IMG/VR virus record: IMGVR_UViG_3300038701_001599
Coordinates: 64,001-108,763 of that record
Reading direction: 5' to 3' (one strand)
DNA length: 44,763 bases
DNA from: a virus
Shown here: in pieces, positions 1 through 44,763 of the stretch
Position numbering within the stretch: position 1 is the first letter of the stretch
How the letters are laid out: each line of letters begins with the position of its first letter
The notes under the pieces: model-generated
Told to the model about the DNA's origin: nothing
Database searches by the model: none
The model's input: the letters and a program-made list of their open reading frames with translations, nothing else
Program-made: the position numbers and the translations under genes

Positions 1-24
1 AGTTTTTTTCTATAGACATATTTA

Positions 25-882
25 TTATTTATAATATAAATTCAATTCAGTCTTGTCTCTATATACATCTGGAAGATGTCTCCAGAAATTATTATTATAA
101 GAGTTCACTGTAATCTCCCCAATTATTTGAGGATTAAGTAAAATCTTCTTAATAGTACCTCTTGCTTTATTATACCATATATTTACTTTAGATTCTAATC
201 TATCTACTATTTGTCCAGAACCTTGCTCATGAGAATACATTCTATTTCTAAAGTGTTCTAATTCTGCATATAACGCTAAGTATTTAATAACGTCTTCATC
301 ATCAATTATTAAATAATCTCCTTCCTCATCTTTCATTACCTTAGATTCTAGTAAACAAATAGTTCCGTCTTTAAAAGATGTCCACAATACTTTATTTTCA
401 TCTACAGAAAAAGTCTCATTACATTCATGACAAAATCTACTAAAACAAGATTTACATACATACTGAGAAGTTCCTATATATTTCATAGGATAAAAATTAC
501 TATTGTAAAAACTACTACTTAAAAATAATTTATGATTTATAGAATAATTACCAGCACAAGGATTAGTACTGTCTGTTAAATTATATTCTTCTTGTGCAAC
601 TCCAGACTGTATATTTAAACAATTACTTAACTCTTCACATTGATTTTGATTAGGAGAAGTCAGCATAAAAGTAGCCAGATTAATTTGTATTACATCTTTA
701 CATAATTCTACCTTATGGTCTTTTACTGTATACATTCTAGGAGACTCCTTTTTGTGCAGAGGTGAAGCTATTAAATCATAGCCTTGTAAAGCATAAGATA
801 ATAAATTTAAATTAGTATCTTCTTGTCTTATCGCTTTACTTATTCTTGGTAAAACAGCATCTATTTTTACGTAATTTATCAT
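25..882 (-). CDS. Hypothetical protein with a four-cysteine zinc-binding knot
   Basis: I do not recognise this 285-residue protein. Its only clear motif is CxxC-x4-CxxC at residues 143-154 (C143, C146, C151, C154), a spacing suited to one zinc ion. The rest looks like a soluble mixed alpha/beta protein with no signal peptide or membrane segment. It is the last gene of the leftward block inside the window and starts 10 nt after the stop of the neighbouring 201-residue gene, so it is probably cotranscribed with it. Its position beyond the nuclease genes and next to two other conserved-looking phage proteins could fit a virion or head-tail role, but nothing in the sequence proves that. Confidence 0.7.
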   Translation of the reverse strand: MINYVKIDAVLPRISKAIRQEDTNLNLLSYALQGYDLIASPLHKKESPRMYTVKDHKVELCKDVIQINLATFMLTSPNQNQCEELSNCLNIQSGVAQEEYNLTDSTNPCAGNYSINHKLFLSSSFYNSNFYPMKYIGTSQYVCKSCFSRFCHECNETFSVDENKVLWTSFKDGTICLLESKVMKDEEGDYLIIDDEDVIKYLALYAELEHFRNRMYSHEQGSGQIVDRLESKVNIWYNKARGTIKKILLNPQIIGEITVNSYNNNFWRHLPDVYRDKTELNLYYK

Positions 883-892
883 TTTATTTTAT

Positions 893-1498
893 TTAAGCAT
901 CAATAAGTTTATCAATAAAGGAGAAGTCTTTTTCTAATTCCTTATAAATCCTTTTCCAAGGAGACCTGTCACTAGAAACAAAGTTAATTTTCCAAAAGTA
1001 CTTTTTAGGTAAAGTACAATCTTTGCCTCTATTCCATTTGATAATGGGTTTTCTATGCATAGTTTGAGGCATACTAGAAAATACTGGCTTACCTTGTTCT
1101 GCACTAGCAACCATATCTAAACTTTTGTAGTTATCACTATAAGCCCATTTTTTAAGTTGAAGACTGCCCATTCTTGCTGGTAATTTAAGTGGATGCCCAG
1201 ACAGTAAATATTCTACATAATATTTACATAATACCTCTACTATTTTTTTCCACTTTTTATAAGTTAAACTAAACTTATGATTACAATTTACTTTATCTTT
1301 TGGGGCATAAGGAACAGGTACAATATTTTTTTCTAATAAAGATAAATCCCAACAAGGGTAATTATAATGTGCCCACATTTCTTTTAAGCCAACCCAAGCT
1401 GGCTGATATTTTTTTCTAAATTTAAATTCGTAATCTTCTGGGTCTTTATATCCTTTATAGTTACCTTGTTTGTAATCTTTTGATTTATCTCTCGCCAT
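893..1498 (-). CDS. Conserved-looking phage protein, function unknown
   Basis: A basic, aromatic-rich 201-residue protein. The N-terminus is highly charged. The middle (about residues 77-117) has a lysine-rich helix followed by LPARMGSLQLKKW, a pattern I associate with small phage proteins in which an HU-like or ring-forming helix pair leads into a G-x-L-x-I/L-K-K strand. This is a resemblance, not a firm family match. Its start overlaps the stop of the 227-residue gene upstream (TAATG, one shared base), which argues for translational coupling. A structural or DNA-contacting accessory role is possible. Confidence 0.65.
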   Translation of the reverse strand: MARDKSKDYKQGNYKGYKDPEDYEFKFRKKYQPAWVGLKEMWAHYNYPCWDLSLLEKNIVPVPYAPKDKVNCNHKFSLTYKKWKKIVEVLCKYYVEYLLSGHPLKLPARMGSLQLKKWAYSDNYKSLDMVASAEQGKPVFSSMPQTMHRKPIIKWNRGKDCTLPKKYFWKINFVSSDRSPWKRIYKELEKDFSFIDKLIDA

Positions 1499-2181
1499 TA
1501 AACTCTAATTTCAGGGTTAGAGTCATTATTCATATCTTCTTGTAATTTAAAGGTAGGGTCTAGTAACGCCATAACTCTTTCTCTTACTATAGTATATATT
1601 AAATCTTTATCTACCCCAATACTAGTATTGTAGACATCAATACAGTTAGGTTGAGTAGGATCGTTATTATTACAGTACTGTACAGAGTTAATTTCTGTTA
1701 TGTCTTCCCATAAAGCTACGACTCTAATAACTTTTAATTCTAAAGTATTCCAAATAACTAGTCTGTTATTTATAATACTAGCTACTATTTTATCTTTATA
1801 CATTTTATCATATGATAAAACATCTTGAACTTCATTTTCAGTAACTATATCTATTTGTTTATTTCCTAAAGTATATACTCTTAAAGAAGCAGTATTTCTT
1901 CCTGAAAAATATTTAGGTAATTCTTTTTTGGTAACTAAAACTTCACATCCATAAGTTATGCAATTACATTCATGGGACAATCCTTTTTCTAATTCCATAC
2001 AAAATCCTATGTAATTTTGTGGATTTTGATAATTAAATCTTCTTAGCCTAAAATTAGAAAGTACATCTGCTTTAGCTATATTAAAAGTTTCCCACAAATA
2101 CTTATCAGTATATGGGCCTAAATCATCGTCATGCTCTTTAATAGTTCCTCTAATATAAGAAATAATTTCTTTTACAGTCAT
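1498..2181 (-). CDS. Hypothetical protein, possible head-tail adaptor
   Basis: A 227-residue protein with an N-terminal helical region (residues 1-45) and a beta-rich remainder containing scattered cysteines (including ECNCITYGC near 71-79). It has no signal peptide or transmembrane segment. Small proteins with a helical N-terminus that recur beside virion genes are often head-tail adaptors or stoppers. That is inference from context and size only. It starts one base after the stop of a 53-residue gene and overlaps the next gene, so it belongs to a tightly coupled set of four genes. Confidence 0.6.
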   Translation of the reverse strand: MTVKEIISYIRGTIKEHDDDLGPYTDKYLWETFNIAKADVLSNFRLRRFNYQNPQNYIGFCMELEKGLSHECNCITYGCEVLVTKKELPKYFSGRNTASLRVYTLGNKQIDIVTENEVQDVLSYDKMYKDKIVASIINNRLVIWNTLELKVIRVVALWEDITEINSVQYCNNNDPTQPNCIDVYNTSIGVDKDLIYTIVRERVMALLDPTFKLQEDMNNDSNPEIRV

Positions 2182-2343
2182 TTAGTTTAAATTTATTTTA
2201 TTAATAAAAGGATGCAAAACTCCGTTTACTAATCTAACATCCTCTTTAAAACTAAGTTCTATCATAGTATTTTCAAAATATATGTATATATTTCTATTAA
2301 GAGAAAAATCTTCAACAGTTTGCAAGTAAGAGTCTTGCTTCAT
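2182..2343 (-). CDS. Small hypothetical protein, 53 residues
   Basis: This short reading frame fills what would otherwise be a 130-nt gap between the PD-(D/E)XK nuclease gene and the 227-residue gene. It starts at ATG 2343 inside the end of the nuclease gene (32 nt overlap in another frame) and its TAA stop is one base before the next ATG. The product is MKQDSYLQTVEDF... ending INKINLN, with no recognisable domain. The fit into the gap, with coupling at both ends, is the main support for its being real. Confidence 0.6.
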   Translation of the reverse strand: MKQDSYLQTVEDFSLNRNIYIYFENTMIELSFKEDVRLVNGVLHPFINKINLN

Positions 2344-3082
2344 TAGTTAAATCTTTTAGTTGTATTTTTTTGTAAGTATCATTATCAGCATTAAACCAAA
2401 CTATATAACTCTCTTTTTCTTCTGGTATTGCTTGTTTTAAAAGCTCCTGATACATTTTTATTTGTAGTGAGTACTTATTGATATTACAATCATCTAAGTG
2501 CATTATAGGGCTTTTAAATACTTGGAAATCATTTCCATAATTAATTGCTTTGTCCGTTTTCCAATCTAGTACTATAAATTTTTTAGTATCTAAATTATAT
2601 CCAAAAAAGTCTACTTGTCCTGCTACTTTATTATTACCAACTATTAATTCAGTTCTAATAGGTACTATATTTTTATGATCTTTAACAAATTGATTTGCCA
2701 TAATAATTAACTTTTCTTGTCTTTTATCAAACTTAATTAAGTCAGTAGTACCTAATGGAGGTATATATTTCCTATAATCTATTTCATACACTTTACCCCA
2801 CCACCTATTTTCTAAATGGTCATGCACTATAGAACCTTTTCCTGTGCCTTTATTTCTTAATAATTCCCAATATTTTAATACTTCTTCCTTAGTAATTCCA
2901 TATTCTTTTGCTTTATATTCAGCCCAATAATCTTCATCAAATTTAGGCTGATACTTCTTAATTAAAGTAGTAACACTAATTAACTCTTTTCTAGTATTTA
3001 AATCATAATATTTATGAGGAACGTCTACATAACCAATATGACCAAACTTTTCTTTTAGTTTAATACTTAATTTAGGAATCAT
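2312..3082 (-). CDS. PD-(D/E)XK nuclease of the RecB/Cas4-like type
   Basis: This 256-residue protein probably cleaves or degrades DNA in replication, recombination or packaging. The catalytic signature is visible: GKGSIVHDHLE (81-91, the early G...H motif of RecB-like nucleases), E145, GQVDFFG with D158, LDWKTDK with D173 and K175, then Q207-x3-Y211 matching the motif QxxxY. This order, H-D-DxK-QxxxY, is that of the RecB/Cas4/lambda-exonuclease superfamily. There is no CxxC cluster, so an iron-sulphur centre as in Cas4 is unlikely. The gene begins in a TAATG overlap with the stop of the DEDD exonuclease gene, and two nucleases in one operon suggest joint DNA processing. Confidence 0.8.
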   Translation of the reverse strand: MIPKLSIKLKEKFGHIGYVDVPHKYYDLNTRKELISVTTLIKKYQPKFDEDYWAEYKAKEYGITKEEVLKYWELLRNKGTGKGSIVHDHLENRWWGKVYEIDYRKYIPPLGTTDLIKFDKRQEKLIIMANQFVKDHKNIVPIRTELIVGNNKVAGQVDFFGYNLDTKKFIVLDWKTDKAINYGNDFQVFKSPIMHLDDCNINKYSLQIKMYQELLKQAIPEEKESYIVWFNADNDTYKKIQLKDLTNEARLLLANC

Positions 3083-4068
3083 TATGATGTGGGAGTAGAA
3101 ATTGTTAGGGATTGTTTTACCTTCTTGGGTGTCGCATTTGATCTGCTTCTGCCGATAGACCCGCAGCTATTGCAAGTAAAGCTATTGTAAGTATTAGCAT
3201 ATGTGTGATATTTACCATTCCAGTTTAAGTCTTCTGACATACAAGAAGGACAAGCTGAAACATTGTTTTCAATTATTAAATTTAAGTTAGGGTGAGGTGA
3301 AATGAATGGTCTCATGTGTAAATAGACTTCTTCCAACAATTTAACATCTTGATCGTTATATACTCTCATTTCTTCTAAAGCTTTTTCTTCTCCTCTCATA
3401 CAACGTTCCCATAAAGAAAAATCAGTACTAATTTTACTTCCTAGATTAAATATCTTTCCTAGGTAATCTAGTCTATTAGATTCGAATTTAAAGTGTTTTC
3501 TAGCATGTCTCAAAGTATCAATAATTTGATACGGGGTTGGAGGAGTAAGTCCATTTCTAATAAATCTGGTATTTAAAACTTTTACATCAAATCCTAAAGC
3601 ATTATGTGCAATAACTACCTGTGCTTCATTAAAAAGTTCCCACATGCTCTTTACAATTCTTGAATCGTTTTCTTCTAACACTTCTTTTGGAGTCAATTTA
3701 TCAGACATAATATAATCATCAAATAGCCATTTAGCTGACCACGTTAACATAAAAGTTTCGCTTTGTAATTGACCGTTAGTAGCATTAATATTCTCTTTAA
3801 ACATTCTCCATACATAAGCTCTTTTAGGACTAGTCTCTACATCAAAAACTAGTATCTTAGGGACTTTATTAGTTTCTAAAATACTATTTAATTTAAATTC
3901 AGTTTTTCTATTATGAATTTTTCTTTTATATATTTTTCTAATAGTATCAGACTTTTGCTTGTTACTAATTTCTCTTCCTCTAATAGGAAACTTATTATAT
4001 ATATTTACCCAAGTATCAGTTTTTCCATTCTTTTCTAAATAATTAATTAGTTCACGTTTTAGTGACAT
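3082..4068 (-). CDS. DnaQ-like 3'-5' exonuclease (DEDD) with C-terminal zinc ribbon
   Basis: A 328-residue protein with a ribonuclease-H-fold exonuclease core. Exo I is FDVETS with D76 and E78. Exo II is IAHNALGFDVKVLN with D161. Exo III is YNDQDVKLL with D241 preceded by Y237, the DEDDy arrangement of family A/B polymerase proofreading domains. No polymerase domain follows. Instead, residues 273-302 form a zinc ribbon (C273, C276, C299, C302), which would help bind DNA. The first 65 residues are basic and helical. It is the first gene after a terminator and has its own putative promoter at 4107-4114, so it starts a separate transcription unit with the nuclease behind it. Confidence 0.85.
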   Translation of the reverse strand: MSLKRELINYLEKNGKTDTWVNIYNKFPIRGREISNKQKSDTIRKIYKRKIHNRKTEFKLNSILETNKVPKILVFDVETSPKRAYVWRMFKENINATNGQLQSETFMLTWSAKWLFDDYIMSDKLTPKEVLEENDSRIVKSMWELFNEAQVVIAHNALGFDVKVLNTRFIRNGLTPPTPYQIIDTLRHARKHFKFESNRLDYLGKIFNLGSKISTDFSLWERCMRGEEKALEEMRVYNDQDVKLLEEVYLHMRPFISPHPNLNLIIENNVSACPSCMSEDLNWNGKYHTYANTYNSFTCNSCGSIGRSRSNATPKKVKQSLTISTPTS

Positions 4069-4106
4069 ATTATTTTGTTTAGTTAGTTTTGAAATGAAAG
4101 TCTAAA

Positions 4107-4114
4107 CAAAATTA
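4107..4114 (-). promoter_or_regulatory. Bacteroidota-type -7 promoter box
   Basis: On the minus strand the sequence reads TAATTTTG, a perfect match to the TAnnTTTG box used by the main sigma factor of Bacteroidota. It lies 39 nt before the ATG of the exonuclease gene and just after the terminator of the preceding adhesin operon. The -33 region is AT-rich without a clear TTG. Confidence 0.55.
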
Positions 4115-4163
4115 GCCAATTTAAAATTAAAAGTATATAATTATTTACAAGTAGGTATAAATA

Positions 4164-4197
4164 AAAAAAGCCCAAGGTAATTTTACCCTGAGCTTTA
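4164..4197 (-). terminator. Intrinsic terminator after the adhesin operon
   Basis: On the minus strand a stem of about 14 pairs with two mismatches (arms AAAGCTCAGGGTAA and TTACCTTGGGCTTT, closely facing) is followed by seven T residues. It lies 17 nt beyond the stop of the Ig-type protein gene at 4215 and separates the tail/adhesin operon from the nuclease operon. Confidence 0.85.
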
Positions 4198-4214
4198 TAT
4201 TTAAAAGTATATTA

Positions 4215-5273
4215 TTAACTAATTGTTATTGTGCTAGCTGTAGCTGTACCTGTAGTCCCACAAGAGTCAATAGCACTAACTGTTATATCATAGTCTCCTG
4301 CTCCATTATCTAATGCTACTACTACTGTACCTACTCCAGTTTCTGCATTCCAAGTATCTGGTTCGTATGTATCTATACTAGTACCACTATTAAAATCTAC
4401 TTCTATAGAAATATTAGCAGCAGATGTAACACCAATAGTAGTAAACTGTACTGTAGATGTAACAGCAGCAGCTAATGGATTACTTGTAGGTGTACTAACA
4501 GAATCTATAGTAACTCCATAAGCAGGAAGTGTAAGAGTAATTGTAGCTACTGAATCTCCTACTGTATAAGTAAAGATGTATGTACCAGCTTTAACTGCAT
4601 CAAAGTCTACATCAGTAGGGTCTACTAAAGAAGGAGTACTTAAATTATCTGGATCAGCAGCCCAAGTACCACCAGCAGTAAAATCTCCAACTAGGAAGCT
4701 AGTCAAGTCTACTCCTGTTACAGGACATATAGTACCTGCTCCATCTAATCCAGCATTCTGAATAGTCAAGCTTACAGTAGCTGGACTACCATAAACACCT
4801 TCAGGTGTAGCTGCTCTGTATGTAAAACTATCTGAACCTTCTACTGTATCACTAGCTATAATATTAAATGTGCCATCATTATTGTTAGCAACAGATACTT
4901 TAGTAGGTTGAGTAACTACTTCATAGCTGGCTTTATTGATATTGCCTGTATCATTGCTGACCGCATTAAGTAGCTTAATTTCTCCAGCAGCTAGTGTCAG
5001 ACTGTCTCCTGTTAATGTAGGAGCTGTAACAGGCGTAGTGTCTACATACCATGTACTGATATTACTTACATTTCCATCTACATCTGATACCTGAAATGCA
5101 ATAGGGTCTACAAGACAGCTTGCAGTACCAAGTTCATACTCAATAGTCTTAGTAGCTTGATTAAAGGTAGCAGTACCATTTAAGCCTGTAAGTTCTGTAG
5201 CTGATACAAGAGTTTGTCCTGAACCAGCTATAAATGTAAAAGTAGACCAATCTATATTTGTACAAAGTGCCAT
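4215..5273 (-). CDS. Ig/cadherin-like repeat surface protein (tail or fibre adhesin)
   Basis: A 352-residue, Thr/Ser/Val-rich, lysine-poor protein made of beta-sandwich-like segments. Residues about 85-175 resemble bacterial cadherin or Big-type domains (DTVEGSDSFTYRA pattern), and a second set follows to the end. It shares the segment IDWST with the 320-residue neighbour, so the two are related modules. There is no signal peptide. It probably forms an exposed virion appendage that contacts the host surface, or decorates one. It is the last gene of the tail/adhesin operon, overlapping the previous gene by one base (TAATG) and followed by a strong terminator. Confidence 0.7.
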   Translation of the reverse strand: MALCTNIDWSTFTFIAGSGQTLVSATELTGLNGTATFNQATKTIEYELGTASCLVDPIAFQVSDVDGNVSNISTWYVDTTPVTAPTLTGDSLTLAAGEIKLLNAVSNDTGNINKASYEVVTQPTKVSVANNNDGTFNIIASDTVEGSDSFTYRAATPEGVYGSPATVSLTIQNAGLDGAGTICPVTGVDLTSFLVGDFTAGGTWAADPDNLSTPSLVDPTDVDFDAVKAGTYIFTYTVGDSVATITLTLPAYGVTIDSVSTPTSNPLAAAVTSTVQFTTIGVTSAANISIEVDFNSGTSIDTYEPDTWNAETGVGTVVVALDNGAGDYDITVSAIDSCGTTGTATASTITIS

Positions 5274-6235
5274 TATGCTGAAATTATATTTTCAAGATTA
5301 AGTTCCAATGTGTCTCCTGATGTAGCTCCAGATGCAAACTTTTTACTGACTGCTGTAGGCATAGATGGGCCTAATAAAGAATCAGTTGTACATACAGGTA
5401 TACTGACAGTGACTACACCTTCTGTGGAAGTAACACCTATGCTATTCTTAACTGTATAAGTAATATTGTAGGTCTGTGCTGTTACACCAGCTATAGCATA
5501 GACAGTCATAATATTTAGGTTTGTCTGTACAAACAGTTTACTTGTATCATAGCTTAGCTGTATAGTAGACCAATCTATAGTAGTACCTGAGCATTCACTT
5601 GCACTAAGTTCAATACCACCTGCAAATGTAGTAGCTGAAATACCTCCTACTGTAAATGGTACAATACATACAGCTTCAGCAAGTACATTAGTTACTGTAG
5701 GCTGACATAGACCAAGCTTCTTTTCTACTGATACTGTACATCCATTAGCATCTGTAATATTTGCAGTAACTTTTGCAGCAGAAGGCAGAGTAGTTACTGA
5801 AGGCTTAATCTCCAAATATAGAATATTATCAGGAGTATTAGAGTTTTGGCTTGCTGGTTGAAATACAGCAGTATTGTATATCCATTGAATGTTGTATGGA
5901 GAAGTTCCTCCTGTTGGAAGTACTGTAAATACGAATGGATTACTGCCTTCAGTAGTTTGTTTGATAGCTGCTGACAAACCTGTACATGGATTAGCATAAG
6001 AGTAAGTCTGCTCTACAGGAGTTTCACATATATCATCATACACGCTTAGTGTAAATTCTGTAGATGTACATGCTTCATCTTCATATGTAAATACAAAATC
6101 TACAGTTTGTCCAGATGCAACTGTACCTGATGAAGGAGTAACACCTGCACATTCATTACCTGACTCCCATGTATAAGTTACTGTAGTAGCTGTAGCAGAA
6201 CCTGTAAATTTATATGTTTTGTTTATAGTAATCAT
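5273..6235 (-). CDS. Ig-like repeat surface protein
   Basis: A 320-residue beta-rich, acidic protein with recurring Ig-like segments (CSGTTIDWSTIQLSYD near 225, VSVSIPVC near 280) and paired cysteines. A longer reading frame opens upstream, but the ATG at 6235 is preferred because it overlaps the upstream stop in the form ATGA, the commonest junction in this operon. The product then begins MITINKTYKFTGSA. It is probably an extracellular virion module related to the following 352-residue protein. Cysteine content is high for a phage protein, which fits disulphide-stabilised adhesin domains, though disulphides would form only outside the cytoplasm. Confidence 0.7.
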   Translation of the reverse strand: MITINKTYKFTGSATATTVTYTWESGNECAGVTPSSGTVASGQTVDFVFTYEDEACTSTEFTLSVYDDICETPVEQTYSYANPCTGLSAAIKQTTEGSNPFVFTVLPTGGTSPYNIQWIYNTAVFQPASQNSNTPDNILYLEIKPSVTTLPSAAKVTANITDANGCTVSVEKKLGLCQPTVTNVLAEAVCIVPFTVGGISATTFAGGIELSASECSGTTIDWSTIQLSYDTSKLFVQTNLNIMTVYAIAGVTAQTYNITYTVKNSIGVTSTEGVVTVSIPVCTTDSLLGPSMPTAVSKKFASGATSGDTLELNLENIISA

Positions 6236-6516
6236 ATCTCTGTTATTTGTATAGATGGAGTACATACACTAACTGTAACATCTTCTGGTAAAGGTACAGT
6301 GCAATCAGTGATAACTGTAGTTTGCCCAGGAGTAGTAAATCCAGGAAGAGTCAATACAATATCCTTTGTGCATATGTCAAAGCATTGACTAACAAAGTCA
6401 TCAATAGCTGGTTCCAAGTAATCATACTTGCAATGATTACACTCTACACCATAATGGTATTTATCTTTAATCCATCTAGCTCTATCCTGAGCTGCTTTAA
6501 CAGCAAGTAAGTTCAT
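6232..6516 (-). CDS. Hypothetical protein, cysteine-containing, 94 residues
   Basis: I do not recognise this protein. The first half is charged (ARWIKDKYHYGVECNHCKYD, with a CxxC at 27-30), while the second half is Thr/Val-rich like its Ig-type neighbours (VTVSVCTPSIQITEI). It overlaps both adjacent genes by about 4-20 nt and is likely cotranslated with them. A linker or small baseplate-associated component is conceivable. Confidence 0.55.
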   Translation of the reverse strand: MNLLAVKAAQDRARWIKDKYHYGVECNHCKYDYLEPAIDDFVSQCFDICTKDIVLTLPGFTTPGQTTVITDCTVPLPEDVTVSVCTPSIQITEI

Positions 6517-6946
6517 TATTCAGTCTATTGTAAATTATACACAAATCATCACACTGACATTCACATCCAGATGCTCTACTCAGTATATAGTAATCCAGTT
6601 GAAGTTCTACATTACGAGTGTTCTTTACACATTCAGCTACTTTACATTTAGTAAGTTTGTCTACAAATAAACATGCAAAGTCTTTAGTAATAACATCACT
6701 CTTGTTTACTTCTATAGTAAAGCTGTAGACTCCATCTGCTAAATCAGTATTATTGAATAATGCAGTCAAATCTATTGTAAACAAACCTGTATTATCTACA
6801 TCTGCTTGAAGAATAGTGTCTGTGTATACAGTAGAACCACAATTAATAGTAGACTTTAGTGTAACTGAGTCTATACCTGTCCAGTCTGCAATTAAGTCAG
6901 ATTGAAGCGTAAGTGTAGTATAATCTTCATTATGTGTTATCTTCAT
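6497..6946 (-). CDS. Hypothetical beta-rich virion protein with cysteine-rich tail
   Basis: About 149 residues starting MKITHNEDYTTL. This ATG is preferred because it overlaps the upstream TGA (ATGA). Residues 1-95 form a single beta-sandwich-like domain of the kind seen in phage receptor-binding or baseplate-associated proteins (paired strands such as FTIDLTALF and GVYSFTIEV). The C-terminus carries a dense cysteine cluster (ASGCECQCDDLC, then TCC), which could bind metal or crosslink. The family is not recognised. Its location between holin-like proteins and adhesins suggests a tail-tip role. Confidence 0.55.
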   Translation of the reverse strand: MKITHNEDYTTLTLQSDLIADWTGIDSVTLKSTINCGSTVYTDTILQADVDNTGLFTIDLTALFNNTDLADGVYSFTIEVNKSDVITKDFACLFVDKLTKCKVAECVKNTRNVELQLDYYILSRASGCECQCDDLCIIYNRLNNELTCC

Positions 6947-7164
6947 TTTTTCCATTGTTTAATACCGAGATCAACCATAATACCTAGTATTAAAGTAGAG
7001 AGAATGTATTGATTGTAGGATAGAAAGTTATCATTGCACTGTTCAATAATACCTGTACCACAAGCAACATGTAGATACAGACATAGCAGGAAAGTCAGAG
7101 TATATAGACCTACCCATATATCTGTTCTGCTACTTTTTTCTCCAAGGTCAGTTAACCAAGTCAT
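6943..7164 (-). CDS. Small membrane protein with two segments, holin candidate
   Basis: A 73-residue protein with two probable transmembrane helices (about 17-35, TDIWVGLYTLTFLLCLYLHV, and about 50-66, QYILSTLILGIMVDLGI), a charged N-terminus and a lysine-rich end (KQWKK). Size, topology and position next to another membrane-anchored small protein match class II holins, which form membrane lesions at lysis. No sequence family is recognised, so the call is by architecture. It overlaps both neighbours in ATGA junctions. Confidence 0.55.
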   Translation of the reverse strand: MTWLTDLGEKSSRTDIWVGLYTLTFLLCLYLHVACGTGIIEQCNDNFLSYNQYILSTLILGIMVDLGIKQWKK

Positions 7165-7586
7165 TTCTCTTTTTTTGTAAGTTCGTATGTTCTATAGAAC
7201 TCGTTAATACTTCTTTCCTGCTCAGTAAATTTATCTTCTATTTTTTTAATAGATAAATCATGTATTTCAAGTAGTCTGTTTATAGACTTTAAATTCTCTT
7301 CTAAGAATACATTAGTTCTACTCTGACTACTTTCTATACTAACTAACTTAGTCCATAGTTCTTTATTGTCTATGTCTCTTTTGTTAGTTTCTTCTTTTAC
7401 AGTAAGTCCTAATTCTTTGAGCTTTTCCTCGTGTTGTTGAATAATAGTAGATGCTCTAACCTGATCTCTACGTAAAGTAACATATACTCCTACCAGTACC
7501 CCTAAAAGGCTGAGGATAGTTAATATATCTGCCAAATCAAATTGCATAGATGTTTGTATTTTAAAGAGGGGTATCATAGTAATCAC
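7161..7586 (-). CDS. Membrane-anchored coiled-coil protein (spanin-like or holin partner)
   Basis: A 141-residue protein with one N-terminal transmembrane helix (about residues 17-38, LADILTILSLLGVLVGVYV) followed by a charged, mostly helical domain (45-141) with heptad-like spacing of Leu and Ile. One membrane anchor plus a long coiled coil is the architecture of Rz-type inner-membrane spanins. Together with the two-segment protein downstream it may form a lysis cassette. No partner outer-membrane lipoprotein is obvious nearby. Confidence 0.5.
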   Translation of the reverse strand: MITMIPLFKIQTSMQFDLADILTILSLLGVLVGVYVTLRRDQVRASTIIQQHEEKLKELGLTVKEETNKRDIDNKELWTKLVSIESSQSRTNVFLEENLKSINRLLEIHDLSIKKIEDKFTEQERSINEFYRTYELTKKEK

Positions 7587-7783
7587 TTTCTCATAGGAGG
7601 TAAAATGGTAATATCATCTACATCCCATTTCTTCATACCTCGTACAATTTCTTTCAATTTAGTATGAGTAGGTACTTTACGCAAAGGATACTCAAACTCA
7701 AATTGTTCCAATTTAGGTAGTGGAAGACCTGCTAGTTTAGTAGCAATTGTACATACCCACGTTACTGTTGTTTTCTTGTCCAT
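7583..7783 (-). CDS. Hypothetical protein, 66 residues
   Basis: A small soluble protein (MDKKTTVTWVCTIATKLAG...) of alternating charged and hydrophobic residues. No family is recognised. It overlaps the gene before it by 22 nt and the gene after it by 4 nt, so it belongs to the coupled tail/lysis cluster. Confidence 0.5.
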   Translation of the reverse strand: MDKKTTVTWVCTIATKLAGLPLPKLEQFEFEYPLRKVPTHTKLKEIVRGMKKWDVDDITILPPMRK

Positions 7784-8334
7784 TTGTATTTTAGTTTTAT
7801 GTTTAAATCCACAGGTGATACTCCACCTATTCCATTCTTATCATTATCTTTTCCACCATGCCAAGGCAATAACATACCTAGTAAAATAGCATTGAAAGGC
7901 CACTCACAAGTTAATGGTTCTGATTCAATTAGATCCTTCCAAACAACTATTTCTACCTTACGTAAAGATACAAACTTGAGCCTTCCATAAAACTTCTCTC
8001 CAGCATATACTGGAAAATCTAATCCTGTATTCCAAGCTAAGTTCTTATTTACGTATGGATTAATATTCCACCTACCATTAGCTGCATCTGCCTGAAAACT
8101 TACAAGTGCTGCATTTTTATTATTGAGCAGCGTAAGCCATTTCATGCTAAAGCCTATAAGCTTATGCCTATCATCCTGATCTGCATCAGGGCGTATGTCA
8201 TAAGGCTCAGTCATTATCTGAGCTTCAAATTCAAAAGATAAACCAGACTCTGCTTTAATTGGCAGTAGTCTGGTTATTAATCTCCTTAAATTCCAACTGG
8301 TATGTTTACCCTTTGGTATTTTGTAGTTACGCAT
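7762..8334 (-). CDS. Hypothetical virion-associated protein, 190 residues
   Basis: A longer frame opens at 8355, but ATG 8334 is preferred. It leaves only an 8-nt overlap with the upstream gene and gives the start MRNYKIPKGKHTSWNLRRL. The protein is beta-rich with many Trp residues and reads as one compact globular domain (for example GRLKFVSLRKVEIVVWKDL in the middle). It lies between a 108-residue structural-looking protein and the lysis-like cluster. A tail or baseplate component is likely by position. No family is recognised. Confidence 0.55.
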   Translation of the reverse strand: MRNYKIPKGKHTSWNLRRLITRLLPIKAESGLSFEFEAQIMTEPYDIRPDADQDDRHKLIGFSMKWLTLLNNKNAALVSFQADAANGRWNINPYVNKNLAWNTGLDFPVYAGEKFYGRLKFVSLRKVEIVVWKDLIESEPLTCEWPFNAILLGMLLPWHGGKDNDKNGIGGVSPVDLNIKLKYKWTRKQQ

Positions 8335-8653
8335 AATAAGCTCTAATTCTGGCATCTCCAGCAGAAACAGAAACTTCTGTTAACTCATAGCCATATACTA
8401 TATCTCCTACGTAGAGTTCTTCACTAGTTAAAGCAGAAGTAGTCCCATTCTGAGAAGTAGTCTTATAGCTCACTGTAACAGTTTGACCTGAATCTCCTAC
8501 AATCTGTAAAGCACAGAATTTAGAAATATTATCAGAGTCTCCGTTAGCCAGATATTTATGAGAGTTCCAACCAAAGCTGTTTACTGTAGCTTGATGGTTC
8601 TCTACTCCTCTGTCAAAACTACCTCTCTGTCTTTTATCATTTTGTGTTAGCAT
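8327..8653 (-). CDS. Small structural protein, 108 residues
   Basis: The N-terminus is basic (MLTQNDKRQRGSFDRGVENH). The rest is a small beta domain with Ser/Thr-rich strands ending RIRAYYA, typical of accessory decoration or tail-tip proteins that are short and bind a larger assembly through the N-terminal arm. No family is recognised. It marks the return from a GC-rich segment (8687-9744) to the normal AT-rich composition of the phage. Confidence 0.5.
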   Translation of the reverse strand: MLTQNDKRQRGSFDRGVENHQATVNSFGWNSHKYLANGDSDNISKFCALQIVGDSGQTVTVSYKTTSQNGTTSALTSEELYVGDIVYGYELTEVSVSAGDARIRAYYA

Positions 8654-8686
8654 CTTATTATTATTTTATAGTTCTGCTTCAGGCAG

Positions 8687-9187
8687 CTACCCGGCGGGCA
8701 GCTCGCCTTCGTTCAATGTCATGTCTGCATCGCTGTAACTCGGGTGCTTTAGGATTGCCCATTCGCCCAAATTGCTGTTGTTCTCGATAGGGTTTGCATA
8801 GGCAAGTGTTCCGGCACGGTAGCCCTCTGCTGTTGCTACAGCGTTGTTGTAGGCGTTCACCTGTGATAGTGTGCCTATGTACCATTGCTGTTGCATGTAG
8901 GTCCGCACTTGCTCCTCTGTAAGCACATAGCCGAAGGGCTGCGTAGTTTTCAGGGCTGCAATAGCTGTGCTCATTGCATCTGTGTAGTCAATGTCTAGGT
9001 TCAGGAACATCACCTGAATACCTGAGACTGTGTAAGGGCCACGGGGCATCTTGTACTTGTTCAGTGCGCCTTGCACTAGCTGCGCCCATGTCGTCTCCTC
9101 TGCTGCATTGTAGTAAGCAAGCACCTCCGAAGGGGCTATATCGTTGTAGTCTGCCAGTGTAAGGCATAGCCATGCGTTTCCAGTCAT
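8687..9187 (-). CDS. Hypothetical tail-fibre-region protein, GC-rich gene
   Basis: A protein of 166 residues from the ATG at 9187, which overlaps the upstream stop as TAATG. A longer upstream extension in the same frame lies inside the neighbouring gene and is ignored. The product starts MTGNAWLCLTLADYNDIAPS and is Ala/Tyr/Gln-rich and largely helical, ending GELPAG. The gene is much richer in G+C than the phage average and uses codons such as CTG and GCC that are rare elsewhere in the window, pointing to recent transfer. It could encode a fibre-end or chaperone-like accessory, but no family is recognised. Confidence 0.6.
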   Translation of the reverse strand: MTGNAWLCLTLADYNDIAPSEVLAYYNAAEETTWAQLVQGALNKYKMPRGPYTVSGIQVMFLNLDIDYTDAMSTAIAALKTTQPFGYVLTEEQVRTYMQQQWYIGTLSQVNAYNNAVATAEGYRAGTLAYANPIENNSNLGEWAILKHPSYSDADMTLNEGELPAG

Positions 9188-9744
9188 TATGCTTGTTTTT
9201 GTATTCTTCGTAATCTGTGCGTAACGTTGTCCGCGTCTGTTCCTACCCACCACTGTTCGTCGGCACTTAGCATGAGGAAGGTATCAGATGCGCCCGGCAC
9301 TCTTGCTTCTATCCTGCGCCTGCTGTCGAATGTGACACGGAGGAAATTGCCCGCCCCTTCAATAGGGCGCACGAAGCCGGAAGCGTTGATTGTGCAATCA
9401 ATTGGCGCTTGCCCTGCGCTGTTGAGGTAGCGGAAGTTGTACCCGTCTGTCCACTGCTTAATCTTAGGTCGCTTGCGGCTGTAATAGTCATTTTCATTCA
9501 CGTCATTCAGCGCCCTGAACCATGCCCGTTGCTCGCCTTCTGCCCGCTTGGCTTGCGTCTCGAATAGCGTCTGCTCTGCTATTGCCTTGTCTAGCTGCGC
9601 ATCGGTGTAGGCTTTAAGCTCTGTTTCGTCTGCGAAGCTTAGCTTTGTAATGATAGGGCTTTCGTCGCCTACTGTTTCGGTGATGGTTAGCCGGAAGTCT
9701 GTGCCGTCCTGCTGTAGGTCTATATTTTTGCTGTATCTGCTCAT
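9187..9744 (-). CDS. Hypothetical tail-fibre-region protein, GC-rich gene
   Basis: A 185-residue soluble protein: beta-rich start (MSRYSKNIDLQQDGTDFRL), acidic helical middle (about 37-78, many Ala/Glu/Gln) and a C-terminal beta part (GNFLRVTFDSRRRIEARVPG). Like its downstream neighbour it has unusually high G+C and different codon use, so the pair looks like one imported module. It ends at TAA 9187 in a TAATG junction. It lies directly after the multi-Ig fibre gene, which fits a fibre-associated or assembly-aid protein. Function unknown. Confidence 0.6.
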   Translation of the reverse strand: MSRYSKNIDLQQDGTDFRLTITETVGDESPIITKLSFADETELKAYTDAQLDKAIAEQTLFETQAKRAEGEQRAWFRALNDVNENDYYSRKRPKIKQWTDGYNFRYLNSAGQAPIDCTINASGFVRPIEGAGNFLRVTFDSRRRIEARVPGASDTFLMLSADEQWWVGTDADNVTHRLRRIQKQA

Positions 9745-9745
9745 G

Positions 9746-12319
9746 TTAGTAGATTGAGTATTCGGTGTTTATTGTTGCTTTTATTGCAGCACTATTTGAG
9801 GATTGATTGGAGTTGTAATGTACAAGTAATGGCATTGTGCCACTGAAATAAGTTGTACTTACCAAAGAAGCCGAGGCCCCAATCGTTAGTTTAGTGTTAT
9901 CGCTAATTGATGTAATGTTTGAATCTGAAGAAACTTGATTCGCATTCCTTGTTATCTCTGAATCGTTACCAGCTATAATGACACTATACAGGCTATAGTC
10001 TTTCCAGTTTGTATCTGTTCCTGAATTTGTACCACCTCCTCCAAAAGCGCGAACGGTACTGTCATCGTTTATAAACCCTAAGAATAGAAAACTTGAAGAT
10101 GATGGTCCGCCGCTATTATAATTGCCATAAATATAAGGAAACTCGGATGAGTTATTTATGCTATTAATTCCAATGAATACAGAAATAGGTGACTGTACAT
10201 TAATTGTTGAAGTTTGTAAGGCATCATCAACCCCATCAAAATCCAACGCCGCCTTCCCATTTTCCACCACCAAACTACCATTATCAACTATCTTAGGCTG
10301 ATTAGCCGAAGTCGTCTGACTAGCACGGTTATCATTAAGACTTTGCTCATAGGCCACCTGCACAAAGCCGTTATTCCCGGCTCCTACCCATGTAACCAAT
10401 GTACCATCGCCAACTTCTTCCCACGTAAACGACTGCAACGCATTATCACTATCTCTGCGCACTAATACTGTGAACTCCCCGCTGCTACCATTCGTGTTCG
10501 AGCCTGATGTGTTGTCCGTCACACTGAACCCTGAATAGATAAGCGTGTCAGGCGCAAATGCGAATGCTGCACCTGTGTAGCTGTCGAGAATGCCTGTTGC
10601 GCCGCCAGCAACAATCTGCCCCGTAGCCGCACTCACAGCCTCATCCGTCCCTAGCGCATTAGTCTCAATCTGCTTAACGCGTACATAGTTGCCCTCGTCC
10701 GCTGCATCGAGCAGATAAGTGCTATTAGTTGCCCCTGCAATGTCAGCCCAACCTGTAGAGCCATCTTCGCTGCGTTGCCATTGCCATGTGCGCACCGGGG
10801 TAGGATTGCCTGTTGCTGCCGCTGCTGTAGCAGTCAGGGTTTCGCCTACTTCTTCTGTGCCTGCGATAGTCGGCGAGCCTGAAATTACAGGGACTGTGAA
10901 GTCCTCAACTGTAACTGCTGCTGAATCTTCACTCGCGCTGCCTATTGCGTTTGTTGCTGTCTCTCTGTAGAAGATGAAGCTGTTGTCATCTGCTGCTGTT
11001 ACTGTGTACGTGCTGCCTGTCTCACCTGTAGCTACATTATTGCGATACCACTCTCCTGTAAGTGTAGGTGCAGGGTTGCCTGACCAAGTACCCTCAACTC
11101 TTGTCAGTACATCATCAATTGTTGCAGGGTCATCACCTGTAATGCTAGGTGCAACTGTGTTGACTGGTGCTGTAAAGTCAGCAATTTGTACTGCATCAGA
11201 TGTTGCAGTATTACTTCCTACAGCATTTGAAGCTGTTTCAACATAAGTAATTTCAGCGTTATCATCTGCCAGTGTAATTAAGTATGTAGTACCTGTTTCT
11301 CCAGTAAATACTCCATTTCTAAACCATTGTCCTCCAGTAACAGTTGGCGTAGGATTGCCTATCCACGTACCCTCTGTTACAGTCAATGTGTCACCTAATT
11401 GAACTGTTCCACTAATAACAGGTAACTGACTATTTGTAGGTAATGTAAATGTCTGAGCTGTAATATCGTTAGAGTCAGAAGTTATGCTTCCTTCTACGTT
11501 GGAAGCAGTCTCAAGATAATCTATATCTGCACCAGAGTCAGCCAGAGTAATATCATAAGTTGTACCAGTTTCTCCCGCTATTGGTGTGCCATTTCTTCTC
11601 CACTGACCACCTGTAATTGTAGCTGCTGGGACAGCATTGTATACACCTTGACTAGTACGTGTGAGAGTACTTCCAAGGCTTGTGCTGCCAGAAATAACTG
11701 GCGCTGTATCTATTGTAGGAGCAAGCCCTGCAATAGCAGCCGTCTGTGGAGCAGTAGCTGGTGTAGAACCTAAGCTGTTTGTGGCAGTTACAATGCAGTC
11801 AATATTGCTATTGTAATCTGCGTCAAGTAATGTATAGGTGCTATTTGTTGCGCCAGATATATTTACTCCATTCTTTCTCCATTGATACGCAAAGGTAATT
11901 GTAGCAATACCCTGCCATGTACCATTGCTTACGGTAAGTGTTTCTCTAACTGTAGCTGTGCCAGTAATAGAAGGCAGAGTAAGGTTTAATGGATCGCCAA
12001 GAACTGGCCCTACTACATTTGAGCTTCTTGAGCTGGAGCCTTCATTGTCTGTTGCAGTAACTACGCAGTTGATATCTGCATCATCATCTGCTACTACAAG
12101 TGTATAAGTAGATGATGTAGCACCTGTAATGTTAGCTCCGTTCCTTCTCCACTGGTAAGCGTAAGTTATTGTACCTACACCTGTCCAAGTACCAGTAGTA
12201 CAAGACAGCATTTCGCCTCTTTCTGTTGTTCCTGTTACAACTGGAGCTACAGTATTGACTGGCCCTGCACCTCCTACAGTGCGGAGCTTTGTTAACCCTA
12301 TGCCTAGTCCTAGTGCCAT
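9746..12319 (-). CDS. Multi-Ig-domain fibre/adhesin with C-terminal LamG-like domain
   Basis: An 857-residue protein built from about six tandem bacterial Ig-like repeats of roughly 90 residues, each with the pattern P-x-I-x-G-T, G-T-W-x-G, Y-Q-W-x-R-x-G and a Y-T/D-L-x-x-A-D core followed by V-T/E-T-A-x-N. The last 230 residues resemble a LamG/concanavalin-like carbohydrate-binding domain (LDFDGVDDALQTS). Such proteins bind surface glycans and are common as tail fibres or decoration proteins. There is no signal peptide. The repeat half (10250-11200) is more GC-rich than the ends, so repeats were probably shuffled or imported. It overlaps the upstream gene by one base. Confidence 0.75.
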   Translation of the reverse strand: MALGLGIGLTKLRTVGGAGPVNTVAPVVTGTTERGEMLSCTTGTWTGVGTITYAYQWRRNGANITGATSSTYTLVVADDDADINCVVTATDNEGSSSRSSNVVGPVLGDPLNLTLPSITGTATVRETLTVSNGTWQGIATITFAYQWRKNGVNISGATNSTYTLLDADYNSNIDCIVTATNSLGSTPATAPQTAAIAGLAPTIDTAPVISGSTSLGSTLTRTSQGVYNAVPAATITGGQWRRNGTPIAGETGTTYDITLADSGADIDYLETASNVEGSITSDSNDITAQTFTLPTNSQLPVISGTVQLGDTLTVTEGTWIGNPTPTVTGGQWFRNGVFTGETGTTYLITLADDNAEITYVETASNAVGSNTATSDAVQIADFTAPVNTVAPSITGDDPATIDDVLTRVEGTWSGNPAPTLTGEWYRNNVATGETGSTYTVTAADDNSFIFYRETATNAIGSASEDSAAVTVEDFTVPVISGSPTIAGTEEVGETLTATAAAATGNPTPVRTWQWQRSEDGSTGWADIAGATNSTYLLDAADEGNYVRVKQIETNALGTDEAVSAATGQIVAGGATGILDSYTGAAFAFAPDTLIYSGFSVTDNTSGSNTNGSSGEFTVLVRRDSDNALQSFTWEEVGDGTLVTWVGAGNNGFVQVAYEQSLNDNRASQTTSANQPKIVDNGSLVVENGKAALDFDGVDDALQTSTINVQSPISVFIGINSINNSSEFPYIYGNYNSGGPSSSSFLFLGFINDDSTVRAFGGGGTNSGTDTNWKDYSLYSVIIAGNDSEITRNANQVSSDSNITSISDNTKLTIGASASLVSTTYFSGTMPLLVHYNSNQSSNSAAIKATINTEYSIY

Positions 12320-13284
12320 CAGTTGTAATTGTTTATTAAGATTTGCTCAATACTAGACCGAGATGATGATTTATCTTCATTATATACCAAGAAGCATTCA
12401 AATTTCATATCAGCAAAATTAGAGTTTACATTACTTGCACCTAAAACTAATCTTTCCCAATTATTATTACCAGAAGTCGTAGCTCTTAAAACGGTGTTAA
12501 TATAAGCTTCTACTGTTTCTGGGCTACCATATCTAAGAAGTGAGAAAACAATATCAGGTACACCCGGAGTAATACCAGTAGAAACAAAAGTATTTCCTGT
12601 AAAAACACTATATTGCTGAGAACCAGTTGATGGTTTTACTAAAGCTATTCTATCAGGAGTTCTTCCATCAAATACACTGTTTAGCTGACCATTTTCAAAC
12701 TGAAGCTTAAAAACAGTAAACAATGCCATATCTCCTGTAATGCCCATATCAAATGCGCCGCCTAAGCTTTCCATATAGTCATCTACACCATCAAACTTTG
12801 CATATATTTTAAAATCTGTATCACTGTCTTTTAAAACTAATCCATCAGCATCAGTAAAAGCAGGTTGTCTTGAAGGGTCAGTTTGTTCCAAATGAGAGCC
12901 ATTTCCTGACTGATCCCATATTCTGTACACAAAAGAATTTTTAGCAGCAGCACTTGCATTAGCCCAAGTCTCTACAACTGTTTCTCCAAGCACTTCATCA
13001 TAAGTAAAAGACCTCAATACACCATCACCTCTCCTTAATGTAACAGTCCAAGGACGGGCTGTAATTCCATCATTAGTTGTAGATGAAGGTACATTATCAG
13101 TAGGAGGGCTATCCGCGTAGGAATCAAAGAAAAGTTCGTCTAATGCATAAGCTGCCGTTATACCTGTTTCATGGTCGTTTAAAATGGCATCTGTTTCAGT
13201 TAGAGATGAACGTAAAAACATTCCTAACTGACTATAACTAGTTACTGGAAATAATAATAGTATGTAAATTAAATATTTTATCAT
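12319..13284 (-). CDS. LamG-like carbohydrate-binding protein with signal peptide
   Basis: A 321-residue protein. ATG 13284, overlapping the upstream TGA (ATGA), is preferred over the TTG two codons earlier. It opens with a clear export signal (MIKYLIYILLLFPVTSYSQ, cleavage probably before or at SQ). The body has the same order of blocks as the C-terminus of the 857-residue protein: RRGDGVLRSFTYDEV, then WDQSGNGSHL, SRQPAF and FDGVDDYM, a LamG-like domain. The two adjacent genes are therefore paralogous by domain duplication. It is probably a fibre-tip or surface lectin. An export signal on a presumed virion protein is unusual. Confidence 0.7.
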   Translation of the reverse strand: MIKYLIYILLLFPVTSYSQLGMFLRSSLTETDAILNDHETGITAAYALDELFFDSYADSPPTDNVPSSTTNDGITARPWTVTLRRGDGVLRSFTYDEVLGETVVETWANASAAAKNSFVYRIWDQSGNGSHLEQTDPSRQPAFTDADGLVLKDSDTDFKIYAKFDGVDDYMESLGGAFDMGITGDMALFTVFKLQFENGQLNSVFDGRTPDRIALVKPSTGSQQYSVFTGNTFVSTGITPGVPDIVFSLLRYGSPETVEAYINTVLRATTSGNNNWERLVLGASNVNSNFADMKFECFLVYNEDKSSSRSSIEQILINNYN

Positions 13285-16200
13285 TTGCAATAGAATCTAG
13301 AGTTAGTAGATGAGTAGTAACAAGTAAAGAAATCAGAAGCTGTAAGTGTCATAGGGCTGCCAGCTTGCGGCATCTGTGTTTCATTGGCGTAATAGAAGTT
13401 GCTGGGCCATCCAATCTCTTCTCCGTCTGCGCCAATAAAGTGAAAGGTGTACACCCCTCCATTCTTCGGGTTTGTTACTGTTAAATCTATCTGATCGTTT
13501 GTATCAGTAGAAGTTAGGCTTACCAGCTCAATGTGGTTTTGCTTGTTGCCCAAATCTATTGAGTAAGTAGTAGCAGCCGCACCTAATGTAGTGTCATTTG
13601 GGGTTATGGCAATATCGTCTATAGCATCTTGGACAGTAGTACTTGAAAGCCCGCTTGTAGTTGTGCTATAAGAGCTTTCTGCTGCTGTTACAGTACCGTC
13701 TGATAAATCAGATGGTATGTTTAATAAATCATCCCAATCATTAACTACTCTGGTTGTACCATTAGCTCGGTACTGTAATTGATTGCTGTCATAGAAAAGC
13801 TCTCCATTAGAAGAAGGGCTGTAAGTACCTGTAGCTTCAGGAAGGACTAATGCACCTCCATCTGTTATGCTTATACCGGGAGTGGTTAAGCCGTTTTTAA
13901 CAATCTGGTCATTGAGTATTAAAGGCTGAGCAAGTGTACTGGTTAAGAATTGATTGAAAGCTGCAATATTAGCTATATTGGATATATCAATACTGAAGTC
14001 AGCAGCTCCATTTACTGTAATGTCAATCTCTTCATTTCCGGTATCAAGTGTACCTGCTGTGGCTACACCATCAGGGCTGCCTGAACCACCCGAAGCTCTA
14101 ACTGCTGGAATAAAATTAACCCCATCGAAAATGTATAGTGAAGTGTCTGCCTGATTAAAGGCAATTTGCCCAATTGCAGTACCTCCACTATTTGTATTTC
14201 CAAGTTGAACACGGCCTAATGCATCGACTACAAATCCAGAATTTAACGCAACGGTATTAGCAGCATTATTTAATGCAATAAAACTACTTCCACTAAAAAG
14301 CGTAAGAGAGGTATTACCGTATAATCTAAGGACTTCACTCCCTCTTATGTCATTTGTAGCGGCTGGCATCCATATATCAAGCTGAGCGGGTGTTTCCAAG
14401 TCTCCCATTACAACTGTATTACTGCTCAGCTTATTTGTATCTGCTTCACTTTCAAAGATGTTTATCCCAGCTAGTGTAAGGTTATGTGTATTTGCTCCGT
14501 CAGTTAAACTTATATCTCCAGTCAATGTACCACCAAGGTTGAACGTACCTGAATTGTTTGTAATACCATTACCTGCTGTTACTGCATTTGCTGTTACATC
14601 AGAATCAAGCTCGTCAAGTGCGTCTTTTACATTCGTTGCAGAAAGCCCGGAGCCTGCGTTATCGTAAGCTACCTCTGCTGCCGTCTGGTCATCCAATGCG
14701 TTAAATGCAATGATATTTCCAGACTCATTTATTGTCATATTAGAACCGACCTGAAGTGTTACATCAGTTGATCCAGAAGTATTCGATCTAATAACCGATG
14801 TGTTCGATGCCCCCACAAGTACAGACAGGCTGCCTTCGTTGCTGACAGATCCATCTACTTCAGATGTCAAATATGTAGAAGGGTCTGTCCCATTTATAGT
14901 ATTGACATTTGAAATATCCTGAGTGCTGTTAATTTGGACACCCCCTATAGTGATGTTGTCAGTCAGTGTTACTACGGTATTGCTTGGAGTAGTACCATTG
15001 CCATCGTAAATACCATCTCCATCTGATCCTCCTGAAACAAGAGATTGTATATCAGAGCCTATCTCTTGAAGTGCGCCTTCTATATTTCCACTTGTATAAT
15101 ACCCAGTTACATCGTCTAGTGGAATAATTTCTGCTTCAAGAAGAACATTTTCCCATAGGTTGTTTTGGTATCTTAGGAATTGACCCACTGCAAGGTTAGC
15201 TGTATCTATATTTACGCCTGAAACATCTTCAATCGCCGCAAACAAAGTAGGCCGTACAAACATACTACCATTGTTTCCAGCAGATATGATAGCTGCAAAT
15301 GGTATTTTTTGATTAGCACCAGTAGGTTTTACTTTAGTGTAGCAGCCGGGAGTAGAAGCATCTAGGTATAAGATAGTAGAGTCTCCCCATACTTCTGCAT
15401 TACAATTCAAGTTTGTGTTATCATCGTCAAGCTCAATACCTCTTATCTTACCAAAAGGAGTAGCATAGCCCATGTCATCGTTTGGTATTTCCTGAGTAGC
15501 TGCACCAAAGTTGTAATACGAAGAATAGCTCCCGTCAGCAATTGCCGGAGCTACAAGTATTCTTCCTGAGTTGCCTTCAGTACCAACAAACCTAAGAGGT
15601 GTTCCGTCTGGTATAGTGAAACCTGTTTTGTTTTTAACAAGCACTGGCTGCTCTTGTCCAATCTGCAACACAGAGCCATTTAGCAAGCCTACATCAAGTG
15701 TACCTTCCTGATCGTTCCATGCTACTTCACCTACATCTACATTATGAGTGCTTGATGTGTCAAAGGCTACATGGTCAAAGGTATTTCCCCCTGCTCCTAA
15801 AGCATCTATATCCGCCTGATGTTCCTCCAAAGCTGCCTGTACGTCAGTTGAATTAAGATTGCCCGTAGGCGTAACGGATACTTCTGCGGCAGTTTGGTCA
15901 TCAGTACCACCACTTCCACTCAAAGCCTCCCAACTCCCCGCCGAGTTAACCGTCCATTTTTGGTCAACATCAACAACATGTACAATTCGCCCCACATTAT
16001 TAGCCGCTGCCGTAGTATCTGCCAGACTAGAAAGCGTATCAACCGTATGCTCCGAAATATACCCCCAATCTGGAATAGTACGATTTCCAAATCCTGCTCT
16101 GTTGCTGTAGTTCGCCCCATACTGCAAGCCACCGCCCACATTTGGGAAATTCACCGTTTCCCTGCCCCCAGGTGTAGAAGTGTTACCACCGAGCTGAAGG

Positions 16201-16574
16201 CCTATGCCATCCTGTATAAATATTTGACCGTCTCCGTCTTGGGTCGTGATATTCAGAAAGTTTCCACTTCCTACGGTCACGGTGCGGTTGTCAATTATAG
16301 TACCGTTGGTGTTGTAGATATTGTCAGAGCTGCCGATCTGAAACTGCACCCACTTTGTCCCATCATACTGCCATAGCTGATCGGTATTTTGTACCACTGT
16401 CAAAAGACCATCATACAAATCTGTAATAGTGGACGTGTCACTTAATGTAGCAATAACAAAGCGCCCATCAATAGGATTAGGCGTAGACACATCAAAAAAA
16501 GTATTGATTGGAATCTGAGCTTTTGCACTCACCGCCAAAACAGAAAACAAGGTTATGTATAGTATTTTTCTCAT
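13281..16574 (-). CDS. Large tail-fibre-like protein with signal peptide
   Basis: A 1097-residue protein, the longest single gene in the window. It begins with a signal peptide (MRKILYITLFSVLAVSAKAQ) and is then a long, acidic, Asn/Thr/Ser/Gly-rich chain with repeated DDQTAAEV and ...ALDEL/ALEEH elements (near 230, 630 and 960) that are typical of phage tail-fibre shafts. The C-terminus ends in a compact beta part. It probably forms the shaft of a trimeric receptor-binding fibre. The region 15900-16500, encoding the N-terminal part, is more GC-rich than the rest, suggesting mosaic assembly. ATGA junctions link it to both neighbours. Confidence 0.75.
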   Translation of the reverse strand: MRKILYITLFSVLAVSAKAQIPINTFFDVSTPNPIDGRFVIATLSDTSTITDLYDGLLTVVQNTDQLWQYDGTKWVQFQIGSSDNIYNTNGTIIDNRTVTVGSGNFLNITTQDGDGQIFIQDGIGLQLGGNTSTPGGRETVNFPNVGGGLQYGANYSNRAGFGNRTIPDWGYISEHTVDTLSSLADTTAAANNVGRIVHVVDVDQKWTVNSAGSWEALSGSGGTDDQTAAEVSVTPTGNLNSTDVQAALEEHQADIDALGAGGNTFDHVAFDTSSTHNVDVGEVAWNDQEGTLDVGLLNGSVLQIGQEQPVLVKNKTGFTIPDGTPLRFVGTEGNSGRILVAPAIADGSYSSYYNFGAATQEIPNDDMGYATPFGKIRGIELDDDNTNLNCNAEVWGDSTILYLDASTPGCYTKVKPTGANQKIPFAAIISAGNNGSMFVRPTLFAAIEDVSGVNIDTANLAVGQFLRYQNNLWENVLLEAEIIPLDDVTGYYTSGNIEGALQEIGSDIQSLVSGGSDGDGIYDGNGTTPSNTVVTLTDNITIGGVQINSTQDISNVNTINGTDPSTYLTSEVDGSVSNEGSLSVLVGASNTSVIRSNTSGSTDVTLQVGSNMTINESGNIIAFNALDDQTAAEVAYDNAGSGLSATNVKDALDELDSDVTANAVTAGNGITNNSGTFNLGGTLTGDISLTDGANTHNLTLAGINIFESEADTNKLSSNTVVMGDLETPAQLDIWMPAATNDIRGSEVLRLYGNTSLTLFSGSSFIALNNAANTVALNSGFVVDALGRVQLGNTNSGGTAIGQIAFNQADTSLYIFDGVNFIPAVRASGGSGSPDGVATAGTLDTGNEEIDITVNGAADFSIDISNIANIAAFNQFLTSTLAQPLILNDQIVKNGLTTPGISITDGGALVLPEATGTYSPSSNGELFYDSNQLQYRANGTTRVVNDWDDLLNIPSDLSDGTVTAAESSYSTTTSGLSSTTVQDAIDDIAITPNDTTLGAAATTYSIDLGNKQNHIELVSLTSTDTNDQIDLTVTNPKNGGVYTFHFIGADGEEIGWPSNFYYANETQMPQAGSPMTLTASDFFTCYYSSTNSRFYCK

Positions 16575-17932
16575 CGGTTGAAAGTGTAGTTTGAGGCGCT
16601 GGTAGTCGTGCTGCCGGTGTTCAGAAAATAAAATACATAAGGTACGTCTGAGTAGTTATTAGGAAGACCTGTACTTGTTACTGTAGGATAATCTACCCTT
16701 GTAAAACTAGCAGTTACATTGAACCCATTAGGATCAATAATACTACTCAGGTTTGTATCAGACCATGTTTGAGGAAATCCATATACAATTAAGCCTGTAC
16801 CTGTATAGCTTACTGTCTTATTTTCTTCCGTTTGTACCAGTTTGGTAAGTGTACCATACGGGTCTGCAAAGGCTGTAGCTGTGTCTGCCACCATACCGTA
16901 AAGTACAGGATATACTGCCTGAATTGTTTTAATTTCTGTTTGAATAGTTCCTGACTCAGTATCAGATTCCCAATCAGCAAAAAATCTAAAACTATAACTG
17001 GATGCCTCAAAAGTATCTACAGGAGTTTGAAGTGGTGTATAATATACAAATCTGTTTTCAGTTAATTTGACAGTATTTGTATAAGGAACATCTGGCTCTT
17101 GATATAATGTATCACCAGTAGTTAAATTTAGTAAATAGTGGCTGGTAATAGTAGCACCAGATGGATTACTTACAACCGATAAATATCGTATATTTTCTTC
17201 AATACCTACTTCGTAAACTTGTCCAGAAGGGCTTTGGTTAAATGCACTAAAAGTAGGGGGAGTAAAATACCACCATTCTAACCAGTCCTCTATTGTATTT
17301 CCTCCAATATTAGTATTTACTTCTGGTACTCTAAGAATAGCTCTATTAGAGTTAAAGTTGTTTGTACCTGCTGAGCCTACAGCTACACCAGTAAATAATG
17401 TTTGACCATTACCTAGTTGAATATACACACTATCATTAATTTGAGTAGTACCAATAACATCATTTAATGCAAGACTATCTATAATAAGATAATTCCTATT
17501 AATCAAGCAAGCTTGTAAATCTTCAGGTAGTTTATACACATAAGGCATAAGCTTAAGACTGTCTGTCAAATCTACAAAAGCAGCAACTCCTGTAGGTATA
17601 GTAGATAACTCTCCTGATAAATCTACTGCTGTGCCTTGAATAACTGTATTTCTTACAAGTGGTTGCTGTATTTCTGTAATATTAGTAACAGGTAGTTGAT
17701 AGCATTTACCATCTGTAGCAACTATAATATTCAAGTTAGTACCTGTAGTATCAAAGCCTAAACCAATACTATTATTTCTAAAAATACCTTTAAAGTTAAA
17801 GTTAGGGCCAGAACCCGAAGTTCTTACAATAGGGCTTAAATAACCATTAAGTATAGTGTCTAATTTTTGACTATAAGAATTATAAGATAAGCTTAAAAAT
17901 ACTATTAAAAATAAAATATGTATTTTTTTCAT
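16571..17932 (-). CDS. Secreted beta-rich fibre/adhesin-type protein
   Basis: A 453-residue protein starting at ATG 17932 (ATGA overlap with the upstream stop; a second ATG two codons earlier is less likely). The N-terminus is a standard signal peptide (KKIHILFLIVFLSLSYNSYSQ). The mature part is Thr/Asn/Tyr-rich and beta-dominated with a probable Ig-like C-terminal segment. No family is recognised. With the two genes after it, it forms a run of three consecutive fibre-region genes that all encode export signals. Confidence 0.65.
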   Translation of the reverse strand: MKKIHILFLIVFLSLSYNSYSQKLDTILNGYLSPIVRTSGSGPNFNFKGIFRNNSIGLGFDTTGTNLNIIVATDGKCYQLPVTNITEIQQPLVRNTVIQGTAVDLSGELSTIPTGVAAFVDLTDSLKLMPYVYKLPEDLQACLINRNYLIIDSLALNDVIGTTQINDSVYIQLGNGQTLFTGVAVGSAGTNNFNSNRAILRVPEVNTNIGGNTIEDWLEWWYFTPPTFSAFNQSPSGQVYEVGIEENIRYLSVVSNPSGATITSHYLLNLTTGDTLYQEPDVPYTNTVKLTENRFVYYTPLQTPVDTFEASSYSFRFFADWESDTESGTIQTEIKTIQAVYPVLYGMVADTATAFADPYGTLTKLVQTEENKTVSYTGTGLIVYGFPQTWSDTNLSSIIDPNGFNVTASFTRVDYPTVTSTGLPNNYSDVPYVFYFLNTGSTTTSASNYTFNR

Positions 17933-18618
17933 GACCATCCAAATTTAATAAAGTGAAAAGGATAGTTTAAATTATCTAGTCTTAAAGTAATACTTGGTAA
18001 CGAAGGAGTACCTATGCCTACAACATCTATAGAAGCGTTATTATCTAAGTCAATGCTATAAGGATTAGTTTCTGAAGGTAAACCAAAATCAGGAGAAGTA
18101 GAAGCAAGTTTAGTTAAAGACGGTACAATTATATCCATGTGTGAAGTATTACCAGGAATACCCAAACCTCTAAAAGTTACTCTTTTTGTATTATTATCTG
18201 TATCTTCTTGTCTTCCTCTTATTACTACTCCGTTTAATATATTATTAGAACAAGTAATAGTAATATTTTCTTGATTTGGGCCAGAGACAGAAACTGTAGG
18301 GGTAGATCCTATAAATTTAGCATAAACTTTAACGTAATCCTGAGAATAAATTTCTATATAATCTCTTACTGAAGAAGTAATTATTCTATTTTCTTGTATT
18401 GCCTTATTTACAGTATCTACTACGCTATGCGCTTTATTAGCAAGCCCTGAAGTTACAGTTCCTCCTCTGACTAAACTTTTTTTAATATTTTGTCGTCCTT
18501 TATCTACAAGATTAGAATAAGAAGATATTAAAATATCACTAGGAATTTCAACATCTCTATTTGTAATTTTTTGTAATAATACTGGATCTAACTCTTTGTC
18601 ATTTATATTTAAGGGCAT
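17929..18618 (-). CDS. Structural protein, paralogue of the 107-residue neighbour
   Basis: A 229-residue protein. The first 95 residues align by eye with the 107-residue protein encoded just upstream: VEIPSDI...GRQNIKKSLVRGG...KAHSVVDTVNKAIQENRI against VEIPDDI...GRKSFKRNIAKER...YAQSVNATIEKAIVEGRI. The C-terminal 130 residues are a beta-rich domain absent from the shorter copy. This looks like a shared virion-attachment domain with different C-terminal heads. It lies between the major tail structural protein and the fibres, as expected for a fibre-connecting component. Confidence 0.65.
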   Translation of the reverse strand: MPLNINDKELDPVLLQKITNRDVEIPSDILISSYSNLVDKGRQNIKKSLVRGGTVTSGLANKAHSVVDTVNKAIQENRIITSSVRDYIEIYSQDYVKVYAKFIGSTPTVSVSGPNQENITITCSNNILNGVVIRGRQEDTDNNTKRVTFRGLGIPGNTSHMDIIVPSLTKLASTSPDFGLPSETNPYSIDLDNNASIDVVGIGTPSLPSITLRLDNLNYPFHFIKFGWS

Positions 18619-18628
18619 GTTAATTAGT

Positions 18629-18952
18629 TTATACTACTACATTAATAACGCCAGCAGAAGTTTTATACATACGACCAACAACTAATCCTCCTGCAACTGC
18701 AGCAGCATTGTTAGCGTACGTAGGAAGATTTGTAAAATTAATTCTCCCTTCTACTATAGCTTTTTCAATTGTTGCATTAACACTTTGAGCATAATTTAGT
18801 ACAGGCCCTGTAGTTCTTTCTTTAGCAATATTTCTTTTAAAACTTTTACGGCCTATATCTTCTGAGTTTAATCCTGCTGGTATTTTAATATCGTCAGGAA
18901 TTTCTACTACTCTATTAGTATTTTTAACCCGTGTTATTGTATTTCTAGACAT
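18629..18952 (-). CDS. Small structural protein, short paralogue
   Basis: A 107-residue protein. Residues 14-72 share the attachment-like domain of the 229-residue neighbour. The tail, NAAAVAGGLVVGRMYKTSAG then VINVVV, matches the short beta-hairpin end (AGGL-x-VG-x-x-Y-x-T-x-x-G) seen at the C-termini of many phage structural proteins, where it probably mediates assembly. It is the first gene after the terminator that follows the large tail protein. Confidence 0.65.
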   Translation of the reverse strand: MSRNTITRVKNTNRVVEIPDDIKIPAGLNSEDIGRKSFKRNIAKERTTGPVLNYAQSVNATIEKAIVEGRINFTNLPTYANNAAAVAGGLVVGRMYKTSAGVINVVV

Positions 18953-18983
18953 TTATTTTTAGTTTAATTAAGTTTGTACAAAT

Positions 18984-19014
18984 AAAAAAAGGGAAGTTGT
19001 AATAACTTCCCTTT
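18984..19014 (-). terminator. Intrinsic terminator after the major tail structural gene
   Basis: A perfect 11-bp stem (AAAGGGAAGTT / AACTTCCCTTT, 5-nt loop) is followed on the minus strand by a run of seven T residues. A T-rich run on the other side makes it potentially bidirectional. It begins 13 nt beyond the stop of the 619-residue structural gene and should lower expression of the fibre genes relative to that gene. Confidence 0.9.
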
Positions 19015-19027
19015 AGTTTTTTTATAA

Positions 19028-20887
19028 TTATTGGAAAATATCTCCGCTAGAAGCACTTCCTTTATACTGTAAATCAGAATATGTAGAAGTACTATCAAGC
19101 CAAGCTCCTAAAATTCCTTCAAGACTAGATACTGTAGTGGAATCATCAGTAGCAGTAGAAATTGCATCTCCTGATGCAAGGTTAGTAACTGCAGTAGAAA
19201 CATTAGTACAAGTTGCACTAGCTTCTAGCAGAAGAATTAACTGCTTAGGAGTTACCTGACGAGTAGTAAGAGTTTCTTCATAATCATAGTAGTCTATGAT
19301 AGTTGAAGTATAATTCTTATCTTTGTCTAGGTAAGTAACACCTTTAGAGAAGAATTCCATGAATGGCTGATTCTGCTGAGTATGAACATTCAATTGATAG
19401 CGATTATCATTTTGAATGATCCACTTAGCACCTTGTCCTGTACCTTCATCATAGCTTATACGAGTATTAATAACATCAGAAGTATTAAGTCCACTAGCGA
19501 CATTAACTTCTACGTTATTCATTACCTGCTCGATATTATCGAAATAAGCTGCTTTAGGCTCATCTAAACCAATAAAGATGAATGCATCAACATTAGTGTT
19601 AGAACCATTAGTAAGAGTACCAGAACCAGTTACAGAGAATACACTACCACCATCAGTATCTTCAGTAAATACAATTGAGTTACCAGAGGCACCTGCAGTA
19701 CGAGCAGTAACTACAACAGTAGTAGCAGTAGCTACAGCAGTAACATCAGCATTAGCAACAGTATTTGTACCATAAGTAGTACCAGCAGTGCCAGTGCCAT
19801 TAATAGCAGCAGCGAGATTACTTAGACTAGTAGCAAGGTCTGCACCAAGATCTACATTGTTTGCAGTAGCGCCTGGAGTAGCTACAAAAGTATAAGTTTC
19901 ATCACCAATAGTTACTGCGTCATTAGCAGTAAAGTTACCAGTAGCAGTAAGTGTGCCACTAGCTTTTACACCGTTGCCAGCAGTTTTAGGGTCGATAACT
20001 TCAATTGTAGAAGCAGCAGTAATTTGATTAGTAATAGAACTAGCATTATCTGCTTGATCCTTAATTACTTTAGCCAATGCTTTAATAAGTTGTGCATTAG
20101 CAATCAAATTAGTTGTAACTACATTACCGTCTTTATCATAAGAACGCATTACTGGAATAGTAGTAGGAGTACTAGCACAAGTAATTGTACCTAGAGCCTG
20201 CCCAGCATCACTACCAGCAGAACCGCTAGTATTAATAGCAAGTGCAATGTAATTTTTGTTACCTCTGCGAATACCTGCAGAATTTGATACTGAAGCCAAA
20301 CGACTACGAGTATTAAACTTGTAAAGTAAGTTTTCTAATACATAGCTTTGAGTATCTGTAATTCCAGCCAAAGAGTCTGGAGTTTCAAAGCTTTCGTATA
20401 CTACCTCGTCGTTATCGCCCCAATCACGGTCATTGCGTACACCATATAGATATACATAAGCACCATACTCAGTAGCAGCAGAAATAGAAGGTAAATCAGT
20501 AACTGCATAAGCAGAATAAGAAGATACTCTATAAGGAGCAGTAGCTACACTACGAATATTAGATCGGTAAAGAATACCACTTTCTACAAAGCCTTTATCT
20601 GAAACTTCCCAAGGCTCTACTGTGTGTACAGCACTAGACTTAGGAGTACCTTGAAGTACTTTTACAGCTTTTACATTAGCAGCAGTAACACCTGCTGTAA
20701 TAAAGGTTCCTAGAGCTACAGTACCATCAAAGTCCCAAGACAAGACTCCCAATTGTCCATCAGCAATACCAAGAGAGGTAGTACCATTTACGAGAGCGCC
20801 AGAAGCAAGTGCTTGGTCGCCAGAGGCTACGAGAATAACTTCTTTACTAGCAGTGTTAGCTCTGTTAGTTCTTTTAAATTTACTCAT
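19028..20887 (-). CDS. Major tail structural protein with insertion domain (tail-sheath-like candidate)
   Basis: A 619-residue acidic, Ala/Thr-rich virion protein. Residues about 305-433 form a self-contained inserted domain (GTLTATGNFTANDAVTIGD ... LAAAINGTG ... ARTAGASGNSIVFTE), a module I know from phage sheath and other tail proteins. The flanking segments (about 85-300 and 434-619) would be the core; the latter starts DAFIFIGLDEPKAAYFDNIE. Position, size and the strong terminator right after it imply an abundant protein. A contractile sheath is the first guess, but no tube, tape-measure or baseplate gene is visible in the window, so another tail or capsid-decoration role is possible. Confidence 0.55.
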   Translation of the reverse strand: MSKFKRTNRANTASKEVILVASGDQALASGALVNGTTSLGIADGQLGVLSWDFDGTVALGTFITAGVTAANVKAVKVLQGTPKSSAVHTVEPWEVSDKGFVESGILYRSNIRSVATAPYRVSSYSAYAVTDLPSISAATEYGAYVYLYGVRNDRDWGDNDEVVYESFETPDSLAGITDTQSYVLENLLYKFNTRSRLASVSNSAGIRRGNKNYIALAINTSGSAGSDAGQALGTITCASTPTTIPVMRSYDKDGNVVTTNLIANAQLIKALAKVIKDQADNASSITNQITAASTIEVIDPKTAGNGVKASGTLTATGNFTANDAVTIGDETYTFVATPGATANNVDLGADLATSLSNLAAAINGTGTAGTTYGTNTVANADVTAVATATTVVVTARTAGASGNSIVFTEDTDGGSVFSVTGSGTLTNGSNTNVDAFIFIGLDEPKAAYFDNIEQVMNNVEVNVASGLNTSDVINTRISYDEGTGQGAKWIIQNDNRYQLNVHTQQNQPFMEFFSKGVTYLDKDKNYTSTIIDYYDYEETLTTRQVTPKQLILLLEASATCTNVSTAVTNLASGDAISTATDDSTTVSSLEGILGAWLDSTSTYSDLQYKGSASSGDIFQ

Positions 20888-21654
20888 TAGTAATTAATTT
20901 GTTGTTTTTGTTGTAAGTAATTTGTATGATTGTAATCTTTCAGATTTCCAGAAACATTTTTTACTGCTATATCTACAACAACTTGGCAGTATGTTTCTGG
21001 TATATCCATATTTATAGGTGTGCTAGATGCTGAAGGGAAACTACTGTCACCAGATAGAAACTCTAAAGTATCATAGCCCCCATAAAAAGGTTTTCTAGGT
21101 CTTTTTAAATATTGACCATTTATACCTATTAATTCTTTATCACTATATACAAATAGTGAAGATTGATTTAAATTAGTTGATTTTTTAATTACTCCTACCA
21201 ACCTTTTCCAATCAAGATTAGGTTGTTGGTAAGAATCTGCTAAAACAACATTTAAATCATTATGTTGTTCTATTTCAATTCCTGCATTACCACAATCACT
21301 AATTCCATAAAATCTAACTTTATGCATGTAAGGTAATTCATTAGAACCTAAAATAAACTCATACTTAAAGAAACCTGATTCTGTAGTTGAATTTACAGGA
21401 AGTAATGGGTTAGAATCATTAAAGGCTACATCTACAACTAAAGTAGAAAGCATATCAATTCTCATTTGGTCTAATTCAAACCCATATAAAAGTGCTTTTT
21501 GTGGATTATTACCACTAAAAATATCTACATAATCTAAGCTTGCTTCATATAAAAAGTCATCAATAAAAGCAGAAGGAAAGTCTTTATTATGATTTGAATC
21601 AATTTTATTTAGTCTTTGCTTAAATTGAATATGTTGCCTTTGTATATTACACAT
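20887..21654 (-). CDS. Probable head-tail connection protein
   Basis: A 255-residue soluble protein. The helical N-terminus (to about 75, including FIDDFLYEASLDYVDIF) followed by a beta-rich body resembles head-completion or adaptor proteins encoded between capsid and tail genes. The similarity is architectural and no family is named. It overlaps the 619-residue tail gene's start and begins where the 379-residue gene ends, so these three are translated as a unit. Confidence 0.55.
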   Translation of the reverse strand: MCNIQRQHIQFKQRLNKIDSNHNKDFPSAFIDDFLYEASLDYVDIFSGNNPQKALLYGFELDQMRIDMLSTLVVDVAFNDSNPLLPVNSTTESGFFKYEFILGSNELPYMHKVRFYGISDCGNAGIEIEQHNDLNVVLADSYQQPNLDWKRLVGVIKKSTNLNQSSLFVYSDKELIGINGQYLKRPRKPFYGGYDTLEFLSGDSSFPSASSTPINMDIPETYCQVVVDIAVKNVSGNLKDYNHTNYLQQKQQINY

Positions 21655-22793
21655 TACTTTTTAACGTTTAATTCAATTCCTTTAGCTTCTACTTCCTGAA
21701 TTAAATCTTTGTACCAGTTAGTTACATCAGATTTAGGATTAAACTCTTTGTATTCTTTCAAGAAAAAGTTTACAACTTCATTAAAGCTAGAACCTAATTT
21801 ATATACATCAGGAGTACCTGCTTTAGAGTGCCACAAGTATTGCCCGTCTCTACGACCAAATACATGAGTATTTATAGCTTGCTGAATTAGATATTGAATA
21901 TCTAAGCGTTCTAAACCTTCTCTAGTTTCAAATAATTTAATAAGCTTCATAAAACTATCTATATTATCCATTTGGTGTTTATTATCATTCAAAAAGAATG
22001 ATAATGCATTACCAACTGCTTCGTGGCTTACTTTCCCCTTTACTAAAGGACGAGAGTTTTGATCTCTTAGTACAATAGCAGTCTGATATGTTCTAAATTG
22101 ACCATATTCTTTTTTAAGCTTATGGAGATAATACATAGCCTCTTCAATAATTTCTTGCTTTTTAGCTTTTTCAATTTCAGCTTCGTGTTCTTCAGAAATA
22201 TACCAATCATGGTAAGCACTATTAGACTCTGCTTTATTATTAGCAATATGTGGTAAAACATATACCATTTCCATCAATAACTCTTGTCTGGGAGTAGAAT
22301 TATCTAAAGGATTAGGTCTCGGATATAAAGTAAGAGTTAATCCTTGAAGAAATGTTTTTTTACCCCACTCGTCCATATTAGAAGGCATAGAAGTCATAGA
22401 ATAGCCAATCTCGTCTGTATAATAATCAGGCTCTACACCATGTCGTATTTCAAATAAAGTTTGTTTCTTAATTTCAGGTTTAGTAACTATAGACTTTAAA
22501 ATAGGAAGCCAGACTTCTTGTTTAGGTAGCCTATAAGTCGTCAGTAAGTCTTCAGGAGAGAGTCCCTCAAAAGGATTTTGAACTAGCTTATTTAAACCAG
22601 TTTCAAGTTTATTAGTATGAGGGTTTATAGGGAATTGATATTGAGAAGTAGTATTGTCTTCTTTGGATTTCTTCATGGACACTGTAGGAACAACTCCTTG
22701 TCCCGTATTAATAGTGTACACTTGTTTATGTCTGCCCTGGTAGCTAATTCTTTCTACTGGGTTAACAAATATTTTTTTATTACCTGTTTTCAT
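21654..22793 (-). CDS. Conserved-looking virion protein, 379 residues
   Basis: A mixed, charged protein with a low-complexity basic N-terminus (first 40 residues), a central region rich in aromatic and Pro residues, and a helical charged stretch near 190-215 (EEHEAEIEKAKKQEIIEEAM). There is no signal peptide or membrane segment. It lies between the amidohydrolase-like gene and the putative connector gene, in the head-tail part of the late operon. I do not recognise it. An internal virion or tail-completion protein fits its location. Confidence 0.6.
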   Translation of the reverse strand: MKTGNKKIFVNPVERISYQGRHKQVYTINTGQGVVPTVSMKKSKEDNTTSQYQFPINPHTNKLETGLNKLVQNPFEGLSPEDLLTTYRLPKQEVWLPILKSIVTKPEIKKQTLFEIRHGVEPDYYTDEIGYSMTSMPSNMDEWGKKTFLQGLTLTLYPRPNPLDNSTPRQELLMEMVYVLPHIANNKAESNSAYHDWYISEEHEAEIEKAKKQEIIEEAMYYLHKLKKEYGQFRTYQTAIVLRDQNSRPLVKGKVSHEAVGNALSFFLNDNKHQMDNIDSFMKLIKLFETREGLERLDIQYLIQQAINTHVFGRRDGQYLWHSKAGTPDVYKLGSSFNEVVNFFLKEYKEFNPKSDVTNWYKDLIQEVEAKGIELNVKK

Positions 22794-22797
22794 TTTG

Positions 22798-23592
22798 TTA
22801 TTTTTTAACTACTAAAGTATCGTAATAGTAGCTTACTATTTTAGTAAAGGTATTTAAAAATTTAGCTCGTTCCTTTTTATTTTTCCTAATATAAAAAGGA
22901 AGTTCAATTTGTATTACTGCGGTATTATTGTATTGTTTGTATCTTTCAGTAATATAACCCCCATTAAAATATTTAACAGGAGGAATAGTATTTCTATTAG
23001 AAGGGGTAGTAGGGTAATCAAATAATTCAAATAAGAATCCCATACTTTTGTAACCTCTAATGTATTCCTCATTGTTATTACTTATATTGTCAATAGAAGA
23101 AGATACAAAGTTTAAATTTTTATAATAATCCTTTCTTTTTATATCATATCCAAGCTCTATTAAAGCATGACGATGTGAATGGCCGTGTATATCTAATATT
23201 AATACTTTTTTGTTATAACTTCTTATAATTTTATCTATCTTAGAATAAAATTGTTTATATATTATATTACAATTAAGGTCATTACATGCTTCTTCTAACT
23301 TTCTATTTAAATCAATTTCCTCTCTTTCTAACTCCATAATTAGGATATGAGGATAAATATTAACTGATTTAAAATAGGTAACAGATTCTTTTAACAGCCT
23401 ATCAGTATGTAAATCAGTAACACATGTATGTTTTCCACAATCTCTATTTGTTATTTTTGTTGTGTACTGACTACCTCCATGAGTAGCTATTAAAACAATA
23501 GGATCTTTACCTTTAATATAAGTAATGTAATTATTCTGAGAGTTACAATTATATACAATAAATAAGAACAGTAAAATAAATAACTTTTTCAT
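22798..23592 (-). CDS. Exported N-formylglutamate-amidohydrolase-like zinc enzyme
   Basis: A 264-residue protein with a signal peptide or lipoprotein-type start (MKKLFILLFLFIVYNCNSQN; the cysteine at 16 could be lipidated). Visible motifs are ATHGGSQ (37-43), TDLHTDRLL (59-67), ELEREEIDLNR and VLILDIHGHSHRH, matching the histidine/acid pattern of the N-formylglutamate amidohydrolase family, a branch of the zinc-carboxypeptidase superfamily. The family hydrolyses N-formyl-amino-acid amides. Export together with late-gene position suggests use as a cell-wall or periplasmic peptidase at lysis or entry. It lies directly after the capsid gene, behind that gene's terminator. Confidence 0.7.
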   Translation of the reverse strand: MKKLFILLFLFIVYNCNSQNNYITYIKGKDPIVLIATHGGSQYTTKITNRDCGKHTCVTDLHTDRLLKESVTYFKSVNIYPHILIMELEREEIDLNRKLEEACNDLNCNIIYKQFYSKIDKIIRSYNKKVLILDIHGHSHRHALIELGYDIKRKDYYKNLNFVSSSIDNISNNNEEYIRGYKSMGFLFELFDYPTTPSNRNTIPPVKYFNGGYITERYKQYNNTAVIQIELPFYIRKNKKERAKFLNTFTKIVSYYYDTLVVKK

Positions 23593-23611
23593 AGTTATTT
23601 TTTTAAGAGTA

Positions 23612-23642
23612 ATAAAATAGGGAGAGAAATTAATCTCTCCCT
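23612..23642 (-). terminator. Terminator-like hairpin after the capsid gene
   Basis: A perfect 9-bp stem (AGGGAGAGA / TCTCTCCCT, 6-nt loop) is followed on the minus strand by TATTTTATTA. It begins 14 nt beyond the capsid stop. The U-run is interrupted, so termination may be partial, allowing reduced readthrough to the downstream genes. Confidence 0.75.
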
Positions 23643-23656
23643 TATTTATTTTTAGA

Positions 23657-24301
23657 TTATACTACAGAGAATGGAGCATACTCTACTCGACCTACACGGG
23701 AAATATCCCAAATACATAGGCCACCAGAGGTCTCACGGTAAATACCCAACTCTTTGTTGTTAGAGTAAGCATTAGAACCGTCCTTAATAGCTCCAGTTTC
23801 AAAGTCATAAACGTTAGACACAGAGAAATAGCTTTCTACACCATCCTGCATAACACAAGTCATGTTTTCAGGGCGGTTAGCATCAAAAGCTTTCTGGTCT
23901 GTAGCACCAAAGTCAAAGATGTCCATTGCAAAAGACTCAATAGTACGGTTAGTACCAGGAGCTTTTTCAGGGAAAAGTTTTCTATCATCCTTAATAGGAT
24001 CATAAGCAATCTCCATTATATATCCCATAGGAAGTTTGATCTTGGTGAATTGCGCACCGTACTCCAATTCATTATCATGATAACCTTGTGGGTCTGTACG
24101 CTTTTGCGTAAACAAAGTATCAATGTACTGGAATTGAGATGCTTCTTGAGCAATCAAACGATGCAAGAATTCTACACCACCTTCACCAGAAGATAGTACA
24201 ATTCTACGATCAGAGTGATCTCTACGAGTTAAGAAAATTTCAGCAAGATACTCATACAACTCGGAAAGAGTCAAAGTACCGTTGTGCTGCTTGAAATGTC
24301 C
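23657..24301 (-). CDS. Major capsid protein, 3' exon
   Basis: C-terminal 214 codons plus stop of the major capsid protein, in frame with the 5' exon at 25483-26448. It begins GGA CAT TTC (G-H-F-K). The start of this exon pairs over about 12 bp with the intron's guide segment at 24585-24596 (P10), which fixes the splice point after G 24302. An apparent start codon ATG 24304-24302 is therefore intron sequence. The joined protein would be about 536 residues, a normal size for an HK97-fold capsid protein, reading ...QLVRD|GHFKQHNGTL. The identification rests on gene order (portal, scaffold, this gene), the terminator behind it and its conserved soluble character, not on a diagnostic motif. Confidence 0.75.
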   Translation of the reverse strand, partial: GHFKQHNGTLTLSELYEYLAEIFLTRRDHSDRRIVLSSGEGGVEFLHRLIAQEASQFQYIDTLFTQKRTDPQGYHDNELEYGAQFTKIKLPMGYIMEIAYDPIKDDRKLFPEKAPGTNRTIESFAMDIFDFGATDQKAFDANRPENMTCVMQDGVESYFSVSNVYDFETGAIKDGSNAYSNNKELGIYRETSGGLCIWDISRVGRVEYAPFSVV

Positions 24302-25482
24302 CATGTGTTATCGTAACTTTTTTAATTATGTTACTTCTTACACTTTCATGTAAGCTCGGACTATATCTTCAAGGTATTACCTTGTTCTGCGCTCTTGGAA
24401 ATTTCACCATATTTTCACTTAGGTTACTTTTTCTAGTCTCTGAACGTTTTACCTATTTCTAGGCAACTTCGCTGCTGATTGTCACATAATAATAGTTTTT
24501 TAAACATTCACATTTGCAATTACTTGCTATGTTGTAGTACTATTATTTTCGCGAGTTTCCAGCAATTCACAGAATTAAGAGACAGACATTTCAAGTCAGT
24601 GAAGCTTATATTTTAATTCAGGATGAATATAAGCCGTAATCAACATTTCAAAAATCTTTTTAAATTTTTTAGGTAGATATAATTTATTATCATTATGGAC
24701 AGTAAAATAAATACCAAATTGTTTTAAGCAGTGCTCATTAAAAATTCTCAAACTTTTTTTAGTAAAAGAATTAGTAGCAATTCTATAAGAGTGTTTTGTT
24801 TTAGTACCATCGTCCATAAAATGAATTGCTAAAGATAAAGCATTATAATATTTTAAACTTTCTTTAGTAAGCTGTTTATCTGGGTTATATAGTTCATTTC
24901 TTAAAAATTCTAAATACTGATATTTTTTAGTAGAAAAAGAACAAGAAAAATAGGTCTTATTAGTTCTCTTATCAAATCTAGGAGTATCTATTTTAAACAC
25001 AGAGTCTAATTGAACAGCCTTCCATTTACAATATTCTCTTTGTTTTAAAGAATGAACGCACCTTAAATAGCCCGAAGGATGAATATAAGAGTCTCCTAAA
25101 GCAGTTCCAATTAAAATACTTTTTACATAATTATTTAAATTTTGTTTTTTTATATAGTAAGGAATTCCTTTTTGATAATTTAAATTATTCCTGGTTCTAA
25201 ATACTTGAGTAGTTCCTCTACTAACTTTAAAAATATCGTCAATATCAATATTTCTATAACCCCTTTTTAATAAGATTTTTACTGTTGATTTTTGTAAAAT
25301 CCCTGGAGTCCCTTTCCTGTAAGGGAATCTAAGTTCATGACGTTTAGCCCATCGTGTTACTAGCTTTCTGCTTACTCCTAGTTTTTCAGCAGCTTGAGAG
25401 CTAGTAAGACCTTTTTTAATTAGGTACGATATTACGGATTTTTTCATTGCAATATTAGTTAAGCTGCAATGTTTTGAATTTT
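24302..25482 (-). ncRNA. Group I intron in the capsid gene
   Basis: A self-splicing RNA of 1181 nt. On the minus strand the conserved core is complete: P element AATTGCTGGAAA near 24553-24566, Q element AATCAGCAGCGAAG near 24467-24481, R element GTTCAGAGACTAGAA (24431-24445) and S element GAAGATATAGTCC (24358-24370), with R and S forming P7. P1 pairs exon end AGAGAU with GUCUCU (24578-24583), including the U-G pair at the cleavage site. P10 pairs the adjacent guide with exon 2. The intron ends in G. A LAGLIDADG gene lies in the P1 extension, between the 5' splice site and the guide. The core suggests subgroup IA. Confidence 0.9.
24596..25447 (-). CDS. LAGLIDADG homing endonuclease inside the capsid intron
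   Basis: A 283-residue protein that should cut intronless capsid alleles and promote spread of the intron. Two LAGLIDADG-type helices are visible, ILIGTALGDSYIHP (about 111-124) and ALSLAIHFMDDGT (about 205-217), matching the LAGLIDADG_2 arrangement in which both half-sites come from one chain. The first 65 residues add a helix-turn-helix (GLTSSQAAEKLGVSRKLVTR), a common DNA-recognition extension. The TGA stop is immediately before the intron's guide sequence and the start follows the 5' splice site by 35 nt, so the gene fills the loop of P1. It is read in the same direction as its host gene. Confidence 0.85.
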   Translation of the reverse strand: MKKSVISYLIKKGLTSSQAAEKLGVSRKLVTRWAKRHELRFPYRKGTPGILQKSTVKILLKRGYRNIDIDDIFKVSRGTTQVFRTRNNLNYQKGIPYYIKKQNLNNYVKSILIGTALGDSYIHPSGYLRCVHSLKQREYCKWKAVQLDSVFKIDTPRFDKRTNKTYFSCSFSTKKYQYLEFLRNELYNPDKQLTKESLKYYNALSLAIHFMDDGTKTKHSYRIATNSFTKKSLRIFNEHCLKQFGIYFTVHNDNKLYLPKKFKKIFEMLITAYIHPELKYKLH

Positions 25483-26448
25483 ATCTCTAACAAGCTGTCT
25501 CCACCCTGGAGCAACCTTACGAACCATTCCAGAATCACGATCAACTCCTTTTTCAAGTTGACCAAATTCAAAGTTCATTTCGCGGTCACGCATCAGTCTT
25601 TCTTCAAGACGAGCTTCCACTTTAGAAATAAAGACACCAGCTTGGATTTCTTTATTATCTTTAGTATGGAAGTCCTGCTGATACACATAGCCTACTCCTA
25701 CTGCGCCGTCTTTAAATGTTTTACCTGCAACAGAGTAACCCATGTTACGAGGCATTTGACGACCTTCATTACGAGCTGCAATTTCAGCACGGATAAATTT
25801 GTCAGTAAATTCTGCCTTGCGAGCAAAATTACCAGTCCAAGACTGAAGCTTAAACATTTCACCATACTGGTCACCAGCATACTTAGTGTTAAGCTCGTCA
25901 CTTACTGATGTAGTTACATCAATAAATCTACGACCTGGTTGCAGGTAAGAAACAGGAATATAAGCGTTAAGATCAGAAGTCTGAAGCTCAACTTCATATT
26001 CCCAAGAGTTTACACTACGCTGAACTGGATGTCCTAAGACTCGCAGTAAAGGCAGTCTTTCAGACTCTGACTTGATAATTACTGGCTCATGCAGCCAATC
26101 ACGATCAAGTGCAATACGGAAAGGCATTTTACCTTTACCTGGGAAAGAGTTAGTATCAACTAGAAGTTCTGTAATGCGGAAGTCCACATCAGAATCTGCT
26201 ACTAGGAACCACTCGTAGTCGTCTACTCCGCCTGGAAGCATATAACAATTACCTTTTGCTACTGTGTAATAAGTAAACTTTTTATTAATTAGATGTGAAC
26301 CCAGTTCAGATGAAAATAACTGGGCTGCTTTAACACCAAAGTTAAATGGCTTATATTTACGAAACATCGCAGAGTGCGTAATAGAATCGAAATATGAACC
26401 ACCAAAACTATGGCGTTCTACTGTTTGTAAAGCAGTCTTTCTGTTCAT
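25483..26448 (-). CDS. Major capsid protein, 5' exon
   Basis: N-terminal 322 codons of the major capsid protein. Unspliced, the frame would run seven residues into the intron (KIQNIAA) and stop. The exon really ends at AGA GAT (R-D), because AGAGAU pairs with the guide and is the only U in the region with the required U-G partner. The chain is Gly/Arg/Asp-rich without membrane segments (for example DFRITELLVDTNSFPG). It directly follows the scaffold-like gene, with 14 nt between. As the most abundant virion protein it would depend on efficient splicing of the intron. Confidence 0.8.
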
Positions 26449-26462
26449 TAGTTAAAATTAAA

Positions 26463-27572
26463 TTAATTTATTGGTGATTTCGGAACTAAGTCAGAAAATC
26501 TGGATCTATTAGGATTAGAAGATTTCTCTTTAGTAGTAGTTCCTGTGGAAAACATATCCTTAGTTATTTTATCTCTAAGAGATTTTGCTTGAGGTGAGAT
26601 AGCTTGCTTTAAAAAATCTTCAAAATTAAATTCACCAGACTTTTCATTGTAATAAGTAGCAAGATTAGCTAACTGAATTAATGCTTTAGGAGAATTTCCT
26701 GCTTTTGACAGCAATTCATTAGTTTTACCTGTTGATAAATCTTGTTGTATTCTTTGAATCCTACTACTTTTCCAGCCAGTATTATTTAATTCAGTAAAAA
26801 GGGATTCTGCAAACTCTCTATTTCTCCTCTCTATTTCTAAGCGTTCCTGCTTAGTCTCGTTTAAAAGTTGCTTACTTTTAGACTTTTCTGCATCTTTTAA
26901 TTTAAATTTATTAGCTTCTTCTAACATAGCCTCTTCTCCCTCGTCTTCTAAAGCGTCTAACATAACCTCAATCTGAGTTTTTCTAATACCTTGTTCAGTA
27001 TATTTACTTTCTAAATAAGTACGAGCACTATCAACGTCTTTAATTTCTACATTAACATCTTGAATATCAAAAATATATTGAGACATAAAACTATTTAAAT
27101 CCTCTGTACTTAAAGAATCTCCTTTAGAGAATACAAAGTCAATTAAATCTTGACCTAATTTAGGAGCAGAAGTAATTAACTGTTCTGTAATTTGTTTAGG
27201 TAACTCTTCTTTATAATTGTTAATAACTTCTGAAACATCGTCCCAAGAATAACTTTCTTTATTTTCTTGAGGAGTTGCAATTCCATTATCAATTAATTCT
27301 TGATAAAATAATGTAGCAGGTTCTGAAAATTCAGCAGGTTCTTCTGTAGATTTTTCTTTAATACTATTATCTGTAGTAGTATTATCAGAAAAAGAAGATA
27401 GGGTAGGGGTTTTCTCAGCTTCTAAGCCAAGCTCTAGATCGTCTGCGTCTTCATTATCGTCTGAATTAGCAGAGTCATTTTCTTCTATAGGAGTATCAAT
27501 GGTTTGTGTCTCATCAACGAATATATCGTTATCTAGTTTAGGCACAAGGTCATCAAAATTTACTTTTTCCAT
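26463..27572 (-). CDS. Scaffolding-like protein
   Basis: A 369-residue, strongly acidic, helical protein encoded between portal and capsid, the usual place for the procapsid scaffold. Residues 1-80 are disordered and acidic (many D, E, S, T). About 195-260 is a lysine/glutamate coiled coil (LDALEDEGEEAMLEEANKF, then KSKQLLNETKQERLEIERR). The C-terminus is basic (SSNPNRSRFSDLVP), as expected of a scaffold end that binds capsid subunits. No protease motif was seen. A hairpin at 27604-27621 lies 32 nt before its ATG and could affect translation. Confidence 0.65.
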   Translation of the reverse strand: MEKVNFDDLVPKLDNDIFVDETQTIDTPIEENDSANSDDNEDADDLELGLEAEKTPTLSSFSDNTTTDNSIKEKSTEEPAEFSEPATLFYQELIDNGIATPQENKESYSWDDVSEVINNYKEELPKQITEQLITSAPKLGQDLIDFVFSKGDSLSTEDLNSFMSQYIFDIQDVNVEIKDVDSARTYLESKYTEQGIRKTQIEVMLDALEDEGEEAMLEEANKFKLKDAEKSKSKQLLNETKQERLEIERRNREFAESLFTELNNTGWKSSRIQRIQQDLSTGKTNELLSKAGNSPKALIQLANLATYYNEKSGEFNFEDFLKQAISPQAKSLRDKITKDMFSTGTTTKEKSSNPNRSRFSDLVPKSPIN

Positions 27573-27603
27573 TTTGGTAAATTTAGTTTTTTTAAATTAA
27601 TTT

Positions 27604-27621
27604 CTACGAACTTTTTCGTAG
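27604..27621 (-). promoter_or_regulatory. Hairpin upstream of the scaffold gene
   Basis: A perfect 7-bp inverted repeat CTACGAA / TTCGTAG with a 4-nt loop. On the minus strand it falls in the 100-nt gap between the GIY-YIG gene and the scaffold start, followed by an A/T-rich run. It could mark an RNA processing site, a weak pause or a translational control point that separates the endonuclease message from the scaffold message. The arms are too GC-poor for a confident terminator. Confidence 0.45.
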
Positions 27622-27672
27622 TTGTAAAAATTTTTTGGACATTCTAGTAGGCAATAATTAAAATTATTAATT

Positions 27673-28503
27673 TTAATTGTCTTTTTTAATAGACTGTTTT
27701 AATAATTTAAAGTCTTCTTCATACATAATATTTTTATTAAACGTCTTATTTTCTTTTTTACAGTGTCTTTTAATAGACTCTTTTCCTAAAGAAAGTTCTC
27801 TACTACATTCATTTACACTATTAAAAATTTTAATTATGTTATAACTGTTATTATACATAATTACTTTTTTAAAATTTCTTTTAGCTATAAATTCTGCTTT
27901 TGGTATAGATAGTATTTTATTTGTATAGCTAAACAGCCTTCCTCCGGTTTTATAAATAATTTTGTTTTTATTACTGTTATTTCTACAGGCGTACGCAATA
28001 TTTGTAGAATGTAAATTATATGTACTAGCCGCACTTGAAGTACTGTTAAAAATATTAATAACTTTGTAATTTTCATTAAATTCATATACTGTTTTACTTG
28101 TAGATAAAACGGAAGCTTTGTTAGCCTTTTTTACTATTTGGTTATGTAGTTTCTTATTTTTATTAATTTTTAATATTGGGTTTTCTTTCCAGTTTTTTAG
28201 CTTTGTAATGTGTTCTTTTTTATGTTTAACCCCAGTATTGTTACCACCGCGTTTTAAATTATAAAAATTATTATTATTTACAGCATTATATAATTGAATG
28301 TAGTGAATTTCTAACTCGTTTAAAAGAGCGTAGTTAAAATGTCCTTTAACAATAATTTTTTTGCAGAAATTGTCTTTTCCATATTTTTTAATAGCTTGTT
28401 TTAATAATTTTCCTGAGCCTAAGTAAGACAAATTATTATATTTAGACTGTCCAATGTATTTTTTACCATTAACTTTATTAGTGGTAATATAAATACAAGC
28501 CAT
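27673..28503 (-). CDS. Free-standing GIY-YIG homing endonuclease
   Basis: A 276-residue protein. The GIY-YIG core opens with CIYITTNKVNGKKYIGQSKY (residues 3-22) and continues with FC...E65 in NELEIHYIQLY, the catalytic Glu region. Residues about 140-265 contain two NUMOD-like or AP2-like repeats (VYEFNENYKVINIFNSTSSA and VIMYNNSYNIIKIFNSVNEC) that should bind DNA. It is not within an intron: its ATG overlaps the portal stop and the scaffold gene follows 100 nt later, so it sits as a free-standing homing gene in an otherwise conserved gene pair. It may promote its own spread and co-conversion of flanking virion genes. Confidence 0.8.
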   Translation of the reverse strand: MACIYITTNKVNGKKYIGQSKYNNLSYLGSGKLLKQAIKKYGKDNFCKKIIVKGHFNYALLNELEIHYIQLYNAVNNNNFYNLKRGGNNTGVKHKKEHITKLKNWKENPILKINKNKKLHNQIVKKANKASVLSTSKTVYEFNENYKVINIFNSTSSAASTYNLHSTNIAYACRNNSNKNKIIYKTGGRLFSYTNKILSIPKAEFIAKRNFKKVIMYNNSYNIIKIFNSVNECSRELSLGKESIKRHCKKENKTFNKNIMYEEDFKLLKQSIKKDN

Positions 28504-31166
28504 TATTTTTTATCTTTTTTAGGCTTTTTTGTTTCTGTGCTTTTTTTACTCTGTATTTCTTTTTCCTTTAATTTTATATTATCTTCGTGTTGTTTTTGCT
28601 TTAATTGTAATTCTGTGTCTTTTCTGTTAGCTTCTCTTATCTCTAAGAGCATTTCTAATGCATCATTAATTCCGTCCTGATCTTGATTCTTATCCTCAGT
28701 AAACTTATATAAATCTAAAGCGGCTTTTTCTAAATCCCATTTACCCTTTCTATCAATCTTTTCAAGTTCGTGAGCTTGATCGTCTTCTCGTACTTGTTCC
28801 TGTCTTGCAGCATATTCTTCTTGAACTTTTAGTTTTTGCTGTTCTAATTCTTGCATTCTTTTAAACTGTTTTTCCCCCTCTAGCTGAATTAATTTATGGG
28901 TTTCTTCAGGACTAGCACCACTAGTAATAGCTTTAATAAGAGCTGAAACAGCTTCCATTCCTTCTCCTGCATTTTGAGAAAGTGCTTGAGACATTTGCAA
29001 CATCATTTCTTGATACCTTTCATCATACATAGAGTTAGTAACGTAAATTCCTATATCCTGAGGCTCAAGCATTTTAGGAGTTACTTTAAATAATTCTTCA
29101 GTGCCGTCAGGTAGTATATAATGGAACATAGGGGATTCTCCACTCCTTTCCATTATATTAGAACAATAAGTTCTAAAGTTATAAATATAATCTTGTAATG
29201 CATCTTTCCAAAGTTCTTTTAGTTTAAAAAAGTAAGGCTCTGTAATATGATGAGATTGAGTAAGAGCTTGCTGGTTATCTGCAACATTAGAATCATTAGT
29301 AAAGTTACTAATTCTTTGAGGAGAAACTCCCATAGCCATTCCTATCTCATTATCAATAAATGAAAGCATTTGCTGTAAATTAAATATTTCTCCTGCAGTA
29401 CCTATAATATAACCAGAGCTACCAGGACTTCTTGTACTAGGAGCAAGTCCTCCAGTACTAGTCTGAGAACCAGAATAAAAGTCTACACCTAGCTGTTTAC
29501 GATATAGCATCCATACAGCAATAGGGTCTCTAATAAGCTCTCCATCTATATCTTGTCCTAATTTATCAGGTATTTGATCTAAATCAACAGATTGAATATA
29601 TCCTTGATACTTTGATAATTCTCTATTTTGAATATGTTTTATATACAAATATTGAAAATATGCAGGAATAGCCCTTTGTAAAAGTGAAATAGACTTAGCA
29701 TTTCTTGCAGTAAATATAGTACCAAAAGTAGAAAGATTAAAAGTAGAAAATGGATTTTCTACATTAGTAGACTGAAAAGGAACTTCTCTACAAATAGGGT
29801 AAACATTTTCTCCTAATCTAATTACTTCATATTTTCTAGGAACCCATACTTTTTCAGCAGTATATTCTGTACCAGATAATTCATCTACCCAAACATGTTT
29901 AGTAGACTCTCTCCCCCACTTATTAGTAAATTTAATTTTTTCTGCTGACTTAGGAATACTAAAATCCTTTGATAAAGGTACTGTAATTTCAGTATTATAA
30001 TCATCTAAATAAGTTAAAAATATTAATTCTCTAAAAGCTTTAAACTCAATATGAGTTTCCCAAATTAAAGACTCTCTACTTTGTCTCTTGTTAATACCTT
30101 GTCCTTGATGTAAACCTACTTGTTTAGATTCATAGTCGTGAAGTTTATAATTAGTTAAATCTCTAAATGTTTCTTCATCAAAATGGTCTCTAATTTGACC
30201 TCCTTCATTAGGCCCTAATGAATGCCTTTTATCTATTTTATAATTATTAGAATATGTATGTATTCCTAAACTTTCTATATCTTCATCAGATAATAAGTGT
30301 CCATAATTATTATAAGCGTCAGCTATAGTAATAGGTTTTTTATACCAAACATAGTCTCCTTTATGAGTTTTCATTTCATTAGGAGCTTTTTGAAATCCAG
30401 TATATAAAGGATTTCTTACTTCTAAATAAGGCTTACCATGTTTCCATCCAGAATAAATAAAGCACCTATCAGCCATTACAACGTCTTCTAAAGTTTCCAT
30501 TTGCTTTCTTTTAACATCTTGGTCAAAATAAGAGAACTTTAGTGCTTTAGAATAAAATATTTCCCACTCAGATTGAAAGTTCTTTTTCATAAGACCCTCT
30601 GGAGTTTCTTTTTCTCTTAGTTGTTCTATAATCTTTTGAACTTCTTCTGGAGGCACACCTTGTAATTGTAGCTGTATTTTTTCTATTTCTAGTGCTACTT
30701 CTTCTTCAATACTTTCTTTAATAGCATTAATAAGCTGCTCATTTTTATCTTTAATAGCTTTTAGTGATAACAAGACTACTTTAAAATTATCATTTCTTTT
30801 TAAAAGCTCTCCTTTTAAAACATTGACAATATTATGTAACTTAGGATAAGGTCTAATTTCTTCTTCTACTTGCCCTACATTTTCTCCTAACTTATTACAA
30901 AATTTATCTAACTCAGCTTTAAAACCATCTAAATTATCGTTATAAATATCATAAGCTAGCTTCATTTCTTTATAATTATCAATTACAGAAGAGTAGGCTG
31001 GTACTATCCAATTTGCGTAGTCTTTAAACCACTGGTAGTCATTTTTATACTTTTCTGACTCAGATACTTTTAAATTAAAAATAGGTTCTGTCTTTTTTTC
31101 AGTATCTTTCTTTACATATTTATTATCCTTATAATAAGTCCTAATTGCCTGTTCTGAATATTTCAT
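28503..31166 (-). CDS. Portal protein
   Basis: An 887-residue protein that should form the dodecameric portal ring at the packaging vertex. Supporting features are its position two genes after terminase, its size (portals of large phages reach 700-900), an all-soluble fold and a long acidic/basic helical C-terminus (about 765-887, many E/K/Q with coiled-coil spacing, ending in a lysine-rich tail). About 105-122 (YPKLHNIVNVLKGELLKR) and the middle (NVADNQQALTQSHHITEPYF) resemble the portal family of Bacteroidota podoviruses. The identification is by context and resemblance, not by a formal profile hit. Confidence 0.75.
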   Translation of the reverse strand: MKYSEQAIRTYYKDNKYVKKDTEKKTEPIFNLKVSESEKYKNDYQWFKDYANWIVPAYSSVIDNYKEMKLAYDIYNDNLDGFKAELDKFCNKLGENVGQVEEEIRPYPKLHNIVNVLKGELLKRNDNFKVVLLSLKAIKDKNEQLINAIKESIEEEVALEIEKIQLQLQGVPPEEVQKIIEQLREKETPEGLMKKNFQSEWEIFYSKALKFSYFDQDVKRKQMETLEDVVMADRCFIYSGWKHGKPYLEVRNPLYTGFQKAPNEMKTHKGDYVWYKKPITIADAYNNYGHLLSDEDIESLGIHTYSNNYKIDKRHSLGPNEGGQIRDHFDEETFRDLTNYKLHDYESKQVGLHQGQGINKRQSRESLIWETHIEFKAFRELIFLTYLDDYNTEITVPLSKDFSIPKSAEKIKFTNKWGRESTKHVWVDELSGTEYTAEKVWVPRKYEVIRLGENVYPICREVPFQSTNVENPFSTFNLSTFGTIFTARNAKSISLLQRAIPAYFQYLYIKHIQNRELSKYQGYIQSVDLDQIPDKLGQDIDGELIRDPIAVWMLYRKQLGVDFYSGSQTSTGGLAPSTRSPGSSGYIIGTAGEIFNLQQMLSFIDNEIGMAMGVSPQRISNFTNDSNVADNQQALTQSHHITEPYFFKLKELWKDALQDYIYNFRTYCSNIMERSGESPMFHYILPDGTEELFKVTPKMLEPQDIGIYVTNSMYDERYQEMMLQMSQALSQNAGEGMEAVSALIKAITSGASPEETHKLIQLEGEKQFKRMQELEQQKLKVQEEYAARQEQVREDDQAHELEKIDRKGKWDLEKAALDLYKFTEDKNQDQDGINDALEMLLEIREANRKDTELQLKQKQHEDNIKLKEKEIQSKKSTETKKPKKDKK

Positions 31167-31171
31167 TTATT

Positions 31172-32665
31172 CTATCTTAAAGAGTTTTGGTATTCATTAT
31201 ATAATACATAAGATGTATTAATTAGTAATTTAGTATTTGATAGTGCGTTTAATAATGCAACAATTATAACATTGGTTGGATCAATAATTCCAGTTTCTAA
31301 AAAGTTTTCATAAGTATGAGTTTTAACATTATAACCTAAAGGATTCTCCATATCAATATTAACTTGGTCAACATTAGCATTTTTAATAATTTGAGTCATT
31401 GGGGCCATAATTACATTTTTAACCTTTTTATCTATCTTGCTAGTAAGGCTAATTTTAGCTAAAGCTAATCCGCCGCCTTCTACATACCCATATTGAACTG
31501 CAGTTTTAGTAGCACCAATAGCATCTTCTATTCTATCATACTCCTCTTGCATAGCTTCTGGAGTTGTACCTCCTGCATATATAATAGCAGTTGCAGTTTT
31601 TAATTTATAGTAACGATCCATATAATCTTGCTCATCATATTTATCGTGAGCAGACTCGCTTAAACTTTTAAGTTGATCTAGCCTTTCCTCTAAATTATTA
31701 TGATCCTCATTAAATAAAGTAAAACTTCTATCCGTTACTACTATTTTGTCTACATAGCCATCTTTGCTAATAAAAGCTTTAATATCATCAATATTTTTCT
31801 TTTGACCATAAGCGTATCCAGGAGTTTTAATTAAACAAACTTTAGTACCCTGATTAACTTTATTCATAGAACAAGTTCTAATAAAAGAATCGCTAAATCT
31901 AGGCGCAATAATAATTAAAGGTACTTGTTCAGAAGCTGCTACTGAAAGTAAGTTTTGGTACTCATCAGTTAAAATACTTACAGCATCTTCGTCTACATGT
32001 ATATAAGCATTTTCATATACTGCTTGTTCTGTATCTTTATTTGTCATAAATGAAGGATGTACATAACCATTATCAAACTGAATTCCATTTGTTATTTCAA
32101 AATAAGTTGATGCAGAACTTTCTGACTTTTCTACAGACAGTAAAGCATCTAGGCCAGTTTGGTCATAAATAGTTTTAAATAAATCTCCTACCCTAGTAGA
32201 GTTAGCAGAAGTACTAGCAATATGCTTTATTTCCTCAGTATTAGTTACTTTCTTAGACTGCTCATTTAGTTTATTAATAACTTCTGAAACTGAATATTCA
32301 ATATCAGATAACATTTTATTAATGTCTAATTTTCCTTTAGACTTATTTAGAGCTTTAAAAGTTTCATTAACTAAAGCTTGTAACAATACAGAAGTTAATG
32401 TAGTTGCGTCTCCACACTGTTCTACAGTTTTATTTGCTGCAGAAATTAAAATCTGTGCTCCTATATTCTCTAGAGGGTCTGGAAAGTTAATAGACTTTGC
32501 AACACTAACACCATCTTTAGTAAATCTTAGTTTATCTTGGTTAGTATTATTAGCAATAATAACGGTTTTACCTTGGCCCCCCATTGTAGATTTTACAATA
32601 TCTGCGGCTTTATTTAGACCTAATACAATTTTTGCTAGGTCGTTAGTTGAGTACTTAGTTTTCAT
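31172..32665 (-). CDS. GroEL-like chaperonin (HSP60)
   Basis: A 497-residue chaperonin subunit, about 50 residues shorter than bacterial GroEL. Diagnostic motifs are MGGQGKTV (28-35) and TKDGVSVAKSI (49-59) in the nucleotide pocket, GDATTLTSVLLQAL (85-98; Asp86 corresponds to the catalytic aspartate, with GDA in place of the usual GDG), RIEDAIGATKTAV (378-390), EGGGLALA (396-403) and the C-terminal ETGIIDPTNV. The apical domain (about 180-360) is the most divergent part and lacks the Gly-Gly-Met repeat tail of GroEL. It would provide a folding chamber for virion proteins with the GroES-like protein encoded at 39339-39938. It lies between the portal and spanin-like genes, with 5 nt to the portal gene. 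Confidence 0.9.
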   Translation of the reverse strand: MKTKYSTNDLAKIVLGLNKAADIVKSTMGGQGKTVIIANNTNQDKLRFTKDGVSVAKSINFPDPLENIGAQILISAANKTVEQCGDATTLTSVLLQALVNETFKALNKSKGKLDINKMLSDIEYSVSEVINKLNEQSKKVTNTEEIKHIASTSANSTRVGDLFKTIYDQTGLDALLSVEKSESSASTYFEITNGIQFDNGYVHPSFMTNKDTEQAVYENAYIHVDEDAVSILTDEYQNLLSVAASEQVPLIIIAPRFSDSFIRTCSMNKVNQGTKVCLIKTPGYAYGQKKNIDDIKAFISKDGYVDKIVVTDRSFTLFNEDHNNLEERLDQLKSLSESAHDKYDEQDYMDRYYKLKTATAIIYAGGTTPEAMQEEYDRIEDAIGATKTAVQYGYVEGGGLALAKISLTSKIDKKVKNVIMAPMTQIIKNANVDQVNIDMENPLGYNVKTHTYENFLETGIIDPTNVIIVALLNALSNTKLLINTSYVLYNEYQNSLR

Positions 32666-32691
32666 TTAAGTAGTTGTTAATTATTAATTAA

Positions 32692-33408
32692 TTATTTAGA
32701 ATAAATAATTGGATGTTGATATTGTAAAGTTATCTGACTAGTATTTAAAGTATTTACACTTGCACTATATATTCTATGACTATTATCTTGTATTGATAGT
32801 CCTAAATTAACTCTATCTGGAATAATATAATCTTTTGTTTGAACTCCTCCAAGTAAAAATACTCTTGGGATTTTAGAAGGTATTTCTTTAGTTATATAAA
32901 CTTCTCTAGTAGCATATTCTTTTCTAGGAATAAAATTAACAGGGTATTTTAAAGTCTCAAACATATAATGCACTTTATCTATTTTACCCTCAAAAAATAT
33001 ATTAGAAGATACTCTATAAGAAGAGTCTTTAAAATAAACATCTTGTGATAGTATTTCTAAATCTGGCTTATCTTTTACAAAAATAATAGAATCTTTTATA
33101 AACGTATCTTTAACTATTTCAACTTTACGCATTTTAAGCCTTTCTAAGAGACTTTTTTTAGTATAGTCGAACTCTACTACTTCTTTATATCTAACTGTGC
33201 TTAGAGAGTCTAATTTATAGCTTAAAACTAAATTCTGGTCTTGTAGAGAATCTATAGTTTGTTTGTACTCAGAAATTTCTTTTTTTAATATAGTAGTTTC
33301 TAAATTACAATCAATCTTTTCTCTATTGCAGCTAGATTGAAATAATAGAATACCTAATAATACAACTACACCTGATAATACATAGTTTAGTATTTTATTA
33401 ACAGTCAT
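32692..33408 (-). CDS. Membrane-anchored coiled-coil protein (spanin-like)
   Basis: A 238-residue protein with one N-terminal membrane helix or lipoprotein signal (LNYVLSGVVVLLGILLFQSS followed by Cys27; Gly/Ser-rich lipobox-like), then a coiled-coil segment (about 40-75) and a beta-rich C-terminal half. The layout matches inner-membrane or lipoprotein components of lysis systems, or a periplasmic factor that engages the chaperonin/terminase neighbours. I cannot name a family. The genes on both sides, GroEL-like and terminase, are separated by 26 nt and 1 nt. Confidence 0.55.
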   Translation of the reverse strand: MTVNKILNYVLSGVVVLLGILLFQSSCNREKIDCNLETTILKKEISEYKQTIDSLQDQNLVLSYKLDSLSTVRYKEVVEFDYTKKSLLERLKMRKVEIVKDTFIKDSIIFVKDKPDLEILSQDVYFKDSSYRVSSNIFFEGKIDKVHYMFETLKYPVNFIPRKEYATREVYITKEIPSKIPRVFLLGGVQTKDYIIPDRVNLGLSIQDNSHRIYSASVNTLNTSQITLQYQHPIIYSK

Positions 33409-33409
33409 T

Positions 33410-35278
33410 TTAATTTAATTTCCAATCATTATGGTAATTTGGTAATTTTTGAAATTCTTTTTCTTTTTGAAGTTTATTCATTTCTTGTATTCTTCTTTCT
33501 ATACTTTTTCTAGGATCAGGATTTTTAAATAATCTATTATTTTGAGATAAGAAAGATGCTCTGTTTGTTTTGTTATTATTTTGTAATTCGTCCATAATTT
33601 GCCTTTCATTTTCTTTCATACCCAGAATACAACCAGCAAAAGCCATTACTGCGTCAAAGTTACCTTGTTTCATATCAAAGGCAATCATTTGTCTTAATAA
33701 AAAAATATCAGGTATTCTTTCTATATTCCTTTTAGTTTCTCCTCCTATTGTAGTTTCTTCTAATAACCACTCTCTCATTTTATCCATAAGGTCTGCTTTC
33801 ATAGAAGCTTTACTTCCTAATATATACCCATATTGTGTGATCTTGCTTTGATATATACTAGCATTATGTACATTTTGAGGACGTAAACAAAGTAGCCTTT
33901 CTTTATTTCTATTAACAAAATAGTTTTTGCATTCGTCTCCTCTGTTGGCTTCAAACCATAAACCCCTTTCTGGATTACCATAAAATGCTAGTAATTTTTC
34001 TAAATTTTCATAATATGCTTTTCTACCTCCTGAAGGTTTTGCTATATACGAAGCTACAATACAATTACCAGAATAGCCATGAATTACATATTTAGGATTC
34101 ATAACAATATAAGTAGCACCTAAAGAATCTCCCTCATCAATATTATCTGATACATAAGGATCATGTCCTACAAATTTATACATATCAGGAGGAATATGGC
34201 CTTTTATCTCTTGTGGAAATTCATATATCATAATAGGAGCATCTAAAGAAGTTCTATCATATCTATATTTATGTTCAAAAAAAGGTTTCTTATCTTTTTC
34301 AATATCATAATGAATACCTCTAGGTTTGCTAGAGTCCCAAAATAATTTTATTGGAGTATAAATCTTTTCATATAATCTATTTGCCATTAATTCCTTTTCT
34401 CTATTTTGAGCTTCGGCAACAGGTAAGATTTCACCTTTATCTGATTGCCACATATCAGAAGGAACTAATGGGTGGTTCATTTTTTCTATTGTAAGAATTT
34501 GTGGGTTATTTGCCTTTTCTGCAATTTCCCTTTGCTTTAAATAAAACTCAATAGCAGCATCATAATCAGTATTTCCATTAGTATCTTTAAAATCAGTAGC
34601 AGTCATATAAGCAGGTAAGAAGAATCCTATTTCTCCACTTTCTTCCCAATCATCATTAAATAATACTAGATTATATTGACGAGGATGCATAAATATTTCT
34701 TTAGCAGGTAAAATAGTTTCCATATTACCAGAAGTACCTAGCGCTATTTGCACACCAAATTGTCTAGAACCTACACTTACCGTAGATTTATTAGATCCCC
34801 AAGCTTTTGTTAACAAAGGTAATAAACCTTGTTCCTCATAGATAACATAATTATAACGTCCACCAGCAGCAGCCTCAGCACCGTCTGGTCTATTTTGAGA
34901 GTAAATAACATGCGCTATATAAGATTTAGAACCTTCTGTAATTTCTCTACCTTTATAAAGAGACTTATACTCATGTCTCCATAAATTCTTTTTATTATTA
35001 GGGCCTAATGTTCCTGCCATTTCTTTATAAAATATATTAGGCTCGTAATCTTCATCCCCAAATGTACCCCAAACTCCTAATTTATTATCAAGAGCAAGCT
35101 GATTCATTGCGTCTTCAATCTTTTTACAGAATTCTGAAGATTTATTTACTTGTCCTGCCCCTATACAAACTTCAGCTTTTGGTGGCTTTTTTATTAAGTC
35201 TTCAGAATAATATTTAGCACCATCAAATATAATAGTATGCAATGATACTGCAATAGAATAAAAGTAACTTTTTCCGCC
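33410..35278 (-). CDS. terL: Large terminase subunit, 3' exon
   Basis: Codons for 622 residues plus stop, in frame with exon 1 at 36237-36809. It opens GGC GGA AAA AGT (G-G-K-S), which completes the Walker A loop split by the intron: ELGSRG|GGKSYFYSIAVS. Walker B is YNYVIYEEQG. The C-terminal nuclease domain has VGHDPYVSD, WFEANRGDE and GNFDAVMAFAG carrying the metal-binding acids expected of RNaseH-fold terminase nucleases. It powers ATP-driven packaging and cuts concatemers. A frame starting at TTG 35242 is an artefact of the intron boundary. The joined protein is about 813 residues. Confidence 0.9.
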   Translation of the reverse strand, partial: GGKSYFYSIAVSLHTIIFDGAKYYSEDLIKKPPKAEVCIGAGQVNKSSEFCKKIEDAMNQLALDNKLGVWGTFGDEDYEPNIFYKEMAGTLGPNNKKNLWRHEYKSLYKGREITEGSKSYIAHVIYSQNRPDGAEAAAGGRYNYVIYEEQGLLPLLTKAWGSNKSTVSVGSRQFGVQIALGTSGNMETILPAKEIFMHPRQYNLVLFNDDWEESGEIGFFLPAYMTATDFKDTNGNTDYDAAIEFYLKQREIAEKANNPQILTIEKMNHPLVPSDMWQSDKGEILPVAEAQNREKELMANRLYEKIYTPIKLFWDSSKPRGIHYDIEKDKKPFFEHKYRYDRTSLDAPIMIYEFPQEIKGHIPPDMYKFVGHDPYVSDNIDEGDSLGATYIVMNPKYVIHGYSGNCIVASYIAKPSGGRKAYYENLEKLLAFYGNPERGLWFEANRGDECKNYFVNRNKERLLCLRPQNVHNASIYQSKITQYGYILGSKASMKADLMDKMREWLLEETTIGGETKRNIERIPDIFLLRQMIAFDMKQGNFDAVMAFAGCILGMKENERQIMDELQNNNKTNRASFLSQNNRLFKNPDPRKSIERRIQEMNKLQKEKEFQKLPNYHNDWKLN

Positions 35279-36236
35279 CGTAATTTTGGACTATATCTTC
35301 ATCTAGTCGTATTGACTTTAGATGTCTCGCGCTGTGAATTTACTTTTTCTAATCCTATTTTTAAATGAATTTTATAATACATAGAAGGATGAATATAAGG
35401 CTCTATTATTTTTTTAAACTTTCTAAATTCTCTTGTTCCCATGGTTAGTCTATAAAACAATTTACCTGTGTCTGTTGTGCTTTTGTGAATATTCCAATTT
35501 ATATCCCATTTGTTTTTAAAATATTGCTGTAGTATTAAAGCTTCTTCATAATTAGTATAAGTGTTTAATACAGCCCTACATTTAGAATAGTATTCAAAAC
35601 CATCTTTTCTTTTGTAAGTACTATGACTTAAAGAACCGTCATCCATATACCAAATAGCTAATGCTTCTTCATTTAATAAATTTAACAAAGGTTTAGAATA
35701 TGTTTTTTTACCGTTTCTATAAATTAGATTATAAATACTCTTTAAATACTTGTTAGAATTTTTTTCAAACTGTAAGGCATTAATTTTAGATCGTCCAGAA
35801 TTTTTATATACAGTATAAGGTACTTTACGTCTTTTTCCTAAAATTTGATCTAATTGGTAAGCTTTATATAAAAAGTAATCTTTTTGTTTTTCTGAATGCT
35901 TCATTAAAAACCTATAACAGGAATATCCATTAACATATCTTTTATTAATACACCCATCTCCTATAGCACAGGCAATTACAAATATCTTTTCATTTTTAGT
36001 CATGTAACAACTATTTAGTTGTTTATTCAATTTAAGTAAATTCTAGTCTCTGAACCTTGACCTTATTAATTAATTTAACTTAGGCCCTTGGCTGCTGATT
36101 ATAACACAAATAAATTTTTAAGCATTGTGCATTTGAGATTTCTCCCTCTGTTTTAGCTTTATTTGTTAAGTTATTTTCCAGCAATTCACGAGATTTTTCA
36201 TTTAGTATTTCTACTAAAAGGAGGCAACGGAAATTT
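35279..36236 (-). ncRNA. Group I intron in the terminase gene
   Basis: A self-splicing RNA of 958 nt. P1 pairs exon end GAGGU with GCCUC 12 nt into the intron, with the U-G pair at the cleavage site (exon ends at 36237). P10 pairs UUUCCG in the same guide with exon-2 CGGAAA, which fixes the 3' site after G 35279. The core follows: P element AATTGCTGGAAAA near 36175-36187, Q element AATCAGCAGCCAAGG near 36087-36100, R element GTTCAGAGACTAGAA (36041-36055) and S element GAAGATATAGTCC (35288-35300). R and S pair as P7. The LAGLIDADG gene lies between R and S, in P8, a different place from the capsid intron. Confidence 0.92.
35299..36003 (-). CDS. LAGLIDADG homing endonuclease inside the terminase intron
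   Basis: About 234 residues from ATG 36003 (starts MTKNEKIFVIACAIGDG). An ATG nine codons upstream falls in a short stem of the intron, so it is less likely. LAGLIDADG helix 1 is IFVIACAIGDGCINK and helix 2 is LAIWYMDDGSLSHS, the two-motif single-chain type also seen in the capsid intron. No N-terminal helix-turn-helix is present, so the two enzymes differ in architecture. The TGA stop overlaps the S element of P7 by several nt, so gene and ribozyme share bases and cannot be separated. It should cleave intronless terL at the Walker A codons. Confidence 0.85.
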   Translation of the reverse strand: MTKNEKIFVIACAIGDGCINKRYVNGYSCYRFLMKHSEKQKDYFLYKAYQLDQILGKRRKVPYTVYKNSGRSKINALQFEKNSNKYLKSIYNLIYRNGKKTYSKPLLNLLNEEALAIWYMDDGSLSHSTYKRKDGFEYYSKCRAVLNTYTNYEEALILQQYFKNKWDINWNIHKSTTDTGKLFYRLTMGTREFRKFKKIIEPYIHPSMYYKIHLKIGLEKVNSQRETSKVNTTR

Positions 36237-36809
36237 ACCTCGGCTTCCCAGCTCATTAATATTCTTTGTAGGGTTCCAATATAAAGGAACTCCTTTTTCT
36301 GTTTCATGTATTTTTCTAATATTTTCTCTAGCAGGGATAAATTTCTTTAACTTCCCCTCATTATTAATAAGTTCTAAATACCTCTTCTTTTTATTCTCAT
36401 TCCATTTATTATATTCTTCTGTACTAGGGATTCCTTTAGTCATTAATTCTAAAGCCCAAGTATCAGAAGTATATTCTGTATCTTTAGACCAGCCGCTAAA
36501 CCCTTCAGCTTCTAGTACCATATAAACTCGCTCCCACTCAATATCTCTAATTAAAGGTTTAATAGCAACACGAGTATTCTGTTCCTCATTAACATCAAGA
36601 ATAGTACCAAAGTTTCCATAAAAATATAATTTACCCGGCATATATCTATACCCACCAAACTCTTTACCCCATATTCCTTCTATACAATTTCTTTTTATTT
36701 TCTTCCAATAAGGAATATACCTAGGATCATCTGGATGATACTGTTCTATTTTATTAATTAAAAATTGAGATAAATTTTCTATTCTTATGTAATCTTTTTT
36801 AAATTTCAT
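36237..36809 (-). CDS. terL: Large terminase subunit, 5' exon
   Basis: Codes for residues 1-191 of the terminase, ending N-E-L-G-S-R-G just before the Walker A lysine. Without splicing, the frame would continue for 12 residues and stop inside the intron (KFPLPPFSRNTK). The segment YWKKIKRNCIEGIW and WNPTKNINELGSRG match the terminase N-terminal region that leads into the ATP-binding loop. It overlaps the 104-residue gene upstream by 11 nt. The intron insertion point is inside the most conserved codons of the gene, as usual for homing introns. Confidence 0.9.
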
Positions 36810-37113
36810 TTTTTATAGGAATTACTCTCAGTATTTCTACACCACAATCTTGCTTAATATATTTAAGCATCTCTTGTAAATTAATATTTCCAATAACTAC
36901 AAAATGGTCTTCCTTAGCTTTACTAAAGTATTTAGGATAAAAGTACCAGACGTAATTATTAGACTCCTCATTAAATTCTTTTTCTAATATATAATTAGTT
37001 TTATCATCATACATTAATTCGTTTCCGTCTTGATCTAACAATAAATATTCTCCACTAATTACTTCTTGAACTTCTACTAAATGGCGGTCTGTTTTTACTA
37101 ACCATTTTCTCAT
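36799..37113 (-). CDS. Hypothetical protein, 104 residues
   Basis: A small, aromatic-rich (EESNNYVWYFYPKYF) soluble protein with alternating strands and one C-terminal helix. No family is recognised. It overlaps the terminase start by 11 nt and follows the gp49-like gene by 5 nt. A small terminase subunit often precedes the large one, but this protein has no visible helix-turn-helix, so I do not assign that role. Confidence 0.55.
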   Translation of the reverse strand: MRKWLVKTDRHLVEVQEVISGEYLLLDQDGNELMYDDKTNYILEKEFNEESNNYVWYFYPKYFSKAKEDHFVVIGNINLQEMLKYIKQDCGVEILRVIPIKNEI

Positions 37114-37118
37114 CTATG

Positions 37119-37367
37119 TTATTTATTAAATAATTCCCATTGCAATCTATATCCTTCTAATTCCCATAATTTATTAATGGCCTTTTCTCTTGCATATTTT
37201 CTACCAACCTTTTTATCAAAATTAGATTTGTCTACTGGTGCAGATGTTCCTACTACTTCAAAATTATTTTTTAAAGTAAGAATACATACAGTAGTTTTTC
37301 CATTTTCCCAATAATCCTCTAGTAAAATTAGATCATTTATAGATTGTTCAGTTACAGTATTAATCAT
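37119..37367 (-). CDS. Phage gp49/gp66-like small protein
   Basis: An 82-residue protein matching the phage N4 gp49 / Sf6 gene 66 family by its ordered pattern: TTVCILTLKNNFEVVGTSAP (an ILTLKN-G/N-F core), VDKSNFDKKVGRKYAREKAI (a D-x-x-N-F-D-x-x-x-G-x-x-x-A-x-x-x-A-I helix) and KLWELEGYRL at the end. The family is small, widespread in phages and without a firmly established role. It is encoded in the small-gene block before terminase with spacing of 5 and 11 nt to its neighbours. Confidence 0.75.
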   Translation of the reverse strand: MINTVTEQSINDLILLEDYWENGKTTVCILTLKNNFEVVGTSAPVDKSNFDKKVGRKYAREKAINKLWELEGYRLQWELFNK

Positions 37368-37378
37368 TATAGTTTATA

Positions 37379-37474
37379 TTAAAATGACTTAGCAGTACTA
37401 GTCTGATCTTGTGTATTAAAGATTTCTCTTAGTATATCTATAGCTTCTTCTTCTGTTACTATTGTAGATTCCAT
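37379..37474 (-). CDS. Small acidic protein, 31 residues
   Basis: This frame (MESTIVTEEEAIDILREIFN...) fills the only gap in the small-gene block. Its ATG follows the upstream stop by 2 nt and it ends 11 nt before the next start. It is probably one acidic helix with a short tail. Spacing and codon use support a real gene; function unknown. Confidence 0.55.
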   Translation of the reverse strand: MESTIVTEEEAIDILREIFNTQDQTSTAKSF

Positions 37475-37476
37475 TA

Positions 37477-38040
37477 TTATAATAGTTTTTGTTCAGCCTT
37501 ACTCTTTCTACGCCCCCCTCTAATTCTACTAGAAGTTTTTTCTTTTAAAAACTTTTCTTCAATTTTTTCATAAGCTTCTAATATTTGAGGAGTAGCTTTT
37601 CTAATCATATCAAAGTTTTTAATATCAGAAATAGATTTATCTTCATAATCAAAATTAGCTATAAAGCTAGCTCTTTTTCTCATACTGTCTATTTCCTCCT
37701 TTAAAGCCCTTTTAACGGCACTTAGATTAAGAAAGGGGTATTCTTCTATACATTGCTTTATAAGCTCGTCTTCTTCATTAAAATCAGAATAAAAAGTCTC
37801 TTTTAACATTTCTAACCTTTCTTGTTCTTGTATTCTATAGAATTTATTTTTATCTGGATCAGGCTCACACATAAAGAAAATACAAGCCATTTCTTTACTA
37901 GAAACTTTTTTATTTTCAGAAGTATCTCTATTATAAATATCAGAGAAGGGCTTCATTATACTTAATTGCATATTATCTTCCCAGAAATTATAATTTTCTT
38001 CTGTAAAATCATTTGTTACATTTACTAGCCCATCATTCAT
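37477..38040 (-). CDS. Hypothetical protein with basic C-terminus
   Basis: A 187-residue, mainly helical protein with an acidic centre (EDELIKQCIEEYPFLNLSAV) and a basic tail (SRIRGGRRKSKAEQKLL). A helical acidic body and basic tail close to the terminase gene would suit a small terminase or DNA-binding accessory. No helix-turn-helix pattern is clear, so this remains a guess. The start overlaps the stop of the DUF1573-like gene. Confidence 0.55.
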   Translation of the reverse strand: MNDGLVNVTNDFTEENYNFWEDNMQLSIMKPFSDIYNRDTSENKKVSSKEMACIFFMCEPDPDKNKFYRIQEQERLEMLKETFYSDFNEEDELIKQCIEEYPFLNLSAVKRALKEEIDSMRKRASFIANFDYEDKSISDIKNFDMIRKATPQILEAYEKIEEKFLKEKTSSRIRGGRRKSKAEQKLL

Positions 38041-38351
38041 TAATTAAATTTTTTATTTACTGTGGCCTCTACTTTAAGAGTGTCTTTAGTACCATCTTCA
38101 TAAATAATATCAACAGTAGCATACTTTAAATAAAAATCTTTACCCTGTTCTAATAATTTAGGGTGTACATTATGTGCTACTAAACCTGTTTCAATAATTA
38201 ATTGTAAAGTATTATCAGATACCCATTTATAGCTTGTACAACCACAAGATTTATTTATAGACTTAATATTCTTGTCTCCAAGATATTTAAATTCTACAAT
38301 AATATCAGATAGTTCAGTAACTTCAGGTTTAGATATTTTTGTATTCCACAT
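38040..38351 (-). CDS. DUF1573-like protein
   Basis: A 103-residue single beta-sandwich-like domain. The pattern EFKYLGDKNIKSINKSCGCT followed by KWVSDNTLQLII is that of DUF1573, in which the invariant S-C-G-C-T loop recurs between strands. Bacteroidota carry many such domains in exported proteins, but this copy has no signal peptide. Role unknown; possibly a small cytoplasmic or virion module captured from the host. Confidence 0.6.
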   Translation of the reverse strand: MWNTKISKPEVTELSDIIVEFKYLGDKNIKSINKSCGCTSYKWVSDNTLQLIIETGLVAHNVHPKLLEQGKDFYLKYATVDIIYEDGTKDTLKVEATVNKKFN

Positions 38352-38352
38352 A

Positions 38353-38718
38353 TTAAGACAATTTAAACAGGTATAGGGTTTGGTCTACTAGTTTTTTAGC
38401 ATCTATTAAAATATCTTGAATAACTAGATCATTAGAACACAAGTTAATTTGTGCTCCTATATAATCACTAAGTTCAGTAAAATACTTAACATGGTCTTCT
38501 TCTAAGTTTAAAAGAATAGCAGGAGGAATAGATAATTCCTGCTCATTATACTTAATAGACTTTTCTGCTAAATCGTCTAAAATGTCAGTAATATTTTCAT
38601 AAAAAGCACCTAAAGCTAAGTGCCTAGCATAACTATCAGTTCGCAGATGCCAATAATGTGTTATTACTTCTGCTTGTTTTATTTTGTTAAATACTTTATT
38701 AAAGTTTATCATTACCAT
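38353..38718 (-). CDS. Ferritin-like four-helix protein (DUF5856 type)
   Basis: A 121-residue all-helical protein. The segment AEVITHYWHLRTDSYARHLA then LGAFYENITDILDDLAEK has the H-Y/W-H-x-x-T-x-S-Y-A-x-H spacing of Dps/ferritin-like bundles seen in small phage proteins annotated as DUF5856. The His and Glu residues could coordinate iron, but metal binding is not shown. It overlaps the cysteine-rich gene upstream by 7 nt and precedes the DUF1573-like gene by 1 nt. Confidence 0.6.
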   Translation of the reverse strand: MVMINFNKVFNKIKQAEVITHYWHLRTDSYARHLALGAFYENITDILDDLAEKSIKYNEQELSIPPAILLNLEEDHVKYFTELSDYIGAQINLCSNDLVIQDILIDAKKLVDQTLYLFKLS

Positions 38719-38957
38719 TTATTTTTAGGACAAGGTTTATCACTTGTTATCATTTTTTTAAAATCACAACCACACTCTAAACAACTACCATTTAAGTAAC
38801 ATTCTGAACAAGTAGCAGCAGCATAAAGCATATTATTTAATTTAGTATCAGAATAAATCCTATTGTATTCTTTGTTTATAAAAGCTCTATATTTGCTTTG
38901 AATAATATAAAACAAATTACTAAATTTAATATTTTTTATTAGTTGGGATATTGTCAT
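38712..38957 (-). CDS. Cysteine-rich zinc-binding small protein
   Basis: An 81-residue protein with a helical basic first half and a cysteine cluster CSECYLNGSCLECGCDF (from about residue 50), followed by a C-P pair near the end. Five to seven cysteines at short spacing suggest one or two zinc sites. I recognise this as a recurrent type of small phage protein but cannot name a function. It is the first gene after the terminator at 38978-39011. Confidence 0.6.
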   Translation of the reverse strand: MTISQLIKNIKFSNLFYIIQSKYRAFINKEYNRIYSDTKLNNMLYAAATCSECYLNGSCLECGCDFKKMITSDKPCPKNKW

Positions 38958-38977
38958 TATTAAATATTGTTATATAC

Positions 38978-39011
38978 AAAAAAAGAGTGAGATATTTCTA
39001 CCCCACTCTTT
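38978..39011 (-). terminator. Intrinsic terminator in the small-gene block
   Basis: On the minus strand an 8-bp stem AAAGAGTG / CACTCTTT (14-nt loop) is followed by seven T residues. It begins 8 nt after the stop of the 98-residue gene and divides the leftward small-gene operon into an upstream part (winged-helix to 98-residue gene) and a downstream part that leads into terminase. Confidence 0.8.
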
Positions 39012-39018
39012 AGATTAT

Positions 39019-39315
39019 TTACTCCTTTTCTTTACCTTCAGAAGCCTTTAGAATAAATTCTACTAGCTGCTCTAAGAGATTAGCAGTTGGAGAATCTCCA
39101 AACTCTACTTCAATAACTTTACCTTCACACTCTCGAACAGTTTCTTGAAATTTACGGAACAAGTCTCCCATAAGAGTAAGCGCCACTTCTCCACTAAGCT
39201 TAATTACTTCTCCATCAACAGTAATGTATTCATTGTCAAAATCTTGAAGTAATTCAGCTACATTTTCCATGTGGCATCCTACTTTACCAATGCCTGAGTT
39301 AAATTTAGTTTCCAT
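39019..39315 (-). CDS. Hypothetical acidic protein, 98 residues
   Basis: An acidic, helical protein (LTLMGDLFRKFQETVRECEG in the middle). No motif is recognised. It is encoded after the GroES-like gene with 23 nt between and is closed by a terminator, so it is the end of the first leftward operon. Confidence 0.55.
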   Translation of the reverse strand: METKFNSGIGKVGCHMENVAELLQDFDNEYITVDGEVIKLSGEVALTLMGDLFRKFQETVRECEGKVIEVEFGDSPTANLLEQLVEFILKASEGKEKE

Positions 39316-39338
39316 TTAAAACAAATTTAATTAATTAA

Positions 39339-39938
39339 TTAAAGTTTAATTTTTATATCAAAAGGCTTAACTAGCAGGTATCCATAATTTCTATCTGTAG
39401 GATCAACAGGAATAGGCTGCTCTACAGGATACTTATTTGCTTCATCTGGATGAATAAACCTATTAGGAATAAGTATATAAGCATTATCTCCTTTTCCTAC
39501 TGCTTGTGCTTTTACAGGAGTTTCAGATAGAACTACTGTATCTCCTACTTTTAAGTCTTTAATTTCTTCTGGTACTGCAATAACAACAGCTTTTTTAGAA
39601 TATGGGTGACTAGTTTCCATAGCTCCAATATACCCTACATTACTATTAGTAGGAGCTTTTACAGGTACTGTATTAGGCATAAGTACACCATCTTTAACTT
39701 CCATAGGGTTTACATAAGCTCTTACTAGCACATCAAATCTAGGGTTTAAGCTAGAGTATAATTTATCAATCTCATTAATTTTTGTATTATACTCTTTTAA
39801 TTTATTATTGTGGTCTTCATCATAAGAAGATTTAAATACTGGAGCATCATTATTGCCTTTGCTTTCATTAGTAGCTTTTGCTTTGCTTGCAATATGCTCC
39901 TTCATTGAAATTTTTTTAGCTGGTTTGTCTTTAGCCAT
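39339..39938 (-). CDS. GroES-like cochaperonin
   Basis: A 199-residue protein from ATG 39938, which overlaps the upstream stop by 8 nt; a longer frame upstream lies inside the neighbour. Residues about 1-70 are a basic linker (MAKDKPAKKISMKEHI). The remainder has the GroES beta-barrel pattern: RFDVLVRAY near the start, a long mobile-loop-sized insertion, VGDTVVLSE (the V-G-D-x-V motif) and ILIPNRFIHPDE. It is about twice the size of host GroES, like phage T4 gp31. It would cap the GroEL-like chaperonin encoded 7 kb downstream (31172-32665) and adapt it to capsid folding. Confidence 0.75.
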   Translation of the reverse strand: MAKDKPAKKISMKEHIASKAKATNESKGNNDAPVFKSSYDEDHNNKLKEYNTKINEIDKLYSSLNPRFDVLVRAYVNPMEVKDGVLMPNTVPVKAPTNSNVGYIGAMETSHPYSKKAVVIAVPEEIKDLKVGDTVVLSETPVKAQAVGKGDNAYILIPNRFIHPDEANKYPVEQPIPVDPTDRNYGYLLVKPFDIKIKL

Positions 39939-40338
39939 TTTCGTTGTTACTTTTTGTGTTTTTATTACGTGTATTCCATTCAAACCATCTTCCTCTTTTC
40001 TTCTCTTCAAACCTATCTTTTAATCTATGGTACTCATTATATAAAGTCTCATAATAATTAGTATCGTAATAATTGTAGAATCTGGTTTTTTTAGTTTTGG
40101 GTAAATGACCCCACTTTTTTACTTTTTGCCATTCTGACCATACCTTTCCTTCTCTAAGAGTAATTTTTAAGAAAGTGTTTATATGAACCCCTAGTCCTAC
40201 TTGATGTGGTTTTGATAATAATTTTCTAACTGTGTTCCATAAATTTTTATGTACGTTTAAAACCAACTCTTCGTCTACATCACATTCTTGAGCAGTATAA
40301 TAAATTATATCATCAAGATTATTAACAGGTTTCTTCAT
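39931..40338 (-). CDS. Possible HU/IHF-like DNA-binding protein
   Basis: A 135-residue basic protein. The opening LDDIIYYTAQECDVDEELVL then NVHKNLWNTVRKLLSKPHQV, followed by VGLGVHINTFLKITL, resembles the two N-terminal helices and start of the beta-arm of HU/IHF-type proteins found in Bacteroidota phages. The C-terminal third is a highly basic, aromatic-rich tail. A DNA-bending or nucleoid role is plausible, but the match is by pattern only. It overlaps genes on both sides. Confidence 0.5.
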   Translation of the reverse strand: MKKPVNNLDDIIYYTAQECDVDEELVLNVHKNLWNTVRKLLSKPHQVGLGVHINTFLKITLREGKVWSEWQKVKKWGHLPKTKKTRFYNYYDTNYYETLYNEYHRLKDRFEEKKRGRWFEWNTRNKNTKSNNENG

Positions 40339-40531
40339 ATAGAACTTTTAATTTTATTCCCAAAAATTCAGTTAAATCAGTATCAAATGGTAAGCTCATT
40401 TCCTCTCTTAATTCTGCTAAGTCTTCAGTACTAATCTCTAAATAATGAGGATAGTGTCCGTTTATTCTTTTAAACTTATTTATTTTATTTAATAAATTAA
40501 GGGCTACATTATTCTTTACTATTTTTATCAT
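40322..40531 (-). CDS. Hypothetical small protein, 69 residues
   Basis: A charged, mostly helical protein (LNLLNKINKFKRINGHYPHY near the start) with no named motif. It overlaps the winged-helix gene by 23 nt and the next gene by 17 nt, which supports expression as part of the same operon. Confidence 0.5.
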   Translation of the reverse strand: MIKIVKNNVALNLLNKINKFKRINGHYPHYLEISTEDLAELREEMSLPFDTDLTEFLGIKLKVLYEETC

Positions 40532-40964
40532 TGTCCTCTACTCTTTTTTTAAATTTAAACAAATATTCTATTTCCTTTCCTTCTTGCAAGTACTTTTTAA
40601 TCTCCTTCTGGTAATCAGCAAGTCTAGGATTTAAAATAAAGTCTCCTCTAATTTCTGTAGGAACAATTACTCCTTTTTCTTTTAATTCATACTTTATCTT
40701 ATGTAGATAAGGAACAGAAAGATCAAAAGCTTCCATTAATTCGTCTGAATTAGGTTTTTTAAAATAAGACTTATTAGGCACTCCTGCTAATATATAAGCC
40801 AAAACATCTAATTCTTTATCTTTAAGAAAATTACCAGCTTTAACTTGCAATATCTCTAAATAATATTTCCAGAAAGAGAGTTCATCAATTTCTAGAGGTT
40901 CCTTAGAAAACTGATTATATTTTAGTATGTTGAAGGATATTTTCTTTATCTCTTCTTTTTTCAT
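40509..40964 (-). CDS. Winged-helix-like regulatory protein
   Basis: A 151-residue protein with helical N-terminus and a winged-helix-like segment at about 77-120: DELMEAFDLSVPYLHKIKYE followed by LKEKGVIVPTEIRGDFILNP, where the second helix would read DNA and the strands form the wing. It is the first gene of the leftward block, 33 nt from the -7 box at 40997-41004, a position typical of a phage regulator acting on the divergent promoters. It lacks a clear ligand-binding part. Confidence 0.6.
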   Translation of the reverse strand: MKKEEIKKISFNILKYNQFSKEPLEIDELSFWKYYLEILQVKAGNFLKDKELDVLAYILAGVPNKSYFKKPNSDELMEAFDLSVPYLHKIKYELKEKGVIVPTEIRGDFILNPRLADYQKEIKKYLQEGKEIEYLFKFKKRVEDNDKNSKE

Positions 40965-40996
40965 ATTTAAATATTTTTTGTTTTTATTATTTAATA

Positions 40997-41004
40997 CAAA
41001 TATA
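40997..41004 (-). promoter_or_regulatory. Leftward promoter -7 box
   Basis: The minus strand reads TATATTTG, a perfect TAnnTTTG match, 33 nt upstream of the winged-helix gene. It faces the rightward promoter across about 85 bp of AT-rich DNA. It could start the whole leftward block of small genes and terminase. Confidence 0.65.
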
Positions 41005-41088
41005 GATTAAATAAAATTAATTATATGGCTTTTATACAAAAAATTATAAAAAATAGTAAAAACAATAGTACCTTTATTTATTTTATCT

Positions 41089-41096
41089 TATATTTG
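41089..41096 (+). promoter_or_regulatory. Rightward promoter -7 box
   Basis: TATATTTG matches the Bacteroidota TAnnTTTG box. It lies 22 nt before the ATG of the RepL-like gene, giving a leader of only about 15 nt. The two divergent boxes share one regulatory region (40965-41117) without further genes. Confidence 0.65.
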
Positions 41097-41117
41097 TAGT
41101 AATTAAAACCTAATAAA

Positions 41118-41687
41118 ATGAAATCTTACGAAACTACTGTAAAAGTACAACCACATGAAGTTGTTATGACTTTAGACCCTATTACAGGAGAATTAAAAGA
41201 ACACACTATTAAAAGAAGAAATAATCTCCCTCAAGGAAAACAACCTATGAATAAAAAAGCCTTATTTAAAAAAGATTATGAAAACTCTTGGAATTTCTTA
41301 TGGAAAGTATTAACACCTGTAGAATATAAAATAGCACATAGATTAGCAAATATGTCAGAAATAAATACTAACTCTTTAAAACCTTTAGATGATACTACAA
41401 GTAAAATACAATTATCAAAAGAGTTTAATATACATAGAAATCACATAGGAAGAATATTTAAAAAATTATTTGACTTGGGAGTTTATGGTAGATTTGAAGT
41501 AGCAAAGCCACATTTACCACACGGAAAATATTGGATAGTAAATCCATATCTATCTTTTGCTGGTAAATTAATACATTCAGATGTAGCCAATCTATTCAAA
41601 GATACTATTATTCATATGGCATTTAGCGAAATGGACGAGGATTTAATACTATCAAAGTGCATTAAAATGGGCATAAAACTACCTTAA
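41118..41687 (+). CDS. RepL-like winged-helix DNA-binding protein
   Basis: A 189-residue protein. Residues about 55-150 resemble the plasmid RepL family winged helix: FLWKVLTPVEYKIAHRLANM, then helix-turn-helix IQLSKEFNIHRNHIGRIFKK, wing LGVYGRFEVAK and the closing HGKYWIVNPYLSFAGKLI (the family's Y/W-x-x-N-P end). Related phage proteins act as replication initiators or as transcription regulators; the sequence does not decide which. It is the first rightward gene. Two identical palindromes that could be its binding sites follow its stop by 11 nt (41699-41737). It is read divergently from the leftward block. Confidence 0.7.
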   Translation: MKSYETTVKVQPHEVVMTLDPITGELKEHTIKRRNNLPQGKQPMNKKALFKKDYENSWNFLWKVLTPVEYKIAHRLANMSEINTNSLKPLDDTTSKIQLSKEFNIHRNHIGRIFKKLFDLGVYGRFEVAKPHLPHGKYWIVNPYLSFAGKLIHSDVANLFKDTIIHMAFSEMDEDLILSKCIKMGIKLP

Positions 41688-41698
41688 AAATACAAAAG

Positions 41699-41737
41699 TG
41701 CAACATAACGTTGCAGTTAATGCAACATAACGTTGCA
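41699..41737 (+). repeat. Two identical palindromes spaced 22 bp apart
   Basis: TGCAACATAACGTTGCA occurs at 41699-41715 and 41721-41737. Each copy has 6-bp inverted arms TGCAAC/GTTGCA around ATAAC. The centre-to-centre distance of 22 bp is about two helical turns, so two dimers would bind on the same DNA face. A small hairpin CCCGG/CTGGG follows at 41745-41759. There is no T-run, so these are more likely operators or replication iterons than terminators. Confidence 0.7.
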
Positions 41738-41813
41738 TCGAAATCCCGGTTTTACTGGGCTGGAGGTACATTCCCTTCTTATCTTTTACAAGCCCGATCA
41801 AAATCAAACAGAA

Positions 41814-42044
41814 ATGCTTAATAAAATACTTGCTGAAAACTTAGCTATTATACCTGGAGGAATTATTTATTTACCTACTAATACTTACTATGATGATATT
41901 AGAAACTTAGCACCAATTATTAATTATAATCATTTTGATAATAATCTAAATTTATTTTCTTTAGAATTTAAAATATATTTATTTATAAATAGTTATTATC
42001 TTAAACTAGCTGAAGTTAAATCAAAACAATTAAAATTAAACTAA
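41814..42044 (+). CDS. Hypothetical protein, 76 residues
   Basis: ATG 41814 is preferred (MLNKILAENLAIIPGGIIYL...). A longer frame begins at a TTG inside the second palindrome and is unlikely. It is an Asn/Tyr/Leu-rich soluble protein with no known domain. Its stop overlaps the next ATG by one base (TAATG), so it is cotranslated with the 26-residue membrane peptide. Confidence 0.55.
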   Translation: MLNKILAENLAIIPGGIIYLPTNTYYDDIRNLAPIINYNHFDNNLNLFSLEFKIYLFINSYYLKLAEVKSKQLKLN

Positions 42045-42124
42045 TGCAAAAATTAAAAGAAGAATTAGCAACCTTGCTATTATTTGTTATGATAATAATT
42101 TGGTTAATAACTCCAAAAAATTAA
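42044..42124 (+). CDS. Membrane micropeptide, 26 residues
   Basis: A one-helix peptide: charged start MQKLKEEL, then a hydrophobic segment (ATLLLFVMIIIWLIT, about residues 9-23) and a lysine end. Its ATG shares a base with the upstream stop. The overlap and clean amphipathic design suggest a genuine inner-membrane micropeptide, possibly a host-membrane effector. Function unknown. Confidence 0.5.
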   Translation: MQKLKEELATLLLFVMIIIWLITPKN

Positions 42125-42128
42125 TACC

Positions 42129-42305
42129 ATGGTATTACTATCACAATTAATTAAATTTTTAAAGAAGAAAGAATTAATTTACACCAGATATAGAATAGAA
42201 AACATCGACATCATAGAAATAGACGATAATTATCAAGAAGATAGAAAGATTAGATTTGAATTTATAGATCAAGAATTAGATCATCTAGAAATAGTATCAG
42301 ATTAA
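42129..42305 (+). CDS. Small acidic protein, 58 residues
   Basis: MVLLSQLIKFLKKKELIYTR, then an acidic second half ending HLEIVSD. It starts 4 nt after the micropeptide stop and is the last gene of the RepL-like operon. It reads as a basic helix followed by a beta/acidic part. No family is recognised. Its base composition is like its AT-rich neighbours to the left, unlike the GC-richer genes to the right. Confidence 0.55.
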   Translation: MVLLSQLIKFLKKKELIYTRYRIENIDIIEIDDNYQEDRKIRFEFIDQELDHLEIVSD

Positions 42306-42335
42306 TTTTTTGTTAAGAGTATGTTAGATATTGGG

Positions 42336-42377
42336 GTAAATATATCATATATTAAAGTAAATATATTATATATTAAG
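42336..42377 (+). repeat. Two tandem 21-bp AT-rich repeats with internal palindrome
   Basis: GTAAATATATCATATATTAAA (42336-42356) is followed directly by GTAAATATATTATATATTAAG (42357-42377), two mismatches in 21. Each contains AATATAT-n-ATATATT, a 15-bp palindrome. The 21-bp period, two turns, and the extreme AT content fit either tandem operators or an unwinding element near an origin. The repeats fill the gap between the RepL-like operon and the GC-richer cassette region. Confidence 0.65.
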
Positions 42378-42405
42378 GTATACAAAATCCCACCCCCGGT
42401 GACTT

Positions 42406-42451
42406 TTTCTAATCCTTGATACCCCCGTCAATTTTCTCAGACGGGTTTTTT
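42406..42451 (+). promoter_or_regulatory. Box-2 element followed by intrinsic terminator
   Basis: TTTCTAATCCTTGAT (42406-42420) is a copy of box 2 of the recurring right-end element, here without box 1. It is followed immediately by a perfect 6-bp GC-rich stem CCCGTC/GACGGG (42424-42445) and six T residues (42446-42451). The terminator closes the RepL-like operon or acts as an attenuator in the leader of the zinc-ribbon gene, whose ATG is 20 nt further on. Confidence 0.75.
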
Positions 42452-42471
42452 CACAGCAAAACGCTTGAATT

Positions 42472-42723
42472 ATGCGTAATTGTATCTCTTGCGGCAACAA
42501 AACCGCAACGCTTGCACCTTACTGCGAGGAATGCTGTCACGACGGTCTGATTGGACTAGACAACGACAGCATGCAAGAATGCCCAGACATGTCAGTACTT
42601 GCAGACATTGAGGCTGAGGAAGCCTTCTGGGCGCACACTCCTGACCAGGGAGATGTGGACAATCCAGCAGAGCCTTACTTCCCTCCCTTAGAGGAGGGGC
42701 AGGACGATCCGCTGCCATTCTAA
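42472..42723 (+). CDS. Zinc-ribbon-like acidic protein
   Basis: An 83-residue protein. The N-terminus MRNCISCGNKT...APYCEECC gives CxxC (C4, C7) and CxxCC (C18, C21, C22), a small zinc ribbon. The rest is very acidic and Pro-rich (LADIEAEEAFWAHTPDQGD; ends PLPF). The acidic tail with a zinc finger recalls phage proteins that mimic DNA or bind host transcription factors, but that is inference. The G+C content is distinctly higher than to the left, marking the start of a different compositional region. A box-2 element and a terminator precede it. Confidence 0.6.
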   Translation: MRNCISCGNKTATLAPYCEECCHDGLIGLDNDSMQECPDMSVLADIEAEEAFWAHTPDQGDVDNPAEPYFPPLEEGQDDPLPF

Positions 42724-42734
42724 TCTTAACCACC

Positions 42735-42759
42735 AGCCCTGAGCCTAGTGCTTGGGGCT
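42735..42759 (+). repeat. Intergenic hairpin with CCTGAGC
   Basis: The inverted repeat AGCCC/GGGCT encloses TGAGCCTAGTGCTTG. It lies 12 nt after the zinc-ribbon gene stop. The CCTGAGC core also occurs in the hairpins at 42992 and 44273, suggesting a family. No U-run follows, so it may affect RNA stability or translation of the next gene rather than end transcription. Confidence 0.5.
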
Positions 42760-42774
42760 TCAACTCTTTATCTT

Positions 42775-42987
42775 ATGAGCTTTATTAAGAAGACTTCGTT
42801 CTATCTGGTACTAACAATCATCTCACTGTCATTTCCGTTTGGGGTGGCCAAGATGATGTCTTTGTACGCACCAGAGGTTATAAGCTATAACGAGCTGGTA
42901 AGTTCGTTTGGGTTCTGGCTTATTAATATTATCCTTTGGTTTGTAATCCTGATGCTGTCGCTCCTCTTTGACCCTTACGAAGAGTAA
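42775..42987 (+). CDS. Small membrane protein with two segments
   Basis: 70 residues from ATG 42775 (a GTG further upstream lies inside the preceding hairpin). Two hydrophobic helices: about 8-28 (SFYLVLTIISLSFPFGVAKM) and about 44-64 (SSFGFWLINIILWFVILMLS), ending in acidic DPYEE. Its size fits an early phage membrane effector, for example one acting on host envelope proteins, or a second holin. No family is recognised. Confidence 0.55.
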   Translation: MSFIKKTSFYLVLTIISLSFPFGVAKMMSLYAPEVISYNELVSSFGFWLINIILWFVILMLSLLFDPYEE

Positions 42988-42991
42988 ACCA

Positions 42992-43009
42992 ACGTCCTCA
43001 GCATGACGT
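42992..43009 (+). repeat. Intergenic hairpin, GTCCTCAGCATGAC type
   Basis: The inverted repeat ACGTC/GACGT surrounds CTCAGCAT. The inner 14 nt GTCCTCAGCATGAC match those at 44274-44287 in 13 positions. It directly follows a stop codon. A near copy of the box-2 sequence (TTAATTAACTCTTGATAC, 43041-43058) and a long hairpin TGTTACT...AGTAACA (about 43019-43071) fill the space to the next element. Confidence 0.55.
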
Positions 43010-43097
43010 AAAAAGGCTGTTACTTTGTTTCTAAGCTACTTTAATTAACTCTTGATACTCTTTTAGTAACAAGATAATAAGTGGCTTATATAGGCTT

Positions 43098-43136
43098 AAA
43101 AACTATTTCCATAAATACCTTTTCTAATTTATGGCG
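43098..43136 (+). promoter_or_regulatory. Right-end two-box element, copy A
   Basis: AAAAACTATTTCC (43098-43110), a 10-nt spacer, then TTTCTAATTTATGGCG (43121-43136). It precedes the structured RNA region and no convincing gene. It matches copies B, C and D in box 1 exactly and in box 2 at most positions. The spacer length differs from copies B and D, so it is not a fixed-spacing -35/-10 promoter. Confidence 0.65.
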
Positions 43137-43164
43137 ATTTTGCCACTAAACTTAAATTTGTTTT

Positions 43165-43407
43165 CCCAGTTTCTAGAGCTGGGACGGTACAGTAGTCGCA
43201 CTACTCTGCCGTTAATGCCTAAAGGTTGGGTCGCGCCCTCCTCATTTCCCCGCTATCAAAGGGGAGTAGGATTGTTACGCCTAGTAACAGTACATAAGTA
43301 TAAGCTGCTCTAAGCCCAGCTTGTCCTACTTAATCTAACTCTCTAGTGAACAAAAATAGCTTGAGAGGCCGGAAGGAAGCATGGGCAGAGATGCTTCCTT
43401 ATTTTTT
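43165..43407 (+). ncRNA. Candidate structured non-coding RNA
   Basis: About 243 nt without a credible gene but with an ordered set of stems: CCCAG/CTGGG (43165-43183), a 13-pair stem with one C-C mismatch (43184-43212, loop CGC), GGG/CCC (43228-43238), TCCCC/GGGGA (43247-43265), TGTTAC/GTAACA (43273-43289), AAGCTG/CAGCTT (43302-43322) and a 10-bp terminator stem (43373-43400) followed by six T. A TAAATTTG box at 43153-43160 matches the Bacteroidota -7 motif and would start transcription at about 43165, the first base of the first stem. Box 2 of copy A is just upstream, its TTATGG lying near -33. I do not recognise the RNA family. The base composition is GC-richer than the phage average. Confidence 0.6.
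43373..43407 (+). terminator. Strong intrinsic terminator of the RNA gene
   Basis: A perfect 10-bp stem AAGGAAGCAT / ATGCTTCCTT with an 8-nt loop is followed by A and six T residues. It is among the strongest terminators in the window and closes the structured RNA. A second stem with one bulge, AATAACAGAGAA / TTCTCTTGTTATT (43408-43436), follows immediately. Confidence 0.9.
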
Positions 43408-43440
43408 AATAACAGAGAATAATTTCTCTTGTTATTAATT

Positions 43441-43501
43441 AAAAACTATTTCCTGATCTGCCGCCCTTCGGTTGGCATCTCAACTTTTTCTAATTTCTGG
43501 C
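43441..43501 (+). promoter_or_regulatory. Right-end two-box element, copy B
   Basis: AAAAACTATTTCC (43441-43453) and TTTCTAATTTCTGGC (43487-43501) flank a hairpin with arms GCCGCC/GGTTGGC (43460-43476), so the spacer is longest here (33 nt). It starts 4 nt after the hairpin that follows the terminator at 43373-43407 and lies 28 nt before the ATG of the 109-residue gene. Confidence 0.7.
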
Positions 43502-43529
43502 ATTATTACTAATTAAAAAATACAAAATT

Positions 43530-43859
43530 ATGAATATCAGCCTAGAAACTCTTATCAATAAGGTAGACTTAAACAGTCTTTCGAGAAAAGGGTTAATCAC
43601 CCTATTCAACGAAAGCTACTATCCAGAGATAGGTTTAGAACTTGTCTTGGGAATTTACGAATTTCCTGAAGTTCTAAAAGAAAAAGAGGGCTACATGGAG
43701 AGCAAACCCACAAGAAGATATAAACTACACTTACACAAAGTGCGTCACACTTCACAAGAAGTGCAGTATTTTTTTGAAGGGAAAGGCAGCAAACACTACA
43801 GGTGGGCCAAACTATCGGAGTGGCAAGATAAAGAGCTTGTACACAAAATCTGGTACTAA
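43530..43859 (+). CDS. Hypothetical protein, 109 residues
   Basis: A soluble, charged protein with helical N-terminus (ISLETLINKVDLNSLSRKGL) and a beta-rich basic C-terminal half (RRYKLHLHKVRHTSQEVQYF). No family is recognised. It is framed by copy B of the two-box element upstream and a long hairpin plus copy C downstream, so it forms one self-contained cassette. Its composition is intermediate between the AT-rich and GC-rich zones. Confidence 0.6.
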   Translation: MNISLETLINKVDLNSLSRKGLITLFNESYYPEIGLELVLGIYEFPEVLKEKEGYMESKPTRRYKLHLHKVRHTSQEVQYFFEGKGSKHYRWAKLSEWQDKELVHKIWY

Positions 43860-43861
43860 AC

Positions 43862-43895
43862 TAACAGGCATTCCTTCGGGATGTAAGTCCTGTTA
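43862..43895 (+). terminator. Two-part hairpin after the 109-residue gene
   Basis: Outer stem TAACAGG/CCTGTTA (43862-43868, 43889-43895) with an inner stem CATTCC/GGGATG, 2 nt after the stop. It is followed by AT-rich DNA without a strong T-run, so termination is uncertain. It may protect the message 3' end. Confidence 0.5.
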
Positions 43896-43934
43896 CTACA
43901 CCTTATTATATAGTAACAAATAATACTATTAATA

Positions 43935-43971
43935 AAAAACTATTTCCCTCTGACCTCTTCTAATCCTTGAC
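43935..43971 (+). promoter_or_regulatory. Right-end two-box element, copy C
   Basis: AAAAACTATTTCC (43935-43947), a short spacer and CTTCTAATCCTTGAC (43957-43971). The box-2 end continues as TTGACA, followed after 17 nt by TAAACA and the leader TATCAGTTAAA that also precedes the 65-residue gene at 44328. This copy could thus contain a promoter. The ATG of the 86-residue gene is 33 nt downstream. Confidence 0.7.
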
Positions 43972-44004
43972 ATTCATTTATTTATCAGTTAAACATTTAT
44001 TGTT

Positions 44005-44265
44005 ATGGTTAATATCAAAGTGTTGAAGCATTCTGAAAGCGGCAAGTCTATGTTCTGCCGCGTTACTCGTAACTTCATGGGAGCAATCTCAGAAGTTGGC
44101 GTAGGATACCTTTACAAAGATCCTGATGCCGAACTGGCCCCAGTAGGTACAATAGCACAATATCCTGGCGAAGTTGGCTTCGAGCCACTTGTCGATATTG
44201 ATACGGGAGAAATCCGAACCACTGCTGACGGCAAAGCTGTACTACAACGCATCGTACTGAAATAA
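44005..44265 (+). CDS. Hypothetical protein, 86 residues
   Basis: A compact beta-rich protein (MVNIKVLKHSESGKSMFCRV; ends with strands GKAVLQRIVLK), about the size of a small OB or SH3-like barrel. No catalytic motif is visible and no family is recognised. It starts 5 nt after a T-rich leader containing TATCAGTTAAA. The hairpin GTCCTGAGCATGAC follows its stop by 8 nt. Confidence 0.6.
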   Translation: MVNIKVLKHSESGKSMFCRVTRNFMGAISEVGVGYLYKDPDAELAPVGTIAQYPGEVGFEPLVDIDTGEIRTTADGKAVLQRIVLK

Positions 44266-44272
44266 CCGTCAC

Positions 44273-44288
44273 AGTCCTGAGCATGACT
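44273..44288 (+). repeat. Intergenic hairpin, GTCCTGAGCATGAC type
   Basis: The inverted repeat AGTC/GACT encloses CTGAGCAT. The 14-nt core differs by one base from that at 42994-43007. The ATG inside it could open an unlikely longer form of the next gene; the real start is taken as 44328. Confidence 0.55.
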
Positions 44289-44327
44289 ATAAACTGCTCT
44301 ATTCTTTTATCAGTTAAATCAAACATC

Positions 44328-44525
44328 ATGTCAGAGCAAATAAATCTAGAACACTTCGTAGATTTCATGTTAGATAACTGGATACTTTATGCTTCCGACA
44401 GCAAGAAAGGAAAAAGGTTATTCTACAAAAGTCTCGGAGACACCAAATTTAGAGTGGTACATAACGGCATAGTACACGACTTCAAGAGCATACACTCCGC
44501 CGTAAAAAAGTACAACGAGATTTAA
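44328..44525 (+). CDS. Hypothetical protein, 65 residues
   Basis: From ATG 44328 the product is MSEQINLEHFVDFMLDNWIL..., a helical start followed by a basic part (SKKGKRLFYKSLGDTKFRVV). The leader TTTTATCAGTTAAATC is shared with the gene at 44005 and may hold a translation signal. An in-frame ATG at 44283 is part of the conserved hairpin and is rejected as start. A strong terminator follows 6 nt after the stop. Function unknown. Confidence 0.6.
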   Translation: MSEQINLEHFVDFMLDNWILYASDSKKGKRLFYKSLGDTKFRVVHNGIVHDFKSIHSAVKKYNEI

Positions 44526-44531
44526 TTTTAG

Positions 44532-44552
44532 GAGGCATTTTTGCCTCTTTTT
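44532..44552 (+). terminator. Intrinsic terminator after the 65-residue gene
   Basis: A perfect 5-bp stem GAGGC/GCCTC with a 6-nt loop and five following T residues. Box 1 of copy D begins 3 nt further on, so the next cassette starts directly behind it. Confidence 0.8.
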
Positions 44553-44555
44553 ATT

Positions 44556-44600
44556 AAAAACTATTTCCTTCACTTCGTTCAACCGTTTCTAATTCTTGAC
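44556..44600 (+). promoter_or_regulatory. Right-end two-box element, copy D
   Basis: AAAAACTATTTCC (44556-44568) and TTTCTAATTCTTGAC (44586-44600) with a 17-nt spacer. It lies directly after a terminator and ahead of a cassette that continues beyond the window. Confidence 0.7.
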
Positions 44601-44763
44601 TACCATGTACTATACATTGGAAGTCCAAGGATAATTTAGAGATTTATGAATAGTAATTTATTCACAGTAATCTCTTTATTCTTGATATTTATTTAATTTT
44701 CTAAGTTTAATTTAGAGATCTAAGAATAGCTAAATCCTTGTAAATGAAGGATTTAGGAGTATA
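44601..44763 (+). repeat. Non-coding end with direct repeat and hairpins
   Basis: No gene is visible. TAATTTAGAGAT-n-TA-n-GAATAG occurs at 44632-44653 and 44708-44729 (22 bp, two mismatches). The first copy is part of a hairpin AGAGATT/AATCTCT with inner GAATA/TATTC (44638-44675). A perfect 10-bp stem CTAAATCCTT/AAGGATTTAG (44730-44756) closes the window. These could be leader structures or sites of the next cassette. Confidence 0.55.

Follow-up and report, generated by a model that had tools for sequence, protein, structure and literature searches.

Genomic setting of the candidate RNA

The stretch of DNA analysed here (the window; 44,763 nucleotides) is the final 44.8 kb of the 108,763-bp IMG/VR virus record G000. 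An identical 127-bp repeat was found at both ends of the record, and the genome was therefore treated as circular, with a length of about 108.6 kb (contig positions past the circular join are given below as L020). The genome is packed, about 93% of it being coding. The genes for terminase, portal, capsid and GroEL, all on the - strand, match PHROG families, and the best annotated relative of the terminase is found in Cellulophaga phage phi14:2, a member of the Crassvirales. In the annotated genome of phi14:2, small genes lie past the structural cluster on the opposite strand, and G000 displays the same layout, with small + strand genes beyond the - strand terminase, portal, capsid and GroEL genes. 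Such an opposite-strand cluster of small genes constitutes the early module of crAss001 and phi14:2 (PMC8375218). Synteny with phi14:2, taken together with this published placement of early genes, suggests that the candidate RNA unit lies within the early region of a crAss-like phage, which bears out the first-pass annotation (made from the letters alone), where an early-region phage RNA had been proposed. crAss-like phages belong to the most abundant phages in the human gut (PMC6235969). The early genes that we examined have no recognisable relatives. The G+C content is 35-48% in much of window 42300-44763 and L020:1-3900, compared with about 27% in the adjoining 5 kb.

Upstream boxes, terminator and sister units

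The features of the candidate unit and of the three units that follow it are listed below.

43102..43110, + strand: box A, ACTATTTCC, of the common upstream element (4 copies in the last 1.7 kb of the window)
43122..43135, + strand: box B, TTCTAATTTATGGC, matching TTCTAATnnnTGRY
43131..43313, + strand: ATG-started 60-codon frame with its start within box B, rejected as a gene
43153..43160, + strand: possible host-type (Bacteroidota) -7 box, TAAATTTG, an exact TAnnTTTG
43165..43372, + strand: body of the candidate non-coding RNA, a chain of hairpins (z between -3.3 and -3.6 relative to shuffles, and -0.7 on the - strand)
43373..43407, + strand: intrinsic terminator, a 10-bp stem (pairs 43373-82/391-400) followed by ATTTTTT
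43445..43501, + strand: boxes A and B of the second unit, matching the two-box element
43530..43859, + strand: early ORF of the second unit (109 aa), no family match
43939..43971, + strand: boxes A and B of the third unit, ahead of ORFs 44005-44265 and 44328-44525
44560..44600, + strand: boxes A and B that head the fourth unit, whose leader crosses the circular join to a Pistol ribozyme at contig 214-290

The early region holds four copies of the 9-mer ACTATTTCC, and the rest of the genome has none. The pattern TTCTAATnnnTGRY occurs five times in the window, always on the + strand of the early region (0.26 expected in shuffles), and the complete two-box element, ACTATTTCC followed by TTCTAATnnnTGRY, is present exactly four times within 1.5 kb, with 0 expected in shuffles. 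Of the four copies, two stand ahead of protein ORFs, one at the head of a structured leader and one in front of the unit that lacks an ORF. Since the gap between the boxes ranges from about 10 to 34 nt among the four copies, box B alone is the probable core of an early promoter. A sigma-70 promoter scan gave no match at the RNA unit. The possible host-type -7 box to which transcription of the RNA had at first been attributed, TAAATTTG, is indeed present and ends 4 nt before 43165; the motif is common (178 TAnnTTTG sites in the genome), and the sister units have no aligned copy. The repeated upstream boxes are better evidence than the -7 box. At the other end of the unit, the 10-bp terminator with its six T was recovered at 43373-43407 as first described. 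It is among the strongest of the five terminator-like sites of the 2.5-kb region (1.7 expected), and the boxes of the next unit begin within 40 nt of it. The RNA unit has both a two-box element and an intrinsic terminator in its sequence, an anatomy that is a stronger argument for an RNA gene than the folding described next.

Predicted structure

The partition function predicts a fold of eight body helices and the 10-bp terminator stem, in agreement with the ordered chain of at least six stems proposed beforehand. The body helices with a pairing probability above 0.5 are as follows (all on the + strand).

43165..43183: hairpin 1, CCCAGUUU/GAGCUGGG (pairs 43165-72/76-83)
43184..43212: hairpin 2, two 6-bp segments (43184-89/207-212 and 43191-96/200-205; probability 0.96-0.97)
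43228-31/35-38: small helix
43240..43270: hairpin with a CCCC/GGGG core (43240-42/268-270 with 43247-51/261-265; core probability 0.92)
43271..43291: 8-bp hairpin AUUGUUAC/GUAACAGU (pairs 43271-78/284-291)
43296..43331: two-part hairpin AAGU..UAAGCUG/CAGCUUG..ACUU (43296-99/328-331 with 43301-07/317-323)
43339..43367: hairpin CUCUC/GAGAG (43339-43/363-367 with 43345-47/359-361)

The 3' arm of hairpin 1 has an alternative partner, CCCAGCUU, at 43316-43323.

The comparison with shuffled controls that the first-pass annotation had called for came out in favour of structure. For the whole unit (43165-43407; 243 nt) the minimum free energy is -85 kcal/mol against a mean of -67.6 for dinucleotide shuffles (z -3.64; 1 of 200 shuffles as good), and with the terminator removed (43165-43366) z is -3.29, none of 300 shuffles being as good. 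The reverse complement of the unit reaches a z of only -0.67, so the excess of structure is confined to the + strand. This asymmetry favours structure at the RNA level over a DNA palindrome, and a hairpin element acting as DNA was accordingly disfavoured. The transcribed strand is thus more structured than its composition predicts, to a degree that is moderate against the genome background: among 203-nt windows at 170 other positions of the genome, taken on both strands, 4.7% reach z <= -3.29, and folding alone does not mark the unit as exceptional. The + strand of the early region has a mean z of -2.06 compared with about -0.6 in the rest of the genome (p about 1e-6), and strong folding is also present within early-region coding frames, so the structure of the unit may in part reflect a property of the region.

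Search for related sequences

DNA searches with the RNA or its region against phages and plasmids, in distant mode, gave no match. The exact hairpin-2 pattern was absent from the IMG/VR and GTDB genomes searched, and the two-box pattern had no match in IMG/VR. The early ORFs at 43530, 44005, 41118 and contig 2859 likewise had no match in IMG/VR, nor had the two of them that were also compared with phages. Related loci were collected with two anchors, the capsid (18 loci) and a 203-aa gene (52 loci), and covariance models of the 5' 127 nt and the 3' 102 nt were run over the relatives and phi14:2. The best non-self match, with 17 bits and an E of about 0.2 in the full set, fell on a 43-nt fragment in G011 and was treated as chance; the others did not exceed 15 bits. 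Because the contigs of the nearest relatives (G001, L053 and L055) stop short of the early region or close to where it begins, the lack of a homologue is weak evidence of absence. A strongly folding stretch in G003 was not counted as non-coding RNA, as it looks like a coding frame truncated at the end of the contig.

Among known families, Rfam gave no match at the gathering threshold, ROOL and GOLLD included, and what matched at E up to 5 was at chance level. Neither ARAGORN nor Rfam identified a tRNA or tmRNA in the RNA unit, and no self-cleaving ribozyme family of Rfam, Pistol included, matched 43080-43460. In the literature searched, we found no paper on non-coding RNAs in the early region of crAss-like phages.

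Coding potential and alternative explanations

A unit that encodes a 60-aa peptide is very improbable. An ATG-started frame does exist (43131-43313), but its start codon lies inside box B, it stops well short of the terminator, and it has no Pfam match. Its score of -0.50 bit per codon is akin to that of false overlapping ORFs (-0.32) and not to the median of small ORFs (+0.26); early genes generally score below the other genes of this phage, so the coding score is a weak test on its own. The start within the second upstream box and the unprotein-like composition had both been pointed out in the first-pass annotation, and here they stand. The stretch could also be a non-functional spacer or a decayed gene in a fold-prone region, an explanation that we consider unlikely: it would account for the 4.7% of other windows that fold equally well, for the generally more structured early + strand and for conservation not having been found in the relatives searched, but it leaves aside that a promoter-like element and a strong terminator flank the unit, that its folding is strand-asymmetric and that the genome is otherwise about 93% coding.

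There is a slim chance that the RNA is instead a cis-acting leader or attenuator, in which alternative folds gate read-through past the terminator into the 109-aa ORF at 43530. The terminator does lie directly upstream of this ORF, and GAGCUGGG, which forms the 3' arm of hairpin 1, has two possible partners, CCCAGUUU (-10.6) and the downstream AAGCCCAGCUU (-13.2); yet the terminator takes no part in this competing pairing, and ORF 43530 has a two-box copy of its own (43445-43501) downstream of the terminator. A regulatory RNA that acts by base pairing, its loops targeting host mRNAs or rRNA, would find possible seeds of 9-11 nt in the single-stranded loops TAATGCCTAAA (43213-23), CTCTAAGCC (43308-16) and GAACAAAAATA (43348-58). 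A search of the phage genome for exact complements to the RNA of at least 13 nt found none, which makes antisense control of the phage's own genes less likely. Antisense action on the phage was rejected on this ground, and we regard the base-pairing explanation as a whole as rather improbable.

Proposed function of the RNA

The unit at 43165-43407 is probably an independent non-coding RNA gene. The shuffles, the strand asymmetry, the two-box element, the terminator and the poor coding signal all support the initial description of a structured RNA gene without an open reading frame. We propose that this early phage gene would yield a folded, non-coding transcript of some 245-280 nt. Transcription, by the virion RNA polymerase or the host polymerase, would start between box B and 43165 early in infection and stop at about 43407, and the RNA would thus be released as a free molecule. 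More tentatively, the free RNA might bind or occupy a host protein or ribonucleoprotein and so act in trans by its shape, and not by long base pairing. Sequestration of host factors, antisense and decoy action had been raised in the first-pass annotation as things that early-region phage RNAs can do. With no exact complement of at least 13 nt in the phage, a mostly paired RNA and a self-contained unit, such a shape-based role is the most economical guess, and a protein or ribonucleoprotein decoy is more likely than an antisense function. That the RNA acts as a decoy is, taken by itself, possible but doubtful; to the overall proposal of an early, self-contained structured RNA gene that acts in trans by shape on a host protein or ribonucleoprotein we would give about even chances. 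A discrete early non-coding RNA with its own signals is a small and testable object.

Comparison with known phage RNAs

The tRNA cluster of T4 encodes the small stable RNAs RNA C and RNA D. Like these, the window RNA is phage-encoded, structured, of unknown function and located in the same quarter of the genome as tRNA genes, but it has its own promoter-like element and terminator, and the nearest tRNA is about 2.6 kb away. ROOL and GOLLD are phage RNAs with extensive structure and no known function that frequently lie close to tRNA islands (PMC12286853). The window RNA shares with them the high degree of structure, the phage origin and the unknown function, and differs in its length (243 nt versus about 660 to more than 800 nt) and in having no Rfam match at the gathering or a relaxed threshold. 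The tRNA-associated HDV-like theta ribozymes of gut phages, counted as such if within 5 nt of a tRNA (PMC10879173), are likewise structured RNA elements of Bacteroidota phages; in contrast to them, the window RNA has a terminator and no adjacent tRNA.

Other RNA elements in the early regions

On the far side of the circular join, some 1.4 kb downstream of the window RNA, lies a Pistol ribozyme (RF02679; L020:214-290, + strand, 56.6 bits in Rfam). Both are structured RNAs of the same early region and strand, but the window RNA matches neither Pistol nor any other ribozyme. At the known G|U cleavage site of Pistol, which we take to apply here, the predicted cut falls one nucleotide before the AUG at contig 287, which opens an early ORF of about 125 aa. 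Such a cut would release a long structured leader, and the mRNA left behind would be nearly leaderless. The leader, between the fourth two-box element and the ribozyme (window 44600-44763 plus L020:127-213), has a very strong predicted structure (z about -7).

A second Pistol was found in a related phage (L098:2360-2421, - strand) upstream of same-strand tRNA genes, and a RAGATH-1 hammerhead just over the cut-off in G006 (L041:3139-3217, + strand) upstream of a same-strand tRNA-Gln. Another related contig encodes a tmRNA (L084:6947-7229, + strand; ARAGORN and Rfam, 54.6 bits), with a tRNA after it. In several relatives the early region likewise includes long ORF-free gaps, many of which fold well; in these gaps the + strand does not fold significantly better than the - strand (p 0.06).

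That ribozymes and tRNA genes recur in the early regions of the relatives suggests that RNA products, besides small proteins, may take part in takeover. The ribozymes, tRNAs and tmRNA of this phage and its relatives are in keeping with an importance of RNA products in this region, but do not indicate the role of the window RNA. One could speculate, with considerable doubt, that these crAss-like phages keep arsenals of structured RNAs in their early regions (free non-coding RNA genes, ribozyme-processed leaders, tRNA-like RNAs and tmRNA) beside small early proteins, of which the window RNA would be a member that disarms a host factor by its shape.

Between tRNA-Arg and tRNA-Met, a four-way-junction RNA (L020:1994-2056, + strand) has a 7-bp stem GAGAGUG/CACUCUC around three hairpins and is followed by a T-rich stretch. 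tRNA-like stretches at L044 about 16480-16590 (- strand), in the early region of L045 and at L098:2080-2200 (- strand) have acceptor-like ends, a GGTTCGA T-arm and an abnormal middle, and were not called by ARAGORN. A group I intron (window 24337-24639, - strand, 80 bits) lies between ORFs of the structural region and is overlapped by an ORF (24596-25447, - strand) that reads like a homing endonuclease; ORFs 27673-28503 and 35299-36030 also have the look of intron or homing genes.
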